A DNA stretch of 64,000 nucleotides from Bacteroidota bacterium (GTDB taxonomy: Bacteria; Bacteroidota; Bacteroidia; NS11-12g; UBA9320), in contig WGNA01000006.1 of assembly GCA_016124755.1 (NCBI GenBank), positions 186,001-250,000 on the forward strand. Direction: 5' to 3'. A program made the translations under genes and the position numbers. Positions 1 to 64,000 of the stretch are shown one piece after another (the stretch's first letter is position 1; every line of letters begins with the position of its first letter). Under the pieces are notes generated by a model. That model made no database searches and was not told the origin of the DNA. It worked only from the letters and a program-made list of their open reading frames with translations.

Positions 1-640
1 TCATTTTGTCGAGGTAACGGGTTTCTAAACGTTTACGAACTCGCCATTCTTCCATTTCTGCGGCGAGGCAAACACCTTCATTCATGGTGATAGCAAGAGG
101 CTGAGCACCGCCCATTCCTCCGAGCCCCGCTGTAACATTTAACTTGCCTTTCAAACTTCCATCGAAGTGTTTTTTTGCCAAAGACAAATATGTTTCATAA
201 GTACCCTGAACAATTCCCTGTGATCCGATGTATATCCATGAACCGGCAGTCATCTGTCCATACATGATCAGACCTTTTTTTTCTAATTCATTAAAATGAT
301 CCCAGTTCGCCCAATGACCAACCAGATTCGAATTAGCAATAAGAACACGCGGAGCATCTTTATGAGACCGGAGCACACCCACGGGTTTGCCGGATTGAAC
401 CATCAGGGTCTGGTCTTCTTCCAGCGTTTGCAGAACTTCCAGAATTTTATCAAAACTTTCCCAGTTGCGGGCGGCTTTCCCCCGACCACCGTAAACGATA
501 AGATCTTCCGGTCTTTCGGCCACTTCCGGATCAAGATTATTCTGAATCATTCGGAAAGCAGCTTCCTGAACCCAGCTTTTGCAATGAAGTTCTTTACCTC
601 TTGGTGCGCGGATTACCCTTTTTTCATTCGATGTCTGCAT
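1..640 (-). CDS. hutU: Urocanate hydratase, N-terminal part (cut by window edge)
   Basis: Urocanate hydratase converts urocanate to imidazolone propionate in cytoplasmic histidine degradation, using tightly bound NAD. The first 213 residues are visible, read from the ATG at 640 down to base 1; the rest lies outside the window. Visible family segments are [11 protein letters not shown] (residues 50-60), VQSGKPVG (81-88), [20 protein letters not shown] (128-147) and the glycine-rich NAD-binding stretch [13 protein letters not shown] (171-183). No other hut gene is in the window. The gene is divergent from the flavoprotein gene at 709, with 68 bp between the start codons. The identification is firm; full length and C-terminal integrity cannot be judged. 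Confidence 0.93.
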
Positions 641-684
641 GCGTTTTTCTTTCGGCGACAAAATTAGAAAAAGCCTTTAAGTGA

Positions 685-692
685 TACTTTTG
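685..692 (+). promoter_or_regulatory. Bacteroidota -7 promoter box (TACTTTTG)
   Basis: TACTTTTG matches TAnnTTTG exactly and ends 16 nt before the ATG at 709. No TTG -33 element is visible at the usual 17-23 nt spacing. It sits in the short divergent region shared with hutU. Confidence 0.5.
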
Positions 693-708
693 AAATCGAA
701 GCTTACAG

Positions 709-1668
709 ATGGAATTTAACACTTCACTCACCCAAATGCTCAATATCCGGTATCCGGTAATAATGGCTCCCATGTTTTTGGTTTCCAACACGGCAATGGT
801 AAAAGCCGCTATTGATTCAGGAATTACCGGTGCCATTCCGGCTTTAAATTACCGAACCGATGAGGAATTGCGGGATGCAATCAGCGAACTAAAAAAGCAT
901 GGCGGTCCATTCGGAATAAATTTGATCGTGAACCAATCGAATTTCCGTTATCGCGAACAATTGCAAACATGTTGTGAAATGGGAGTCGATTTTATTATTA
1001 CCTCATTAGGAAGTCCGGAACACACAATCCGGGAAGCACACAAACACGGAGTTAAAGTTTTTTGCGATGTAACGGATCTCAAATTCGCTCTAAAAGTTGA
1101 AGCTCTCGGAGCAGATGCGCTGATTGCGGTGAACAATCAGGCAGGCGGACATGCAGGACGAATTTCGCCGGAAGAACTGATAACAGAATTAAAAACGAAT
1201 TGCAAAATTCCGGTGATTTCTGCCGGGGGTGTCGGTGACCGCAAGTCGCTGGACTACATTTTATCGTTGGGCGCAGATGGTGTTTCGGTGGGAAGTATTT
1301 TTATCGCAACACATGAATCACCGGTGAGCCAGGAATACAAAGACGCCATAATTAAATATGGAAAATCCGATATCGTTTTCACAACCAAACTTTCGGGAAC
1401 GCCGTGCACCGTAATTAATACTCCGTATGTAAAAGAAATCGGCACCGAACAAAACCGGCTCGAACGCATTTTAAACCGGAATAAAAAATTAAAAAAGTGG
1501 TTTAAAGCCATCACGTTTATTCGCGGAATGCAGAATCTCAGAAACGCAGCTTTCTCTGCAACCTACAAAACAGTTTGGTGCGCCGGCCCCACCATTGAAT
1601 ATGTACACGATATTACCGGAGTGAAAGAAGTGGTTGAAAGGTTGGTGAGAACGGACGGGAATGATTGA
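709..1668 (+). CDS. Nitronate monooxygenase / 2-nitropropane dioxygenase family flavoprotein
   Basis: This 319-residue protein looks like an FMN-dependent TIM-barrel oxidoreductase of the nitronate monooxygenase family. Visible hallmarks are the N-terminal YPVIMAPM (15-22), NNQAGGHAGR (142-151) with the probable active-site His148, the phosphate-binding SAGGVGD (171-177) and a GADGVSVGSIF segment (188-198). The length is normal for the family. Related proteins oxidise alkyl nitronates, but some members are enoyl reductases or have unknown substrates, so the true substrate is open. It appears monocistronic and meets the next gene tail to tail with a 5-nt gap. Confidence 0.87.
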   Translation: MEFNTSLTQMLNIRYPVIMAPMFLVSNTAMVKAAIDSGITGAIPALNYRTDEELRDAISELKKHGGPFGINLIVNQSNFRYREQLQTCCEMGVDFIITSLGSPEHTIREAHKHGVKVFCDVTDLKFALKVEALGADALIAVNNQAGGHAGRISPEELITELKTNCKIPVISAGGVGDRKSLDYILSLGADGVSVGSIFIATHESPVSQEYKDAIIKYGKSDIVFTTKLSGTPCTVINTPYVKEIGTEQNRLERILNRNKKLKKWFKAITFIRGMQNLRNAAFSATYKTVWCAGPTIEYVHDITGVKEVVERLVRTDGND

Positions 1669-1673
1669 AATAA

Positions 1674-4103
1674 TCAATTACTGATTAGAATAAATTTTAA
1701 TGTATAAGAGGCGAACCCCGACTGCAGATACACGTAGTAAACCCCGTTTTTTAGGTTACTGACGGAGATCAACGGATCTGATAGAGTAACTTTCCCTGAC
1801 TGAATTTCTCTGCCGTTTAACTCAAAAATGGTGTATGCAAGAAGTGCTTCATCAATTCCAACAATCCGTAGTTGATCATTATCGATTACAACTGAAAAGT
1901 CGTTATTCAATAAATTGTCGTCAATACCTACGATTTCCTTTTTATACACATATATAGAAGTATCAGATGGGCAACCATTTTTATCCGTAATTACACATTG
2001 ATACTGTCCGGTATCTTTTAGAGAGATATAGGTATTATATCCGCTTTTTATAAGTTGATTTTTGTAAAACCAATACAGCCAACCATTTTGATAGGTGTAT
2101 AATTCGCCGTTAAAAAATTCCAGTTTGGGCCCCGGACTTTGAGGAAATTTTGTTACGATTATGGTATCTGTTTGAACGCATTCGTCATCATCGGTAACCG
2201 TGCACCAAAACTTACCTTCAGAATTAATTTTAAGAAATTCGGCGGTATCCCCGGTGCTCCATACATATTTTTTAAATCCGGAAACAGTGATTGATGAATC
2301 GGGAAAACATTGACCGAAATCTTCTCCTAGATGAAGTTTATGTTGATTAAACTCAAAATAAAAATTTTGATGAGCAGTAGTTGCACAACCTGTAGAATCT
2401 GTGATTTGTAGGGTTAGATTGGTTTGCAATAATTCCAGATCATCGGAGTAAATGCTTATCGCTGAATCTGAATGCCACGAAGAATCTGAAGAAACAGACC
2501 ACCGATAGTTCAATGGTTGATTCCGGGAATATGTTGAATAAACTATTGGATACGATTGAAAATGACAAAACGGAATAGTAGATGGAGCAACGAATACTTC
2601 TGGTAGTTCAACTTTGAGAATCGTGTCAATGAGCTCAAATACCTCACCGGATGAATATTTAAAAACGTGAGAGATCTGATAAAGGCCGCTGGAGAAGAAT
2701 TGAATCGTGTCCGGGGCGAGCGGGTTCAAAGTAGTATTCCCTTTGATAACTTGATAAACTGGATTTGTGGATGTTAATCCGGTTTGCTGAAGTTGTTTGA
2801 TTTTTATGGTTTTACTAGATAAAGGTGCTTGTGTGAGATCGTCAGTATATCTGTAATCGAACCGACCACAATTTTCAGAATTTATTAGAGCCTTTAACGT
2901 AGGTTTAAGGTAGGCATAGAAGTTAAAATCAAAGTTTTTTATAACCGGAATAGGGCAGTTGCTGTTTTGCGCTCGAACTGAAACTGTGTAAGGTTTCTTT
3001 GAAATCATACTAGTATCAGGAACCCAGATAATTTGGAGTCCCGGTAGGGTTGAATAGGTGTCGAGCCATTCGTATTTTGCATTAGATAGCGTCGTGTTTG
3101 AAATGCTCAATACCAGAGTATCCGGGCTTGGACTATTTCTGAAGTACATAGTGGCAATCATCGTGTCACCGACTACACCCCGATTGGTTAATTTGAATTT
3201 ATCCAATAATAAACTACCGTTAAATGTGATGATCGAATCGCGCTGCATCCGGAAATCACGTCGAACCCGTCCGATTAATTCATTGTTTGAGTTGAGTTTA
3301 TCTATTTCAAAAACCAAATCACACACTTCATCGCAATTCATTTGATAATATGAAATTGAATTATCCCACATACAAATCCCGATATCAAAAGCACACTGAA
3401 CGAAATCCAGTGGTTTATTGCCAATGCGCAATGGCGTTAAAGGGTAATTATAATCATATCCGGTTTCATAGGGTATAAATGAATCAAGATCCGACATTGC
3501 CTTTCCCCAATTCACCTGATAATCGGAATCCGGTGATTTAATGTTGAAGTAAATCGAATTTTTCGCATTCGTGTTACAGGTTGTTTGGAGCAAATGAAAA
3601 TTAAAAGAGGGAGAGGCATTTTGTTCAAGTTCACATCGGTTAAGTAAGCAGTAATTAAAATGCGAATACCCCCTTTTTAAATTGGTAATATTGCTGTCTC
3701 GATCGTCCATCTTTAACGTAATTGTCCAGGAGCAATACGTCTTTAAACGGTTAAACCTCGGATCATTCGGAAGCAGGTATTCTGTAAAAACAAATTCCTT
3801 AATATTTATTAATCCGGAATCAGAATGGCATAGATCGGTGAATCCTTCGCAATACTTTATCTGATAATTCTCCTTTGATTTTTTAGGTTTTAATTGAATT
3901 TGAACACCTGAATTATCGGTTGCGTACACGATCGAATTAAATGTGGGATCAGTGTTGTTTTTTCCATTGCATAATTCAAAAATTCTGTATCGGATAATTA
4001 TGGAATCGTTGTTTAAAATTTCGTAGTTTACCTCTGATCCAAGCGTTTGGGATAATGCAGCTTGCACCATCAAGAGAAACAGAATTGAAAAAAACAATTT
4101 CAT
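1674..4103 (-). CDS. Secreted T9SS cargo protein with C-terminal sorting domain
   Basis: This 809-residue protein of unknown function is predicted to be exported and carried through the outer membrane by T9SS. The N-terminus is a signal peptide (about residues 1-18, cleavage after ALS). The body has cysteine pairs and beta-rich Ig/PKD-like stretches, for example around residues 600-715, where WSTGDTAEFLKI and GQYQCVITDKNGC resemble Bacteroidota gliding or adhesin modules. The last ~75 residues form a type A sorting domain with a degenerate start: YTIFELNGREI, SVSNLKNGVYYVYLQ and a final KFILISN strand. No catalytic motif is visible. It could be an adhesin or surface-layer component. It is transcribed alone, away from the intergenic region at 4104. 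Confidence 0.82.
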   Translation of the reverse strand: MKLFFSILFLLMVQAALSQTLGSEVNYEILNNDSIIIRYRIFELCNGKNNTDPTFNSIVYATDNSGVQIQLKPKKSKENYQIKYCEGFTDLCHSDSGLINIKEFVFTEYLLPNDPRFNRLKTYCSWTITLKMDDRDSNITNLKRGYSHFNYCLLNRCELEQNASPSFNFHLLQTTCNTNAKNSIYFNIKSPDSDYQVNWGKAMSDLDSFIPYETGYDYNYPLTPLRIGNKPLDFVQCAFDIGICMWDNSISYYQMNCDEVCDLVFEIDKLNSNNELIGRVRRDFRMQRDSIITFNGSLLLDKFKLTNRGVVGDTMIATMYFRNSPSPDTLVLSISNTTLSNAKYEWLDTYSTLPGLQIIWVPDTSMISKKPYTVSVRAQNSNCPIPVIKNFDFNFYAYLKPTLKALINSENCGRFDYRYTDDLTQAPLSSKTIKIKQLQQTGLTSTNPVYQVIKGNTTLNPLAPDTIQFFSSGLYQISHVFKYSSGEVFELIDTILKVELPEVFVAPSTIPFCHFQSYPIVYSTYSRNQPLNYRWSVSSDSSWHSDSAISIYSDDLELLQTNLTLQITDSTGCATTAHQNFYFEFNQHKLHLGEDFGQCFPDSSITVSGFKKYVWSTGDTAEFLKINSEGKFWCTVTDDDECVQTDTIIVTKFPQSPGPKLEFFNGELYTYQNGWLYWFYKNQLIKSGYNTYISLKDTGQYQCVITDKNGCPSDTSIYVYKKEIVGIDDNLLNNDFSVVIDNDQLRIVGIDEALLAYTIFELNGREIQSGKVTLSDPLISVSNLKNGVYYVYLQSGFASYTLKFILISN

Positions 4104-4381
4104 TAATTTGATGACCTCTCGTTGCAGCGCAATGCTGCTTTAAAAATTTAAATGTTTCTCCGTTTAATTACACCAACTTGTGGATCACCTTAATAAGAAC
4201 AAAATGAATTGTGCGAAGCGGATCCTAAAACAAGAATAGAATCGCGTGGGTGGGCCGTCGGAAAGGCGGGATAGACCCGGCGGGAAATTGTCATTTGGTA
4301 GGAAATCGGGAAAGTGCTTGACACTTCTTTCACCAGATTTTCAACAATTGAGAAAGGGCGCTTGGACAGCTTTCTTTCCGA

Positions 4382-4421
4382 CTTGATTTTTTGCTTACTT
4401 TTTTATCAAGAAAAAAGTAAG
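4382..4421. repeat. AT-rich hairpin element, possibly a dispersed intergenic repeat
   Basis: CTTACTTTTTT (4394-4404) and AAAAAAGTAAG (4411-4421) are perfect 11-bp inverted arms around the loop ATCAAG. That loop is also the reverse complement of CTTGAT at 4382-4387, so a second, mutually exclusive pairing is possible. From memory the string resembles a motif seen between genes in many Bacteroidota genomes, but only one copy is in this window, so its repeat nature is an inference. Confidence 0.5.
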
Positions 4422-4517
4422 AAGGGTGGTGATTGTACATCGATCACCAACCAATATAAAATCTTGGTGTACCCAAAAGGAGAAGCATTAAAAATTCAAA
4501 TCATCTTGTGTAAGATT

Positions 4518-4525
4518 TATCTTTG
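4518..4525 (+). promoter_or_regulatory. Bacteroidota -7 promoter box (TATCTTTG)
   Basis: TATCTTTG is an exact match to TAnnTTTG and lies 25 nt before the ATG at 4551. A -33 TTG at proper spacing is not obvious. Confidence 0.5.
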
Positions 4526-4550
4526 GCATTAACCTAGGTTTTCCCAAATC

Positions 4551-5012
4551 ATGAATCTCGCAAAACTCCAACGCCAACTGTGGGTATTCGGCTTGTTTAA
4601 AATTCCGTTGATCGGGTTTGTCCGGCCGAAGTTGATTGCCGTTGATGACCATGAAATCCGGGTCAAAATTCGGTTGAGAAGACGAACCCGAAATCATGTA
4701 AGCAGCATGTATCTTGGAGTGCTGACCGTTGGTGCGGATCTGGCATCGGGCTTTCTTGCTTTTTATTTGTTGGAAAACAGGAAGCTGAAAGCGGCTCCCG
4801 TATTTGGCGGTATGAAAGCCGAATATCACAAAAGAGCTGAGTCGGATGTCGAATTTGTCTGCAGCGAAGGAGAACAAATTCTAAACATGATAGAGGAAAG
4901 CACTGCTTCGGGAGAACGGGTTACAAAAGATATTGTGGTGAAAGCGATCTGTAAATCGGAATGTGTTGCCACGTTTTCAATGGGTCTTTCCATTAAAGTA
5001 AAAAGTAAATAG
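4551..5012 (+). CDS. DUF4442 hotdog-fold thioesterase-like protein
   Basis: This 153-residue protein looks like a DUF4442 member of the hotdog superfamily, which includes acyl-CoA thioesterase-like proteins. Recognisable segments are FKIPLIGFVRPKLI (about 16-29), the helix-forming NHVSSMYLGVLTVGADLASG (48-67) that packs in the hotdog fold, and a C-terminal beta region ending SMGLSIKVKSK. The HVSSMY region sits where thioesterases carry substrate-contacting residues, but I cannot assign a catalytic residue. It follows its own -7 box and converges on the Fic gene with a 12-nt gap. The substrate is unknown; a role in fatty-acyl turnover is only an inference from the fold. Confidence 0.72.
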   Translation: MNLAKLQRQLWVFGLFKIPLIGFVRPKLIAVDDHEIRVKIRLRRRTRNHVSSMYLGVLTVGADLASGFLAFYLLENRKLKAAPVFGGMKAEYHKRAESDVEFVCSEGEQILNMIEESTASGERVTKDIVVKAICKSECVATFSMGLSIKVKSK

Positions 5013-5024
5013 CCGCAATCAGGT

Positions 5025-6143
5025 TCATAAATTAAGATTGAGCAAATAACTGGTGCTGCGTGCCTTTCCTTGGGATAATACGGCTCCGGTTTCGAGCAAC
5101 ATCTGCAAATCGCGTGTTGCCGTTGCCTTTGATGCTTTGGTAATCGAAATGTATTTGCGCACGTTCATTCCTCCGACAAAACCATCCGGACCTTCTTCAA
5201 ACATTCGCCCCATGGCTTTGAGCTGACGAGCATTTAAATTGCTTTTGAATTGTTCGTACCAACGCGTTTTATGGATGGTGAAATTGATCATCCGATACGA
5301 TTCTTTTTGTGCTTCGAGTATGGTATTGGTAAACCATTTTACCCAGTTCGTAACCGTATTATTACGCTGAGCTTTTTGCAACTCAGAATAATACTGGGTT
5401 TTATTTTTTTCGATTGCCGTAGAAAGGCTTAACATAACCGGACGACCCACATTTTGTGAAAGGGACTTTTCGGCCAAAGCTCTGCCGATTCTGCCGTTAC
5501 CATCTTCAAAAGGGTGGATACTCTCAAAATAAAGATGTACAAGTGCCGAACGTACCGGCGCATCGCTGAGGGCAGACTTTTCACCGGGTGTTGTTTCATT
5601 AAACCATTTAATAAATCTCTTCATTTCGGCAGGAACCCGATCGGAAGGTGGTGCCTCAAAGTGGATTTTCCGTTTTCCGTATGCGCCTGAAACGATTTGC
5701 ATCGGATCTTCATGATCGCGCCACGCCCCGACTTTTATATCTTTTTCGCTAGATAAAAGCAGGTTGTGCCATTCATATAATTTTTGTTCTGTGAGTGGTT
5801 CATCAAAAGTCTGTCGCACATCAAACATCAAATCACCAACGCCTTTTGCTAATGATTTTTTGCTGAGCTTGTGTTTGGTTTCAAGACCCAGATTGTTGCG
5901 GATCGAAGAAACAACTTCATCGCGGTTTAAAAATTCACCTTCGATTTCTGATGTTTTTATGGCTTCACTTACCATCAGATTTATGAGGGTTTCAACGCCT
6001 TCTATTCCCGGAACGGCTTTTATCATTCCCGACAGGTGACTGTCTTCAATGCGAAAACGAAGTAATTCTTCTTCGAATATGCTTGTATCGTATTGAAAAA
6101 CAGGCCAATCTGATTGCTGCCAATTGTAAACCAATCGTTTCAT
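5025..6143 (-). CDS. Fic family AMPylase-like protein (DUF4172-Fic-winged helix)
   Basis: Fic proteins transfer AMP or other nucleotide parts to protein side chains. This 372-residue protein has an N-terminal DUF4172-like domain (about 1-90), the canonical Fic motif HPFEDGNGRIGR (210-221) with catalytic His210, and a C-terminal winged-helix-like region (about 300-372) suited to DNA binding. TSEIEG (64-69) fits the class II inhibitory helix motif [S/T]xxxE[G/N], so activity is probably autoinhibited. The start codon overlaps the first of two identical palindromes, which suggests autoregulation through the winged helix. There is no adjacent antitoxin gene, consistent with a self-contained inhibitory helix. 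The target is unknown. Confidence 0.93.
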   Translation of the reverse strand: MKRLVYNWQQSDWPVFQYDTSIFEEELLRFRIEDSHLSGMIKAVPGIEGVETLINLMVSEAIKTSEIEGEFLNRDEVVSSIRNNLGLETKHKLSKKSLAKGVGDLMFDVRQTFDEPLTEQKLYEWHNLLLSSEKDIKVGAWRDHEDPMQIVSGAYGKRKIHFEAPPSDRVPAEMKRFIKWFNETTPGEKSALSDAPVRSALVHLYFESIHPFEDGNGRIGRALAEKSLSQNVGRPVMLSLSTAIEKNKTQYYSELQKAQRNNTVTNWVKWFTNTILEAQKESYRMINFTIHKTRWYEQFKSNLNARQLKAMGRMFEEGPDGFVGGMNVRKYISITKASKATATRDLQMLLETGAVLSQGKARSTSYLLNLNL

Positions 6144-6171
6144 GAGCCGATAAAGTTACGTAATCGGCTCA
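6143..6171. promoter_or_regulatory. Palindromic operator 1 at the Fic start
   Basis: TGAGCCGAT (6143-6151) and ATCGGCTCA (6163-6171) are perfect 9-bp inverted arms with an 11-bp spacer. The left arm begins on the first base of the Fic start codon (read on the minus strand), and the right arm touches the -7 box at 6170-6177. Binding here would block transcription and possibly translation of the Fic gene. Confidence 0.7.
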
Positions 6172-6177
6172 AAATTA
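6170..6177 (-). promoter_or_regulatory. -7 promoter box for the Fic gene (TAATTTTG on the minus strand)
   Basis: On the minus strand the bases read TAATTTTG, an exact TAnnTTTG. It overlaps operator 1 by two bases and lies between the two palindromes. The transcript would start inside operator 1. Confidence 0.55.
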
Positions 6178-6186
6178 TTAAATATA

Positions 6187-6215
6187 TGAGCCGATTATTC
6201 TGATAAATCGGCTCA
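6187..6215. promoter_or_regulatory. Palindromic operator 2, identical arms to operator 1
   Basis: TGAGCCGAT (6187-6195) and ATCGGCTCA (6207-6215) repeat the arms of operator 1 with the same 11-bp spacer but an unrelated spacer sequence. The centres of the two sites are 44 bp apart, close to four helical turns. The site lies between the divergent Fic and ABC-F genes and could affect both. Confidence 0.7.
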
Positions 6216-6281
6216 AAGGTTTTGAAAATGTTTTGAGAATCTGCATTTAAACCCGCGTTAAATCGCAATTTTGCGCCAGCG

Positions 6282-8147
6282 ATGAATGTACTTTCGGTTG
6301 ATAATCTGGAAAAGAATCTTGGAGAGCGAATTCTGTTTTCAAACCTGAATTTTGGTCTTAGCAAAGGGGATAAGATGGCTTTGGTTGCGGGTAATGGAAC
6401 CGGAAAATCAAGTCTGTTTAAAATAATTGCCGGACAAGATATTCCATCTGAAGGCGAGGTTGTCTTTCGAAACGGTGTGCGTTATGGATTCCTTCCACAA
6501 GAACCGGATTTCTCCGCATTCGACACGGTTAACGACGTGATTCGTTTTGGTCATACGCAAATTCAGGAAGTGATCGATGCGTATCATCAGGCATTAGAAA
6601 CATCGGATCAAAACCCGAAGATGCTTGAACAGGCAATGGCCAGAATGGATGAACTCAACGCCTGGGATTACGAGCGAAGCCTTACCGAATTGCTGCACAA
6701 ATTTGAAATCCGGGATTTGAATCAACCGGTTGAAACGTTGTCGGGCGGACAAAAGAAACGATTGTCGCTGGCGATGACCTTACTCGACGAACCGGATGTT
6801 TTGCTTTTAGACGAGCCAACGAACCACCTCGATATTGAAATGATTGAATGGCTCGAAGGATATTTAATCAAAAGCGGTCAGACCATATTTATGATTACAC
6901 ACGACCGCTATTTTCTTGAAAACGTGTGCGACACAATTCTGGAAATGCACCAGGGAAAGCTCTATGTACACAAAGGAAATTACTCCTTCTTTCTCCAAAA
7001 AAGAGCTGAGCGAGAAGAAGTGAGGCGCATTGAAATTGAGAAAGCCGGCAAAAAAGTAAAAACCGAGATCGACTGGATTCGCAGGATGCCGAAAGCCAGA
7101 GGCACAAAATCGAGAGCCCGGATTCAGCGATTTGAAGATACTCAAGCCATCGCCAAAAGCGGATCAAAAGAAGCCGAACTCAAACTGGGTGTGAAGATGA
7201 ACCGCATCGGTGGAAAGATTTTAGAACTAAAGAAAGTTTATAAAGCCTACAGCGACCTAGTGGTTTTAAAAGGTTTTGATTACACTTTCAAAAAGGGAGA
7301 ACGCATCGGAATTGTCGGGCCGAACGGAGTCGGAAAAAGTACCTTTCTCAATATTCTAACGGGTAAAGTGTTGCCCGATAGCGGAAAAGTGAATCAGGGT
7401 GAAACGGTAATATTCGGACATTACACTCAATCCGGATTGCAGTTTAAACCCGACATGAGGGTGATTGACGTGTTGAAGGAATATGCCGAGGTGATAGAAT
7501 TAGCAGACGGGAGCAAACTCACCGCAAGTCAGTTTTTAAATCACTTCATGTTTCCGCCCGACATGCAATACAATCCGGTTAGCAAACTCAGCGGAGGAGA
7601 AAAACGCAGATTGCACTTGATGACGGTGTTGATCAAAAATCCCAACTTTCTGATTCTCGATGAGCCCACAAACGACCTCGATCTTATCACACTAAATAAG
7701 CTTGAAGATTTTCTCCTCGACTTTCCGGGCTGTCTCATCGTGGTTTCTCACGACCGGTATTTTATGGATACACTGGTCGACCATCTGCTCATTTTTGAAG
7801 GAGACGGAAAAATCAAAGATTACAACGGATCGTATCAGGAATACAAAGACGAAAAAGAACTTCAGGAAAAACAGGAAAAATCGGAAGAAGTAAAAAGCGA
7901 CTGGAAGCAGAACAAGCCGCAAGACGAGAAAAAGAAACTGAGTTTTAAAGAAAAATTTGAGTTCGAGCAACTCGGCGGTGAAATCGAAAAATTAGAATCG
8001 GAAAAGAAAGAGCTCGAAACCGCAATGCAAAATCCAACGGATGATTTCGATCAACTACGACAGCAATCTGAAAGGCTAACAGAAGTGATGAAACTGATAG
8101 ATCAAAAAGAAACGCGTTGGTTAGAGTTATCAGAATTCGAATCGTAA
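6282..8147 (+). CDS. ABC-F family ATPase (Uup-like)
   Basis: ABC-F proteins have two ATPase domains and no membrane part; they act on the ribosome or, for Uup, influence DNA transposition and ribosome-linked processes. The 621 residues show Walker A GNGTGKSS (37-44), LSGGQ (153-157), DEPTNHLD (177-184), a linker with RMPKARGTKSRAR (268-280), second Walker A GPNGVGKST (346-354), LSGGE (436-440) and DEPTNDLD (460-467). A charged coiled coil fills about 535-621, the usual Uup-type C-terminus. The second-domain DEPTNDLD and the C-terminal coil favour Uup over EttA. A one-mismatch -7 box (CAATTTTG, 6266-6273) precedes the ATG. It is divergent from the Fic gene. Confidence 0.9.
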   Translation: MNVLSVDNLEKNLGERILFSNLNFGLSKGDKMALVAGNGTGKSSLFKIIAGQDIPSEGEVVFRNGVRYGFLPQEPDFSAFDTVNDVIRFGHTQIQEVIDAYHQALETSDQNPKMLEQAMARMDELNAWDYERSLTELLHKFEIRDLNQPVETLSGGQKKRLSLAMTLLDEPDVLLLDEPTNHLDIEMIEWLEGYLIKSGQTIFMITHDRYFLENVCDTILEMHQGKLYVHKGNYSFFLQKRAEREEVRRIEIEKAGKKVKTEIDWIRRMPKARGTKSRARIQRFEDTQAIAKSGSKEAELKLGVKMNRIGGKILELKKVYKAYSDLVVLKGFDYTFKKGERIGIVGPNGVGKSTFLNILTGKVLPDSGKVNQGETVIFGHYTQSGLQFKPDMRVIDVLKEYAEVIELADGSKLTASQFLNHFMFPPDMQYNPVSKLSGGEKRRLHLMTVLIKNPNFLILDEPTNDLDLITLNKLEDFLLDFPGCLIVVSHDRYFMDTLVDHLLIFEGDGKIKDYNGSYQEYKDEKELQEKQEKSEEVKSDWKQNKPQDEKKKLSFKEKFEFEQLGGEIEKLESEKKELETAMQNPTDDFDQLRQQSERLTEVMKLIDQKETRWLELSEFES

Positions 8148-8207
8148 CTCAAGTCTCTTTTTAATGCGTGGCATTGCAAATTGTATTGCCTTACTTTGCC
8201 CCGCGTT

Positions 8208-8699
8208 ATGGAAATTTCAAAAAATAAAGTTGTCAGCGTTCACTACAAATTAGACGTTGACGGAGAAACAGTAGATCAATCCGGCGATCAGCCGCTTACA
8301 TATCTTCACGGACACCAAATGATGATTCCGGGGTTTGAGAGACAACTCGAAGGATTACAAAAAGGACAACCGTACAATTTCACCGTAGAATCGCACGAAG
8401 GATACGGTGAGCGAAACGATGAGGCAATTGCGGAGTTAGACAAATCCATATTCATGGTCGACGGTAAAATCAGTGATCAGGTTTATCAGGGTGCTCAGTT
8501 GCAAATGCGAAATGAAGAAGGACACCCATTGGTAGGCACTGTGGTTGAGATCGGTGAGGATCATGTTACCATGGATTTTAATCACATGCTGGCAGGTAAG
8601 TCGCTCAACTTTTCAGGAACAGTTGAAGAAGTGAGAGAAGCCACCGCAGATGAAATTTCTCACGGACATGTTCATGGTCCGGGTGGTCACCACCATTAA
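8208..8699 (+). CDS. slyD: FKBP-type peptidyl-prolyl isomerase, SlyD-like
   Basis: SlyD-type FKBPs speed up proline isomerisation, act as chaperones and bind metal. The 163-residue protein starts VVSVHYKLDVDGE, followed by the FKBP segment MIPGFERQLEGLQKG (about 41-55), an inserted flap region, and MDFNHMLAGKSLNFSGTVEEV, the hallmark return to the FKBP core. It ends in a short His-rich tail (HGHVHGPGGHHH), as in metal-binding SlyD. I chose the ATG at 8208, not an in-frame ATG at 8181, because a promoter-like TTACTTTG (8191-8198, one mismatch) lies between them. Nine nt separate it from the next gene, so co-transcription is likely. Confidence 0.9.
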   Translation: MEISKNKVVSVHYKLDVDGETVDQSGDQPLTYLHGHQMMIPGFERQLEGLQKGQPYNFTVESHEGYGERNDEAIAELDKSIFMVDGKISDQVYQGAQLQMRNEEGHPLVGTVVEIGEDHVTMDFNHMLAGKSLNFSGTVEEVREATADEISHGHVHGPGGHHH

Positions 8700-8708
8700 T
8701 CGGCAATC

Positions 8709-9170
8709 TTGAAATACAGAAGGCTCACCCTCGAAGAACTCGAAGCGGTGACAAATGATTTCATTGCTTTTTTGGCAGTGAACGGTTTGGATCCTGCCGC
8801 ATGGGAAAAGCTGAAATCGGATACACAGAAAACTACATCTCTTATTGAGGAATTCAGTGATGTTTGGTTTCAGACGTATTTGAGCAAGATTCAATTTGTT
8901 GATGTCGATCTCAGTTCAGAAATATTGAGCTTCCGGTTTACTGAAACAGAAATTAATCTGATAGGTGTTCGCATACCGGAAAATATTGCAGTGAACGATT
9001 TGGGTGAACTCATCAGCGATTCGCGTATTAAACTTTTTAGCACAACACGAAACGATTTCGAAGATCGGGAAATGGAAATTTTCAGATTGCTCGAAAGTGG
9101 TGGTCGAATTTCTGACGGACATCGTTTCAAAGATTTGTATCTCGCCTGGGCAGATTCTCAGCTTGAGTAA
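8709..9170 (+). CDS. DUF6495-like conserved protein
   Basis: This 153-residue soluble protein opens with MKYRRLTLEELEAVTNDFIAF, which I recognise as the N-terminus of a Bacteroidota-conserved family (probably DUF6495). No catalytic motif, signal peptide or membrane segment is visible. The start is TTG at 8709, nine nt after slyD; an ATG in frame would remove the conserved N-terminus. Its function is unknown. Its place between slyD and a thioredoxin-like lipoprotein hints at a folding or redox setting, but this is only context. Confidence 0.68.
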   Translation: MKYRRLTLEELEAVTNDFIAFLAVNGLDPAAWEKLKSDTQKTTSLIEEFSDVWFQTYLSKIQFVDVDLSSEILSFRFTETEINLIGVRIPENIAVNDLGELISDSRIKLFSTTRNDFEDREMEIFRLLESGGRISDGHRFKDLYLAWADSQLE

Positions 9171-9220
9171 TTTTTGCATAATCCCCAAACCAAATTTCTG
9201 AATGGTTGTTGGAACTTGCA

Positions 9221-9709
9221 GTGAATGTAAAAGTTCTGTTTTCCTTCTTTTTAGCGCTGCCGTTTTTCACTTCCTGCAACAAAATTGGTGATCAGGTTGC
9301 GGAGCCGGATATGATTGACGACTCCGAAAAACTGGTTGTATTCGAAGGAAAAGTAACGGTTGTAAATGTTTGGGCGACCTGGTGCGGAACCTGTGTTAAA
9401 GAAATTCCGGCATTAAACGAAATCGAAGAGAAATATCGGGATGATCCCAGAATTCAGTTCATTGCTTTCGCAGATGAAAGCAGAGATAAAGTGGAAAAAT
9501 CGTTGGAACGGTTTCCATTCCATTATCGTCAGGTTGCCAACGCCGGATCTTACATTTCATCTTTAAAGACCAGATGGGTAAAAACGTATCCGCAAAATCT
9601 TATCATTAATGAGCATCGGGAAATTGTTTTTGAAAGAACCGATGACATTAAAGATCTGAAAAAGGATCTCATAAACGCTATTGAAACCGCTCTTCACTCC
9701 TTGAAATGA
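9221..9709 (+). CDS. TlpA-like thioredoxin-fold lipoprotein
   Basis: TlpA/ResA-type proteins exchange thiols in the periplasm, for example in cytochrome or oxidoreductase maturation. The sequence has a lipoprotein signal ending FFTSC, then VNVWATWCGTCVKEIP with the CxxC redox pair and a cis-Pro-type segment near TYPQNLII. I chose the GTG at 9221, which gives a compact signal peptide; an in-frame TTG at 9206 would add LELA-rich residues before it. Total length is about 162 residues, normal for the family. It overlaps the next gene by 4 nt (ATGA), so translational coupling is expected. The redox partner is not evident. Confidence 0.85.
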   Translation: MNVKVLFSFFLALPFFTSCNKIGDQVAEPDMIDDSEKLVVFEGKVTVVNVWATWCGTCVKEIPALNEIEEKYRDDPRIQFIAFADESRDKVEKSLERFPFHYRQVANAGSYISSLKTRWVKTYPQNLIINEHREIVFERTDDIKDLKKDLINAIETALHSLK

Positions 9710-10953
9710 ATCATTGTCTGATATCTAAGGTTTGCTCTAAAGAAGGCGATACGCCTTTTCTGAAACTCAATATTGCCGATTCGGTTAAACTCATTCATCC
9801 GGATCATTGGAAAAAAGTAGTTGGCGATTCAAATTTGTTTCTCTCTTTGCCCTATTTATCATCCTTAGAAAATACACTGATGGAAGATGTGGCTTTCCGG
9901 TACGTAACTTTTTATAATAATGAATACGACCCTGTTGGAGTTGCGGTTGCACAGATTCATCGCTTCGGCTCCGGGGAAATTGATGTGAAATCGGTTTCCG
10001 CTAAAATTGATAATCTATTACCTGCACGCTTATTAGACCGCATGGAACTACGCCTGATGATTTGCGGCAATGCCTTCTCAACCGGTGAATACGGCTATTA
10101 TTTTAAGCCAGAAATTCCTCAAAAGGAAGCAATGAATAACCTGGCTAATGCGATGGAACGAATTAGAAAAGAGGAGGGGAGGTCGAACGATAAAGTGTCG
10201 ATCATGATGTTAAAAGATTTCTGGCCGGGGGATGAAAAACGATTTGAAAGTTTTCTGGATGATGGGTTTCGTCCGGTAAGTTTCGATGTGAATATGGTTT
10301 TAAAAATGAAACCGGATTGGAAAAACTGGCAGGATTACACCGGAGATATGACGACTAAATTCCGGACCCGAATGAATTCGATTGCAAAGAAGTCGGAGTT
10401 GTTGGATGTGAGAGAATTGAGTGTTGAAGATTTTGATAATCATTTAGCAGATATTGATCGCTTGTACAATGAAGTCGTTGATAAGTCGGGAATCCGGTTC
10501 GGAACCATAAAAGCAGAAACGTTCCGATCTTTTAAAGAATCGATGCCGGATAGTTTTATATGCACAGGTTATTTTTTGAAGGATGAACTGGTGGGTTTCA
10601 GAACCGGCTTTATTTATAATGAAATTCTGGAAGCCAATTTTGTTGGCATCGATTACCGGTTTAATGAAGAACATGCCATTTACCAGAGAATGTTGTGCGA
10701 CTTTGTAAGGGATGGCCTGAAAAAAGGAGTGAACGAAATACGATTCGGAAGAACTGCAGAGCAAATTAAAAGTTGTCTTGGTGCGGTTCCGGTCGACATG
10801 AAACTGTTTGTTAAACACAGAAACACATTCACCAACACCTTACTCAAACCAATTGTGGAAACGGTTAAACCCAATGCTTACGAATTGAGAAAACCCTTTA
10901 AAGCGGCGGTGTATGAGTACATGAATTCGTTAGAAAATTTATCTTTCAGCTGA
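9706..10953 (+). CDS. GNAT-fold N-acyltransferase-like protein (FemAB/BioF2-type)
   Basis: This 415-residue soluble protein is organised like two GNAT units. The C-terminal half carries the acyltransferase-like run from ELVGFRTGFIYNEILEANFVGIDYRF (about 290-315) to EEHAIYQRMLCDFVRDGLKKGVNEIRFGRTAEQIK, which resembles peptidoglycan-peptide or BioF2-like acetyltransferases. The N-terminal half has a weaker GNAT-like pattern. There is no signal peptide, so it is cytoplasmic. It overlaps the TlpA-like gene by 4 nt. The acyl acceptor is unknown; cell-wall or lipid modification is a guess from the fold. Confidence 0.65.
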   Translation: MNHCLISKVCSKEGDTPFLKLNIADSVKLIHPDHWKKVVGDSNLFLSLPYLSSLENTLMEDVAFRYVTFYNNEYDPVGVAVAQIHRFGSGEIDVKSVSAKIDNLLPARLLDRMELRLMICGNAFSTGEYGYYFKPEIPQKEAMNNLANAMERIRKEEGRSNDKVSIMMLKDFWPGDEKRFESFLDDGFRPVSFDVNMVLKMKPDWKNWQDYTGDMTTKFRTRMNSIAKKSELLDVRELSVEDFDNHLADIDRLYNEVVDKSGIRFGTIKAETFRSFKESMPDSFICTGYFLKDELVGFRTGFIYNEILEANFVGIDYRFNEEHAIYQRMLCDFVRDGLKKGVNEIRFGRTAEQIKSCLGAVPVDMKLFVKHRNTFTNTLLKPIVETVKPNAYELRKPFKAAVYEYMNSLENLSFS

Positions 10954-10965
10954 ACACATATTCGG

Positions 10966-11571
10966 TTAAACACCGACAAATACACTCAACGCGTGATACA
11001 AAAGCCGGAGCGAAAAAAGAATCAACAATGCTCCACAAATGCGATAAAGCCATTTTAAATGTTGGGGAGTTAGCCATCTTTTTAAATAGCCCGAGAAATA
11101 GACTTTCGTTAAATCGGTTGATAGAATTCCCGCCAATATTCCTGAGATATACAACACTTTTTCAGTTCCGGTTGCAAAGTTTTTATGCACGTAAGCAGAA
11201 ATTCCAATCCAGACAAAAAACACAAACGGATTAATAAAATTAACCAAAAAGCCATTGATATAACCCGGATTTCTTTTTGAACTAACTAAGTGTTGCTCTC
11301 CGGATTTAACAATCATCCGTATTCCGAAAAACAGTAATACTGCGGTTCCGATAATCGAGAGATATCCCGACTCAAGGCTTTCTCCATTTAATTGAGCAAA
11401 GCCATGATAGGTGAGAAAAGAAGCGAGCAAATCACCGGTAAAAATCCCTAGAGCGGTTTTATAACCGGCGATTCTTCCATACCGTACACTCTGCGTAATG
11501 AGCGTAAAAAATACGGGCCCGATGAAGATGATCATTCCCAATCCGATTGCGTATCCTTTGAGGAAAATCAT
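10966..11571 (-). CDS. LysE/RhtB family exporter
   Basis: This is a 201-residue polytopic membrane protein of the LysE superfamily, which exports amino acids or related small molecules. It has about six hydrophobic segments, the N-terminal GLGMIIFIGPVFFTLITQSVR pattern with a conserved proline, and NFINPFVFFVWIG near residue 115. Substrate cannot be predicted from sequence. It is the last gene of the minus-strand run parE, parC, methyltransferase, LysE, with 14 nt to the methyltransferase, and converges on the GNAT gene. Confidence 0.87.
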   Translation of the reverse strand: MIFLKGYAIGLGMIIFIGPVFFTLITQSVRYGRIAGYKTALGIFTGDLLASFLTYHGFAQLNGESLESGYLSIIGTAVLLFFGIRMIVKSGEQHLVSSKRNPGYINGFLVNFINPFVFFVWIGISAYVHKNFATGTEKVLYISGILAGILSTDLTKVYFSGYLKRWLTPQHLKWLYRICGALLILFSLRLLYHALSVFVGV

Positions 11572-11584
11572 CCGGGCTGAATTT

Positions 11585-12280
11585 TTATTTTGGCTTGGTG
11601 TATTGCATAAAAATAATCCTTCCGGTGAGCAAATCCCAATGATTGTGCATGTTCCCGGTCTTCTTAATTTTAGTCATCAGCCACATCACCGGATGAAGCC
11701 ACGAAAGCAAAACAGAAGTTGACTGACGTTTATCAAACGAAAACTCCGCTTCACCAAATCCTTTTTTAACAGCGAGATAATTGTATTGGTCTAATGTTAA
11801 AGAGGCAACATGCTGGAGTCCGTCGTAATTCTTTAGTTCTAATGGCTTAAAACTGTAAAAGAAACCGGTGAATAAAAACCTGCTTCTGGATTTCAGACTC
11901 ATGATGTTCGGCGTTGAAATGTATACCGATCCACCGGGTTTTAAAATTCTGAACGCCTCTGCAAAAAACACTTCGTGATCCTGAATGTGCTCCATAATTT
12001 CCATTGCCACGATAGCCTCGAAGGTTGAGTCGGGAAATGGAAGGGAGCTTGTAACATCGGCTTTTTGACAAACGACTTTATCAAAATAAAAAATTTCGGG
12101 AAACAGATCACAAGCGGAAACATCGTATCCAGCGTCGTAAAGTTTTTTCGTGAATGCTCCGTGCCCGGCACCACAATCGAGAACTTTAATTTTTTTCCCG
12201 TCGGTCTTCTTTAAAAACCATGGCCAGAATGCCTGATGAATTCCCGGGATAGAAATGGGAACTATTTTATTTTCTTCCAT
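11585..12280 (-). CDS. Class I SAM-dependent methyltransferase
   Basis: This 231-residue protein has the SAM-binding motif VLDCGAGHGAF (33-43) of class I methyltransferases, an acidic strand end (VSACDLF), FEAIVAMEIMEHIQDHEVF and the post-motif FRILKPGGSVYISTPN. That pattern is typical of the UbiG/Methyltransf_11 type. The substrate is unknown. Its ATG shares one base with the parC stop codon (TAATG), so it is translated from the topoisomerase message. No membrane segment is obvious apart from a hydrophobic patch near LLSWLHPVMWLM. Confidence 0.88.
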   Translation of the reverse strand: MEENKIVPISIPGIHQAFWPWFLKKTDGKKIKVLDCGAGHGAFTKKLYDAGYDVSACDLFPEIFYFDKVVCQKADVTSSLPFPDSTFEAIVAMEIMEHIQDHEVFFAEAFRILKPGGSVYISTPNIMSLKSRSRFLFTGFFYSFKPLELKNYDGLQHVASLTLDQYNYLAVKKGFGEAEFSFDKRQSTSVLLSWLHPVMWLMTKIKKTGNMHNHWDLLTGRIIFMQYTKPK

Positions 12281-14964
12281 TACAGCAAATTAAGCTGATC
12301 TCCGGATGTGTAAACTTTTCCTTTCGATCTGGGAGGCTCAGGATCTGTTGGTGGTTCATCATCCGGATCTTCATCGTCGTCTTCAAAATCTTCATCATCT
12401 CCGCCGTTATCCAGATCATCGTCTTCCAATTCCTCCTCTTCGTATTCTTCTTCCTCGTCATCCTCATCCGATTCAACGGGTACAAATTTCATAAACTCTT
12501 CGTAAGTGAGCTTGTTCCCGGTAGATTTCCATCCTTTTACATCGATAAATTCTGCAAGGTCGATTTCAGTTTCCAGTTTTTCCTTTTTACTGTTTTTCGT
12601 GGTTAACAGAATAACAGGTCGTTTTTCCAATGAAACATAAAGTAATCTGGAACCCCGGCTATCGCCGATAAACAGGAATCGTTTACCAACTGTGGAAGTC
12701 TCGATCTGGAATCGTTTCACATATTCTGTTTTCTGTTTACCATCGAAATGAATACAGGTGATCACCCGGCGCGGATTGAATTTGGCAATCAGCAGGAGAT
12801 TGTTCACATCGTAGTGATTCGTGATTTCGTGATCGGTTAATTCATATTCTCCGTTCTTATAAATCACCAGTATGAGATCATCCGTATGGAAACTTCCGAG
12901 CAATTCTCCACGTCCGTCAACATTTAACCGACCGATCGAAGATTCCCAGAAAATATCTCGTCCACCAATGGTTGACTGACCTTTCTCCTTTAAATCAATT
13001 TTTCGCAGGCGGTATTTCGATACCGTATTTCCCTGAGAAGCTCTTCCCTTAATCGCGAGATCAGCAAAATTAAAATCGTAAATTTTCTTTCGGGCTTTTG
13101 CAAGTCCGTGCAGATAAATGGTTACAACTTCCGCTTCCCCATTGGCATTTGCAGTGAAATACCACACCTTACTCTTATCCGGTTTGCCAACATTGTACAC
13201 CTTGTCCCGGGTTATGGATGTAACATTAAATCTCTTTGCGAACGTTTTCCCGGAAGCCGAATCCGTATAAATACAGTTGTAAACCATTCGGCTATCACCT
13301 TTTCGCCACACATCAACATGAATAATGTCTTTGCCGAAAAAGGCTTTATCGGAGACTTTGCTCACCACATAATTACCATCTCGCAGAAAGACAATGATAT
13401 CGTCGATGTCGGAACAATCGCATATATAAGTGTCTTTCCTGAGTGCCGTTCCCACAAATCCTTCTTCATAATTTACGTACAGCTTCTCATTCGTTGCCGC
13501 AACAACTGCAGCCTGTATGCTGTCGAAAGCCCGTTCTTCGGTTAATCTGTCTCTTCCGGCTCCGTATTTTTTCTGAAGGTTTTTATACCACTCAATTGTG
13601 TATTCAACTAAATGATCCAGATCAAAATTTACCTGTTTGAGCTCTTCTTCAATGGCTTTTAACAGTTCATCTGCTTTAAAGGAATCGAACTTACTGATCC
13701 GCTTAATCCGTATTTCGGTGAGTCTTATAATATCATCTGGTGTAACCTCGCGCTTCAGTAATTTTTTAAATGGTTCGAGCCCTTTGTCGATGTTACCGAG
13801 AACTTCTTCCCAGGTTGTTGCTTCCTCAATATCGCGGTAAATACGCTCTTCAATGAAGATTTTTTCGAGCGATGAAAAGTGCCACTTCTCTTCTAATTCC
13901 GATCGCTTTATTTCGAGCTCCATCTTAAGGAGTTCCATCGTGCGCTCGGTATTGTATAGAAGGATGTCGTTAACATCCATAAAACGAGGCTTGTTATCAA
14001 CGATTACACAGGCATTCGGACTGATACTTACCTCGCAGTTCGTGAATGCGTAAAGTGCATCAATCGTTTTATCTGCCGATACCCCGGGCGCTAATGAAAT
14101 TTCAATTTCCAGATCTCTTGCGGTGTTGTCCACCACTTTTTTGATCTTGATTTTGCCTTTATCATTAGCCTTGATAATAGAATCAATAACCGTTGAAGTC
14201 GTTTGTCCGTAGGGAATCTCACGAATGAGAATAGTCTTTTTGTCCCGCTCTTCAATGCGCGCCCGAACGCGAATTCTTCCACCCCGACGACCTCCGTTAT
14301 AATCCGTAAAATCCGCCAATCCACCGGTTGGGAAATCCGGTTTGATATCGGTTTTCTTTCCTTTTAAAATATCAATGCTCGCACGAATGAGTTCGTTGAA
14401 ATTGTGTGGCATAATACGCGTCGACAAACCGACCGCAATTCCTTCCACTCCCTGAGCGAGTAGCAATGGAAATTTAACCGGAAGCGTAATCGGTTCATTC
14501 TTTCTGCCGTCGTACGACTTCTGCCACTCAGTGGTTTGCTTATTAAAAACAACTTCAAGCGCAAACTTGGTTAACCGTGCTTCGATATAACGTGGAGCTG
14601 CTGCACTGTCGCCGGTTCTGAAATCTCCCCAGTTTCCCTGCGTATCGATCAGCAGATCCTTCTGACCCAGATTTACAATGGCATCTCCGATCGAAGCATC
14701 ACCGTGCGGGTGATACTGCATCGTGGTTCCGATGATGTTCGCGACTTTGTTGTATCGCCCGTCATCAACTTCCCGCATGCTGTGCAATATTCTGCGTTGC
14801 ACGGGTTTGAGTCCGTCCTCAATACTGGGAACCGCTCTTTCGAGAATTACATACGATGCGTAATCGAGGAACCAATCCTCGTACATTCCTTTTAAAACAC
14901 GTTCATGTCCCTGACCACCGTCGGAGGGATTGAGCTCCTGTTCTTCGCTTTCGTCTTCTTTCAT
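12280..14964 (-). CDS. parC: DNA topoisomerase IV subunit A
   Basis: ParC cuts and rejoins DNA in topoisomerase IV, which unlinks daughter chromosomes. The 894 residues include VQRRIL (55-60), the quinolone-pocket region YHPHGDASIGDA (84-95) and the catalytic Tyr126 in AAAPRYIEAR (121-130). The C-terminal beta-pinwheel repeats follow (about 550-820). The last ~60 residues are a highly acidic, Glu/Asp-rich tail ending GKVYTSGDQLNLL. It lies 21 nt after parE. A separate gyrA starts at 63846, so this gene is the topo IV paralogue; the absence of a GyrA box agrees. Confidence 0.93.
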   Translation of the reverse strand: MKEDESEEQELNPSDGGQGHERVLKGMYEDWFLDYASYVILERAVPSIEDGLKPVQRRILHSMREVDDGRYNKVANIIGTTMQYHPHGDASIGDAIVNLGQKDLLIDTQGNWGDFRTGDSAAAPRYIEARLTKFALEVVFNKQTTEWQKSYDGRKNEPITLPVKFPLLLAQGVEGIAVGLSTRIMPHNFNELIRASIDILKGKKTDIKPDFPTGGLADFTDYNGGRRGGRIRVRARIEERDKKTILIREIPYGQTTSTVIDSIIKANDKGKIKIKKVVDNTARDLEIEISLAPGVSADKTIDALYAFTNCEVSISPNACVIVDNKPRFMDVNDILLYNTERTMELLKMELEIKRSELEEKWHFSSLEKIFIEERIYRDIEEATTWEEVLGNIDKGLEPFKKLLKREVTPDDIIRLTEIRIKRISKFDSFKADELLKAIEEELKQVNFDLDHLVEYTIEWYKNLQKKYGAGRDRLTEERAFDSIQAAVVAATNEKLYVNYEEGFVGTALRKDTYICDCSDIDDIIVFLRDGNYVVSKVSDKAFFGKDIIHVDVWRKGDSRMVYNCIYTDSASGKTFAKRFNVTSITRDKVYNVGKPDKSKVWYFTANANGEAEVVTIYLHGLAKARKKIYDFNFADLAIKGRASQGNTVSKYRLRKIDLKEKGQSTIGGRDIFWESSIGRLNVDGRGELLGSFHTDDLILVIYKNGEYELTDHEITNHYDVNNLLLIAKFNPRRVITCIHFDGKQKTEYVKRFQIETSTVGKRFLFIGDSRGSRLLYVSLEKRPVILLTTKNSKKEKLETEIDLAEFIDVKGWKSTGNKLTYEEFMKFVPVESDEDDEEEEYEEEELEDDDLDNGGDDEDFEDDDEDPDDEPPTDPEPPRSKGKVYTSGDQLNLL

Positions 14965-14985
14965 CTTCCTTTATCCCTGTTGCGA

Positions 14986-16902
14986 TCAGGCTGCTTTTCT
15001 GTTTTTACCTTTTTTGGTTGCCGGCGTTTCATCTTCTCCTTCATTTTCACCTGCAGCCTCTTCGGCCACATCCAGCTCAACACGAAGGTTGTCTATAATA
15101 AAATCCTGCCGTTCCTGTGTGTTTTTTCCCATGTAATATTCCAGCAGTTTGGGGATCGACGTTTCCTCATTTAAGAGAATGGGTTCAAGCCGGATGTTCT
15201 CACCGATGAAGTTTCCGAATTCATTGGGAGAGATTTCACCCAGACCTTTAAAACGGGTTATCTCCGGATTGGTTCCCAGTTTTTTAATGGCTTTAATTCG
15301 TTCTTCGTCGGTGTAACAATAGATGGTTTCCTTTTTATTTCTAACCCTGAAAAGCGGTGTTTCCAGAATGTACACATGGCCCTGGCGTACCAGATCCGGG
15401 AAAAACTGAAGGAAGAATGTAAGCATCAACAACCGGATGTGCATGCCATCCACATCAGCATCCGTAGCGATTACAATATTGTTGTACCGCAGATATTCGA
15501 TGCCGTCTTCAATATTTAAGGCGTGTTGAAGCAGATTGAATTCTTCGTTTTCGTAAACTACTTTTTTGGTAAGACCGTAACAGTTTAACGGTTTACCACG
15601 CAAGCTAAAAACAGCCTGCGTATCCACATCTCTCGACTTGGTGATTGATCCGCTCGCCGAATCTCCCTCGGTGATAAACAGAGTTGTGTCCTGTCGTTTT
15701 TCATTTTTATCGTCATCGAAATGCACCCGGCAATCGCGCAGTTTCTTGTTGTGGAGATTGGCTTTTTTAGCGCGTTCCTTTGCGATCTTGCGAACACCGG
15801 CAATTTCTTTTCGTTCCTTTTCGGACTGCTGAATTCTTTTTAAAAGCGCTTCGGAAACATCAGCGTGTTTGTGCAGATAATTGTCGAGAGCTGTTTTTAC
15901 GAAGTCGCTAATAAACGCTTTAACCGTTGGTCCGTCCGGAGCAACTTCGGTACTTCCCAATCGTGTTTTTGTCTGTGATTCGAAAACCGGTTCCTGTACA
16001 CGGATACTGATTGCAGAAACGATTGAGGCGCGGATATCACTGGGCTCGAATTGCTTTTTATAATAGTCCCGAAGCGTGCGCACAACACTTTCTTTAAATG
16101 CATTGAGATGTGTCCCGCCCTGTGTTGTGTGCTGCCCGTTTACGAAACTGTAGTAATCTTCACCGTAATGATTATCGTGCGACATGGCAATTTCGATGTC
16201 GTCACCTTTTAAATGAATAATCGGATAGCGCAGTTGTTCTTCGTTGGTTTTACGGCGAAGCAAATCGAGGAGTCCGTCTTTGGAATAATAGCGTTTCCCG
16301 TTAAACCAGATACTTAGTCCGGCATTGAGATAAACGTAATTCCAGATCTGATTTTCGATGTATTCGTGGATGTACTTATAATTCTTAAAAATGGTGTCGT
16401 CGGCATGGAACTCGATCATGGTTCCATTCGGCTCATCGGTTTTAAGATCTTTTTCCTCTTCCAGATTTCCGAATTCGAATCGGGCAAATTTGCTCGCTCC
16501 GTCACGGAAAGACTGAACCGTGAAATGGCTTGACAAGGCGTTCACCGCTTTGGTTCCCACACCGTTCAGACCAACCGATTTTTGAAACGCTTTTGAATCG
16601 TATTTACCGCCAGTATTGATTTTTGAAACGCAGTCAATCACTTTTCCCAACGGAATTCCGCGACCGAAATCCCGGATGCGAACGAGTCTGTGATCTATGT
16701 CGATCTGGATTTTATTTCCAAATCCCATCACGTATTCATCGATCGAGTTGTCGATGATTTCCTTTAAAAGAATATAAATACCATCGTCGGCAGAAGAACC
16801 GTTGCCGAGTTTTCCGATGTACATCCCGGGTCGGTGGCGAATGTGTTCCCGCCAGTCGAGCGATCGGATTGCATCTTCGTTATAATTGTTTTGCTGTGCC
16901 AA
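14986..16902 (-). CDS. parE: DNA topoisomerase IV subunit B
   Basis: ParE is the ATPase subunit of topoisomerase IV. The 638 residues contain the GHKL ATP site: [11 protein letters not shown] (47-57) with catalytic Glu48, RDFGRGIP (77-84) and [17 protein letters not shown] (108-124). The TOPRIM domain has TEGDSASG (411-418) and DADVDGMH (481-488), which bind magnesium and support DNA cleavage with ParC. The C-terminus ends in a Lys/Ala-rich tail. It is first in a four-gene minus-strand run with parC directly downstream. Upstream, only a one-mismatch -7 box (16934-16941) is visible. Confidence 0.93.
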
Positions 16903-17062
16903 GTTGTCTCAGAACATTAGTTGGATCAAACTCCGAAAATATAGCACTGGCGCGGCTTTGCGGCAGGAAGTTATAAACATCGTGTGGGTAGGAAGCAGAG
17001 ATTTTACTTCAATATTCCGGACTTCCTTTTTCTATGATCTAAAATTTGAATCAGCGGGACGT

Positions 17063-17581
17063 TTACCGACAATCAACCCGCTGTAGTTCGATCCATACGG
17101 TGTCGTGCGAATCAAACCGCACCCGGATGGTTTTGTGATTTTCCGAAAGTTCTATCTGAATTGGCTCGTTGTACGAATCGCCTTCCTGAACATAATGGTA
17201 GTCGGCATTGATCATCATTTTATCATCTGAAAAATCCCCGATGAATGTTCCGATAGCTGCATCCTTTTCTGCGGGAAGTATTTCAAAAGTTCCCCGAACA
17301 TTATTATCGGTAATGCGAATCGTGAGCTTGGTTGAGTCGATCATTTCCTGAACAATTTTTCCCTTTTCGCGTATAGGTTCACCTCTGAAAACCGAAAGAA
17401 AACACAAAGTCTCCATTTCTCCCTTTTTATCTGTTTTGTCCTTGTCCTCAGTTACTGTTTCTGTTACAGTTTCCGTTTCCGCCTCCGCCTCCCTTCTCCC
17501 GGGTTTCTTGCAACCGCTAAACACAGACATGATCACGAGTAAATTTAAAATGAGCGCAAACGATACTTTAGATTTTAGCAT
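17063..17581 (-). CDS. Putative lipoprotein with Glu/Thr-rich linker
   Basis: This 172-residue predicted lipoprotein has a signal peptide ending VFSGC (lipobox Cys about 23), then a low-complexity linker of Glu, Thr, Val and Lys (about 30-58). A compact beta-rich domain follows (about 60-172), with FRGEPIREKGKIV and GTFIGDFSDDKMMINADYHY. I do not recognise the domain; a lipocalin- or DUF-like beta fold is possible. It begins 3 nt downstream of the MFS gene on the same strand, so the two are probably expressed together. Function is unknown. Confidence 0.75.
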   Translation of the reverse strand: MLKSKVSFALILNLLVIMSVFSGCKKPGRREAEAETETVTETVTEDKDKTDKKGEMETLCFLSVFRGEPIREKGKIVQEMIDSTKLTIRITDNNVRGTFEILPAEKDAAIGTFIGDFSDDKMMINADYHYVQEGDSYNEPIQIELSENHKTIRVRFDSHDTVWIELQRVDCR

Positions 17582-17584
17582 AAT

Positions 17585-18760
17585 TCAAGAGTTTAGGGCT
17601 TCCGGTTTCTTCATGAGTATAAAATACAATCCGACTAAAAATGCACCCACGGCGGTGATCGCAAAAGTCAAAGTTGATCCTCCGTTTTGCCAGATAATTC
17701 CGGCGATCGAACTGGCGAGCAGGGCTGCAACACTTTGAAAACCCGAAAAGGTTCCGAGAGCCGAAGCGGCTTCTTCTCTGGGAACCACATTACTGATCCA
17801 GGCTTTGGCTATTCCATAGGTGGCGGCGTAAAACAATCCGTACAAAACGAAACCTGCTACGAACAACATCATACCTCCGGCAATAAAGAAAAGGTACACT
17901 AATGCGAAAACCATCAGCCCGATAATGTAAACCGGTTTAAGTCCGATTCGATCGGCAAGCTGACCGAGCGGATAGGAGAGAAGGGCGTAAATGAGATTGT
18001 AAAAAATAAATAATCCGATCATCCACTGATCCGAAATTCCAGCCTCTTTTACTTTTAGTAATAGAAAAACATCTGAACTGTTTACAATGGCAAAAGCCGT
18101 AAAACCCAAAACAATTTTGCGGTATTCTTGGCTCGCGGATTTCCAGTAAGAGAAGGTGTCTTTCCACGACAGTTTATTACCCTTTTTGATTTCCTGCTTT
18201 TTCTCCTTCACTAAAAAAGTAGAAACAACTGCCAGTATTCCCGGAATTAAACTGATGTAAAAAAGCTGAACATACGACTGTGGATGATACGCCAGATAGA
18301 CCAATGCGATCGCCGGTCCGATTGCAGCACCGAGCGTATCCATGGCTCTGTGAAATCCGAAAATTCTTCCCCGGTTTTCCTGCGTAGCTTCATTCGCCAG
18401 TATTGCGTCTCGTGCTCCGGTTCGAAGTCCTTTCCCTAATTTATCGAGTGTTCGTGCGAAGAAAACCCATACCGGAAAACGGAATAAAACCATGAGCGGT
18501 TTGGAAATCGCACTCAACGAATAACCCAATTGAACGAAGGGAAGTCGTTTCCCCAGATTGTCCGACCATTTTCCAAAATATCCTTTACTAAGCCCGGCAG
18601 TCGCTTCTGCAAGTCCTTCCAGAATGCCAATAATTAAAACCGAAAATCCAATTTGTTTTAAATAGAGAGGCATCACAGGGTACAACATTTCACTCGCGGT
18701 ATCTGTAAAAAGGCTCACCAGCGACAGTATCCAGATGGTTCGGGTAATTCGAAGTGACAT
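17585..18760 (-). CDS. MFS transporter
   Basis: This 391-residue protein has the pattern of about 12 transmembrane helices of the major facilitator superfamily. Visible signs are the loop 2-3 basic motif region GYFGKWSDNLGKRLP, where the usual G-x-x-x-D-x-x-G is present, and the N-terminal SLFTDTASEMLYPVMPLYL, close to that of bacterial multidrug or sugar-phosphate-like MFS members. The substrate is unknown. The lipoprotein gene at 17063 follows after 3 nt. No perfect -7 box was found upstream. Confidence 0.88.
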   Translation of the reverse strand: MSLRITRTIWILSLVSLFTDTASEMLYPVMPLYLKQIGFSVLIIGILEGLAEATAGLSKGYFGKWSDNLGKRLPFVQLGYSLSAISKPLMVLFRFPVWVFFARTLDKLGKGLRTGARDAILANEATQENRGRIFGFHRAMDTLGAAIGPAIALVYLAYHPQSYVQLFYISLIPGILAVVSTFLVKEKKQEIKKGNKLSWKDTFSYWKSASQEYRKIVLGFTAFAIVNSSDVFLLLKVKEAGISDQWMIGLFIFYNLIYALLSYPLGQLADRIGLKPVYIIGLMVFALVYLFFIAGGMMLFVAGFVLYGLFYAATYGIAKAWISNVVPREEAASALGTFSGFQSVAALLASSIAGIIWQNGGSTLTFAITAVGAFLVGLYFILMKKPEALNS

Positions 18761-18817
18761 CGCGTGCGAATCTCCGAATTAAGAACAACAGTGAAAAACT
18801 GCGTTGAGAAAAATCAA

Positions 18818-18849
18818 TTGTGTGAGATAATTAGTTTTCAATAGTTTTG
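18818..18849 (+). promoter_or_regulatory. Promoter: TTG ... TAGTTTTG
   Basis: TTG (18818-18820) and TAGTTTTG (18842-18849) are separated by 21 bp, fitting the TTG-N17-23-TAnnTTTG pattern described for Bacteroidota. The box overlaps an in-frame GTG at 18849, which argues that translation starts later, at the ATG at 18867. Confidence 0.6.
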
Positions 18850-18866
18850 TGTTCAAACCAACTATC

Positions 18867-20018
18867 ATGAATCATAAATTTTTCTTTATGAAGACTATTC
18901 TGTATTCGGTAATTTGTCTTCTACTTCTAAGTTGTGGCGGAATTCGTATTGAAAAACGGCGGTATAACCGGGGAGTCTTTATGGAATTCGGAAATACTCA
19001 ACGCTCCAATTCTGCTATTAAAATTCAAAGGCAACTAAAAATTCATCCGGTTCGCTTTTCCGCCGATAGTCTTAAACTCAATTCTAAACACGGATTGGAT
19101 CTGAGTTTTTTGAAAAACCTCTCTACGCGGGATATTCCCATTTCGGAATCAAAAATTATGAATGATTCAGATGAAGTGAGACTTGCGTTATCGACTAACA
19201 ACAGTTTTAAAATTTCACCGGATAACTCATCGGGAGCGCTCAAGAGGTACCGACCGGAAAACCGGAAAAAAGCCGCAATTCAAATTCAAAAAGCTCCATC
19301 TGAACGAAACAGTCTGTGGGCATCGTCACTGGCAGTTTTGGGGTTACTCTTATCTTTTATTGCTCTTTTAAAAAAGTGGAAATCGTTGGTAAATTTTGCG
19401 ATAAGGCATCCAAAAAAATCCCGATGGATTCTGGGTTCAGCCATGGTTGTTCATGGTTTCGGAGTGTTTTTAATCGGTAAATGGCTCAATGTACACGGTG
19501 CCCATTCCGGAATAAATCTTATCCGGATTTCGCTTCTGGCAATGATTGCAATTACAGCATCCGATATTTATCGAAGAATGGCAAATAAATCCGCGTATTC
19601 TCTGGTGAGCAAAAAATTGCATCTATTGGGTGTAAGTGGGGCTACCACTCTTTTATTAGCATCAATCGGTTTGAAAGGAGGAGCCGGGAATACATCCTTT
19701 TCAAAATTGATCGGCCAGGGAACAGACTATTTGGCGACTTCCATAATGCCGACAATCGGGATAGCCGGCGACGGACAAGGCGCGAAATATATTTTACTGA
19801 TTATTGGAATCGTACTACTTACCCTCATTCTGATGTTTGCGATAGCCGCATTGTCATGCAATCTTTCGTGTTCCGGATATGAAGTAATGGGTATGGTAGT
19901 TCTGCTTGGAGGTTGGACTGTCGTACTTACGTTAGCTGTAATAGGAATAGTCTTGTTGGCTAAAAGAATGAAAGCGGTAAGACATCCGGAGGCAGTTCCG
20001 GAAGAAACAAAATCATAA
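18867..20018 (+). CDS. KRRY-motif lipoprotein with polytopic membrane domain
   Basis: This 383-residue protein begins with a lipoprotein signal (LLLLSCGG) followed directly by IRIEKRRYNRGVFMEF, a Lys-Arg-Arg-Tyr motif that I recognise from many Bacteroidota lipoproteins placed near the N-terminus. A polar region (about 35-145) leads to several hydrophobic helices, with the last two flanking a Cys-containing turn (AALSCNLSCSG). The start at 18867 was chosen because a promoter lies over the upstream GTG. Its last 6 nt overlap the PqqB-like gene on the other strand. Function is unknown; the combination of lipid anchor and several membrane helices is unusual. Confidence 0.72.
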   Translation: MNHKFFFMKTILYSVICLLLLSCGGIRIEKRRYNRGVFMEFGNTQRSNSAIKIQRQLKIHPVRFSADSLKLNSKHGLDLSFLKNLSTRDIPISESKIMNDSDEVRLALSTNNSFKISPDNSSGALKRYRPENRKKAAIQIQKAPSERNSLWASSLAVLGLLLSFIALLKKWKSLVNFAIRHPKKSRWILGSAMVVHGFGVFLIGKWLNVHGAHSGINLIRISLLAMIAITASDIYRRMANKSAYSLVSKKLHLLGVSGATTLLLASIGLKGGAGNTSFSKLIGQGTDYLATSIMPTIGIAGDGQGAKYILLIIGIVLLTLILMFAIAALSCNLSCSGYEVMGMVVLLGGWTVVLTLAVIGIVLLAKRMKAVRHPEAVPEETKS

Positions 20019-20987
20019 TTGAATTTTGTCTCCGAAACAGGCGACTTTAAACCCGGCGTTTTTTACAGAATTTGATTCCGAACTCTGCTTTATTAAAAGT
20101 GGGTTGCTGTGATTTAAATGGATAAAGTGAATTTTAGATCGGGTAGCCGAATCGGTTGATTCGAACAATTCCATGGTTTCTGTAATGAAAGGATGCGGGA
20201 TTTCAGACATATTTCTTGCGGGTAATTCGTCTTCGTTATAAAAAGTTCCGTCAATAAGTGCGATGTCAACGGAATTCACAACTTCCATGATGTTGCGATT
20301 CCAAACCTTCCATTTATTGATGTCGGGAATGAACAGAACTTTTTTGTTCGCACCCGAGATGATGAATCCAACGGTTTCTGAAAATTCATCGCGATGCGGA
20401 ACAAGAAACGGAGTTACAGAAATTTCTTTTGTGAGCTGTATGGTTGAATCCTTATTCAATGCCATAAGCGTAATATTATTCTGCGCGACCAACTGACTCC
20501 AGGGACCATTTGTTTTCAGAAATTCCGTCATTCGGGGCATGGCATAAACCGGAATATTATCTGCTCCTTTTGCTTCCTTTCCTAAATACATTAAACCCGT
20601 ATAATGTCCTATATGGGCGTGCGTGAGAAAGATGGCAGACGGCAAACCGTTTTTTATTTCACCGGTTGCTTCTGCGGAAATTCTGCATTGTTTCGAGAAG
20701 TCCGGACTTGCTTCAAACATCCAGAACAAATGATTCTTTTGATCGATCAGGCTCAGACTTGTTACCATTCTGGAAGTATCCGGATGATGAAATAATTGCC
20801 GGCAACAGTCTTTATCGCATCCGATGTGCGGCGATCCACCGTCCTGTACCGTACCGGTAATTAATAGAAATGGCGGTTCAATTCCCGGGTTGTTATCAGA
20901 AGCAATAATGTGCCGGGGTTCAACGGATGTATTACAGGCTAAAATTCCGATGAGCAAAAAACAAATCCAACGCAACCGGAAGTTCAT
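20013..20987 (-). CDS. PqqB-like metallo-beta-lactamase fold lipoprotein
   Basis: This 324-residue protein has a lipoprotein signal (lipobox GILAC, Cys18) and a metallo-hydrolase core resembling PqqB. The metal motif reads HAHIGHYTG (123-131), so the usual Asp of HxHxDH is Gly here; HRDEFSETVGF and DGTFYNEDE follow. A Cys cluster lies at 57-62 (CDKDCC). There are no pqq genes nearby, so a PQQ role is doubtful. Its ATG shares one base with the stop codon of the HtrA gene (TGATG), which implies coupled translation. The likely setting is the periplasm or outer membrane. Confidence 0.78.
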   Translation of the reverse strand: MNFRLRWICFLLIGILACNTSVEPRHIIASDNNPGIEPPFLLITGTVQDGGSPHIGCDKDCCRQLFHHPDTSRMVTSLSLIDQKNHLFWMFEASPDFSKQCRISAEATGEIKNGLPSAIFLTHAHIGHYTGLMYLGKEAKGADNIPVYAMPRMTEFLKTNGPWSQLVAQNNITLMALNKDSTIQLTKEISVTPFLVPHRDEFSETVGFIISGANKKVLFIPDINKWKVWNRNIMEVVNSVDIALIDGTFYNEDELPARNMSEIPHPFITETMELFESTDSATRSKIHFIHLNHSNPLLIKQSSESNSVKNAGFKVACFGDKIQL

Positions 20988-22411
20988 CAGTAAAAATAAA
21001 AAGAGAGGAATTGCCTTCCGCCTTGTGGTGAAATCCCCTCAATTCTTACCCGTCCGGTTAGTTTCTCAACCTGTGAAATAAAGTCATCCAAATCCTTTGA
21101 AGGTACATCATTAACAGAAAGAAAAATAAAGCCTTCCGGAAGATTCATCTGACGAATTTTTCCATTGGAAATATTGCTGACCTTGATTCCGTCTGAAATT
21201 TTATAGAGTTCTTTTTCAACCTTAGTCACCTTTTCGAATTCTGCACCGAGAATATCCGAACTTTTTACTGTTCGTCTTTTTAACTCGAAAGTACCGTCCA
21301 TGTTCTCCATCTTAATAGTGGCCTCGGTACTTTTTCCGGCACGCATTACAGTAAACTTAACAGATTCTCCGGGCCTTCTTAACGCAAGAAATTCGTCGTA
21401 TTCCGATTTATTGTTAACCGTTTGACCGTCGAGTTTAATAATTACATCTCCGGTTTTTACTGATGAAGCTGTACGATGAGTGGATGAAACATGTGTAACG
21501 TAAACACCGTCTTCCAATCCTCCGGATTCCGCCGAAAGTTGCTCGGTTAAATCGATAACATCAAGTCCGTCGAAGGCTTGTTGAATCTGACCATATTCCC
21601 GCAAATCGTTTACAATTTTCATCACGATATTGCTTGGGATGGCAAATCCGTACCCCACATAAGAACCGGTTTTACTGGCGATTGCTGTATTTACCCCCAC
21701 GAGTTTGCCTTCAATATTAACCAACGCACCACCACTGTTTCCGGGATTAATTGCCGCATCGGTCTGAATAAAACTCTCAATCGGAAAGTTGTTGTCCACG
21801 ATGTTGATGTTACGTCCTTTTGCACTCACAATACCGGCAGTTACTGTACTCGTGAGATTGAAAGGATTACCGACAGCAAGCACCCAATCACCAATACTAA
21901 TGTTATCGCTGTTCGCCAGTTCAATAGGTTTTAAATCAGAGGCGTCGATTTTTAAAAGAGCTAAATCAGACGATGCAGCTCTTCCGACAACCTTTGCAGA
22001 GTAAGACCTTTTTTTGTTGTTGAGTACAACTTCAATTTTGTCGGCGTTGGCGATAACATGATTGTTGGTGACAATATAACCATCGGCTGTAAGAATTACT
22101 CCGGAACCGGTGCTGGATACTTTTCCGATTTGTCCGAAAGGATCGAAATCAAAAAACCAAAACGAACTTCTGCGATTTACTTCCGCTTCTGTTTTAATAA
22201 AAACAACGCTTTGCCGGCTTTTAGCAGAGGCTTCTACAAAACTAACATTCGCAAGATCTGACCTGCCGGATACAGCGGTCGCAGGATATGAATTTTCTTG
22301 TTGAACAATGATGGTTTTCCCGGAAAAATTCCGGCTGAAAATATACGCGCTGACAACGGCTGCAGAAATCGACAACCCCGCAATCAGCAAGAGGCTTCGT
22401 GAATTTTTCAT
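20987..22411 (-). CDS. HtrA/DegP-type S1C serine protease
   Basis: HtrA proteases degrade or refold damaged envelope proteins. The 474-residue protein has an N-terminal membrane anchor or signal (6-27), the protease triad His118 in NNHVIANAD, Asp149 in SSDLALLKID and Ser226 in NPGNSGGAL, then a PDZ domain (about 275-365) and a weaker second PDZ-like region at the end. The length and order match HtrA of Bacteroidota. It is coupled to the PqqB-like gene by a one-base overlap, so envelope quality control may use both products. A perfect -7 box lies 24 nt upstream of the ATG. Confidence 0.93.
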   Translation of the reverse strand: MKNSRSLLLIAGLSISAAVVSAYIFSRNFSGKTIIVQQENSYPATAVSGRSDLANVSFVEASAKSRQSVVFIKTEAEVNRRSSFWFFDFDPFGQIGKVSSTGSGVILTADGYIVTNNHVIANADKIEVVLNNKKRSYSAKVVGRAASSDLALLKIDASDLKPIELANSDNISIGDWVLAVGNPFNLTSTVTAGIVSAKGRNINIVDNNFPIESFIQTDAAINPGNSGGALVNIEGKLVGVNTAIASKTGSYVGYGFAIPSNIVMKIVNDLREYGQIQQAFDGLDVIDLTEQLSAESGGLEDGVYVTHVSSTHRTASSVKTGDVIIKLDGQTVNNKSEYDEFLALRRPGESVKFTVMRAGKSTEATIKMENMDGTFELKRRTVKSSDILGAEFEKVTKVEKELYKISDGIKVSNISNGKIRQMNLPEGFIFLSVNDVPSKDLDDFISQVEKLTGRVRIEGISPQGGRQFLSFYFY

Positions 22412-22435
22412 GTCGAGAATTTGTTATTCAACCGG

Positions 22436-22443
22436 CAAATATA
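22436..22443 (-). promoter_or_regulatory. -7 promoter box for the HtrA gene (TATATTTG, minus strand)
   Basis: The minus strand reads TATATTTG, an exact TAnnTTTG, giving a leader of about 20 nt to the ATG at 22411. The expected upstream TTG is not at ideal spacing. The box lies just past the stop codon of the DUF1573 gene. Confidence 0.55.
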
Positions 22444-22461
22444 GTAGGATCATTCAGAGGG

Positions 22462-23565
22462 TTAATTCTCAATAATCTGAGCGTAAATCATAATGGAAAC
22501 CTTGGGCTTTGAAGGATCATTGGTGTAGATTGTTACTTCCTTTTCAACCCGGCTATTCTGAAAAATAGAATCAAAGGTGATGGTTACTTCAACGGATTCT
22601 CCGGGTTGAATTTCACCTTCCAGATTCGTTAAAACTGTACAACTGCAAACTGAATAAACCTTTAAAATTTTGAGCGGAGACTTCCCCGTGTTTTTAACCG
22701 TAAACGTCATTTGCTTTTTAGCGCCCTCCTTTATTTCGCCCAGATCGAAAGTTGTTTTTTCCATAAAAATGGTTGGCTTCCGGTGCAGATCTTTCTTTTT
22801 CAACTGACTAAAATCCTGAGATACTTCCATTGAAATTTTGACGGATTTTGTTGGGAAATAAACATCTCCGGTTCCAAAGGATATTTCACTGTTTACCAAA
22901 CCGAGATCTTCAATTTTATCCCCGGCAACCGTAATTTTCAAGCGCGCAGTATCTCCCGGTTTAAGTTCTTTTTTGTCGAATTCACAGGTTACGTAATCCG
23001 GAGTTTTAAGAATGTCTTTAATCTTAAGATTGCGGTTGTAATCGTTGTAAATGAAAAGGGTTCGGGTATAATTTCCGGTGTTCTTAACATCGCCGAATCC
23101 GATAACTCCGGTGCTCATTCGAAGATAGCCATACTGGCCCGGGTAAAAAGTTCCTACTGAGTTATTTGATGGGGGAGTGATGATGCCTTTAATCCGGAGA
23201 ATTTTAGACATCACATTGTTGTAATTCGCCATCACCTCAATAGTTTTATCTACTTCACCAGCCAGATTTGTCGGATCAAAACGGGCAGTAATAACTCCTT
23301 TCATTCCGGGTTTAATAGGATTTTTAGGCCAGTTCGGAACGGTGCAACCACAACTCGCAATCACATTCGTGATCTGAAAATCTACATCACTGTTGTTGGT
23401 AAAAATGAACGTGGCGTGAATGGAACCACTGTTAAAAGCAACAGTTCCGAAATCATATTCATCGTTTTCAAAAGCTACCTGTTTAACATCTATCTGAGCT
23501 TCGGCAGAACGGAAAATGCCGGCGACCAATAACACCGATATAAAAAGAAATTTAAATCTGATCAT
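22462..23565 (-). CDS. DUF1573 domain protein (two domains)
   Basis: This 367-residue protein has a signal peptide (to about residue 24, AEAQ) and two DUF1573 Ig-like domains. The first has FTNNSDVDFQITNVIASCGCTVP, the second FTVKNTGKSPLKILKVYSVCSCTVL; the paired Cys motif (CxC) is the family signature. The domains resemble ASPM/SPD-2/hydin-type beta sandwiches and are common in Bacteroidota, but their role is not established. I placed the start at the ATG at 23565 because the upstream in-frame ATG at 23598 would add 11 residues ahead of a well-formed signal peptide. Confidence 0.85.
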   Translation of the reverse strand: MIRFKFLFISVLLVAGIFRSAEAQIDVKQVAFENDEYDFGTVAFNSGSIHATFIFTNNSDVDFQITNVIASCGCTVPNWPKNPIKPGMKGVITARFDPTNLAGEVDKTIEVMANYNNVMSKILRIKGIITPPSNNSVGTFYPGQYGYLRMSTGVIGFGDVKNTGNYTRTLFIYNDYNRNLKIKDILKTPDYVTCEFDKKELKPGDTARLKITVAGDKIEDLGLVNSEISFGTGDVYFPTKSVKISMEVSQDFSQLKKKDLHRKPTIFMEKTTFDLGEIKEGAKKQMTFTVKNTGKSPLKILKVYSVCSCTVLTNLEGEIQPGESVEVTITFDSIFQNSRVEKEVTIYTNDPSKPKVSIMIYAQIIEN

Positions 23566-23728
23566 AAGTTTTGACGTCGGTAAAAAGACAAAGGTCAATG
23601 CTTTTTGGTTGTCTGTCGTAAATCAAATTCATCCACAATTTATTCATGATCCGGGTTTACCTCCATTAAAATGAATTGGCGTTAACAACCGGATGCAGAT
23701 GATTACCCCAACATTGTTTGAATCGGTA

Positions 23729-23736
23729 TAATTTTG
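23729..23736 (+). promoter_or_regulatory. -7 promoter box (TAATTTTG) right before ruvB
   Basis: TAATTTTG matches TAnnTTTG and ends only 4 nt before the ruvB GTG start. If it is used, the transcript would be almost leaderless. Confidence 0.55.
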
Positions 23737-23740
23737 AGAC

Positions 23741-24766
23741 GTGCAAAACGAATATCTCGATCCTTCTTCTGAACGAATGAATGACACAGACCGCGACATT
23801 GAAAAGGTGTTGCGCCCGGCTTCGTTCGGTGATTTTACCGGTCAGGAGAAGATATTAGAGAATCTGAAAATCTTCGTTAAAGCCGCCCGTCAGCGAGGCG
23901 AATCCCTCGATCACCTGTTACTTCACGGCCCTCCCGGTTTGGGTAAAACTACATTGAGTCACATTGTTGCGAATGAATTGGGAAGCAATATTAAAGTGAC
24001 TTCCGGACCGGTACTGGAAAAACCCGGTGATCTGGCAGGATTGCTCACCAACCTCGATCAGGGTGATGTGCTTTTTATTGATGAAGTGCATCGTCTTAGT
24101 CCGGTTGTAGAAGAATATCTGTATTCGGCAATGGAAGATTTTCGCATCGACATTATGCTCGATACCGGCCCGAATGCCCGAAGTGTTCAGATATCCATTA
24201 ATCCTTTTACCCTCATTGGTGCGACTACCCGAAGCGGACTGCTCACAGCACCTTTGCGAGCGCGTTTTGGAATTACCTGTCGTCTCGAATATTACGATGC
24301 TACATTATTATCATCCATTCTGAAGCGATCCGCAGGAATCCTGAAAACTCCGATTATCGAAGATGCCGCATTTGAAATTGCTCGGAGAAGTCGGGGGACG
24401 CCAAGAATTGCGAACGCATTGTTACGCCGTACCCGGGACTTCGCCCAGATTAAAGGCAACGGAACCATTGATCTTGCTATTGCCAGATACGCACTCGAAG
24501 CTTTAAATGTAGACACCCGTGGTTTAGACGAAATGGATAATCGCATCCTGGTTACCATTATTGATAAATTTAAAGGGGGGCCGGTTGGCATTAATACCAT
24601 TGCAACAGCAGTGGGAGAAGAAGCCGGAACCATTGAGGAAGTGTATGAACCTTTTTTAATTAAAGAAGGCTATATACAGCGAACCGCCCGGGGAAGAGAA
24701 GCAACTCATCTTGCCTATGAACATCTGGGGAAAATTCCTCCCAGTCGTTTAAATACCTTGTTTTGA
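23741..24766 (+). CDS. ruvB: Holliday junction branch migration helicase RuvB
   Basis: RuvB is the hexameric AAA+ motor that, with RuvA, moves Holliday junctions during recombination repair. The 341 residues show Walker A GPPGLGKT (63-70), Walker B LFIDEVHR (111-118), a sensor-1 GATTRSGLL motif and the winged-helix C-terminus. The GTG start at 23741 gives [12 protein letters not shown], which matches the NENLDP-type start of Bacteroidota RuvB better than the next ATG at 23777. No ruvA or ruvC is nearby. The next gene, queG, starts 3 nt after the stop. Confidence 0.95.
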
Positions 24767-24769
24767 TGA

Positions 24770-25702
24770 ATGCAGCCACTTGCAGATGATATAAAAATCT
24801 GGGCCGGTGAACTCGGCTTTCTGGATTGTGGAATTGCAAAAGCTGAATTTCTGAAAGATGAGGAAAACCATCTGAACGAATGGCTCCAAAAGGGTTACGA
24901 GGCTTCTATGAACTGGATGCACAACCACAAAGAAAAGCGCCTCGATCCTTCTGTTCTGGTTCCGGGAGCGAAGTCTGTTATCTCGGTACTTTTCAATTAT
25001 TTCCCTGAGTCGGAGCGATCAGACCCGACAGCCCGCATTGCGAAATATGCGTATGGAAAAGACTACCACTTTGTTCTAAAAGAAAAACTGAACCAATTGG
25101 CATTGAGAATACAATCGCAAACCGGTGAATTTCAATATCGGATTTTTGTTGATTCCGCTCCGGTGATGGAAAGACCTTTAGCAGTAAAAGCCGGTTTGGG
25201 TTGGATCGGGAAACATTCTTTATTGATTAATAAACGATTAGGCTCATTCTTTTTCATCGGACAGATAATCTGCGATCTAGAACTAAAAACGGATTCTGCA
25301 CAAACGGATCATTGTGGAAATTGTACCGCTTGTATCGATGCCTGCCCAACGAATGCAATAGTTGAGGATAAAGTGATCGATGCCAATAAATGCATTTCGT
25401 ATTTAACAATTGAACATCGCGGAGAAATTGATTCAGCATTTAAAAATCAATTCAACAACTGGATTTTCGGTTGCGATATTTGTCAGGATGTGTGCCCATG
25501 GAATCGGTTTTCCAAACCCCATCAGGAGCAAAACTTTATGCCCACAGAAAAAATGTTGAACTACACTCTGGAAGAATGGGAAATGATGACTACCGGAGAA
25601 TTCAAAAAGATGTTTGCCGCTTCACCCATCCGAAGAACCGGATATAAAGGATTTAAGAGAAATTTGGAGTACGTGAAAAACAAAGCGAATGGAAGAGAGT
25701 GA
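24770..25702 (+). CDS. queG: Epoxyqueuosine reductase
   Basis: QueG performs the last step of queuosine tRNA modification, reducing epoxyqueuosine with cobalamin and two 4Fe-4S clusters. The cluster ligands are visible as CGNCTACIDAC (C182, C185, C188, C192), Cys208 and CDICQDVC (C235, C238, C242). FVDSAPVMERPLAVKAGLGW lies at 126-145, including the probable catalytic Asp128. At 310 residues this is the short form without the C-terminal HEAT repeats found in E. coli. It overlaps the DUF389 gene by 14 nt. A second queuosine gene, queE, is 6 kb away. Confidence 0.94.
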   Translation: MQPLADDIKIWAGELGFLDCGIAKAEFLKDEENHLNEWLQKGYEASMNWMHNHKEKRLDPSVLVPGAKSVISVLFNYFPESERSDPTARIAKYAYGKDYHFVLKEKLNQLALRIQSQTGEFQYRIFVDSAPVMERPLAVKAGLGWIGKHSLLINKRLGSFFFIGQIICDLELKTDSAQTDHCGNCTACIDACPTNAIVEDKVIDANKCISYLTIEHRGEIDSAFKNQFNNWIFGCDICQDVCPWNRFSKPHQEQNFMPTEKMLNYTLEEWEMMTTGEFKKMFAASPIRRTGYKGFKRNLEYVKNKANGRE

Positions 25703-27086
25703 AAAAAAGGATTCCGGAATAAAAAGCTCGCCTCAACTGGCAGTGGCGGTGCGAATGTTTATTAATGAAATATTCGACATACGCCATGAAGTAAATTTTG
25801 AAGCTACATCAGAATCGGTAAAAAAGGATGTTGAATTTAAAGGCTTCAATATCTGGATTCTGATTCTTTCGATCTTCATCTGCAGCATCGGACTCAATTT
25901 AAATTCAACGGCAGTTGTGATTGGTGCGATGCTCATTAGTCCGCTAATGGGGCCGATCACAGGAATTGGCTTTGCGGTTGGAACATTTGATCGTGAACTA
26001 CTTTTAAAAGCCATTAAAAATCTTGGAATTGCTCTTTCCATTAGCATGCTCACTTCATTTTTATTTTTCAGAATTGCACCTGCCGGAATTAATCAGTCTG
26101 AATTGTTAGCCCGCACAAATCCGGGAATAATGGATTTATTGGTGGCTACTTTTGGAGGATTCGCAGGAATATTAGCCAATTCACGAAATGTAAAAACCAA
26201 TGTAATTCCGGGAGTTGCAATAGCTACTGCTTTAATGCCGCCTTTGTGTACTGCGGGTTTCGGATTGGCAACCGGAAATCTCAACTATTTCTTCGGAGCA
26301 TTTTATTTGTTCTTTATTAATTCGGTTTTCATCAGTTTGGCGGCACTGGTTGTTATCCGGTATCTGCGGTTTCCGATAATGAGTTATGTGGATCTTGCAA
26401 CCCGAAGAAAAGTGCGGTGGTTTATTGTGGTATTCGTAATTCTGGTAAGTGTACCGAGCATTTTACTATATCAAAAGGCATTGAAGAAATCGGTTTTTGA
26501 ATTCAGAGCCAAGAACTTTGTGGATCAGGTTATCAACTCACAGGAGCGACAAGCTGACCACATTAATTTCTTCAACAATGATTCGATTCGTAAAATTAAT
26601 GTGTGGGTTTACGGACTTGAAATTTCGGAAAGCGAGAAAGATTCTTTTAATCGTTTACTGCCTCAATACAAATTATCCAATACCGAATTGGTGATTCGCA
26701 ACATGGGAAACTTTGAAGAATACAAGCGAATGTTTGAAGTGAAGGATCAGGAAATTTCAAAAAGTTCGGGCGAGGCAGAGGCGCTGCGTTCCGAATTGGT
26801 AGTAACACATAACCAATTGGATTATTACCGGAATCATTTGGTTGTTCCAGCTGCATTTAAAATAGATCGCAAACAGCTCAATTCGGAAGCACATTCTCTG
26901 TTCAATACGGCTGATTCTGTACAATATTTATTCACGACAAATTCGGATACCCTGTCGCAGATAAAACCTGTTTTTTTAGTGTACTGGCATGGCAAAACCG
27001 TTGAGGAGGCTAAAATGGAGGATTGGTTAAAAGTTCGGTTTTCCAAACAGTTTGGCCAAATCAGCGTTCTGCATTTTCGAAAATGA
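25689..27086 (+). CDS. DUF389 family membrane protein
   Basis: This 465-residue protein carries the DUF389 core (about 30-245): GLNLNSTAVVIGAMLISPLMGP, then GFAGILANSRNVKTNVIPGVAIATALMPPLCTAG, with roughly six to seven membrane helices. The C-terminal third (250-465) is soluble, with a coiled region near EKDSFNRLLPQYKLSN. DUF389 is a widespread membrane family without an agreed function. It overlaps queG by 14 nt and the CAP gene by 4 nt, so it is part of one operon. Confidence 0.85.
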   Translation: MEESEKKDSGIKSSPQLAVAVRMFINEIFDIRHEVNFEATSESVKKDVEFKGFNIWILILSIFICSIGLNLNSTAVVIGAMLISPLMGPITGIGFAVGTFDRELLLKAIKNLGIALSISMLTSFLFFRIAPAGINQSELLARTNPGIMDLLVATFGGFAGILANSRNVKTNVIPGVAIATALMPPLCTAGFGLATGNLNYFFGAFYLFFINSVFISLAALVVIRYLRFPIMSYVDLATRRKVRWFIVVFVILVSVPSILLYQKALKKSVFEFRAKNFVDQVINSQERQADHINFFNNDSIRKINVWVYGLEISESEKDSFNRLLPQYKLSNTELVIRNMGNFEEYKRMFEVKDQEISKSSGEAEALRSELVVTHNQLDYYRNHLVVPAAFKIDRKQLNSEAHSLFNTADSVQYLFTTNSDTLSQIKPVFLVYWHGKTVEEAKMEDWLKVRFSKQFGQISVLHFRK

Positions 27087-27640
27087 AACGTATTCCGTGG
27101 CTGATTCTTTTAATGATTTTTATTCCGGGCAAGCTCCCGGCGCAAGACAACGACACCATTGATCTCACTCATTTTAAACCGGAAGTTTTAGAAAGACTTA
27201 TACTTTCCAAAATCAATTCATACAGACAGGATTCGGGTGCTACCATTTTACGGACAGACAGCATTTTAAGACTTGCAGCGTTGGATCAGGCTGAGTATGT
27301 TAAACGCATCAGGCGTCTTGATCACCAACAAACATCATTAGCAAAATCAACGGTTAAAGACCGGGTCAAATATTACCACGGGCAAATGCGGGGAGTAGGA
27401 GAGAACATGCTCATGACCACAATCCACAGACCGGCCAAACTGCATTTGGGAGAAAGAGACACGATTTTAAACCTGAACACTTATTCTGAAGTAGCGGATG
27501 CGATGTTTCGCCTGTGGGTTAATTCAGCAGTTCATCACCACATTATGACGTATCCCAAATTTACCTGCACAGGGCTCGCTTTTGCAGTGGATTCAGCGAA
27601 CGAAGTAATTTATGCGGTTGAGGTTTTCGGCTACAATTAA
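27083..27640 (+). CDS. Secreted CAP (SCP/PR-1-like) domain protein
   Basis: This 185-residue protein has a signal peptide (to about GKLPAQ) and a CAP domain. ILSKINSYRQDSGATILRTDSILRLAALDQAEYVKR is the typical first helix pair, GVGENMLM a core motif, and WVNSAVHHHIMTYPKFTCTGLAFAV the C-terminal hallmark. CAP proteins are secreted and bind lipids or proteins; bacterial roles are mostly unknown. The ATG at 27083 overlaps the DUF389 stop by 4 nt, so I use it and not an in-frame ATG at 27023 within the previous gene. It ends 2 nt from the LytTR gene on the other strand. Confidence 0.83.
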   Translation: MKRIPWLILLMIFIPGKLPAQDNDTIDLTHFKPEVLERLILSKINSYRQDSGATILRTDSILRLAALDQAEYVKRIRRLDHQQTSLAKSTVKDRVKYYHGQMRGVGENMLMTTIHRPAKLHLGERDTILNLNTYSEVADAMFRLWVNSAVHHHIMTYPKFTCTGLAFAVDSANEVIYAVEVFGYN

Positions 27641-27642
27641 TA

Positions 27643-28317
27643 TCAGGGAAGGATAAATTCTGCAATTGTTTCCCGGTATGTTTTTCCAATAGGCAATTGC
27701 AGGTTTTGAATTTGAACATGGTTGGCGCGAATGGTAACTACTCTTTTCCCATTCACCACAAAAGACCGGTGAATGCGCACAAATGTTTCCGGTAAAATCT
27801 TCATAAGATCCTTCAGAGGCATCCGGCATTTGATCGATTCTTCATTTTCGAAATGAATAAATATGTGATCGTCGAAAGATTCGACATGCGTAATAGAATC
27901 GGGTGCGATCTGAACTTCTGCCCGATCGGATCGTACAGTAATAAATTCTGCTGCCGGTTTCTTATCAATCCAGTCTTTTGCTCTTGAAACCGCTTCCTGA
28001 AATCGACCAAGTGAAAAGGGTTTTAACAGATAATCAACTGCCCGGAGATTAAACCCTTCAACCGCATATTCTGAATACGCAGTGGTAAAAATAAAAAGCT
28101 GATCTCGGATTATATTCTGTGCGAAATCGAGTCCGGTAATAGCCGGCATTCGAATATCGAGAAAGATTAAATCTACTTCGTTATCCTGTAGAAAGGCTAT
28201 AGCTTCCATAGTTGAAGTGAAGGTTGACAGTAATTCTATACCATTCGTTTCACTCGAGAATGATTCAATTATTTCTAATGCAACCGGTTCGTCGTCTATA
28301 GCTATGGCTGTTATCAT
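27643..28317 (-). CDS. LytTR-family response regulator
   Basis: This 224-residue regulator has a receiver domain with AIDDEP (6-11), phosphoacceptor Asp54 in IFLDIRMP, and Lys in LLKPF (about 98-102). The C-terminal LytTR DNA-binding domain runs about 118-222, with PETFVRIHRSFVVNGK (about 180-195) as its typical motif. It overlaps the kinase gene at 28314 by 4 nt, so it is the partner of that kinase. LytTR regulators bind promoter repeats of about 9-10 bp; no target site was traced. Confidence 0.93.
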   Translation of the reverse strand: MITAIAIDDEPVALEIIESFSSETNGIELLSTFTSTMEAIAFLQDNEVDLIFLDIRMPAITGLDFAQNIIRDQLFIFTTAYSEYAVEGFNLRAVDYLLKPFSLGRFQEAVSRAKDWIDKKPAAEFITVRSDRAEVQIAPDSITHVESFDDHIFIHFENEESIKCRMPLKDLMKILPETFVRIHRSFVVNGKRVVTIRANHVQIQNLQLPIGKTYRETIAEFILP

Positions 28318-29390
28318 GAAATTTTAATGTTTAAGTGAATTTCGTACTCACCATCGTTTTCAGTAGTTGATAAATAATAGCGTTTCGGATAGAGTTGTTC
28401 TAATCGTGTGACGGTATTACTGAGTCCGATACTCTCATCTTCGTCGGTTTTGGATTTCCCGGCAACCACATTGTTTTTCACTTTTAAATCAACACTAGTA
28501 TCATCAACTGTAAGATCAATTTTAATGGTTGATTTAATATCCGGATTCACTCCGTATTTAAATGCATTTTCAACAAAAGTCATTAACAGCATCGGTGCAA
28601 TTTTGGGTTCCTCCACATAGTTCTCCCGAAAATTAAGTGTAAGTTCAGTGTTCGTACTAAGTCGCAATTCCTGCAATTCAATATAGTCGCGCATGTATTG
28701 GATTTCTTTTCCGATGGCTACAAAATCATTTGCCGTATCATACACAACATATCGCATCATTCCGGCAAGTCTGAGAATTCCCGTCGAAGTGGATTCTGCT
28801 TTTTCCCGAATGGCCAATCCGTACAAACCATTTAATGTATTAAATAAAAAATGCGGATTAATCTGTGATTTCAGATACGCTTCTCTTGCTTCGTGGTGGG
28901 CTTTTGAAACCTGGGTTAGTCTTGTTCGAGTGAAGAGCAAATGAGAAAAAATAACTACGGCAATAAACAAATACAACTGGTGAAGAATCGAGCGCATTAA
29001 TTCAGATAATTCACTGTTTGACCGGGGTTTCATCGGTGGCATTTTTTGAATCGACGGGTGTTCCCCGTGATGATGCATGTGGGGTGGATTAAAGCCTCCT
29101 GTAATCAAAGTGGGAAGCCAGGCTATTATTAAAAATGCGGCAAGAACAATAGAAATATAAAGTATCTGATTCGATGGTTTTGAGAGTTTGGGAAGAAGTA
29201 ATTTGAAATTAATAAAGAAAAAACACGCCATTAAAAAATTGGCAATTATGTCGCGCCATACGGGTCTTGTTAAAACTCCGAACGGCTCTCCGGGTGGGCG
29301 AAGAGCCGTTAAAATCGGAGCGGATACGAATCCGAAAACAAGCAGCACAATTAAAAACGGCTTCCAGAACTTATATCGACCCAATCCCAT
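28314..29390 (-). CDS. LytS-type sensor histidine kinase with His/Met-rich periplasmic loop
   Basis: This 358-residue kinase has four predicted membrane helices (roughly 8-28, 48-68, 78-97, 136-154) and a His_kinase domain with the phosphoacceptor His180 in INPHFLFNTLN and a catalytic end with ENAFKYGV and GLSNTVTRL. The loop between helices 3 and 4, outside the cytoplasm, reads GGFNPPHMHHHGEHPS then QKMPPMKP, so it is rich in His and Met and may bind metal. The start is set at the ATG at 29390; a GTG three codons upstream is less likely. Its partner is the LytTR regulator downstream. Confidence 0.86.
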   Translation of the reverse strand: MGLGRYKFWKPFLIVLLVFGFVSAPILTALRPPGEPFGVLTRPVWRDIIANFLMACFFFINFKLLLPKLSKPSNQILYISIVLAAFLIIAWLPTLITGGFNPPHMHHHGEHPSIQKMPPMKPRSNSELSELMRSILHQLYLFIAVVIFSHLLFTRTRLTQVSKAHHEAREAYLKSQINPHFLFNTLNGLYGLAIREKAESTSTGILRLAGMMRYVVYDTANDFVAIGKEIQYMRDYIELQELRLSTNTELTLNFRENYVEEPKIAPMLLMTFVENAFKYGVNPDIKSTIKIDLTVDDTSVDLKVKNNVVAGKSKTDEDESIGLSNTVTRLEQLYPKRYYLSTTENDGEYEIHLNIKIS

Positions 29391-29430
29391 TAATACCACA
29401 AATTAATACAAGTCTGAGAAGCCGGATTTT

Positions 29431-30456
29431 TTATTTTGAAGCGGTCATCACTTTGTTCAGGGTGTAGGTTCCCTGATCGTTTGTTACCGACAATTGATAT
29501 ACATAGTTCTCAGAAGCAAGTCCAAGTTCTTTGGGTTTTAATATTATCTCATGCGAACCGGTTGAAAGATCTTTCAAATTTTGAGAATGTACTTTCTTAC
29601 CGTCAAAACTGTAAAGAGTGAGTACTACATCTGATTTCGAAATTAATTCAAACGGGATAGTAGTCTGATCTGAATACGGATTCGGATAATTCTGACCCAA
29701 CGTAAAATTTTTAGCCGCTTGTTTTTCGAGATGTCCGATGCCAACTGAACCACTTCCCTGAACTGTAACTTCGAGATAGGTTTGGTAACCACCGATGGAT
29801 GAATCTTCTTCTAAAGTTGCCAGTTGATACTGATATCCATCTGAAAAAATATTATCGCTGCTGTACGTCATGGGATCAGATCCTTTGGTGTACAGAGAGC
29901 TGTTTGCAGCATACAGAGCATTCTTTTTATCGATGTCGAAAGTCATTTGTGAAATTGCCGCATAACTGGAACTCACATACACCTGAAAGTGAATATGGCA
30001 GATTCGCCCTGTGTACCAACCGGGAAAAATGGTGGTAAATTCAACCATCCCGTTTGCGTCGGTAAACTGATAACCCCGCAAATATGTGAGACCTTTCTGT
30101 CCGGCATTATTGCTTTCGTCGTATCCCGAGTAAAGTCCGTCTTTGTCGCAATGCCAGATGTTTACCCGAACATTTTGCATGGGTTCGCAATTCTCGAGTC
30201 CCAGAATTTTCATTTTTACTTTAAAAGGGACTCCGGTTTTTGTTTCCCTCAAATCAGATCTTAAATAAGTTGTGTTCTCCGTGAGATCCAGTGGAAACGG
30301 ACCTGCTGTTTCAGTCGGAATGAGAACACAGCTTCCATTCGTACTGAGCACTTCCTGAACCTTAGAAAACGATTTCTGAAAGGGAAGCAGGGTAGAGGCA
30401 CTCAACAATCCTGAAATTCTCAGGAAGTCGCGGCGTGAATTTTTTGTTGATTCCAT
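29431..30456 (-). CDS. Intradiol ring-cleavage dioxygenase-like protein with T9SS tail
   Basis: This 341-residue protein has a Tat-like leader (SRRDFLR, 7-13), an intradiol dioxygenase domain (about 45-235) and a T9SS type A sorting domain (about 255-341, from NFTLGQNYPNPYS on). The iron ligand region is visible as WHCDKDGLYSGY and FPGWYTGRICHIHFQV, consistent with Tyr and His ligands of protocatechuate 3,4-dioxygenase beta subunits. Such enzymes cleave catechols between the hydroxyls, but the substrate here is unknown. The combination of Tat export and T9SS secretion would place a folded iron enzyme on the cell surface. Confidence 0.83.
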   Translation of the reverse strand: MESTKNSRRDFLRISGLLSASTLLPFQKSFSKVQEVLSTNGSCVLIPTETAGPFPLDLTENTTYLRSDLRETKTGVPFKVKMKILGLENCEPMQNVRVNIWHCDKDGLYSGYDESNNAGQKGLTYLRGYQFTDANGMVEFTTIFPGWYTGRICHIHFQVYVSSSYAAISQMTFDIDKKNALYAANSSLYTKGSDPMTYSSDNIFSDGYQYQLATLEEDSSIGGYQTYLEVTVQGSGSVGIGHLEKQAAKNFTLGQNYPNPYSDQTTIPFELISKSDVVLTLYSFDGKKVHSQNLKDLSTGSHEIILKPKELGLASENYVYQLSVTNDQGTYTLNKVMTASK

Positions 30457-30569
30457 AATCTGATAAATGTTCCTTTAATGAACATCTAAATTATGGCGAA
30501 TGTTACGCTATCGAAGCGTATTCGGGGAGAAGAGAAATTGAAGAGCGGTGAACGATAGTTAAAACCCGT

Positions 30570-31664
30570 TTACACATTAAAACGGAAGTGCATAACATCG
30601 CCATCCTGAACGATGTATTCTTTGCCTTCCACATTTAATTTTCCGGCTTCACGGCATTTGGCTTCTGATCCCAACGCATCGAAATCTGCAAAGTGAATTA
30701 CCTCTGCGCGGATAAATCCCTTTTCAAAATCGGAGTGAATAACACCTGCTGCTCCCGGAGCTTTTGTTCCTTTAGTAATAGTCCAGGCGCGAACTTCTTT
30801 TTCGCCGGCAGTGAAATAGGTAATATATTGAAGAAGGTGATATGCCGACCGGATTAACCTGCCAACACCGCTTTCGGTTAATCCCATTTCTTCGAGAAAC
30901 ATCAATTGATCGTCGCGTTCCATCGTGGCAATTTCCGATTCGATTGCAGCGCTGATGTAAATTATTTCGGCTTTCTCGGAACCAATGGATTCCTCAAATT
31001 TTTTCGTGTGATGATTTCCGTTTACAACACTGCCTTCATCAACATTGCAGACATACATTACCGGTTTGCTGGTGATGAGTTGAAGACTGTTAACGAGTTC
31101 AATTCCTTCTTCATCCAGATCGATATTTCGAACCGAGATTCCGGCACTCAAACCGTCGTTCACTTTTTGCAAAGTCTCGGCTGCTTTTAATGCCGCTTTG
31201 TCTCCGGCTTTGGCCATCTTCTGATATTTCTGAATGGCCCGCTCAACACTTTCTAAATCTTTAAGCTGAAGTTCGGTATCAATAATTTCCTTATCGCGGA
31301 TCGGATCAACAGAACCGTCGACATGCACAACGTTGTCGTCGTCGAAGCAGCGAACAACATGAATGATTGCGTCGGTGTTCTTAATATTTCCCAGAAACTG
31401 ATTGCCGAGTCCTTCTCCCTTGCTTGCCCCTTTCACAAGACCGGCGATGTCAACAATTTCTATGGTAGTTGGAATTACCCGTTGCGGATTTACCAGTTGT
31501 TCGAGACGGAATAATCGTTCATCCGGAACGGTGATGGTGCCCACGTTCGGTTCTATGGTGCAAAAAGGAAAGTTTGCACTCTGCGCTTTTGCATTACTGA
31601 GGCAGTTGAACAAGGTTGATTTACCAACGTTTGGCAATCCTACGATTCCGGCTTGTAATCCCAT
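30570..31664 (-). CDS. ychF: Redox-regulated P-loop ATPase YchF
   Basis: YchF/Ola1 is a ribosome-associated ATPase of the OBG family, linked to stress response. The 364-residue protein has G1 GLPNVGKST (9-17), the G3 DIAGLVKGAS region (about 72-81), the non-canonical G4 CNVDEG and the C-terminal TGS domain with TKAPGAAGVIHSDFEKGFIRAEV. The length is typical of YchF. It seems monocistronic, 113 nt from the dioxygenase gene and 47 nt from queE. No firm promoter was found; a one-mismatch -7 box lies upstream. Confidence 0.95.
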   Translation of the reverse strand: MGLQAGIVGLPNVGKSTLFNCLSNAKAQSANFPFCTIEPNVGTITVPDERLFRLEQLVNPQRVIPTTIEIVDIAGLVKGASKGEGLGNQFLGNIKNTDAIIHVVRCFDDDNVVHVDGSVDPIRDKEIIDTELQLKDLESVERAIQKYQKMAKAGDKAALKAAETLQKVNDGLSAGISVRNIDLDEEGIELVNSLQLITSKPVMYVCNVDEGSVVNGNHHTKKFEESIGSEKAEIIYISAAIESEIATMERDDQLMFLEEMGLTESGVGRLIRSAYHLLQYITYFTAGEKEVRAWTITKGTKAPGAAGVIHSDFEKGFIRAEVIHFADFDALGSEAKCREAGKLNVEGKEYIVQDGDVMHFRFNV

Positions 31665-31711
31665 TTTTTAAATTAAGGCTGCAATTTTACGATTTATCCC
31701 GGGCTAAAAGG

Positions 31712-32320
31712 TTAATCTACTCCGAGGTATTTATGCGTTTGAAGCGAGACCTGCCATTTCGGATTCTGTTTCACGAATTCCACGATCAACGGTTGCATAA
31801 CTTCCCGTTTATCCCACTCCGGTTGAAGGTAAAGCCTGCATTCCGGACGCACAAGTGAAGCCCATTTTTCGGCCCATTCAAAATCCGATTTATTAAAGAC
31901 GATTACTTTTAGTTCGTCTGCCAGCTCCGGAAAATCAGGATGGGGTGTTTTAAATTTTTTAGGCGAAAAGCAAACCCAGTCCCAGTTGCCTTTTAGTTCA
32001 TACACACCCGAAGTCTCAATGTGCGTTCGTTTGCCGGTCTTTTTAATTGCGGAGGTAAGATTCGTTAAGTCGTACATGGCCGGTTCTCCTCCTGTAATAA
32101 CCACAACTTCTGCCGGGTGCTGAACAATGTTTTCAACTAATGAGTCGATGCTGAGCAAAGGGTGTTTGTCTGCTGCCCAACTTTCTTTCACATCGCACCA
32201 AACACATCCAACATCACATCCGGCTATACGAATAAAATAAGCCGCTTGTCCGGTATAAAATCCTTCTCCCTGAATGGTATAAAACTGCTCCATTACGGGG
32301 AGCAGCGCGGAATCAGGCAT
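31712..32320 (-). CDS. queE: 7-carboxy-7-deazaguanine synthase
   Basis: QueE is a radical SAM enzyme that makes 7-carboxy-7-deazaguanine, an early step to queuosine. The 202-residue protein shows TIQGEGFYTGQAAYFIRIAGCDVGCVWCD, including the CxxxCxxC cluster motif for the 4Fe-4S centre, then VVITGGEPAMYDL and the SAM-related THIETSG segment. It overlaps folD by 8 nt, so it is translated from the folD message. The queuosine gene queG at 24770 is on the other strand. Only these two pathway genes lie here. Confidence 0.94.
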   Translation of the reverse strand: MPDSALLPVMEQFYTIQGEGFYTGQAAYFIRIAGCDVGCVWCDVKESWAADKHPLLSIDSLVENIVQHPAEVVVITGGEPAMYDLTNLTSAIKKTGKRTHIETSGVYELKGNWDWVCFSPKKFKTPHPDFPELADELKVIVFNKSDFEWAEKWASLVRPECRLYLQPEWDKREVMQPLIVEFVKQNPKWQVSLQTHKYLGVD

Positions 32321-33218
32321 GGCGGAGTTGGTAAGATTTGAGAGTGTTCTGCATTAAACCGATAATGGTCATCGGCCCAACACCACCCGGAACCGGTGTA
32401 ATTGCTCCGGCAACTGCAGCACATGAATCAAATTCAACATCTCCTCTCAACACATATCCTCTTTCATTATCGGCCGGCACACGGGTAATTCCCACATCAA
32501 TTACGGTTGCTCCGGGTTTCACCATGTCTCCGGTTACAAATTCAGCGCGGCCAAGAGCCACAATCAGAATGTCCGCCATTCGGGTAAAATCGGCCAGATT
32601 TTTAGTGCGGCTGTGACAAAGAGTTACCGTACAGTTTCCGGGATTATCAGCGCGTGACATCAATATGCTCATTGGTCGCCCAACAATGTTACTACGACCA
32701 ACCACAACGCAGTGTTTGCCCGAAGTTTCAATCTTATACCGATCGAGAAGCTGAATAATTCCGTAAGGTGTTGCGCTAATAAATGTGTCTTCTCCTTTGG
32801 TGAGTTTGCCCACGTTTACGTCGTGAAATCCGTCAACATCTTTAGCCGGATTAATTGCCTGCGTTACCTTGTTTTCAGAAATATGTGATGGCAACGGCAA
32901 TTGAACAATGAGTCCGTCGATCTCATCATCATTGTTTATTTCTTCAATTTTATTGAGCAATTCTTCTTCGGTGATCGTGGCGTCGTATCGCAATAGAGTA
33001 GAGGTAAATCCTACTTTCTGACATGCCAGCTCTTTGTTTTTTACGTAGGTTTTGCTGGCACCGTCTTCACCAACCAAAATTGCGGCAAGGTGCGGAGCTC
33101 TTTTGCCGGAAGAAACAATTTCACTCACCTGCGTGGCTATTTCTCCTTTAATGATATCGGACTGCTCTTTCCCGTTGAGCAACATTCCATTGGTGTTTTG
33201 ATGCATACCTTCTGACAT
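32313..33218 (-). CDS. folD: Bifunctional methylenetetrahydrofolate dehydrogenase/cyclohydrolase
   Basis: FolD interconverts methylene-, methenyl- and formyl-tetrahydrofolate in one-carbon metabolism. The 301 residues carry LAAILVGEDGASKTYVKNKELACQKVGF (about 43-70) with the catalytic Lys, GLIVQLPLP (about 104-112), the dinucleotide-binding VVVGRSNIVGRP and PGGVGPMTI near the end. The length is normal. A perfect -7 box 20 nt upstream supports the ATG at 33218, although the family often starts at the MLLNGKE segment 11 codons later. It is the first gene of a folD-queE pair. Confidence 0.95.
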   Translation of the reverse strand: MSEGMHQNTNGMLLNGKEQSDIIKGEIATQVSEIVSSGKRAPHLAAILVGEDGASKTYVKNKELACQKVGFTSTLLRYDATITEEELLNKIEEINNDDEIDGLIVQLPLPSHISENKVTQAINPAKDVDGFHDVNVGKLTKGEDTFISATPYGIIQLLDRYKIETSGKHCVVVGRSNIVGRPMSILMSRADNPGNCTVTLCHSRTKNLADFTRMADILIVALGRAEFVTGDMVKPGATVIDVGITRVPADNERGYVLRGDVEFDSCAAVAGAITPVPGGVGPMTIIGLMQNTLKSYQLRHA

Positions 33219-33238
33219 GGATTTCTATCTTTTGTGCG

Positions 33239-33246
33239 CAAAAGTA
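33239..33246 (-). promoter_or_regulatory. -7 promoter box for folD-queE (TACTTTTG, minus strand)
   Basis: The minus strand reads TACTTTTG, an exact TAnnTTTG, ending 20 nt before the folD ATG. It is back to back with the promoter at 33288-33322 that reads the other way. Confidence 0.55.
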
Positions 33247-33287
33247 GCCATATACGAATAACTTGTTTTACTCTGGTCTGATAGGCT

Positions 33288-33322
33288 TTTGTTAATTGCT
33301 TAGCCGTTACGGTTTAGCTTTG
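33288..33322 (+). promoter_or_regulatory. Promoter TTTG-N23-TAGCTTTG before a lipoprotein gene
   Basis: TTTG (33288-33291) and TAGCTTTG (33315-33322) are spaced by 23 bp, at the upper edge of the Bacteroidota range. A second TTG at 33296-33298 gives 16 bp. The box ends only 4 nt before the ATG at 33327, so the leader would be minimal. Confidence 0.55.
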
Positions 33323-33326
33323 TGAC

Positions 33327-34040
33327 ATGATGAAAAAAGCAACATTCTCTTCCGGAATTTTCTCGCTGATAGCAATAACCCTTGCCGGATTCTGGATTTC
33401 ATCATGCAAAAAAGACGAGGTTGAATCTGCATCGACTGATAAAGGTTACAATTATTATCCGGTTCAGAACGGAGCTACCTGGATTTACCGGGTTGATTCA
33501 ATTGTATACGATGATTTTGTTTCCGGAAATCCGGCAGATACAATCCGCTACTGGGTTAAACATGTTATCTCCGACACGTTTACAGATGGCATCGGAAGTC
33601 TCAATCAGAAAATAAGCCGCTACATTAAAAGTGATTCAAACAGTACGTTTAAGTTTAATGCTTATTTCACGGTTCGAAAACAGAAAGATCAGTTGGAGGT
33701 AGAGGATTCGTCGGGCAGGTATGTTAAATTGGTTTTTCCGGCTTTACTTCAGCGAACCTGGAACGGGAACACTTATAACATTCAGTCGCCGGAATATTAT
33801 GAAATCATTTCGGCTCCTTCGAAAGAACAAATTGGTTCGGTGTTTTACGATTCTACTTTACACGTTCTTCATCACAATGTGAAGTATTTGGTTCAGGAAA
33901 GTTACCAGATTGAAAAATTTGCCAGAAATACCGGACTTATTTATAAGCGAGATAAGTATCTGGATATCACAATCCGCGACACGGTGAAGACTCAAAAAGG
34001 CCACGATTGCACCTACAATCTGGAAGAATATATTCCCTGA
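33327..34040 (+). CDS. Putative lipoprotein of unknown function
   Basis: This 237-residue predicted lipoprotein has a signal peptide with lipobox ISSC (Cys about 27), followed by KKDEVESAST. The mature part begins GYNYYPVQNGATWIYRVDSIVYD, a pattern common in Bacteroidota lipoproteins that sit at the cell surface, and is beta-rich with many Tyr and Asp residues. I see no catalytic motif. It is 58 nt upstream of the subtilase gene on the same strand, and the two could share a transcript. The ATG at 33327 is favoured by the promoter just before it. Confidence 0.75.
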   Translation: MMKKATFSSGIFSLIAITLAGFWISSCKKDEVESASTDKGYNYYPVQNGATWIYRVDSIVYDDFVSGNPADTIRYWVKHVISDTFTDGIGSLNQKISRYIKSDSNSTFKFNAYFTVRKQKDQLEVEDSSGRYVKLVFPALLQRTWNGNTYNIQSPEYYEIISAPSKEQIGSVFYDSTLHVLHHNVKYLVQESYQIEKFARNTGLIYKRDKYLDITIRDTVKTQKGHDCTYNLEEYIP

Positions 34041-34098
34041 TCTTTAATCACCGTTTGTCAAAAACAAAGCAGTTCCGTATTGTTGGAATGAATATTCT

Positions 34099-35829
34099 AT
34101 GATCCGGCCACTGCCAATGCGAAATTCATTTCTACTCCTGCTGTTGTTACTCTGCGCATTCACTTCCAAAGCAGATTACGACTACCATTTTTTTGTTCAG
34201 TTTAAAGATAAGAGCCATAACTATTTGCAGTATTATGGCCCTGAATCTTTTCTCACTTCGAAAGCCATTGAAAGACGTAAGCGTCAGAATATTCCTTACG
34301 ATTCATTCGACATTCCGGTAACCAAAGCCTATGTCGATAATATGCTCGATGAAAACATCAAACTCCGTTTTATTACAAGGTGGTTGAATGGTGCTGTAAT
34401 TACAGTGAAGGATAAAAATTTTGCGTACAGGCTAAAGATCAAATTCTTTGTCGACAGGGTTTATTATTTAGGAAGAACTGATGAAAAGAGTGATCGGATT
34501 CACACGAACAACGATAAATCAAAAACCGGAAAATGTCCTGAAAAACCGGGTTCAATAAAAGAAGGTTACAACGAATCGTACGATCAGATCAAAATGATTA
34601 ATGGCTTGCCGCTTCACAAACAAAATTTAAAAGGGCAGGGCATGACCATCGCAGTTTTTGATGCCGGATTTTACCGGGTCGATCAATTATGTGCTTTTCA
34701 GAAACTCAGAGAAGAGGGCAGAATTGCCGGCACATTTGATATTTACGAGCGAGACCGAAATGTTTATGACGACAACGATCACGGAACCAACGTTCTGGGT
34801 GTAATGGCTGCCGACTGGTCTAATGAAATGATCGGTTCTGCACCGGAAGCAACATACTATTTATTCAGAACCGAGCTTAAGTTTTCGGAATTGCTATTGG
34901 AAGAACTGAATTGGGTACGAGCTGCGGAGATGGCCGATAGTCTGGGAGTGGATATAATAAATTCATCGCTTGGTTATAATCGTTTTGATGAAGAAAGTAC
35001 CAACCACAATCACGATGAACTCGACGGTAAAACAGCTTTCATCACCAAAGCCGCTTCCATCGCAGCTTCCCGCGGAATGCTGGTTGTAAATGCCTCCGGA
35101 AACGATGGAAACAAGTTCTGGAAGAAGATCAATTTCCCGGCAGATGCACCCGGAATATTAACCGTTGGTGCAGTAGATGAAGAACTAAATCCTCCGTTGT
35201 TTTCGTCTTTCGGGCCAACTGCCGATAATCGGGTAAAACCGGAAATAGCCGCGCTTGGTTACAACACGGCAATTACCACAACGTACGGTGTGGGAAAGGC
35301 AAACGGCACTTCATTTTCATGTCCGCTCATTGCCGGTATGGCTGCTTGTCTTTGGCAATCTAACCGGAATTTAAAACCCGCTGAGATCATTCACATTCTG
35401 ATTAAATCTTCACACTTATTTGACGACCCCGACAATGTAATTGGTTATGGTGTTCCTGATTTTTTTGCCGCATTAACCATGGCCGGAGCGAATACTAAAT
35501 TTAATTATTCGGGTGCGGGGACAATCTACCAATTCCCGGATACCGTTGATTCCCGTTATGCATTTCAGTTCTATACACCCTACGATTCAACCGTATTGTT
35601 AAATGCTGAATTTTCGGAACCCCGAAAATTTCTGTTTTTTAATTACAAAAAGGAACTTACCGAAATACCGGTCACTACTGATTCTACCGGTTTTTCGCCT
35701 ATTCGCATTAATTGCAGGGGAATGAAAAAAAGAACCGGAGTTATTATTTTGGAAATTGAGTCAGAAGGAATGGAAAAACATTCCGGCGAGAAAACCCTTT
35801 ACGAGAAGAAGTTTGTTGTACGGCGTTAA
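34099..35829 (+). CDS. S8 family (subtilisin-like) secreted serine peptidase
   Basis: This 576-residue protein has a signal peptide (to about SKA, 24) and a subtilase domain. The triad is Asp188 in IAVFDAG, His228 in DNDHGTNVLGVMA and Ser405 in NGTSFSCPLIAGM; Asn335 in NASGND is the oxyanion residue. A propeptide-like region (about 25-120) precedes the domain. The C-terminus (about 490-576) is beta-rich and ends YEKKFVVRR, but lacks the YPNP start of a standard T9SS type A domain, so its secretion route is not clear. It converges on the large T9SS gene with a 1-nt gap. Confidence 0.9.
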   Translation: MIRPLPMRNSFLLLLLLLCAFTSKADYDYHFFVQFKDKSHNYLQYYGPESFLTSKAIERRKRQNIPYDSFDIPVTKAYVDNMLDENIKLRFITRWLNGAVITVKDKNFAYRLKIKFFVDRVYYLGRTDEKSDRIHTNNDKSKTGKCPEKPGSIKEGYNESYDQIKMINGLPLHKQNLKGQGMTIAVFDAGFYRVDQLCAFQKLREEGRIAGTFDIYERDRNVYDDNDHGTNVLGVMAADWSNEMIGSAPEATYYLFRTELKFSELLLEELNWVRAAEMADSLGVDIINSSLGYNRFDEESTNHNHDELDGKTAFITKAASIAASRGMLVVNASGNDGNKFWKKINFPADAPGILTVGAVDEELNPPLFSSFGPTADNRVKPEIAALGYNTAITTTYGVGKANGTSFSCPLIAGMAACLWQSNRNLKPAEIIHILIKSSHLFDDPDNVIGYGVPDFFAALTMAGANTKFNYSGAGTIYQFPDTVDSRYAFQFYTPYDSTVLLNAEFSEPRKFLFFNYKKELTEIPVTTDSTGFSPIRINCRGMKKRTGVIILEIESEGMEKHSGEKTLYEKKFVVRR

Positions 35830-35830
35830 T

Positions 35831-38800
35831 CTACCGAACTACAAATCGCATACGTACAAGTCCATCCGTCGTGGAAATTTCTGCGACGTAAATGCTCTTC
35901 GCCCAATCACCGACATGTATAATCTCTTGTTTCGAATTATCATTAATTCGATCTGAATAAATCACCTGCCCGTTAACATCATAGATATTGATTCGAGTGA
36001 TTTGAGATTTACTTTCAATGGTCAACTGATCAGTTGCCGGATTCGGAAAGATGGAAATGCCGCCTTGAGAAACTGATCCTATGCCGGCAGGGAAAGTCAC
36101 TTCGAACTGATAATGCAGCGTGTCATTCGATTTTTCCTGATCTTTTCCAAGTCTGGAAATTGCCATTGCAGACCAGCTTCCACGATCTTCCGGTGCGAAA
36201 AGATTTGAGAATACAACGTCTTTCTGTTCACCGGAGTCGAGTGTGATCGATTCATTCGTATTGTATTTTACAGAAGTGCCTTCCGACAGAATCAACGAAA
36301 CACTGAAAGGGGTGCTCAGAGCGCTGTCTCCAAGATTTGTAAACCGTACAACCGGAGCATAACTGCGGTTTACATGAATACTCGTATCCGCTCCGGGAAT
36401 TAAAAACATGGTGGCTTCAACGTCGTACGCTTTTGCAATACTGAAAACCGTAAACAAGGTATCGTCGAAAGAATAGCTGTCTTCCGAGTTTTTAATAATA
36501 AGGGTTGAAGTAAAAGATCCGGTTTTGTTTAAAATAAAAGTAGCCGGGAGGTTAATGGTTTTTGTTGCTCCAACTGCCAAAGAATCGAGATGACCGGTTT
36601 GTTGATAAACAGAACCCGATGATCCTGTAATATCGAACGAATAATTAATAGGTGTGTAAATAGATTCCAGCCCGTCGTTCTGAATACTGATCTGGGGTGT
36701 AAGCGAATCATAGCTGTATGAGTAGATTTTATTTTTCTCCGGGATTTCAATCGACTTTGCTTTCACCGACTTTAAATACGAAACCTCAAAGCTGGAAGTA
36801 ATGGAATTGTTTGAGGCTTCTCCGTCTGAACCCCATTTGTGCCAAATCTTGCAGGTGTACACATCTTTAACAAGTGCATCAAAATTTTTATTGAATCGGA
36901 TGGTGTCGAAATTCCCGGTATTCAGTGTAGAAAAGATTGTAGTTGAATCAAGGTACATCAGGTCTCCCTTACTATTTCTGATTTCACAATAGAAAATCGG
37001 ACTGGCAGTAATGTTATGATTTCCATTATTGTAAATAACCGCCGATGGTTTGAGAGATGTGGATGCATTAAAAACCTTTCCGTTTCCGGGAGTTAAAACT
37101 TCTTTAACTGAAATATCATTAGCCGTTACCACATCAAAATAAAGTTTAGCACTGTCGTTTGATGGATCCTGATCATTTGTAAGACCGGTTTTAACCATAA
37201 AAGTTAACGTCTGCACAGCGTCCGGCACTGCGAAATTCTTAAACAGTATCTGATTGGATGAGAATTTTACTACATCCACATTTTTAACATCGGAATAGAT
37301 GGTATCTCCCCATACGTCTTTGACAATTGCGTATATGGGAACGGCTGTTTGATCCTTGGTGCCGAAGTTACGAAAGGAAACATAGGGCTGAAAAGAAGCT
37401 TTTCTTTCGTAGCGCGAATTGGCCGCCGGCTTGCTCACAGAAAGAACTCCGAGATCGTAGCTCTTATCCACATAAACCTGAATTCTGGCGGTATCGTTCA
37501 GCGGAAAAGAATCGGTTACACCCCAGGTAAAACATTCGAAGGTTACATCTCCCCACCATGGAATAGTGAACGAATCAAACGGGATGATAATCGACTCGGT
37601 ACCCAACAAGGTTGCCATTTTTGTCTGCACATTTGAGATCTTATCTTCCTGTCTGATGCGGGAAGTAATCATGATGTTTTTCTTGGTGTTCACACCGTTA
37701 TTAACTACCCTTACTACCGGTGCAACCTTGTCTACATTGAGTTCGAACTTCGCACCATCGGCCGGTTCAAAATACGTTTCAACAGACACATCGTGCCGAA
37801 TCACAATGTCGAATTCGGTTTCCAGCGTATCGTTGTCTAAAACCTTATCACCCGGTAGTTTGGTAAACACCCTCATCAGCATTTTTCCATAGTTGTTCCT
37901 CGACAAGCTTTTGGAAAAAATTATTTGTGCAGAATCGTTACTCTTTAAAGTCGTGCTAACTGTGTCACCATAAATTTTCTTTCCATACAGATTATGAATT
38001 TCACAGATTACATCGAAGGGTGCATTCTGATCAATAAAACCGTAATTAATGATGGTGGCTTTGGGGGCGATGCTGTCGAATTGATTGTATTCGATGGTGT
38101 CGCTGTTGGTTGGATAATCTACCCGTAGAACAGCCAGATCATTACCCACTTGAATTCTTGGCTGAATGTTGAATTTAAAATTGAAACCAGGTGAGAACGG
38201 CACCCAAGAAGTATCTCCATAAGGCTCGGCAAAGTAAAAAGCATTTGGACGAATAGGATCTTCAATTTGATAAACAAAAGCAACATTCGATGTGCTGGTT
38301 TGCCTTATTCCGACGAAGAAGCCGGAATCAATCTTCACCTTGGGCAAAACCGATAAGATGTACGTTCCTGCAACGGACATCAATGTGTCCGATGTGAAGA
38401 TATTATTTCCGGGTAGGCCACGTGAATTCTCATCCCAAATGCCCAATTGAAATTCCCGGCCATTCCCGGCAAAATCAACCTTAATCTGATTAATGTAAAT
38501 TGTGCTATCAGTGTAAAACTTAGCAACAAAATCTCCAGTAGCTCCGGTGAAACCAATTCCACCCGGACCATTTTGACTAAAAGGACCAGCATGTGAATAA
38601 ACGTTGTAATCGACAATTCGGCGAACAGAATCCACATCATCGAATGGATAGTCATCCGGCTCTATATACACTTTAATCCACTCGCTTCCTTGAACAACCG
38701 GCTTATAGGACCCAAAAGCAATTATTCGCTCCTCGTAGGGAAGAACGCTGTCAATTATGATCGAATCTTTAAAAGTATTGGCTCCCGAAACTCCGAGATA

Positions 38801-39640
38801 AATTTTGCGGTTGTAGACTGTTTTCAAACCACTATTATTAATTCGGGCCATTATCGTATCTGCACGATTCATAAGCACCGGAACCCTTCCAAGACAATAT
38901 ACATTGGTTACGCCCAGATTGACATTGTATCGCGGAAAATTAATTTTGATGTAAGGCTTTCTGAGGTTGGAACCATTCGTAGAATCAACTGGTTTGCCCG
39001 CTGCTGCAATGTATTTTGTTTCGTTGTTTGAGATGAAGGCCGGAACCGACGCATCATTTTCGTAAACCCAGGTAATTGGAAGTGCTTGTTTTTGATATTG
39101 AATAAACTCAACCAGTATCTTGAGATTTTCGCCTTTTGATGTATCGACTCTGAAGTAAGCAATATTAAAATCAAATCTTTTAAAGCCTTTTGTATTGTCA
39201 ACCACCAATGACGGATCATTATCATAAACCTTGGTCATCGCTGCCGCGTGAGTTGGCCAACTGATATTTTTTGTTCCGAAGTCGGCAGCTTTGGTCATAG
39301 CCAGATATATTCGGAATCGCGGATGGCCGCTGTAACTGTTAAAATCGCTTTTGAAAAACTCAATGCTACGAATAGTATCGCCATCCGAAAGCTGGCCTAA
39401 AGTGGTGACAGGATAAATGTATGCATGCCTGCTAAAAAATGTATCTGAAGATGCACCTGTTGTCATCGGGCCGAAGATGTTCAACCCTTCAAATGAATTT
39501 TGGCCAATGATCGTGTACTGAGCACGGCTCGTGAAAAAAGAAAAAAGAAAAGTTAAAAAGACTAAAGTTCGGAGGATTACGGAAGATTGAAGTGGGAAGC
39601 AATCTCTGTTATACTTCCAATTGATAATGTTAAGATTCAT
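35831..39640 (-). CDS. 1269-residue T9SS surface protein with six CARDB-like repeats
   Basis: This large exported protein has a signal peptide (about 21-40, ending SRAQ) after a longer than usual N-terminal lead, an N-terminal beta domain (about 42-240), an extra repeat-like region (about 240-345) and a jelly-roll-like part (about 350-490). Six repeats start at about 501, 617, 729, 842, 959 and 1073, each with a D-[VLI]-S/A-V start, a P-x-V-x-x-x-N-x-G core and an N-D-T/S-end strand. A type A sorting domain from IFPNPATDQ (about 1197) to the final RFVVR completes it. Repeats of this kind occur in adhesin or gliding-related proteins; its ligand is unknown. Confidence 0.85.
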   Translation of the reverse strand: MNLNIINWKYNRDCFPLQSSVILRTLVFLTFLFSFFTSRAQYTIIGQNSFEGLNIFGPMTTGASSDTFFSRHAYIYPVTTLGQLSDGDTIRSIEFFKSDFNSYSGHPRFRIYLAMTKAADFGTKNISWPTHAAAMTKVYDNDPSLVVDNTKGFKRFDFNIAYFRVDTSKGENLKILVEFIQYQKQALPITWVYENDASVPAFISNNETKYIAAAGKPVDSTNGSNLRKPYIKINFPRYNVNLGVTNVYCLGRVPVLMNRADTIMARINNSGLKTVYNRKIYLGVSGANTFKDSIIIDSVLPYEERIIAFGSYKPVVQGSEWIKVYIEPDDYPFDDVDSVRRIVDYNVYSHAGPFSQNGPGGIGFTGATGDFVAKFYTDSTIYINQIKVDFAGNGREFQLGIWDENSRGLPGNNIFTSDTLMSVAGTYILSVLPKVKIDSGFFVGIRQTSTSNVAFVYQIEDPIRPNAFYFAEPYGDTSWVPFSPGFNFKFNIQPRIQVGNDLAVLRVDYPTNSDTIEYNQFDSIAPKATIINYGFIDQNAPFDVICEIHNLYGKKIYGDTVSTTLKSNDSAQIIFSKSLSRNNYGKMLMRVFTKLPGDKVLDNDTLETEFDIVIRHDVSVETYFEPADGAKFELNVDKVAPVVRVVNNGVNTKKNIMITSRIRQEDKISNVQTKMATLLGTESIIIPFDSFTIPWWGDVTFECFTWGVTDSFPLNDTARIQVYVDKSYDLGVLSVSKPAANSRYERKASFQPYVSFRNFGTKDQTAVPIYAIVKDVWGDTIYSDVKNVDVVKFSSNQILFKNFAVPDAVQTLTFMVKTGLTNDQDPSNDSAKLYFDVVTANDISVKEVLTPGNGKVFNASTSLKPSAVIYNNGNHNITASPIFYCEIRNSKGDLMYLDSTTIFSTLNTGNFDTIRFNKNFDALVKDVYTCKIWHKWGSDGEASNNSITSSFEVSYLKSVKAKSIEIPEKNKIYSYSYDSLTPQISIQNDGLESIYTPINYSFDITGSSGSVYQQTGHLDSLAVGATKTINLPATFILNKTGSFTSTLIIKNSEDSYSFDDTLFTVFSIAKAYDVEATMFLIPGADTSIHVNRSYAPVVRFTNLGDSALSTPFSVSLILSEGTSVKYNTNESITLDSGEQKDVVFSNLFAPEDRGSWSAMAISRLGKDQEKSNDTLHYQFEVTFPAGIGSVSQGGISIFPNPATDQLTIESKSQITRINIYDVNGQVIYSDRINDNSKQEIIHVGDWAKSIYVAEISTTDGLVRMRFVVR

Positions 39641-39688
39641 CGGCTAAGGTCCCTAAGTGGCTGGAATAAAAAGCAATCCCAATTCGAT

Positions 39689-39719
39689 CAAAATTAATTG
39701 AAATTGACGGGCAAGTCAA
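39689..39719 (-). promoter_or_regulatory. Promoter for the 1269-residue T9SS gene (minus strand)
   Basis: On the minus strand TTG (39719-39717) and TAATTTTG (39696-39689) are spaced by 20 bp, an exact Bacteroidota-type match. It gives a leader of about 45 nt to the ATG at 39640. Confidence 0.6.
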
Positions 39720-39780
39720 TGCACGGTTTAATAATGAGTTACATTTTACTGTGTAAGCGCTGCATCTTGTTAAACACCAC

Positions 39781-39812
39781 TTGTCAATGTTACAAACATC
39801 GGTGTAGGTTTG
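39781..39812 (+). promoter_or_regulatory. Promoter TTG-N21-TAGGTTTG
   Basis: TTG (39781-39783) and TAGGTTTG (39805-39812) have a 21-bp spacer. The ATG at 39835 follows 22 nt after the box. It is divergent from the promoter at 39689-39719, about 60 bp away. Confidence 0.6.
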
Positions 39813-39834
39813 CGTCGAAGTCGCCATTTTAAAC

Positions 39835-41841
39835 ATGACAAATTCAAACGAATTATCCCGTGAAACCAGTCCGTATTTACTGCAACATGCCAACAATCCG
39901 GTTCAATGGCACGCCTGGAATACGGAAAATCTGAAGATCGCCCGTGAACTCGGAAAACCTTTGCTGATCTCAATTGGATATTCTGCCTGTCATTGGTGTC
40001 ATGTAATGGAACACGAAAGTTTTGAAGACCTTGAAGTTGCAGAAATTCTCAACCAAAATTTCTATTGTATTAAGGTTGATCGCGAGGAAAGACCTGATGT
40101 TGATCAATTGTATATGGCTGCCGTTCAGATTATCACGCGTAGGGGAGGATGGCCATTAAACTGTTTTGCATTTCCCGACGGGCGACCTTTTCACGGTGGA
40201 ACCTATTTTCGGAAAGATGATTTCATTAGGGTATTGAATGCAATTACCCGGGAGTTCACCGGGAATCGCGAAAAGCTTGAAGATTTTGCGCGGCGACTTT
40301 CTTCTGCTATCCGATCAAATGACGATTTGCCGGCAGCCGTTTCTGTGAATACTCTGCCTCAGGAATTTCTGAACAAAGTTGATGAAGCCATAATACAATG
40401 GTCTCCATCTTTCGATTTGCGCGATGGAGGAATGTCGGGCGCGCCTAAATTTCCGATGCCGAACAATCTTTCCTTTTTACTTCGGTACGGTTTCAAAAGA
40501 GAAAATCAAGCTGTTCTGGATTTTGTAAGAACATCTTTAATACGAATGGCTTGTGGTGGAATTTACGATCAATTAGAAGGTGGTTTTGCCCGGTATTCGG
40601 TTGATGCGCTCTGGAAAGTTCCACACTTCGAAAAAATGCTTTACGACAACGGACAATTACTCAGCTTGTATTCAGATGCTTTTCTGGTTTTTAAAGATGA
40701 AGTATTTCGCGATGTCGTAAGACAAACTGCAGAATTTTTGGTTCAACAATACCAGGACAAATCAGGAAATTTCTTCTCAGCGTATGATGCGGACAGCGAA
40801 GGAGAGGAAGGAAAATATTATGTGTGGAAACCCGAAGAACTTGAATCCATTCTGAGTGATGATGAACTTCGCTTAGCCAAATTGTATTTCCGGTTGGGTG
40901 ACGAAAGCCTTTGGGAACACGGGAATTACGTGCTGCAACGAAATCCGGAATTCGGCCCAATCACTCCGGAGGTGAACGCCTTGCTCACCAAATTGTCCCG
41001 TATCCGCAAAAACAGAATTCCGCCCGCTTTGGATGATAAGACCATAACAAGTTGGAATGCCATGGCACTTTCCGGTTTGATTTCAGCGAGCCGGATTTTG
41101 GGAAACCGTAGTCTCGATGTGAGCATAAACAACTCGTTGGATTTTATCTTACAAAATCAGATTCGATTCGAAAACAACCGGCCGCTTCTATGGAGAACCT
41201 ACAAAAACGGGGAGAGCAGAATCGAAGCTTTTCTGGAAGACTACGCATTTTTGATTGATGCACTCATTAGTTCGTACGAATGGAATTTTAATGAAGAAAG
41301 ATTAAGAATGGCCAGAGATCTGGCACATTCGGTTGTCGCTCTTTTTTATGATGGAAGCCGCGGAATGTTCACTACTTCGCAATTAGATTCAACAGATTTG
41401 GTTCACAACGGAATTGAATATTTCGACAACGTAATTCCGTCGGCAAATTCAGTAATGTGCCGAAACCTGATCAAGTTGGATAAATATTTTGACTTACCGC
41501 ACTTCCGGAATTCTGCAGACGAAATGTTGCGCAAAATTGCCCCGGGAATTGCTCAATATGCTTCCGGTTACTCAAACTGGATGCACGCCATTTTCGATCA
41601 ATATGATTCGGGAACTGAGTTGGTTGTAACCGGTGCAAACGCAATAAATGCTGCGAAAGATTTTAGAAAATATTATTTGCCCGATGTGGTTTTAGCGGCC
41701 TCAAATTCATCATCCGAAATCCCATTATTAAAAGACAGAACCGGAGATTCATTGCAATTCTATCTCTGCACGAACCGGGCTTGCGGTCTTCCATTAACCG
41801 ATAAAACCGAAGTGTTAAATTCACTTTTGAATACGGCATAA
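39835..41841 (+). CDS. Thioredoxin-domain protein of the DUF255/SPATA20 family
   Basis: This 668-residue cytoplasmic protein is of the YyaL/SPATA20 type: an N-terminal thioredoxin-like domain (DUF255, about 1-165) and a long alpha/alpha toroid like that of glycoside hydrolases or epimerases. The redox motif is SACHWCHVMEHESFED (about 50-65), with a CHWC pair. Other family segments are NCFAFPDGRPFHGGTYF, GGIYDQLEGGFARYSVDALWKVPHFEKMLYDNGQ and LDDKTITSWNAMAL. Its function is unknown, possibly thiol redox or sugar binding. It is monocistronic and its last bases overlap a terminator for the facing S46 gene. Confidence 0.92.
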   Translation: MTNSNELSRETSPYLLQHANNPVQWHAWNTENLKIARELGKPLLISIGYSACHWCHVMEHESFEDLEVAEILNQNFYCIKVDREERPDVDQLYMAAVQIITRRGGWPLNCFAFPDGRPFHGGTYFRKDDFIRVLNAITREFTGNREKLEDFARRLSSAIRSNDDLPAAVSVNTLPQEFLNKVDEAIIQWSPSFDLRDGGMSGAPKFPMPNNLSFLLRYGFKRENQAVLDFVRTSLIRMACGGIYDQLEGGFARYSVDALWKVPHFEKMLYDNGQLLSLYSDAFLVFKDEVFRDVVRQTAEFLVQQYQDKSGNFFSAYDADSEGEEGKYYVWKPEELESILSDDELRLAKLYFRLGDESLWEHGNYVLQRNPEFGPITPEVNALLTKLSRIRKNRIPPALDDKTITSWNAMALSGLISASRILGNRSLDVSINNSLDFILQNQIRFENNRPLLWRTYKNGESRIEAFLEDYAFLIDALISSYEWNFNEERLRMARDLAHSVVALFYDGSRGMFTTSQLDSTDLVHNGIEYFDNVIPSANSVMCRNLIKLDKYFDLPHFRNSADEMLRKIAPGIAQYASGYSNWMHAIFDQYDSGTELVVTGANAINAAKDFRKYYLPDVVLAASNSSSEIPLLKDRTGDSLQFYLCTNRACGLPLTDKTEVLNSLLNTA

Positions 41842-41842
41842 A

Positions 41843-41869
41843 AAAAGGCCGCCAGACCGACGACCTTTT
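41843..41869 (-). terminator. Intrinsic terminator for the S46 peptidase gene at 41889
   Basis: On the minus strand the RNA can form an 11-bp stem (bases 41869-41859 with 41853-41843), with two G-U pairs, followed by a run of U. On the plus strand the same arms would have two C-A mismatches, so the minus-strand reading fits better. It lies 20 nt after the stop at 41889. Confidence 0.6.
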
Positions 41870-41888
41870 ACTCATTAAAAAGAATATT

Positions 41889-44033
41889 TTATTTAACCAG
41901 CGTCATCTCGCTAACCAAATGACCGGCTCCAGCGTAAACATCAATCACCCAAAGGATGTATCGAATATCAACCGAAATAGTTCTTTGAAGTTGTGGTTCA
42001 AAAGCAATGTCTCCGCTCATGGCTTCCCAGTTGCCATCGAATGCAGTTCCGATGAGTTCACCTTTACCATTGATTACCGGACTTCCTGAATTTCCACCGG
42101 TGATATCATTATTCGTGAGGAAACATATATGCATCACCCCGTCTGAATCGGCGTATTGTCCGTAGTTTTTAGCTTTAGCCAACTCTACAAATCTTGCCGG
42201 AAGATCAAATTCACCATCCTTTGGAATGTACTTTTCGAGTACACCATCCATCGTTGTAAAATAGTTGTAGTGAACCGCGTCTGCAGGATAGTAGTCTTTT
42301 ACATTTCCGTATGTAACACGCATAGTTGAGTTTGCGTCTGCCGAATAATGATGGTTCGGATTCATCTCCATCAAACCTTTAACATAAAGTCGTTTAGCCG
42401 GAGTGAGGGATTTCTGCGCCTCATCAATCGTAGGACGAATATTAGCCCAGTAGTGATCCATTACTATCCGGTACAATTTGTACATCGGATCTTTTTTGTA
42501 TTTGCCGGCATTTGGTTTAGACAAATACGCCAGAACTCCTTCCTGTGAAGTCATTTTTGATTTTTTGTAATACACCTGAGACATCTTGGTAAAGTCACCT
42601 TTGTATTTTTTAACCAGACTCAGAAAATCGGTCGGGAGCATTTTATGATCGAGATCTTCGTACATGTATTTTAACATAGCAGCAAACACATCCCGATCGA
42701 GAGGCATGTAATAATCTTTGAAGAATTCGGCTATGTTTCCCTGAACTCTCTCTGCAAGATTGGTTCGGGCTTCATCCGTTTCAGCATCTGCCATAGAAGA
42801 GAAAAGGGAGGCGATCTGCATCATTTCGATTCCGAAGAATGCCTCATTAATGTATGTGCGGTAGTACTCGTAATCCTGAATTTTAGCATAACCATCGGCA
42901 TACATCTTTATAACATTTCCGTACAATTCTTTTCGGGTATTATCCTGAGCAACCCATTTTTCAAAAGCATCTTCCTCCGCTTTCTTCATTTCATATACGT
43001 GAAGTTTTTTAAGGGCTTTGGTTTGACCCATGAAATTCTTCCAGTAGTTACTTACCTGTGCATATTTAGATGCATATTGAAGGTCAACTCCTTCATCCTG
43101 TGCCTGATATTTCTCGTATATGTCAAGCTTGGTTCTGCGCACTTTAACCCGTGCTGGAAATTCAACATCGGTATCGTAGCGAACACCATACGAAGTGAGG
43201 TACCGGTCTGTACTGCCCGGGTATCCGAAAATCATGGCGTAATCTCCTTTTTCAATTCCTTTCATGGAAACGGGTAGGAAGTGTTTCGGCTTAAACGGTA
43301 CGTTGTCTTTGCTGTATTCAGCCGGCTTGTTGTCTTTGCTGGCGTAAATACGGAACATAGAAAAATCAGCGGTATGACGTGGCCACATCCAGTTGTCGGT
43401 TTCACCACCGAATTTTCCGAGTGATTCGGGCGGAGCCCCAACCAATCTTACATCCGGGAAAGTCTGGTAAACAAACAGGTAATATTTGTTTCCTTCATAG
43501 AAACTTTTAACCGTTCCGGAAATAAAGTTGTCTTTGTCTTCAACTCCTTTAGTGATGTCTTTGTAGTGTTCAAGAACTTTTTTGTTGCGATCTTCAAGAG
43601 ACATAGATTCGGTGAGTCCTTCCGTAACTTTATCGGTTACGTCTTCGATCCGAACCAAGAGGGAGATTCCGAAATTGGCCTGGGTTTCTTTGTCGCGGCT
43701 CATCGCCCAGTAACCATCGCGCAGGTAATTGTGTTCTTTGTCGCTTACCGACTGCAAGGCATCGTAACCACAGTGATGATTGGTGATAAATAGTCCCTCG
43801 GCGGAAACAATTTCACCGGTACAAAATCCTCCGCCAAGTCGAACGATAGCATCCTTGAGGCTGGAGTTATTGATATCATAAATTTGTTCAGGGGTTAGTT
43901 TGAGTCCGAGCCGAACCATCTCTTCATAGTTCTGGCTTTGGATTAATGACGGTAACCACATACCCTCGTCTGCCTTGAGACGCAAGCTGGTGACGGTCAG
44001 AAATAAAGTGAGAAGTAAAATTAAACGTTTCAT
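41889..44033 (-). CDS. S46 family dipeptidyl-peptidase, DPP7-like (Gly in S1)
   Basis: S46 peptidases remove dipeptides from peptides in the periplasm of Bacteroidota. This 714-residue enzyme has a signal peptide (LTVTSLRLKA), ITNHHCGYDALQ with the catalytic His (about 89), and GGNSGSPVING with the catalytic Ser649. The residue 18 after this Ser is Gly667, which aligns with Gly673 of DPP7, so hydrophobic P1 residues are the likely preference. Next upstream on the same strand is a second S46 gene, 143 nt away. A terminator lies downstream. Length fits the family (about 710-720). Confidence 0.9.
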   Translation of the reverse strand: MKRLILLLTLFLTVTSLRLKADEGMWLPSLIQSQNYEEMVRLGLKLTPEQIYDINNSSLKDAIVRLGGGFCTGEIVSAEGLFITNHHCGYDALQSVSDKEHNYLRDGYWAMSRDKETQANFGISLLVRIEDVTDKVTEGLTESMSLEDRNKKVLEHYKDITKGVEDKDNFISGTVKSFYEGNKYYLFVYQTFPDVRLVGAPPESLGKFGGETDNWMWPRHTADFSMFRIYASKDNKPAEYSKDNVPFKPKHFLPVSMKGIEKGDYAMIFGYPGSTDRYLTSYGVRYDTDVEFPARVKVRRTKLDIYEKYQAQDEGVDLQYASKYAQVSNYWKNFMGQTKALKKLHVYEMKKAEEDAFEKWVAQDNTRKELYGNVIKMYADGYAKIQDYEYYRTYINEAFFGIEMMQIASLFSSMADAETDEARTNLAERVQGNIAEFFKDYYMPLDRDVFAAMLKYMYEDLDHKMLPTDFLSLVKKYKGDFTKMSQVYYKKSKMTSQEGVLAYLSKPNAGKYKKDPMYKLYRIVMDHYWANIRPTIDEAQKSLTPAKRLYVKGLMEMNPNHHYSADANSTMRVTYGNVKDYYPADAVHYNYFTTMDGVLEKYIPKDGEFDLPARFVELAKAKNYGQYADSDGVMHICFLTNNDITGGNSGSPVINGKGELIGTAFDGNWEAMSGDIAFEPQLQRTISVDIRYILWVIDVYAGAGHLVSEMTLVK

Positions 44034-44176
44034 TTAGAGCATTTGATAAAGTTGAATTGTCTGGATCACATTGACGGCTTCAACATGCGGCGAAAATAGA
44101 AATAATGATCCGATAGATTCGTCAGGGGTGATAAGTGTTGGAAAAATCTCGAAGAATAATCGGGGAGGAGAACGGA

Positions 44177-46357
44177 TTATAATTCCACATTCAACTCCTT
44201 CAAAAGGTTGTCGGCACCCCCGATATATTTCATTACGTATAAAACAAAACGGATGTCGACCCCAATCGAACGGCTGTACGATTCGTTCCAGGCAAAATCA
44301 TTAATAGTGGCCGTGTAAGCCCGATCGAAATTGATTCCCACCAGATTTCCGTTGGCGTCAAGAATCGGACTGCCGCTGTTGCCACCGGTTGTATCCAGAT
44401 TATAAAGCATACCAACAACCACTTGTTTCTTTACCGGATGAACCAGATTATCACTCGCCTGAATGGTTTTGAATTTAGTATAAATATAACCGGGCAAATA
44501 GTAATCGGCATCCTTTCTTTCGGCTTCTGCAGATGTATCGGCTTTTTCGAGAATGCCGGAAATAGTCGTATAAGGTTCGTCGTAAACAGCATCTTGCGGT
44601 GAGTAACCGCGAACAAATCCGTAGGTTAAACGCAAGGTAGAATTGGCATCCGGCACAAAAGTTCCTCCGAAATATTGCTCCCGCATCTCGGCAAGTCTTG
44701 GCATTAATGCATCCGTTTCATTCTGAATATACTTCCATTCTTGTCTCAATTCATCTGTTTCCTGATTGATGACGGAGGCAATTTTCACCAATTTGTTATT
44801 CTGTTTGAAAAACTTCATCGGGTTGGCTTTGAACTTTTCGATGGTAGCTGTTGAGTTCAGCCATTTCGATTTACTCCAGATTTTACTGAGCCCGGCGTTG
44901 ATGTCGTGCAGATTTCCGCTTTCGGCATGAATCATTTTCAACACTTCATCCATTCGTCCGCCGCCATTGTTGTGAATCCTGAAAATTAGACCTGCGAACA
45001 TTTCCCGATCGAGCTCCGGAGTAAAAATTCTGTATTCTGATCTCAGCTCTGCCAGCAAATTTTCCTTTTCGTCATTAATCCATTGCCGGGATCCTGATTT
45101 ACCGAGATATTCCATCCGGTTGTGGCCGTTGTTTACAAACTGAGCTACGTGAAATAGCCCAGAGGAACTGTACATCTGATTTAATAAAAGGTAGTCGTCT
45201 GTGATTTTCATTTTCTGCTCAAACAGATCGTGAAGCCGTGGAATTACCGAACCGTATTTCTCTACCAATCCGGGATTTCTGGCCACGTTTAACTGAAGTT
45301 CTTCCTGTTCTGCATATCGCTGACTTATTATGTTGGTGCGTGTAAGTCCCTGAAGTTTTCCCTTAAAATTTTTAGAAGTGTTATTCAAAGAGGCCAACAT
45401 TCCTGCGTATCGAAGCTGTTTGGCTTCATCTCCCTGAGCATCTTTTTCAAGCATTTCAATTTTGGTATCGAACCATTCTGAAATAACCGGTAAGATGTGT
45501 TTGTACTGGTAATCTAAAAACTCGGCCGGAGCATGACGGTAAGTAGTTCCGGGATAACCGAGAATAAATACAAAGTCGTTTTCGCGGGTTCCGTTCGAAT
45601 TAATTTTTAAAAACTTCTCCGGCTTGTAAGGTTTACCGTTTTCATAAGCCCGAACAACAGAAAAATCGGCATTATGGCGAGGCCACATCCAGTTATCTTC
45701 TTCGCCGCCAAACTTACCAACAGCCTTCGGTGGCACGTAAACCAGACGTACATCTTCCAATAATTTGTACCGGAAAAGAGTATAAAACCTCCCGACAAAC
45801 ATTTCCGAGATATCAATTTCCAAATCCGGGTTCTGTTTTTCTTCTTCCGCTTTTATGGCTTTAATGTTCTCCGCGATTTTGGTTTTCTTATCGGCGGGCT
45901 CAAGAGATTCTGTTCCCTCCAATACTTTATCACTCACATCATCAAAAGACAAGGTAATGCGGCATGGGAGAGAAGTCTTGATTTCATCTTCCTGTTTTGA
46001 AGCATAAAATCCTCGTTCTAAATAATTGTATTCCGCAGAACTGGCAGCCGCAACAGAACTGAAGACACAATGATGGTTGGTAATAATTAACCCTTCCTCA
46101 GAAATAAAAGAACCCGTACATCCGCCAAGCCTCACAAGTGCATTGGTTAATCCGGTTTTCCCGGGTTGATAAATTTCGGATTGCGGAATTTTTAAACCAA
46201 CCGCATTTAAATCTAAAGATCCCAGTTGGGCCAGCGGATACATTCCTTCTTCTTTTTCGGAAGGAGTGAAGGCGAGAAATAAAAAGGATATGGTAAAAAG
46301 CGGCAGCGCTATCAGAATGAGAGTTCTGATTTTTTTTGATCTAAAAACAGGTTTCAT
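44177..46357 (-). CDS. S46 family dipeptidyl-peptidase, DPP11-like (Arg in S1)
   Basis: This 726-residue paralogue of the preceding enzyme has a leader (LILIALPLFTISFLFLAF, about 14-31), ITNHHCVFSSV with catalytic His, and GGNSGSPILDANG with catalytic Ser661. The residue 18 after this Ser is Arg679, which aligns with Arg673 of DPP11, so an acidic P1 residue (Asp or Glu) is predicted. It begins 11 nt after the MlaF-like gene on the same strand and may be co-transcribed with it. The tail ends LNVEL. Confidence 0.9.
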   Translation of the reverse strand: MKPVFRSKKIRTLILIALPLFTISFLFLAFTPSEKEEGMYPLAQLGSLDLNAVGLKIPQSEIYQPGKTGLTNALVRLGGCTGSFISEEGLIITNHHCVFSSVAAASSAEYNYLERGFYASKQEDEIKTSLPCRITLSFDDVSDKVLEGTESLEPADKKTKIAENIKAIKAEEEKQNPDLEIDISEMFVGRFYTLFRYKLLEDVRLVYVPPKAVGKFGGEEDNWMWPRHNADFSVVRAYENGKPYKPEKFLKINSNGTRENDFVFILGYPGTTYRHAPAEFLDYQYKHILPVISEWFDTKIEMLEKDAQGDEAKQLRYAGMLASLNNTSKNFKGKLQGLTRTNIISQRYAEQEELQLNVARNPGLVEKYGSVIPRLHDLFEQKMKITDDYLLLNQMYSSSGLFHVAQFVNNGHNRMEYLGKSGSRQWINDEKENLLAELRSEYRIFTPELDREMFAGLIFRIHNNGGGRMDEVLKMIHAESGNLHDINAGLSKIWSKSKWLNSTATIEKFKANPMKFFKQNNKLVKIASVINQETDELRQEWKYIQNETDALMPRLAEMREQYFGGTFVPDANSTLRLTYGFVRGYSPQDAVYDEPYTTISGILEKADTSAEAERKDADYYLPGYIYTKFKTIQASDNLVHPVKKQVVVGMLYNLDTTGGNSGSPILDANGNLVGINFDRAYTATINDFAWNESYSRSIGVDIRFVLYVMKYIGGADNLLKELNVEL

Positions 46358-46368
46358 ATTTAAAATAC

Positions 46369-47097
46369 TCAGAACTGAGAAGCGTCGATAAAAGCTTTCA
46401 ATTCCTTATTGTTTGCAATCTTGACATCCGCGCGATTTCCTTCCCACCATTTCTGCCCTTCGTAAATGAAGATGATTTTATCGCCGATGTCGAAAACTGT
46501 CTTCATATCGTGCGTATTAATAATGGTTGTGATCTTAAACTCCTGTGTGATTTCCAACAACAATTCATCGATCACACGAGAAGTTACCGGATCGAGGCCA
46601 GAGTTCGGTTCATCGCAAAAAAGGTATTTGATATCCATGGCAATGGCTCTCGCGATACCAACCCGCTTTTTCATTCCTCCACTTATTTCTGCCGGATACC
46701 GCTTATTAATTCCCTGCATGTGCACCTGTTCCAGACAAAAGTTCACCCGGTCGAGTCGCTCTTTTGCCGTCATGTTGGTGAACATCTTTAAAGGGAATTC
46801 GATATTTTCCTGAACGGTATTAGAATCAAAAAGGGCAGTACCCTGAAATAACATTCCGATTTCACGACGAATCTCACGAACCTCTTTATCGTCGAGTCCG
46901 AGAAAATCCCGGTTGTCGTAATAAATGGAGCCTTCTTCGGGTCGCAGCAAACCCACCATGCATTTCATCATAACGCTTTTGCCGCTGCCACTTGCACCAA
47001 TAATGAGGTTTGTCTTTCCGGGTTCAAGAGAAGTTGATATACCTTTCAACACTTCCTTCCCCTCGAATGATTTTCGGATATTAACCAGTTCGATCAT
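46369..47097 (-). CDS. MlaF-like ABC transporter ATP-binding protein
   Basis: This 242-residue ATPase has Walker A GASGSGKSVMMK (34-45), the ABC signature SGGMKKRVGIARAIA (about 139-153) and Walker B LFCDEPNSGLDP (about 159-170), the DEPNSGLDP variant typical of MlaF, which powers phospholipid transport between membranes. It abuts the permease gene at 47098 with no gap. An MCE-domain substrate-binding gene, the usual third member, is not adjacent; the next gene on this strand is an S46 peptidase. Confidence 0.9.
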   Translation of the reverse strand: MIELVNIRKSFEGKEVLKGISTSLEPGKTNLIIGASGSGKSVMMKCMVGLLRPEEGSIYYDNRDFLGLDDKEVREIRREIGMLFQGTALFDSNTVQENIEFPLKMFTNMTAKERLDRVNFCLEQVHMQGINKRYPAEISGGMKKRVGIARAIAMDIKYLFCDEPNSGLDPVTSRVIDELLLEITQEFKITTIINTHDMKTVFDIGDKIIFIYEGQKWWEGNRADVKIANNKELKAFIDASQF

Positions 47098-47835
47098 CTA
47101 CAACAACAACTGACTTAAAAGGTAATCGGAGAAAAGGATCAAAACGGCACTGTAAACAACAGCCCGGGTACTGCTCGTTCCAACTTCCAGCGCACCTCCT
47201 TCTGTATAATATCCATAATAACAAGAAACCGAAGTGATGATAAAGGCGTAAGTGAATGCTTTAATAAGAGAGAAGATCAGATTGAAAGTTCTGAATGTAT
47301 CTCTGGCTCCCTGAATGAATTCATCGGGCGTGAGAATTCCACTTGCCTGACCGGCGATAATTCCCCCGACGTTACTCAGAAAAATCGAAATAATTATGAG
47401 CATCGGAACCATTACAATGCCCGCAATTATTTTAGGCAGTGCCACAAAACCTGCGGAATTAATTCCCATAATTTCCAATGCATCGATCTGCTCGGTTACG
47501 CGCATGGTACCGATTTCCGAAGCAATGTGAGAACCTACTTTACCGGCAAGAACCAAACAAGTAATGGTTGGGGCTAATTCTAAAATGGAAGAGTCGCTAA
47601 CAATAGACCCGATCACCGGATTCGCCACGAGCGGACTGATCAACTGATAAGCGATTTGAAGCGTTGTAACCGCACCCTGAAAAATGGCAATTATGGCAAC
47701 AATTGCCAGAGAGCCAATTCCAATATTGCTCATTTCATGCAGCGTTCGTTCCCAGTAAACCCTGAATTTTTCAGGTTTGGTGAACATGCCTTTCAGAAAG
47801 AGTAGGTATTTACCGAAGTGATAAAAAAGCAGCAT
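47098..47835 (-). CDS. MlaE-like ABC transporter permease
   Basis: This 245-residue permease resembles MlaE of lipid transporters: several hydrophobic helices, the conserved PVIGSIVSDSSILELAPTITCLVLAGKVGSHIASEIGTMRVTEQIDALEIMGIN region (about 93-145) and VALPKIIAGIVMVPML. The start at 47835 is the first gene of the run. It is directly followed by the MlaF-like ATPase. The two would form a transporter core in the inner membrane, with lipids as the likely cargo by family. Confidence 0.92.
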   Translation of the reverse strand: MLLFYHFGKYLLFLKGMFTKPEKFRVYWERTLHEMSNIGIGSLAIVAIIAIFQGAVTTLQIAYQLISPLVANPVIGSIVSDSSILELAPTITCLVLAGKVGSHIASEIGTMRVTEQIDALEIMGINSAGFVALPKIIAGIVMVPMLIIISIFLSNVGGIIAGQASGILTPDEFIQGARDTFRTFNLIFSLIKAFTYAFIITSVSCYYGYYTEGGALEVGTSSTRAVVYSAVLILFSDYLLSQLLL

Positions 47836-47890
47836 TCTTTTTCGGGCGGTAAATATACCTGTTCTTTAAAAGGTAGCAGGTTTAATGGCC

Positions 47891-47898
47891 TACATTTG
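47891..47898 (+). promoter_or_regulatory. -7 promoter box (TACATTTG) before the SDR gene
   Basis: TACATTTG matches TAnnTTTG exactly and ends 28 nt before the ATG at 47927. It lies within a longer in-frame reading that could start at 47885, and is the reason for choosing the later ATG. Confidence 0.5.
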
Positions 47899-47926
47899 TG
47901 CCGATTGTGGAAATAATTCGATTGAG

Positions 47927-48625
47927 ATGAGCGAGAAAACTGCATTGATAACCGGTGGGAGTAAAGGCATGGGAAGAGAGTTGGTGAGGACTTTTAGCCG
48001 TAATGGATTTAATATTATTACCTGCGCTCGTGATGAAGCTGCTCTGTCGGAACTCAGATCGGAAATTCAAAAATCAGGAGGAAAGATTTTTACAGCAGTC
48101 TGCAACGTGAGAGAGCCGGAAGAAATTAAATCGTTCATCAAATCCTTAGGCTCAGTACGCATTGATGTTTTAATTAATAATGCGGGAGTATTTGTTCCCG
48201 GGCAGATTCACACAGAAGAAGAATCCGTCTTTGGTCTGATGATGGAAACCAACCTACAGGCAACCTATCATTTTTGCCGGGAAGTTATACCGATGATGCA
48301 TGACTCCTCCAAGCCACACATATTTAATATATGTTCAACAGCGAGTATAACAGCCTACCCGAATGGCGGAAGTTACTGTATTTCGAAATTCGCTCAATAC
48401 GGATTAACCAAAGTATTAAGAGAAGAATTAAAACCTAAGGCTATTGCCGTAACGGCGGTTTTGCCGGGTGCCACCAGAACCGGTTCGTGGGATGGAACAG
48501 ATTTGCCGGATGAAAGATTTATTAAACCTACGGATGTTGCATCTGCCATATTCAGTTGCTATCAATTAGAAAACGGAGTGGTGGAAGACCTGCTGATCCG
48601 GCCTATGTTGGGAGATATTTTATGA
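47927..48625 (+). CDS. Short-chain dehydrogenase/reductase
   Basis: This 232-residue SDR protein shows the NAD(P)-binding TGGSKGMG (8-15) and NNAG (about 82-85), and the catalytic YCISK (Tyr and Lys about 147-151) with the preceding Ser in CSTASI. The pattern resembles 3-oxoacyl-ACP reductase-like SDRs. The substrate cannot be told. The ATG at 47927 was chosen over one at 47885 because a promoter box lies between them. It is divergent from the MlaE gene and monocistronic. Confidence 0.9.
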   Translation: MSEKTALITGGSKGMGRELVRTFSRNGFNIITCARDEAALSELRSEIQKSGGKIFTAVCNVREPEEIKSFIKSLGSVRIDVLINNAGVFVPGQIHTEEESVFGLMMETNLQATYHFCREVIPMMHDSSKPHIFNICSTASITAYPNGGSYCISKFAQYGLTKVLREELKPKAIAVTAVLPGATRTGSWDGTDLPDERFIKPTDVASAIFSCYQLENGVVEDLLIRPMLGDIL

Positions 48626-48702
48626 GCTCCGGAGGTCACCGATTTGCAACATGATTGAGTTACAATTAACGTTTACCACGGATTGACAAATCACGTTGGG
48701 TA

Positions 48703-48733
48703 TTGCATCTAAATTTGAATCAAATATTTTTGC
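48703..48733 (+). promoter_or_regulatory. Promoter TTG-N20-TATTTTTG with long leader
   Basis: TTG (48703-48705) and TATTTTTG (48726-48733) have a 20-bp spacer, a full match to the Bacteroidota pattern. The following leader to the ATG at 48855 is about 115 nt, which is long for this window. It ends in an A-rich stretch (TTAACAAAAATTACAA), as in well-translated Bacteroidota genes. Confidence 0.65.
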
Positions 48734-48854
48734 GCCATTCTTCAAAGTACCTCTTAAGACGCGAAAGGCTGTTGGCTGATTACGATCTGAGCAAAACCTT
48801 TTGTTGAATGCACCCTTAATTCTATAGAAAGACACTAATTAACAAAAATTACAA

Positions 48855-50192
48855 ATGAAAATGAATCGTTACTTTTTGACGCTGAGCCTTGTGCTGTCAA
48901 TGGCTGTAATGTCATTGGCTCAGAGTCAATTTGAATTCGTTCCGGTTAACAGAACTTTGAAATTCAAAGACCAATCAGCCGAGTCAAATTTTGGTTTAGG
49001 TAAAAAATCTGAAGAAAACGGTTGGTTAACTCCGGTTAAACTAATGGAAGATTACGGAGCAACTTTCCAGGGTTCATCTTATTTTCCGTTGTTTCAAGAC
49101 TCAACTGTATTCTTCGTTCCTAGCCCTGATGCAACAAGTCAGGATCTTTTTTCAAATTCATGGAACCTCTTCGGAACCGTATTTCAACCGGAGGATCCAT
49201 TGTATGTTCTTCAAACAGACGGATGGCAATTTACCAGATTCACACATTACACTTGTGACTCTGTAAACTTCCCATACTCTTACATCCGTCAGGTTGATCA
49301 GATTGAGGTTGGTGGAAACATGGTTGACGTTGTTGATACCGTATTCATTCACTTCTATCAGAACAAAAACCTGAACTGTACCTGGTTCTTCAACAATTCA
49401 GAAGAAGTATTTGCAATGCCAATCCGCGATCAGTTCAGTATTGACAAACTCGCTCCTAAAGATGTGGCCTTCATCGATACAATTCTGCTTACTGCTGATG
49501 CCGTTACCGATACTGAATTCGGAGATAACATCAATATCAACAGCATCACCAGAGCAATTTCTGCTGCGGTTGCAGATGTTCCGGGTGACAACTCAGATAA
49601 AAACACAAACGTAATCGGTGTTTCTATTGCCTTCAAAACAATGGTTCCTTATAGTTTCGGAGATACGCTTCTCAGTTACAACGACGCAGTTACACCATCT
49701 AAAAAATTCAATGTTTTCGGAACTGCTTCATACTACAATCAGGGATCAAGAGTAGTTCAGACTCAAACTTACAACAACTCATTTGTTACCAACCGTCAGG
49801 TGCGATATGGCCAAAAAGTAGGAAGCAACCTTTGGGGTTATATACCAACTCTCCAGTCTGTAGGTTGGAACACAGATTTTTACTTCCCGGCTTCTTTTCA
49901 CGTTACCGGTTTAAACGTTGGTATCAATGAAGTAGCGAACAATACAAAAATTCAGGTGTATCCTAACCCTGCTAAGAAAGGCAGCGATATCGTTGTTTCT
50001 ACCAGCAGCGTTAAGGCTTCTACCGTTACCATCCAGTTGATCGATGTAGTTGGAAATGTTGTTTACTCAACTCAAACCACTTCCGCTAATCAATATACAA
50101 TTCCTACTTCAGATGTAGTTCCCGGAATTTACTTCGTGAACTTCTCTGCAAACGGAGCAACTGCTTCTCAAAGAATTGTTATCACAGAATAA
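48855..50192 (+). CDS. T9SS-secreted protein of unknown function
   Basis: This 445-residue protein has a signal peptide (about 1-22, ending SLAQ) and a T9SS type A sorting domain at the end (from about 355, with IQVYPNPAKKGS and IVITE at the last strand). The body shows no recognised domain; it has many Phe, Asn and Asp residues and repeated short motifs such as FPYSYIR. Codon use looks more uniform than neighbouring genes (CCT, ACT, GGT, CTG), which, with the strong promoter and long leader, suggests high expression. A bidirectional terminator follows. The protein could be a surface-layer or adhesin component. Confidence 0.8.
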   Translation: MKMNRYFLTLSLVLSMAVMSLAQSQFEFVPVNRTLKFKDQSAESNFGLGKKSEENGWLTPVKLMEDYGATFQGSSYFPLFQDSTVFFVPSPDATSQDLFSNSWNLFGTVFQPEDPLYVLQTDGWQFTRFTHYTCDSVNFPYSYIRQVDQIEVGGNMVDVVDTVFIHFYQNKNLNCTWFFNNSEEVFAMPIRDQFSIDKLAPKDVAFIDTILLTADAVTDTEFGDNININSITRAISAAVADVPGDNSDKNTNVIGVSIAFKTMVPYSFGDTLLSYNDAVTPSKKFNVFGTASYYNQGSRVVQTQTYNNSFVTNRQVRYGQKVGSNLWGYIPTLQSVGWNTDFYFPASFHVTGLNVGINEVANNTKIQVYPNPAKKGSDIVVSTSSVKASTVTIQLIDVVGNVVYSTQTTSANQYTIPTSDVVPGIYFVNFSANGATASQRIVITE

Positions 50193-50208
50193 GATTTATT
50201 CTCCTCAT

Positions 50209-50239
50209 AAAAAAAGGCCGGTAACCCCGGCCTTTTTTT
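50209..50239. terminator. Bidirectional intrinsic terminator
   Basis: AAAAAAAGGCCGG (50209-50221) and CCGGCCTTTTTTT (50227-50239) form a perfect 13-bp inverted repeat around TAACC, with an A run on one side and a T run on the other. It can stop transcription of both converging genes, the T9SS gene ending at 50192 and mnmD ending at 50238. Confidence 0.9.
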
Positions 50240-50906
50240 ATGCCTTCCAGGCAAGTGTCATCTCCCTTTTTCCAAGAGCCCCTTCCGGATTTTCCACCTT
50301 AAAACCAATCGATTTTAAATCTCTTTTAAATTGTCCCTGGGCGCAATAGGTTGTTAAAAGTCCGCCTTCATTCATTGTGTTGAATAGTTTCTCAAGATTT
50401 GAAAAACTCCAGGGCTTTTGCTGTTTAGATGGAGCAAATGCGTCGAAATAAACCAGATCGTATTTCTTGTCTGGAATAAAATCTTCCAGTTTCAATTCAA
50501 AAACACGCAGTTTAAAATTTGGGGTAAGTTTCCGGTATTCTCCGTTAAACTGATGTACTTCTGAAATAATGTTTTCTGGAATATTTAGCATACCGGCATA
50601 GTTCAGCAACTCAACTTCCTCTGCTGATAGCGGAAAGGGTTCGAGCGAATCATACTCAACAGGAAAATTCACTTCTTGCATTGTTAATAAAACATTCAGA
50701 CCGGTTCCCATGCCGATTTCCAAAATACTTTTCGGGTAGGGTTTAACACGTTTAAATCCGTGTTCGATGTAAACATATTTCGATTCTTCCATAGCTCCGC
50801 CCATGCTGTGATATGTTTCATTCATCTCATCAACATAAACAGTAACAGATCCGTCTTTGGTTGCTATTATCTTCCTGTTATGAGGATGTTGTCTCTTATC
50901 CGGCAT
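50238..50906 (-). CDS. mnmD: tRNA mnm5s2U34 methyltransferase MnmD-like
   Basis: MnmD methylates the wobble uridine of some tRNAs (5-methylaminomethyl-2-thiouridine). This protein has the SAM motif ILEIGMGTGLNVLL, then the family-specific DLVYFDAFAPSKQQKPWSFSNLEKLF and LTTYCAQGQFKRDLKSIGF. It lacks the oxidoreductase (MnmC1) domain of enterobacterial MnmC, hence MnmD. The ATG at 50906 was chosen, giving 222 residues; an in-frame ATG at 50957 would extend into the divergent GT2 gene. It is divergent from that gene with a 28-nt gap. Confidence 0.9.
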   Translation of the reverse strand: MPDKRQHPHNRKIIATKDGSVTVYVDEMNETYHSMGGAMEESKYVYIEHGFKRVKPYPKSILEIGMGTGLNVLLTMQEVNFPVEYDSLEPFPLSAEEVELLNYAGMLNIPENIISEVHQFNGEYRKLTPNFKLRVFELKLEDFIPDKKYDLVYFDAFAPSKQQKPWSFSNLEKLFNTMNEGGLLTTYCAQGQFKRDLKSIGFKVENPEGALGKREMTLAWKA

Positions 50907-50934
50907 TATATCTTTTCTTTGCAATCGTTTTCCA

Positions 50935-51657
50935 ATGACAAAAAAAACTGTTTCCATTGTTATTCCGGCTTATAATGAGGGGAAGACAATTCACCTGATT
51001 CTGGATAAAATTCGCCAGGTTGAACTTGACTTTGAAGTTCAAAAAGAATTGATAATCGTAAATGATTGTTCCAGCGACAACACCACCGAAGCGGTTCAGA
51101 ATTATCAAAATCAATATCCGGAACTGGGAATCCGACTTCTTGAACACACCGTGAACAAAGGGAAAGGTGCAGCTCTTCATACCGGAATTGCCGGCGCCAC
51201 CGGTGACTTTGTTTTAATTCAGGATGCCGATCTCGAGTACGATCCGTTTGAATACAATGATCTTTTGAGGCCGTTGTTGCAGGAGGTTGCGGATGTAGTT
51301 TACGGTTCTCGTTTTATGGGAGGGAAGCCGCACAGAATTCTGTTCTTCTGGCACACATTAGGAAATAAATTCCTGACTTTTCTAAGCAATGCTTTTACGA
51401 ATCTCAACCTTAGCGACATGGAAACCTGTTACAAGGTATTTCGACGTGAGTTGGTTCAAAGCATTAATCTCAAAGAAAAGAGGTTTGGTTTTGAGCCGGA
51501 GGTTACGGCAAAAATTTCAAGAATCCCCAAAATCCGTATTTACGAAATCGGGATTTCATATTACGGGAGAACCTACGAAGACGGTAAGAAAATCGGCTGG
51601 CGCGATGGTTTCAGAGCACTGTGGTGCATTTTTAAATACAACATTCTGGAAAAATAA
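50935..51657 (+). CDS. GT2 family glycosyltransferase (dolichol-phosphate mannosyltransferase-like)
   Basis: This 240-residue GT-A enzyme begins VSIVIPAYNEGKTI, with DNA-like substrate motif IIVNDCSSDNT (41-51), DADLEYDP (98-105) holding the DxD metal site, and a C-terminal region without membrane helices. The pattern fits polyprenyl-phosphate glycosyltransferases. The donor and acceptor are not known. It is followed after 6 nt by a polytopic membrane protein, so the pair may put a sugar on a lipid carrier and then transfer it outside. Confidence 0.88.
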   Translation: MTKKTVSIVIPAYNEGKTIHLILDKIRQVELDFEVQKELIIVNDCSSDNTTEAVQNYQNQYPELGIRLLEHTVNKGKGAALHTGIAGATGDFVLIQDADLEYDPFEYNDLLRPLLQEVADVVYGSRFMGGKPHRILFFWHTLGNKFLTFLSNAFTNLNLSDMETCYKVFRRELVQSINLKEKRFGFEPEVTAKISRIPKIRIYEIGISYYGRTYEDGKKIGWRDGFRALWCIFKYNILEK

Positions 51658-51663
51658 TTCCAC

Positions 51664-52968
51664 ATGCGCTGGGTGAATATCTCCATTGGTGTGACGATGA
51701 TTCTCGTAATCTGGTCTGCATCAAACATAATGTGGAGCGGTCACCATTATCAGGGAATTATTAAGGCAGACGGAAAAGGATATTACGCACATCTTCCCGC
51801 AATTTTCATTTATCAAAATCTCAACTTTCCGCAATTCGATTCCATTGAAAACGGAAAATATTTTAATGAAAATTACAAATACGATTACCGTAAAACCTAC
51901 GACGGACATATTATTAATAAATATTTTGCCGGTACATCGCTTCCTGTATTACCGTTCTTTTTAGGCGGGCATCTTATTACTAAAATTAGCGGTGGCGACG
52001 CCGATGGCTATTCAAAATGGTATCAGATAATGGTGAGTGTTGCCGGTATCTTTTATTTACTTCTATCACTTATAGTTTTCGTGCGCTTTCTGAAATTATT
52101 CGAAATACCGCCGAATATTATAGCCCTTTCTCTTCCTGTAATGGTATTCGGTACCAACTGGTATTATTACGTTGTGGTAGAACCCGCCATGTCACATGTT
52201 TATTCGGTATTCTTTATTTCTCTTTTTCTTTATCAGATCGCCCGGTGGGCGAGGAGAGGAGTTTTCAATCCGGTTAATTCAGGAGTTTTAGTCGGTTTAA
52301 TACTTTTCATCAGACCGGTTAACGGATTGATACTACTTGCTACTCCAATATTCTTCGACGACTTCACTCATTTTAGAAATGAATTTTTAGCGCTCATCAG
52401 AAAGGATAGAAGAATCATTTTAGCTGTCCTTTTTGCCTTTTTAATTCCGGCCTTACAACTCGTTATTTATAAAATTCAATGCGGACATTTTATGGTTTAT
52501 TCTTACGAAGAAGAGGGTTTCAACTTTCTCCATCCGCATTTCTTCGACATTCTTTTCAGCTATAAAAAGGGATTGTTTTTATACACGCCTTTGATGTTGA
52601 TTTCCCTTTTCGGTTTAGTTCCGATGCTAACTCATAACAGATGGTGGTCGCTTTCTCTTTTTTCTTTTTTTATAATTCTGACCTGGGTTTTATCCAGTTG
52701 GTGGAACTGGTATTACGGAGGTAGCTTTTCATCCAGAGCCTATCTCGAGTATATGCTCATTTTCGCATGGCCGATGGCAGAACTATTGAAAAAAATATCC
52801 GGGCAAAAACGTTTAATTAAATGGCTCTTTGGAGTCGCGATAGTTTTATTGCTTCTGCTTTGTCAGTTTCAAACCTTTCAATACAGACACATGGTTATCC
52901 ATTGGGACTCCATGACACAAGAAAGTTACTGGAACGTATTCCTCAATTTTGATTTTCTGAAGAAGTAA
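51664..52968 (+). CDS. Polytopic membrane protein, GT-C-like
   Basis: This 434-residue protein has about ten transmembrane helices. The first large loop includes GIIKADGKGYYAHLPAIF (about 33-50), where an Asp-Gly near the start of the loop is typical of GT-C glycosyltransferases (ArnT/PMT type). Other hallmarks are weak, so the assignment rests on topology and the adjacent GT2 gene, which would supply a lipid-linked sugar. The last 26 nt overlap the CxxCH lipoprotein gene on the other strand. Substrate unknown. Confidence 0.65.
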   Translation: MRWVNISIGVTMILVIWSASNIMWSGHHYQGIIKADGKGYYAHLPAIFIYQNLNFPQFDSIENGKYFNENYKYDYRKTYDGHIINKYFAGTSLPVLPFFLGGHLITKISGGDADGYSKWYQIMVSVAGIFYLLLSLIVFVRFLKLFEIPPNIIALSLPVMVFGTNWYYYVVVEPAMSHVYSVFFISLFLYQIARWARRGVFNPVNSGVLVGLILFIRPVNGLILLATPIFFDDFTHFRNEFLALIRKDRRIILAVLFAFLIPALQLVIYKIQCGHFMVYSYEEEGFNFLHPHFFDILFSYKKGLFLYTPLMLISLFGLVPMLTHNRWWSLSLFSFFIILTWVLSSWWNWYYGGSFSSRAYLEYMLIFAWPMAELLKKISGQKRLIKWLFGVAIVLLLLLCQFQTFQYRHMVIHWDSMTQESYWNVFLNFDFLKK

Positions 52969-53380
52969 TCCGCAGTTTTTCAATTCTTGGAATAGGTCCG
53001 CCACAAAAACTGTGATGGCAATCTATGCATGCATCAACCCCTTTGTTGAACCGATAAGTCATCGACGAATCACCGCTTTGAAGTTGTTCCATCACCAAAG
53101 CATAAGCAGCCGAATGTTCTTTAAAAGTCTGATTAACGGTTCCCGGAGTAGTTGGTTTCGAAGAAGTAAGGTTTTTATAAGCTGATGGAAAGGTGAACGA
53201 ATCCGCTCCTTCCAGAATTTGTTTTCGAAGCAATTGATTTTCGAATTCCATCTTACGCATTAGCAGAGCAAGTTCAGATGGTTCATAAATATCAGGAGCC
53301 TCCTGTTGCTGAACCGGTTTTTTATTACAAGCCGCAACCAAAGCAATGAGCGAAACGAGAATGATAGCTGTTTTTCTCAT
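52943..53380 (-). CDS. Lipoprotein with CxxCH haem-like motif
   Basis: This 145-residue lipoprotein has a signal peptide with lipobox AAC (Cys18) and a single CIDCHHSFC (118-126), which matches the c-type haem attachment motif CxxCH. The rest is helical, without a clear second haem ligand region, so it may be a small periplasmic cytochrome c or a metal site that only resembles one. Its ATG overlaps the DUF4920 gene by 4 nt, so the two proteins are coupled. It overlaps the facing membrane protein gene by 26 nt at the 3' end. Confidence 0.72.
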   Translation of the reverse strand: MRKTAIILVSLIALVAACNKKPVQQQEAPDIYEPSELALLMRKMEFENQLLRKQILEGADSFTFPSAYKNLTSSKPTTPGTVNQTFKEHSAAYALVMEQLQSGDSSMTYRFNKGVDACIDCHHSFCGGPIPRIEKLRITSSENQN

Positions 53381-53862
53381 TTAATAATTACCCCGCTGGC
53401 CATAAAAGTGTAATTCACTTCCGGAGTGCTGATCTTCATAATTTCTTCCTCCGTTTGTCCTTCGTCTTGAGCATAGTGACGCAGTTCTTCAACAGAAACC
53501 GTATCAACAAAAGCATATCCTTCAACTATTGCCTGATGACCGGCGCTGTTCTTGGGTACGAAGAATCCGTAATCTTTGAACTTAATAAACAGATTGTCGT
53601 CGCCCTCCATTTTCAGATTGATCCAGCAGCCTTTAGCCTGGCAAACCTGACCAATTTCTCCCGCAAGTTTCACCTCAACCGAATCATGTCCTTCCAACAT
53701 TCCGGGAAGTTTTGAAACTTCAACAGCTCCTTCTTCATTGATAGTGGAATCACCAAATACTCCGAAATATTCGGGTGAATCTTTTACTGAAGTTTTGTTA
53801 CAGGCAGTAAAAAAAGAAATGGAAACGAGCAGAGCCATTCCGGCAAAGAGTGTCTTTTTCAT
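53377..53862 (-). CDS. DUF4920 lipoprotein
   Basis: This 161-residue lipoprotein has a signal ending FFTAC (Cys21) and a DUF4920 domain with GQVCQAKGCWINLK (Cys74 and Cys79) and FKDYGFFVPKNSAGH. The Cys pair and following His suggest metal or redox binding, but the family has no established function. It overlaps the ABC ATPase gene upstream and the CxxCH gene downstream by 4 nt each, so three genes are translated as one unit. It is the next-to-last gene of the lpx operon. Confidence 0.85.
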   Translation of the reverse strand: MKKTLFAGMALLVSISFFTACNKTSVKDSPEYFGVFGDSTINEEGAVEVSKLPGMLEGHDSVEVKLAGEIGQVCQAKGCWINLKMEGDDNLFIKFKDYGFFVPKNSAGHQAIVEGYAFVDTVSVEELRHYAQDEGQTEEEIMKISTPEVNYTFMASGVIIK

Positions 53863-54497
53863 AATGTGGAAGTATGCGTATTTAAGTCAATAAACTGGTC
53901 GCAAATAACATATTCTTTCTCATAATTACTGGCGATGACAACAGTGCAATTGGTAGGTATTTCCCTGATTTTTTCCGTAAACCAGTTAATTCCCTGATCA
54001 TCCAGATTCGATGTCGGTTCATCGAGGAGATAAATTCCGCTTTCCGAAGCCAGGGTGATAATCAGCTTTAAACGTTGTTTCATACCGCTGGAAAACAAAC
54101 CCACATTTTTAGTCAGGTGTTTTTTTAACCCGGTTTCTTCAAGCCAATTATTAAGATCGACTTCCTTTCTTTTTTGTTTGAGTTTGAAATGGAATTCGAG
54201 GCATTCTTCCAATGTAAAACTCTCGACCAGTTCGAAGTAGGGAGCGGTATAACTAAAGTATCGGTGCCAATCAGCAAGATCCAGATTGGTCGAATTCAAT
54301 TGCCACCCGACCTCGCCACCGGTTGGGCCCATGGCACCGCAAAGAATTTTTAATAAGGTTGATTTACCACTTCCGTTTTTACCCAGAATCGCTATCCGTG
54401 CTCCCGGAGCGATATCCATTTTAAGATCTTTAAAAAGCCAGTGGTTTTTAAAACGTTTGGATAATCCGGAAAGTCGGATGACCGGTGTTTCTGTCAT
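53859..54497 (-). CDS. ABC transporter ATP-binding protein without adjacent permease
   Basis: This 212-residue ATPase has Walker A GKNGSGKST (38-46), a variant signature SSGMKQRLKL (about 136-145) and Walker B IYLLDEPTSNLD (about 154-165). Its size and small insertions recall CcmA-type haem or short lipid ABC ATPases. It starts 1 nt before the lpxA stop and overlaps the DUF4920 gene by 4 nt. No permease gene is nearby, so its partner is encoded elsewhere. Confidence 0.85.
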   Translation of the reverse strand: MTETPVIRLSGLSKRFKNHWLFKDLKMDIAPGARIAILGKNGSGKSTLLKILCGAMGPTGGEVGWQLNSTNLDLADWHRYFSYTAPYFELVESFTLEECLEFHFKLKQKRKEVDLNNWLEETGLKKHLTKNVGLFSSGMKQRLKLIITLASESGIYLLDEPTSNLDDQGINWFTEKIREIPTNCTVVIASNYEKEYVICDQFIDLNTHTSTL

Positions 54498-54498
54498 C

Positions 54499-55281
54499 TT
54501 ATCGGGAAAGGAATCCTTTCATAATTCCCCGGTCTGATGTTTTAATGAAACTGATGATTTCGTCTCTTTCCCGGGTAGCCGGCATTTCGGCTTCTATTTT
54601 TGCTAATGCGATGGCGTTGTTCATTCCCCGCAAATACAACATCCGGTAGATTTCCTGAATCTCCGCAATCTTTTCGGAAGAAAATCCCCTTCTTCTTAAC
54701 CCAATCGAATTAACTCCTTCGTAGGATAGAGGTTCACGTGCAGCTTTCGTATAAGGTGGCACATCTTTACGAACCAGTGATCCGCCTGAAATAATTACGT
54801 GAGCACCAATTTTTGAAAACTGATGAACGGCAACAAGTCCGCTGAGAATGGCAAAATCGTCTATGATTACCTCGCCTGCAATTTGAGACGCATTGCCAAT
54901 GATGACATGATTTCCGATAACGCAGTCGTGCGCAACATGTGAGTATCCCATCAACAGACAATTGCTTCCAATAACCGTTTTGCCCTTGGTACGGGTTCCG
55001 CGGTTAACGGTTACACATTCGCGGATGGTTGTGTTGTCACCAATTTCAACTGTGGTTTTTTCCCCTTCAAATTTTAAATCCTGCGGTATGGCAGAAATAA
55101 CTGCACCGGGGAATATTCTACAATTCTTGCCAATACGTGCTCCTTCCATAATGGTGACATTGGAACCGATCCAGGTTCCTTCACCGATTTCCACATCTTT
55201 ATGGATGGTCACGAAAGGTTCGATTACCACATTGTCGGCAATCTTCGCTTCCGGGTTAACATATGCAAGAGGTTGAATCAT
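54499..55281 (-). CDS. lpxA: UDP-N-acetylglucosamine acyltransferase LpxA
   Basis: LpxA adds the first acyl chain to UDP-GlcNAc in lipid A synthesis. The 260 residues are the left-handed parallel beta-helix of hexapeptide repeats (for example IGSNVTIMEGARIG, IGNHVIIGNASQIAG), with His in YSHVAHDCVIG as the catalytic base region, and a helical C-terminus. It is 13 nt after the lpxC/fabZ gene. All three lpx genes lie on one strand. Confidence 0.96.
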   Translation of the reverse strand: MIQPLAYVNPEAKIADNVVIEPFVTIHKDVEIGEGTWIGSNVTIMEGARIGKNCRIFPGAVISAIPQDLKFEGEKTTVEIGDNTTIRECVTVNRGTRTKGKTVIGSNCLLMGYSHVAHDCVIGNHVIIGNASQIAGEVIIDDFAILSGLVAVHQFSKIGAHVIISGGSLVRKDVPPYTKAAREPLSYEGVNSIGLRRRGFSSEKIAEIQEIYRMLYLRGMNNAIALAKIEAEMPATRERDEIISFIKTSDRGIMKGFLSR

Positions 55282-55294
55282 GCGTCAAAAGTAT

Positions 55295-56713
55295 CTATTT
55301 ATTCTCAACGATTTGGGCCATCATATCCGCCTCACAAACAAGACGATCTCCAACATAGCCTTCTCCGTGCATAAGACATAAACCCCGACGGATGGGCGCC
55401 GTTAATTCCATTTTAATAATGAGCGTATCGCCCGGTACCACTTTACCCTTGAATTTGGCATTCTCTATTTTTACGAAGTAGGTACTCCAGGCTTCCGGAT
55501 TCTCTTTGTCGTGTAATACCAGTACGCCGCCTGCCTGAGCCATTGCCTCGAGTTGAAGAACTCCCGGCATTAACGGTTCACCGGGAAAATGTCCCTGAAA
55601 GAAGTATTGATCCCCGGTGATATTTTTTACTGCCGTAATGATGTTCTCATTAATCTGAACAATTTTATCAACCAGCAAAAACGGGAAAGTATGGGGAAGA
55701 ATTTTTTCGATCTGCTGATAGTTAAATACGGGTTCAGCATTCGGATTATAACGAGGAATATTCTTGATCCGGAGTTGTTCCTTCTTCGTTTTCTCCATAA
55801 TCTTTCTGATTTTCTTGGCAAATTCCACGTTAGCAGCGTGGCCGGGTCTGGCGGCCATTATCTGTGCTTTCATCGGCATACCCACCAATGCGAGATCACC
55901 GATCATATCCAGCAGCTTGTGTCGTGCAGGTTCGTTTTGAAATCTCAACTCCACATTGTTGAGGATTCCTTCCTTCTTTACTTCTACTTTAGGCTTGTTA
56001 AAAAGCTTCGCTAACTGATCCAGTTCTTCGTCTTCAATTACACGATCCACAATTACGATGGCATTGTTGAGATCACCTCCTTTAATGAGGTTGTGCTCTA
56101 AAAGCATTTCCAGTTCGTGAAGGAAACAAAACGTTCTGCAACTGGAGATCTCAGAATCAAACTCATTTAACTGGCTGATGGAAGCGTGCTGGCTTCCTAA
56201 AACCGGAGAGTTGTAATCGATCATTACGGTAAGACGGTAGTCGTCAAGTGGCATGGCGACCATTTCAACTCCGCGCTCCGGTTCTGCATAAGAAATATTA
56301 TACGGAACCGAAAAATATTCTCTTTCCTTGCTCTGCTCCACAGTTCCAATCTCCTTCAACTTGTCAACAAAGGGCTTGGAACTTCCATCCATTATCGGAG
56401 TTTCCATGGCATCAAGTTGAACCAGAACATTGTCGATTTCAAGACCGGCTAAAGCTGCCAGCACATGTTCAATTGTACTCACACGGGCGCCGTTTTGCTC
56501 AAGTGTAGTACCTCTTGATACATCAACAACATTTTCTGCCAGAGCATCAATTATCGGTTGCCCTTCGATATCGGTTCGCTGAAATTTATATCCGTGATCC
56601 TCAGGTGCCGGAACAAAAGTCATGTTAACCGGTTTGCCGGTGTGCAGTCCGACTCCGCTTACGGTAAATGCACTTTTTATGGTTGTTTGCATCTTCTCCA
56701 TGTCAGCCATCAT
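55295..56713 (-). CDS. lpxC/fabZ: Bifunctional LpxC deacetylase / FabZ dehydratase fusion
   Basis: This 472-residue fusion joins the zinc enzyme LpxC (about 1-310), which removes the acetyl group of UDP-3-acyl-GlcNAc, to FabZ (about 330-472), a 3-hydroxyacyl-ACP dehydratase. LpxC shows SRGTTL, the zinc ligands His83 (STIEHVLAAL), His265 and Asp269 (ARHKLLDMIGD), and catalytic His292. FabZ has LPHTFPFLLVDK with His341 and PGEPLMPGVLQLEAMAQ with Glu389. This fusion is typical of Bacteroidota. The start has several nearby ATGs; the first, at 56713, is 2 nt from the lpxD stop. Confidence 0.96.
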   Translation of the reverse strand: MMADMEKMQTTIKSAFTVSGVGLHTGKPVNMTFVPAPEDHGYKFQRTDIEGQPIIDALAENVVDVSRGTTLEQNGARVSTIEHVLAALAGLEIDNVLVQLDAMETPIMDGSSKPFVDKLKEIGTVEQSKEREYFSVPYNISYAEPERGVEMVAMPLDDYRLTVMIDYNSPVLGSQHASISQLNEFDSEISSCRTFCFLHELEMLLEHNLIKGGDLNNAIVIVDRVIEDEELDQLAKLFNKPKVEVKKEGILNNVELRFQNEPARHKLLDMIGDLALVGMPMKAQIMAARPGHAANVEFAKKIRKIMEKTKKEQLRIKNIPRYNPNAEPVFNYQQIEKILPHTFPFLLVDKIVQINENIITAVKNITGDQYFFQGHFPGEPLMPGVLQLEAMAQAGGVLVLHDKENPEAWSTYFVKIENAKFKGKVVPGDTLIIKMELTAPIRRGLCLMHGEGYVGDRLVCEADMMAQIVENK

Positions 56714-56715
56714 TC

Positions 56716-57765
56716 TTATTCCTTTTCTTTTTTCTCTGATTGATTGTGAAGTTTTTCCAGTTTGGAAATACGATCCCGCATATTCGGGAGATCTTTTATC
56801 ATTAAGTGGCTTCTCAACGCATCCTTTACAGGCATTACCGGACTTCCGAACAGTTGAGTATTCTTTTCTGTAATGTCTTTGTTTAATCCGCTTTGTGCAC
56901 CGACCTGTGTTCCGTCGGCTACTTTTAAATGTCCGGCAAAGCCAACTTGTCCGCCGATCACGCAGTACTTTCCGAGTGTCGTACTTCCGGATATTCCTGT
57001 CTGACCTGCGATAACTGTGTGATCGCCGATTTCCACATTGTGAGCAACCTGAATCAGGTTATCCAGCTTAACGCCATCCCCAATCCGTGTACTTCCGATG
57101 GTAGCCCGGTCAATCGAACAATTCGATCCTATCTCCACATCATCTCCAACTACCACATTGCCAATCTGCGGAATTTTCACATAGGTTCCATCACCTTTTG
57201 GGGCGTGTCCGAAACCATCGCTGCCGATAACGGTACCGGAATGTATAATACCATTCTTGCCAACAACGCATTCGTGATAAACACTCACATTAGAATACAC
57301 CAAAGTGTTGTCGCCAATTACTGCATCGTCTCCGATATAAACGTTGGGATAAATTTTAACACCGTTTCCGATTTTAGCCCGGTCTCCGACAAAAGCATTA
57401 GCACCTATATAAACGTTATCGCCAATGGACGCAGAAGATGAAATCACCGCACGATTGTCAACGCCACTTTTATCCCGTGCAGGATTGTAATAATGATTGA
57501 GAATCTGACAAAATGCGAGATAAGCATTGTCGGTGCGGATGAAGGTTTTATCCGATTCAGAATTAATTTCCTGATCCCGGTTAATAAGAATAATGTCGGC
57601 CTGGGTTGAAAATAAATGTTCGGCGTATTTTGGATTTGAGAGAAAGGTTAACGACCCGGGAATTCCCTGATCAATTTTCGAAATACCGGAAATCCATTCC
57701 CGACTTTTCCCTTCAATTTCCCCCCCGATGAGTTCTGCGACTTCGGTAACCGAAAGTTTTGTCAA
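56716..57765 (-). CDS. lpxD: UDP-3-O-acylglucosamine N-acyltransferase LpxD
   Basis: LpxD adds the second acyl chain in lipid A synthesis. The 349 residues have an N-terminal uridine-binding part (about 1-95), then hexapeptide repeats such as VYIGANAFVGDRAKIGNGVKIYPNVYIG, HSGTVIGSDGFGHAP (with catalytic His near residue 240) and a helical C-terminus with DRISKLEKL. It is the first lpx gene of the operon; a perfect -7 box lies 16 nt upstream. Length fits the family. Confidence 0.96.
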   Translation of the reverse strand: MTKLSVTEVAELIGGEIEGKSREWISGISKIDQGIPGSLTFLSNPKYAEHLFSTQADIILINRDQEINSESDKTFIRTDNAYLAFCQILNHYYNPARDKSGVDNRAVISSSASIGDNVYIGANAFVGDRAKIGNGVKIYPNVYIGDDAVIGDNTLVYSNVSVYHECVVGKNGIIHSGTVIGSDGFGHAPKGDGTYVKIPQIGNVVVGDDVEIGSNCSIDRATIGSTRIGDGVKLDNLIQVAHNVEIGDHTVIAGQTGISGSTTLGKYCVIGGQVGFAGHLKVADGTQVGAQSGLNKDITEKNTQLFGSPVMPVKDALRSHLMIKDLPNMRDRISKLEKLHNQSEKKEKE

Positions 57766-57781
57766 TGCTGGTGTTTTGGGG

Positions 57782-57789
57782 CAAAAGTA
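57782..57789 (-). promoter_or_regulatory. -7 promoter box for the lpxD operon (TACTTTTG, minus strand)
   Basis: The minus strand reads TACTTTTG, an exact TAnnTTTG, ending 16 nt before the lpxD ATG at 57765. It suggests that the lpx genes have their own promoter, apart from the HD gene just upstream. Confidence 0.55.
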
Positions 57790-57792
57790 AAA

Positions 57793-59007
57793 CTATTTTG
57801 GCGTACAGATAAAATACTTTCTGACCACACTATCAGGGGTTAAAAAGTTGTAATTGTCGGATGCTTTAACCAAATCTATTAAGCTGCCGTCTTTCCTCCG
57901 GATGAAGATATTTTCGGATAAAGAATGATAGGCTTCGTTCTCAGCAACTCCGGATTGCACTAAATAATTCACCTCACTTTCAGACCAGTTTCCAGAACTC
58001 ATTACCTCCTGTTTTATAGAATTGAGAAATTGCGGAGGAAACTCTTCGCTCTGAATTTTGCAAGACGGTAATTTCCGGTTGATCAGTTGATAACTGAGAT
58101 GAGCAAGCAACCGGTCTTTTTCATTAACCCAATATTTGATGCAGGCAAACAATTCGATATCGTCGAGTGAATTAAAACGGTTCAGAATTTCTTTGTCTTT
58201 CAGATTATCCGGTGTGATGGTATTCTCCACAAAAAACTGAAAGTTGGGAAGCGTAAAAATGGGAATTCCCTCATCGTAAAGTTGTCGAGCTCTTCGAACA
58301 ATATTATGTAAAAGCGTATCTGCTGCCAGTGCTGTTTTATGCAAATAAACCTGCCAATACATGAGTCGTCTGGCAACGATAAATTTCTCTATACTGTAAA
58401 TCCCCTTCTCATCAATTACGAGCTGGTCGTTCACCACGTTCAGCATTTGAATGATGCGTTCAAGTCCGACAATTCCCTCTGAAACCCCGGTGTAAAAACT
58501 GTCGCGGGTTAAATAGTCGAGACGATCCATATCTAATTGCGAAGAGACAAGCTGATGCAGAAACCGCTTGGGATATTTGTCTGTAAAAATTTCAATCGCT
58601 CCTGAAAGTGCTCCGTTAAATTCGATGTTCAGCATTTCCATTATCCTCAGCGAGATCACTTCGTGCTTTGTACCTTTAATAATGGTCTTTTCCAAAACAT
58701 GCGAAAAAGGTCCGTGACCAATGTCGTGGAGCAGGATCGCACATTTGGCATCGAGTTCTTCCTGATCAGAAATTTCAACATCCTTGCTCCTCAGAACCGC
58801 GATTGCCCGGTGCATGAGATGCATAGCTCCGAGGGCATGATGAAACCGGGTGTGCGTGGCTCCGGGATAAATTAAACCGGTTAATCCCAATTGTCGTATT
58901 CTTCTGAGGCGCTGAAAAAACGGGTGTTCGATGAGCTCAAAAATCAGGTCGTCGGTCACATTTATAAATCCGTAAATCGGATCGTTAATAATCTTGCGGG
59001 CGGGCAT
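57793..59007 (-). CDS. HD-domain phosphohydrolase (SAMHD1/dGTPase-like)
   Basis: This 404-residue protein has HTRFHHALGAMHLMH (52-66) and ILLHDIGHGPFSH (91-103), which hold the metal ligands His56, His94 and Asp95 of the HD fold. The start, NDPIYGFINVTDDLIFELIEHPFFQRLRRIRQLG, is shared by SAMHD1-like dNTPases in many bacteria. The likely activity is triphosphohydrolysis of dNTPs, but this has not been shown for this subfamily. It ends 27 nt before lpxD and may share expression with it. A role in defence (dNTP depletion) is possible but there is no neighbour to support it. Confidence 0.88.
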   Translation of the reverse strand: MPARKIINDPIYGFINVTDDLIFELIEHPFFQRLRRIRQLGLTGLIYPGATHTRFHHALGAMHLMHRAIAVLRSKDVEISDQEELDAKCAILLHDIGHGPFSHVLEKTIIKGTKHEVISLRIMEMLNIEFNGALSGAIEIFTDKYPKRFLHQLVSSQLDMDRLDYLTRDSFYTGVSEGIVGLERIIQMLNVVNDQLVIDEKGIYSIEKFIVARRLMYWQVYLHKTALAADTLLHNIVRRARQLYDEGIPIFTLPNFQFFVENTITPDNLKDKEILNRFNSLDDIELFACIKYWVNEKDRLLAHLSYQLINRKLPSCKIQSEEFPPQFLNSIKQEVMSSGNWSESEVNYLVQSGVAENEAYHSLSENIFIRRKDGSLIDLVKASDNYNFLTPDSVVRKYFICTPK

Positions 59008-59176
59008 GGTGCAATATTAAATGTGATATCCGGCTTCCTCACTACTCATATAATCAATCGGTGAATGAGATTATAAAGTCAATTTACAGAACTTACTTCA
59101 TGGTTTATACGAAGCTTACGATTATTGCAGTTGAAATGGGAGTTCTCCTGAACCCCGTTTTCATTATCATTTAAAA

Positions 59177-60730
59177 ATGCAAAAAATTCATCTCCTGTGG
59201 GCCGATGACGAAATCGAATTGCTCAAGCCACACATATTATTTCTTGAAACCAAAGGATATAATGTCGATACGGTGAACAACGGTGTAGATGCCGTTGATC
59301 AGATTCGCGAAAAACATTACGATCTGGTATTTCTGGATGAAAACATGCCCGGTATTTCGGGTCTCGATGCACTTAAACAAATCAAAGAAGTGAGCCCGGA
59401 TCTGCCGATTGTAATGATTACAAAAAGCGAAGAGGAACACATCATGGAAGATGCGATCGGTTCTAAGATCGAAGACTACCTCATTAAGCCGGTTAACCCA
59501 AACCAGATTCTGTTGTCGATTAAAAAAATATTAGACAATAAACGGTTAGTTACGCAAAGTGTGGCGAGTCGTTATCAGATGGAATTCCGGAACATCATGA
59601 TGGCACTAATGGAAAAACAGGATTTTGAAGGGTGGAAAAACATCTACAAAAAACTGGTTTACTACGAACTTGAAATTCAGCGAAGCAATGAAACCGGAAT
59701 GGAGGAAGTGCTTGAGACGCAGAAAAATGAAACCAATCGTGAGTTTTCAAAATTTGTTCAGCAGCATTACCTCGATTTTATTAAATACGATAATCCGAAT
59801 GCGCCGGTAATGTCGCACACGCTTCTCCGAAAAGAGGTGATGCCTTTGGTTAAAGACAATGTTCCGGTGTTTTTCGTTTTGGTTGACAATCTGAGATACG
59901 ATCAATGGAAGTTTATTCAGCCATTGGTGTCTTCGCTTTTCAGGGTAAACCGCGAAGATTTGTACATGACTATTCTGCCTACGACTACTCAATATTGCCG
60001 GAATGCATTGTTCGCCGGATTGATGCCGGCCGACATCGAAAAACGATTTCCGAGACTCTGGAGTAACGACGAGGACGAGGGAGGCAAGAATCTTCACGAA
60101 GAAGAATTTCTGAACGACAACCTGAAGCGACTTCGCAAAGACATCAAATCGAGCTATAGTAAAGTCATCTATTTAAATCAGGGAAAAGATCTGGTTGACG
60201 ACATTCCGAATCTCTTTGAAAACGATCTCAATATTATCGTTTACAACTTTGTGGATACGCTTTCTCACGCCCGTACCGAAAACAAAGTAATGCGCGAACT
60301 TGCCGAGGACGAAGCCGCATACCGTTCACTTACGCTTTCGTGGTTCGAGCACAGTCCGTTGTTCGAAGCTTTAAAACGCATGGCCGAAAAGCCGTGTAAG
60401 GTGATCATCACAACCGATCACGGTTCGGTGAAAGTGACCGATCCGGTGAAGGTGATTGGGGACAAAAACACCACTACCAACTTACGTTATAAGACAGGAA
60501 AGAATCTGGATTTTAATGAGAAAGAAGTGTTTCACATCAAAGATCCTTCGAAAGCCGGATTGCCGGTTCAGCACATAAGTTCCAATTTTATTTTTTGCCG
60601 TAACTCAGATTTCTTCGTGTATCCGAATAACCTCAATCATTACGCGAAGTATTATAAAGACACCATTCAGCACGGCGGAGTTAGTCTTGAAGAAATGGTG
60701 GTGCCGTTCATCTCTCTTGAACCCAAATGA
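59177..60730 (+). CDS. porX: PorX-type response regulator with PglZ domain
   Basis: PorX, with PorY, controls T9SS genes in Bacteroidota. The 517 residues begin with a receiver domain (1-125): DDE (10-12), phosphoacceptor Asp54 in VFLDENMP and Lys103 in YLIKP. A linker leads to a PglZ (alkaline-phosphatase-like) domain (about 200-517), with FFVLVDNLRYDQWK, TTTQYCRNALFAGLMP and ITTDHGSVKV as metal-ligand regions. This domain order is specific to PorX. It overlaps tsaE by 4 nt and leads a three-gene operon that ends in a T9SS cargo gene. Confidence 0.94.
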   Translation: MQKIHLLWADDEIELLKPHILFLETKGYNVDTVNNGVDAVDQIREKHYDLVFLDENMPGISGLDALKQIKEVSPDLPIVMITKSEEEHIMEDAIGSKIEDYLIKPVNPNQILLSIKKILDNKRLVTQSVASRYQMEFRNIMMALMEKQDFEGWKNIYKKLVYYELEIQRSNETGMEEVLETQKNETNREFSKFVQQHYLDFIKYDNPNAPVMSHTLLRKEVMPLVKDNVPVFFVLVDNLRYDQWKFIQPLVSSLFRVNREDLYMTILPTTTQYCRNALFAGLMPADIEKRFPRLWSNDEDEGGKNLHEEEFLNDNLKRLRKDIKSSYSKVIYLNQGKDLVDDIPNLFENDLNIIVYNFVDTLSHARTENKVMRELAEDEAAYRSLTLSWFEHSPLFEALKRMAEKPCKVIITTDHGSVKVTDPVKVIGDKNTTTNLRYKTGKNLDFNEKEVFHIKDPSKAGLPVQHISSNFIFCRNSDFFVYPNNLNHYAKYYKDTIQHGGVSLEEMVVPFISLEPK

Positions 60731-61149
60731 CAACCGAATTCAGGATTCCGGAAAACGGAGAGTTGAAGTCTGTTGCCGGGTATCTTCAAAAGCTTTCACA
60801 AGATAAACCGATCCAGTTGTTTGTTGGAGATTTGGGTGCGGGTAAGACGACTCTAATCAAGAACATCGGAGGTTTGTCGGGACTTTCAACACAAATGAAC
60901 AGTCCGTCTTTCGGACTTGTAAATGAATACCATAATGCAGATCAAAAATTTTATCACATGGATCTGTACCGATTAAATTCGGCTGAAGAAGCATTCGATG
61001 CCGGGTTGATGGAAATTCTGGATTCGGGCAATGTTTGCTGGGTCGAATGGCCGGAAGTTTTAGGCGAAGTATGGCAATCTTATGATGTCGTTACAATCCG
61101 CATTATCGCTGACAAGGCAGGAGAGCGGCGTATCTTTGTGGAGGAATGA
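60727..61149 (+). CDS. tsaE: tRNA threonylcarbamoyladenosine ATPase TsaE
   Basis: TsaE is the ATPase partner for t6A37 tRNA modification, with TsaB and TsaD. The 140-residue protein has Walker A GDLGAGKTTLIKN (about 35-47), SPSFGLVNEY (about 59-68) and FYHMDLYRL with the conserved Asp and Tyr. It overlaps porX and the M28 gene by 4 nt on each side. This places an essential tRNA factor between a secretion regulator and a cargo peptidase. Confidence 0.93.
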   Translation: MTTEFRIPENGELKSVAGYLQKLSQDKPIQLFVGDLGAGKTTLIKNIGGLSGLSTQMNSPSFGLVNEYHNADQKFYHMDLYRLNSAEEAFDAGLMEILDSGNVCWVEWPEVLGEVWQSYDVVTIRIIADKAGERRIFVEE

Positions 61150-62279
61150 AATCGTTTTTTGTTGGTTTATTTTTTCTGATTTCCACCTTGTATTCTGAAG
61201 CTCAGGTTTGGAATCCAGGAATTGGCGATGCGATTGGTGATGTTCACGAAGCAGTGAATTTTCTAAAACAGTTTGAAACATTTGGAAAAAAGGTTCCGGG
61301 TTCACAGGAGTTGCAGAACACTTCTGACTGGTTGTTTAATTATTATTCTGATTTGGGATATGAGGTTATTAGAGATTCATTTATTGCAACCTCGCATCAG
61401 CAGATGAATATTATTGCTAAAAAGCAGGGACTTACAGACGACTTTATTATTCTGTGCGGACACTACGACACACGCAACGGACCGGGTGTTAACGATAACG
61501 GAACCGGAGTTTCAGCGACCATGTATGCGGCCAAAGTTTTAAAAAATCTTCCTTCTGAACGAACCGTTTATTTCATCAATTTTTCAGGAGAAGAGGACGG
61601 ATTATACGGAAGTGGTTCTTTTGTAAACACAACTTTATTAAAATTCCCTGGCACACTTAAGCTTGTAATAAATCTGGATCAATTGGGTGGCACATTAGAA
61701 CAGCCTGACAACGACAAAATTTATTGTGAGCGGGATGAGATACAAAGTCCGTCAACCAACAACCTTGAATCTGCCCGGGTAACAGATACCATTACTCATC
61801 TTGCTCAGATATACTCTGATCTTACGCCGGTAGTTTCCTATGCATATTCAAGCGATTATATTCCATTCGAAACCAAAGGATATGTTATCACGGGATTATT
61901 TCAATACAGTCAGTTTCCCTTCCGACATACAGAGCACGACAGCTTCAGCAGAGTTGACACCATTTCATTTATGGAGGCTGTTAAAATTTCAACTTCTTCA
62001 GCAATTCACTTTGCTAAAATTCCCAAATTTATTGGTATCAAAGAAGTAGAATCTCAAATAAAATGCAGGTACGATGCAGGTTTACTTGAGTTCTATGGAA
62101 TCCCCTCAGACAATTATTCTTACGCGGTGGTAGATCAGACCGGAAAAGAAATCCAACATGGCAAAACAACCGGCACAGAACCGTTGAATATTCTAAAATT
62201 AACTCCCGGTATATATTGGGTAATGCTGAATTCTACACAGAGTAACAGCATGTATTATTGCAAATTCTTAATGTATTGA
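61146..62279 (+). CDS. M28 zinc aminopeptidase with T9SS sorting tail
   Basis: This 377-residue exported peptidase has a signal peptide (about 1-19, SEAQ), the M28 zinc site CGHYDTRNG (His ligand), GVNDNGTGVSA (Asp ligand), SGEEDGLYGS (Glu base), NLDQLGG (Asp ligand) and HTEHDSF (His ligand). The last ~75 residues look like a divergent type A sorting domain ending YYCKFLMY. It is the third gene of the porX operon, with a 4-nt overlap to tsaE. Being T9SS cargo and co-expressed with the T9SS regulator is notable. Confidence 0.9.
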   Translation: MKSFFVGLFFLISTLYSEAQVWNPGIGDAIGDVHEAVNFLKQFETFGKKVPGSQELQNTSDWLFNYYSDLGYEVIRDSFIATSHQQMNIIAKKQGLTDDFIILCGHYDTRNGPGVNDNGTGVSATMYAAKVLKNLPSERTVYFINFSGEEDGLYGSGSFVNTTLLKFPGTLKLVINLDQLGGTLEQPDNDKIYCERDEIQSPSTNNLESARVTDTITHLAQIYSDLTPVVSYAYSSDYIPFETKGYVITGLFQYSQFPFRHTEHDSFSRVDTISFMEAVKISTSSAIHFAKIPKFIGIKEVESQIKCRYDAGLLEFYGIPSDNYSYAVVDQTGKEIQHGKTTGTEPLNILKLTPGIYWVMLNSTQSNSMYYCKFLMY

Positions 62280-62295
62280 GGGGTTTTCGGAAAGT

Positions 62296-63687
62296 ATGAA
62301 TCTTAAATTTTGTGGAGCTGCGCGTCAGGTCACGGGCAGTATGTATTTGCTCGAGGTGGATGATTACCGGATTCTGATCGATTGTGGTCTTAATTATGAA
62401 CCGGGATTTCAACGAGAATTAAATGCCCGGTTTCCGTTTGAACCTTCCGAAATTGACGTGGTTATTTTAACACATGCCCATCTCGATCATTCCGGGAATA
62501 TTCCAACACTTTATAAAAAAGGATTTAAGGGATCGGTACTCTGTACTGAACCCACTCTCGCCCTTTGTGAAATTCTGTTAACCGATTCTGCCACTATTGA
62601 AGGGGCCAGAGTTCAGAGCGGCCATAAATCAAAAAAGAAAATATCGGGATTACACAGATTATACGGACACGGTGATGTACGTGATGCTTTAAATCAATTC
62701 GTAACGCTGCCGTTTCATCAACCATTCGAACTCAATTCAGCGATTAAACTTGAGTTTATTCCTGCCGGACACATTTTGGGTGCAGCATCAGTTCAGCTTG
62801 ATATCCGGGAAAAAGGAAAAACTAAACGACTTCTGTTTACCGGAGATCTTGGCAACCGTGAATCTGTAATAACAGTGGATCCGGAAGCGCCGCAAAATGT
62901 AGACTTTCTAGTGATGGAAGGAACATACGGCTCCCGGTTTCACCAGGATACTTCAGAAGGGGAGGAAGTGCTTCGAAAATATGTTGAACAGGTCTGCCAG
63001 AAACAGAGGGGAAGATTAATTATTCCAGCTTTTAGTGTCGGACGCACCCAATCGATTCTGTATTCACTTAATAAATTGTTTAAATCCGGGAAGCTGGAAA
63101 AAGTGATGGTATTCGCCGATAGTCCGATGGGAATTACCAGCAGCGAAATTCACACGCGATATCAATCTTATTTGAATCAGGGCACTTCTGAGTTTTTGAA
63201 TGAGTATCATGATTTATTTCGCTTTAAGGAATTATACCTTATTGAAGACTCGGATGATGTAGCTTTCATGGAACATTACCGCGAACCGTACATAATAGTT
63301 TCTTCGGCAGGAATGCTGGAAGGCGGAAGAATTCAACGCCATATAAAATTCAACATTGTAAATCCGGCCACTACAATTCTTATGGCTGGATTTTGCACAC
63401 CGGGGACACTTGGAGATAAGTTATTATCCGGTGCCAGGCAGGTAATTATCAAGGGAAAGGATTATCCTGTTTATGCAACGATCGCCCGAACAGATGCATT
63501 TAGTGCACATCCCGATCAGAACGGTTTGAAGTCGTATTACGAAGAAGTCTGCTCAACAGGAAAGCCGAAATCTGTCTTTTTGTCTCACGGTGATCCGGAA
63601 AGTCTTGAGAAGCTGAAAGAAGTCTTATGTTCTGCAGTTTTAACTGAAATCAACATACCGGAACCACTTGACGAATTTCAATTGTAA
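62296..63687 (+). CDS. Metallo-beta-lactamase/beta-CASP RNA-processing protein
   Basis: This 463-residue protein has the zinc motif HAHLDHSG (60-67) and a beta-CASP domain with MEGTYGSR (about 210-217), PAFSVGRTQSILY, SSAGMLEGGRIQRH and the C-terminal SAHPDQNG with a further His. It belongs to the CPSF73-like RNA exo/endonucleases seen in bacteria and archaea. The likely role is RNA processing or turnover. It starts 16 nt after the M28 gene and may belong to the porX operon. It is followed by gyrA after 158 nt. Confidence 0.92.
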   Translation: MNLKFCGAARQVTGSMYLLEVDDYRILIDCGLNYEPGFQRELNARFPFEPSEIDVVILTHAHLDHSGNIPTLYKKGFKGSVLCTEPTLALCEILLTDSATIEGARVQSGHKSKKKISGLHRLYGHGDVRDALNQFVTLPFHQPFELNSAIKLEFIPAGHILGAASVQLDIREKGKTKRLLFTGDLGNRESVITVDPEAPQNVDFLVMEGTYGSRFHQDTSEGEEVLRKYVEQVCQKQRGRLIIPAFSVGRTQSILYSLNKLFKSGKLEKVMVFADSPMGITSSEIHTRYQSYLNQGTSEFLNEYHDLFRFKELYLIEDSDDVAFMEHYREPYIIVSSAGMLEGGRIQRHIKFNIVNPATTILMAGFCTPGTLGDKLLSGARQVIIKGKDYPVYATIARTDAFSAHPDQNGLKSYYEEVCSTGKPKSVFLSHGDPESLEKLKEVLCSAVLTEINIPEPLDEFQL

Positions 63688-63845
63688 ATAACCACGCATA
63701 ACCTTTAATCCACCATTGGTAAAACACCTCGTTTTTGTCGGTAACTTGTTGGTATCTTGCCCTGAAATCTCCCTGTTTACGGCCACTTTACGTAGTAGTT
63801 TTACCATCTTAACATTAGCGTAAATAACGAAGTTTAAAAAGCAAC

Positions 63846-64000
63846 ATGGATAATCCGAATGAGAAGATAATCCCGATTAATATCGAGGATGAAATGAAGA
63901 CAGCCTACATCGATTATTCGATGTCGGTAATTGTCTCCCGTGCCCTCCCGGATGTGAGAGATGGTCTGAAACCTGTGCATCGCCGCGTGCTTTACGGTAT
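63846..64000 (+). CDS. gyrA: DNA gyrase subunit A, N-terminal part (cut by window edge)
   Basis: GyrA is the DNA-cutting subunit of gyrase, which introduces negative supercoils. About 51 residues are visible: [20 protein letters not shown] and then [20 protein letters not shown], followed by [11 protein letters not shown], the standard GyrA/ParC start. It differs from the parC gene at 12280, whose matching region reads YVILERAVPSIEDGLKPVQRR, so the window carries both type II topoisomerases. The 158-bp space upstream has no exact -7 box; TAGTTTTA at 63796-63803 has one mismatch. Confidence 0.93.

What the first reader, a model, noticed from the sequence alone, without database searches (positions are those of the whole stretch)
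6143..6215. Two identical palindromic operators flank the Fic promoter and may be bound by the Fic protein itself
TGAGCCGAT-N11-ATCGGCTCA occurs twice (6143-6171 and 6187-6215) with the same spacer length, unrelated spacer sequence and centres 44 bp apart. The first overlaps the Fic start codon and touches its -7 box. The Fic protein ends in a winged-helix-like domain and carries an inhibitory TSEIEG motif. Seen: repeats, start, box. Known: class II Fic proteins are autoinhibited by this motif. Inferred: the protein represses its own gene, and the second site could also affect the divergent ABC-F gene. A Fic enzyme that is also its own regulator would need no separate antitoxin.
Basis: partly seen in the sequence, partly recalled or inferred. 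Interest (0 to 1): 0.6.

Follow-up and report, generated by a model that had tools for sequence, protein, structure and literature searches.

The report
Fic enzyme's self-recognised operators
Two identical palindromes sit over the promoter of a Fic (protein-modifying) enzyme gene, and comparing hundreds of relatives shows that the enzyme's own DNA-binding tail almost certainly reads them, so this family of enzymes very probably switches off its own genes, each branch with its own DNA word.

Summary
(1) All 11 homologues at 41-57% identity carry 29-bp palindromes at the same place, 9 with the same half-site. (2) Of 105 DUF4172-Fic upstream regions found by protein alone, 82 carry such a palindrome (1.3 expected). 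(3) A blind scan of 84,980 genomes for the palindrome put a DUF4172 Fic start within 150 bp in 73 of 120 hits; many others look like scars of a lost Fic gene. (4) Sites are spaced 33/34, 44/45 or 52-55 bp, i.e. in helical-turn steps. (5) Of 331 protein columns, the two that best predict the half-site are A340 and T343, both in the wHTH recognition helix. About a dozen helix/half-site 'dialects' exist. Best reading: a Fic dimer represses its own promoter. Precedents: CccR (autorepression) and CbFic2 (closest structure; its specific DNA site unknown). An effect on ABC-F is not supported. The family-wide operator code seems unreported. Binding and repression are not shown experimentally.

The parts
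6143..6171 (.). Proximal operator O1, TGAGCCGAT-N11-ATCGGCTCA (29 bp). Covers the end of the -7 box, the presumed transcription start and the first base of the Fic start codon
   Evidence: Exact match; same position in homologues, -28 to +1
6187..6215 (.). Distal operator O2, same half-sites, centre 44 bp from O1. By geometry it covers the -33 position of the Fic promoter
   Evidence: Exact match; 44-bp spacing recurs in many homologues
6170..6177 (-). Bacteroidota-type -7 box TAATTTTG of the Fic promoter; its last TG is the TG of operator O1
   Evidence: Read from the sequence; TATATTTGAG in L006, L037-L042. Promoter activity inferred
5025..6143 (-). Fic gene, 372 aa: DUF4172 (PF13776) residues 6-87, Fic (PF02661) 116-226, C-terminal winged helix
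5937..5954 (-). Inhibitory helix motif TSEIEG (residues 64-69), class II Fic
   Evidence: Sequence and alignment
5481..5516 (-). Catalytic motif HPFEDGNGRIGR (residues 210-221), intact
   Evidence: Sequence and alignment
5040..5231 (-). Winged helix-turn-helix domain (residues 305-368)
   Evidence: AlphaFold model, mean pLDDT 87; best PDB match 8CIL
5112..5132 (-). Recognition helix segment S338-K-A-T-A-T-R344. A340 and T343 are the two protein columns that best predict the operator half-site
6282..8147 (+). Divergent ABC-F gene; its orthologues in relatives lack the operators, so it is a neighbour and not part of the system

Best explanation
The two palindromes are operators of the Fic protein itself. 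A Fic dimer binds each 29-bp palindrome through its C-terminal winged helix (recognition helix S-K-A-T-A-T-R), one winged helix per 11-bp half-site, the half-sites lying about two helical turns apart. Two dimers, on nearly the same face of the DNA, cover the -33 position (O2) and the -7 box, start point and start codon (O1), so RNA polymerase is kept off and the enzyme holds its own level low (negative feedback). This is a family trait of DUF4172-Fic-wHTH proteins: the operator geometry is kept while the half-site word and the recognition helix change together. Shown: the sites, their geometry, their linkage to Fic genes, and their covariation with the recognition helix. Inferred: physical binding, cooperativity and repression.
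For: Exact sites, unique in the genome. All 11 homologues at 41-57% identity have 29-bp palindromes in the same place, 9 with TGAGCC. 82 of 105 upstream regions found by protein search alone vs 1.3 in shuffles, and 4 of 315 windows inside the genes; IR outer length peaks at 29/31/33, one centre. Independent viral-contig set: 54 of 69. Blind palindrome scan of 84,980 genomes: 73 of 120 hits have a DUF4172 Fic start within -30..+150 bp. Spacings 33/34, 44/45, 52-55 bp. Columns A340 and T343 rank 1 and 2 of 331 for predicting the half-site after removing overall distance, in the full unbiased set and (in the other order) in a balanced subset, and lie in the modelled recognition helix 339-352. Rare changes at S338 or R344 go with changes at half-site position 2 (TG to TA or TT). 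Precedents: CccR represses its own promoter by its HTH (PMC9755527); CbFic2, the closest solved structure, binds DNA by its wHTH and dimerises on DNA of 20 bp or more (PMC10628234).
Against: No binding or expression data. The helix/half-site covariation is clustered on the tree: the main D/A split at residue 340 gives only one independent pair, so the evidence rests on about ten dialect changes and on the helix outranking the rest of the protein. 23 of 105 regions lack a detectable TG..CA palindrome, though many of these show direct half-site repeats or other edge letters. 37 of 120 blind hits have no Fic match nearby. CbFic2 was reported to bind random DNA at nanomolar affinity, so specificity might be modest. 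CccR's site has a different geometry (N26 between 10-bp arms).
Confidence: 0.88

Rival explanations
1. A separate transcription factor encoded elsewhere binds the palindromes and controls the Fic gene.
For: Palindromic operators are usually bound by dedicated regulators; some blind-scan hits lie away from any Fic gene.
Against: The half-site changes with the Fic recognition helix rather than with host taxonomy: Pseudomonas and Bacteroidota share SKATATR with TGAGCC at 31-35% overall identity. The best predictive columns are Fic helix residues. The genome has no other exact site. The operators travel with Fic into unrelated neighbourhoods and onto plasmids.
Confidence: 0.05
2. The palindromes act as RNA hairpins (attenuator or start-codon masking) rather than as DNA operators.
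For: Perfect inverted repeats next to a start codon can form stem-loops.
Against: O2 lies upstream of the -7 box and O1 begins inside it, so the 5' arm of O1 would be largely untranscribed. The presumed 5' mRNA folds no better than shuffles (z 0.67). In most Pseudomonas-type loci with 34-bp spacing the sites end about 20 bp before the start. Helical phasing and helix covariation are not explained.
Confidence: 0.02
3. The Fic protein binds its operators to activate its own promoter, or mainly to tether itself to DNA, rather than to repress.
For: O1 overlap with the promoter is inferred from a consensus only; CbFic2's DNA binding was discussed as localisation or enzyme switching.
Against: O1 covers the -7 box, presumed start site and start codon, where a bound dimer would block polymerase; the CccR precedent is repression, 3.3-fold.
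Confidence: 0.05

Closest known systems
CccR, Yersinia pseudotuberculosis Fic protein with C-terminal HTH (PMC9755527)
   Same: Class II Fic with inhibitory helix and C-terminal HTH; binds inverted repeats near the -35 and -10 boxes of its own promoter and represses it; dimer through the N-terminal helix.
   Different: Its operator is AGATAATCAT-N26-ATGATAATCT, one palindrome with a long spacer; here two or three 29-bp palindromes in helical phase. Low sequence similarity. CccR is a T6SS effector; nothing points to secretion here (not tested).
CbFic2, CBU_0822 (PDB 8CIL, PMC10628234)
   Same: Closest solved structure by sequence (E 1.8e-73 over residues 7-366) and fold (TM 0.82-0.84); same DUF4172-Fic-wHTH layout; binds DNA by its wHTH and dimerises on DNA of 20 bp or more, which fits half-sites about 20 bp apart.
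   Different: Only random DNA was tested and its specific site was left open; it was studied as a histone-modifying enzyme, not as an autorepressor.
SoFic / Sofic anti-phage Fic proteins (PADLOC SoFic; PMC12249575)
   Same: Fic plus C-terminal wHTH, class II; the PADLOC SoFic profile matches (E 4e-46).
   Different: NCBIfam equivalog cut-off far from met (55.5 of 550 bits); E. coli Sofic has a downstream antitoxin AS1; DNA binding had not been shown for S. oneidensis SoFic as of 2023.
FicTA and Phd-Doc toxin-antitoxin modules
   Same: Fic-fold toxins under autoregulated promoters with palindromic operators.
   Different: There a separate antitoxin carries the DNA binding or inhibition; here both are in one protein and no antitoxin gene was seen next to it.

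Membership tests
DUF4172-Fic-wHTH proteins (CbFic2-like) | N-terminal DUF4172 (PF13776) and Fic (PF02661) domains | tested here: met
   84.5 and 63.1 bits, above the cut-offs
DUF4172-Fic-wHTH proteins (CbFic2-like) | C-terminal winged helix | tested here: met
   Model of residues 305-368 and best fold match 8CIL
Class II Fic | Inhibitory (S/T)xxxE(G/N) motif N-terminal to the Fic motif | tested here: met
   TSEIEG 64-69 and HPFEDGNGRIGR 210-221
Autorepressing Fic (CccR-like mode of action) | Palindromic operator in its own promoter, recurring in homologues | tested here: met
Autorepressing Fic (CccR-like mode of action) | Protein binds the operator and represses transcription | not testable with these tools
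   Needs EMSA or footprinting and a reporter; covariation with the recognition helix is indirect support
Autorepressing Fic (CccR-like mode of action) | Same operator geometry as CccR (10-bp arms, N26) | tested here: not met
   29-bp palindrome with 9- to 11-bp arms, N7-N11 between arms
SoFic anti-phage defence | PADLOC SoFic profile | tested here: met
   E 4.4e-46, residues 53-366
SoFic anti-phage defence | NCBIfam SoFic equivalog cut-off | tested here: not met
   55.5 bits against 550
FicTA / Phd-Doc toxin-antitoxin module | Adjacent antitoxin gene in the same operon | tested here: not met
   Fic lies alone between a divergent ABC-F gene and a convergent ORF; ORFs under 80 aa were not searched

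The most novel reading that the evidence does not exclude
The operator is also the enzyme's off switch: binding the palindrome forces the dimer and, as CbFic2 does on unspecific DNA, moves the enzyme from AMPylation to deAMPylation. The promoter would then act as a DNA 'antitoxin', tying expression and catalytic state to one binding event. The helix/half-site dialects would keep coexisting Fic enzymes from cross-talking.
Probability: 0.2. Interest if true: 0.8.

Novelty: new variant of a known kind. Interest (0 to 1): 0.62.

Why it matters
The authors of the CbFic2 study left open whether this enzyme recognises a specific DNA sequence. Comparative genomics suggests an answer for the family: yes, at its own promoter, with a conserved 29-bp geometry, helical phasing and a readable helix-to-half-site code. 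That gives exact oligonucleotides and residues for testing DNA-controlled AMPylation in non-pathogenic relatives, and a rule for predicting the operators of many uncharacterised Fic genes, including ones now matched to the anti-phage SoFic profile.

Tried and rejected
ABC-F regulation by site 2: orthologues in Fic-less relatives have no TGAGCCGAT palindromes. A wider regulon in the same genome: none above about the control rate. RNA hairpin: no stable fold. Non-Fic blind hits as other targets: in Pseudomonas four single sites stand beside the same DUF2135 gene where eight other loci carry a Fic, and L145 and L148 show truncated Fic starts, so many are read as scars, but 37 remain without a Fic match. 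Strictly independent tree pairs for the main specificity split: only one pair, so no statistical claim is made from it. Phage records: no match.

Full report
OBSERVATION. The Fic ORF is 5025-6143 on the minus strand. O1 (6143-6171) ends on the first base of its ATG and starts in its -7 box TAATTTTG; O2 (6187-6215) lies 44 bp upstream, centre to centre.

THE PROTEIN. DUF4172 plus Fic domains, inhibitory motif TSEIEG and catalytic motif HPFEDGNGRIGR intact, and a C-terminal winged helix in a confident model (mean pLDDT 87; helices 305-316, 328-335, 339-352 and two wing strands). The closest solved structure by sequence and fold is 8CIL, Coxiella CbFic2.

In homologues found by protein search only, upstream regions were extracted. 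The 11 homologues at 41-57% identity all have 29-bp palindromes at the same place, 9 with TGAGCCGAWTA half-sites; L006 (50% identical, another family of the order) repeats the 44-bp pair exactly. Over 105 such regions inverted repeats peak at outer lengths 29, 31 and 33, which are one centre extended, and 82 of 105 hold a 29-bp TG..CA palindrome, against 1.3 in dinucleotide shuffles and 4 of 315 windows inside the same genes. An independent set from viral contigs gave 54 of 69.

GEOMETRY. Distances between successive sites cluster at 33/34, 44/45 and 52-55 bp, steps of about one helical turn, as expected if dimers must lie on nearly the same face. In many Bacteroidota members of the TGAGCC group the -7 box ends in the TG of the proximal site (TATATTTGAGCC).

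BLIND REVERSE TEST. In 73 a DUF4172 Fic starts within -30 to +150 bp of a site; 3 more have Fic fragments and 7 sites lie near the edge of the stretch held. Of the 37 without a match, L145 and L148 show operators followed by a truncated Fic start, and in Pseudomonas four single sites stand beside the same DUF2135 gene where eight other loci carry the Fic. Many therefore look like operator scars of lost Fic genes, but not all are explained.

WHO READS THE SITE. The half-site word changes with the recognition helix: SKATATR with TGAGCCGAATA; SxDTALR with TGCGG(A/T/C)GAATA; (K/R)DTAIR with TGCAACGAATA; (K/R)MTATR with TGTTACGAATA; SRATATR with TGAGNNATAGA; TASTATR with TGAGCTATAAA; SRATAYR with TGAAGCGATTA; SPSTAAR with TGACACGATTA; TSATATR with TGATCGATATA. 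Changes at the flanking residues go with half-site position 2: R344 to N with TTCGG (L201, L204), S338 to H with TACGG or TACTG (L053, L206, L211). Pseudomonas proteins only 31-35% identical to the window's share both SKATATR and TGAGCC; their loci came from the TGAGCC scan and were left out of the statistics. In a scan of 331 alignment columns, with overall protein distance regressed out, A340 and T343 ranked first and second for predicting the half-site, and were again the top two in a balanced subset of 43. Caveat: on a tree of the catalytic part the half-site classes change about 12 times and the main split gives one independent pair, so the argument is the ranking of the helix over the rest of the protein plus about ten dialect changes, not a large number of independent events.

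MECHANISM. A Fic dimer binds each palindrome; two dimers cover the -33 position, the -7 box, the start site and the start codon; transcription is repressed. Sites, linkage and covariation are shown; binding, cooperativity and repression are inferred. A precedent exists: CccR represses its own promoter through its HTH (3.3-fold; DNase I footprint; PMC9755527). CbFic2 dimerises on DNA of 20 bp or more and then favours deAMPylation; its authors used random DNA and called for work on a specific binding sequence (PMC10628234).

NEIGHBOURS. ABC-F orthologues of Fic-less relatives lack the palindromes, so the operators most likely came with the Fic gene. No antitoxin gene of 80 aa or more is adjacent.

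NOVELTY. Autorepression by a Fic-HTH protein is known (CccR). The geometry here, the helical phasing, the family-wide presence and the helix/half-site code were not found in the papers searched, a library that lacks most subscription journals. Filed as a new variant of a known kind.

Noticed in passing
L078, L087, L169, L178 compared with L067, L086, L090, L132, L144, L162, L168, L172: In Pseudomonas a single Fic operator persists beside a DUF2135 gene in species with no Fic in the stretch held, at the place where other species carry it: probable operator scars of gene loss.
   Followed up: partly
L127:335-363, L143:7405-7433: One TGAGCC operator lies 63-71 bp upstream of a type I restriction-modification hsdM-like gene in two Rhodocyclaceae, with no Fic in the stretch held; possibly a real non-Fic target.
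   Followed up: no
L021, L022, L023, L026 upstream regions: More distant Fic proteins with HTH-like C-termini also have long palindromes just upstream, e.g. TTAAAATATGAATAATCATATTTTAA in L022; self-operators may extend beyond DUF4172 Fic.
   Followed up: partly
L055, L056, L057, L058, L060: In many TGCGG-type members the start codon lies inside a half-site (ATGCGGAGAATA), so the operator also encodes the first residues, MRRI or MRRL.
   Followed up: partly
L244-L323: 161 stretches in viral contigs encode a relative of this Fic (80 kept), while annotated phage records gave none; probably prophage or host-derived contigs.
   Followed up: no
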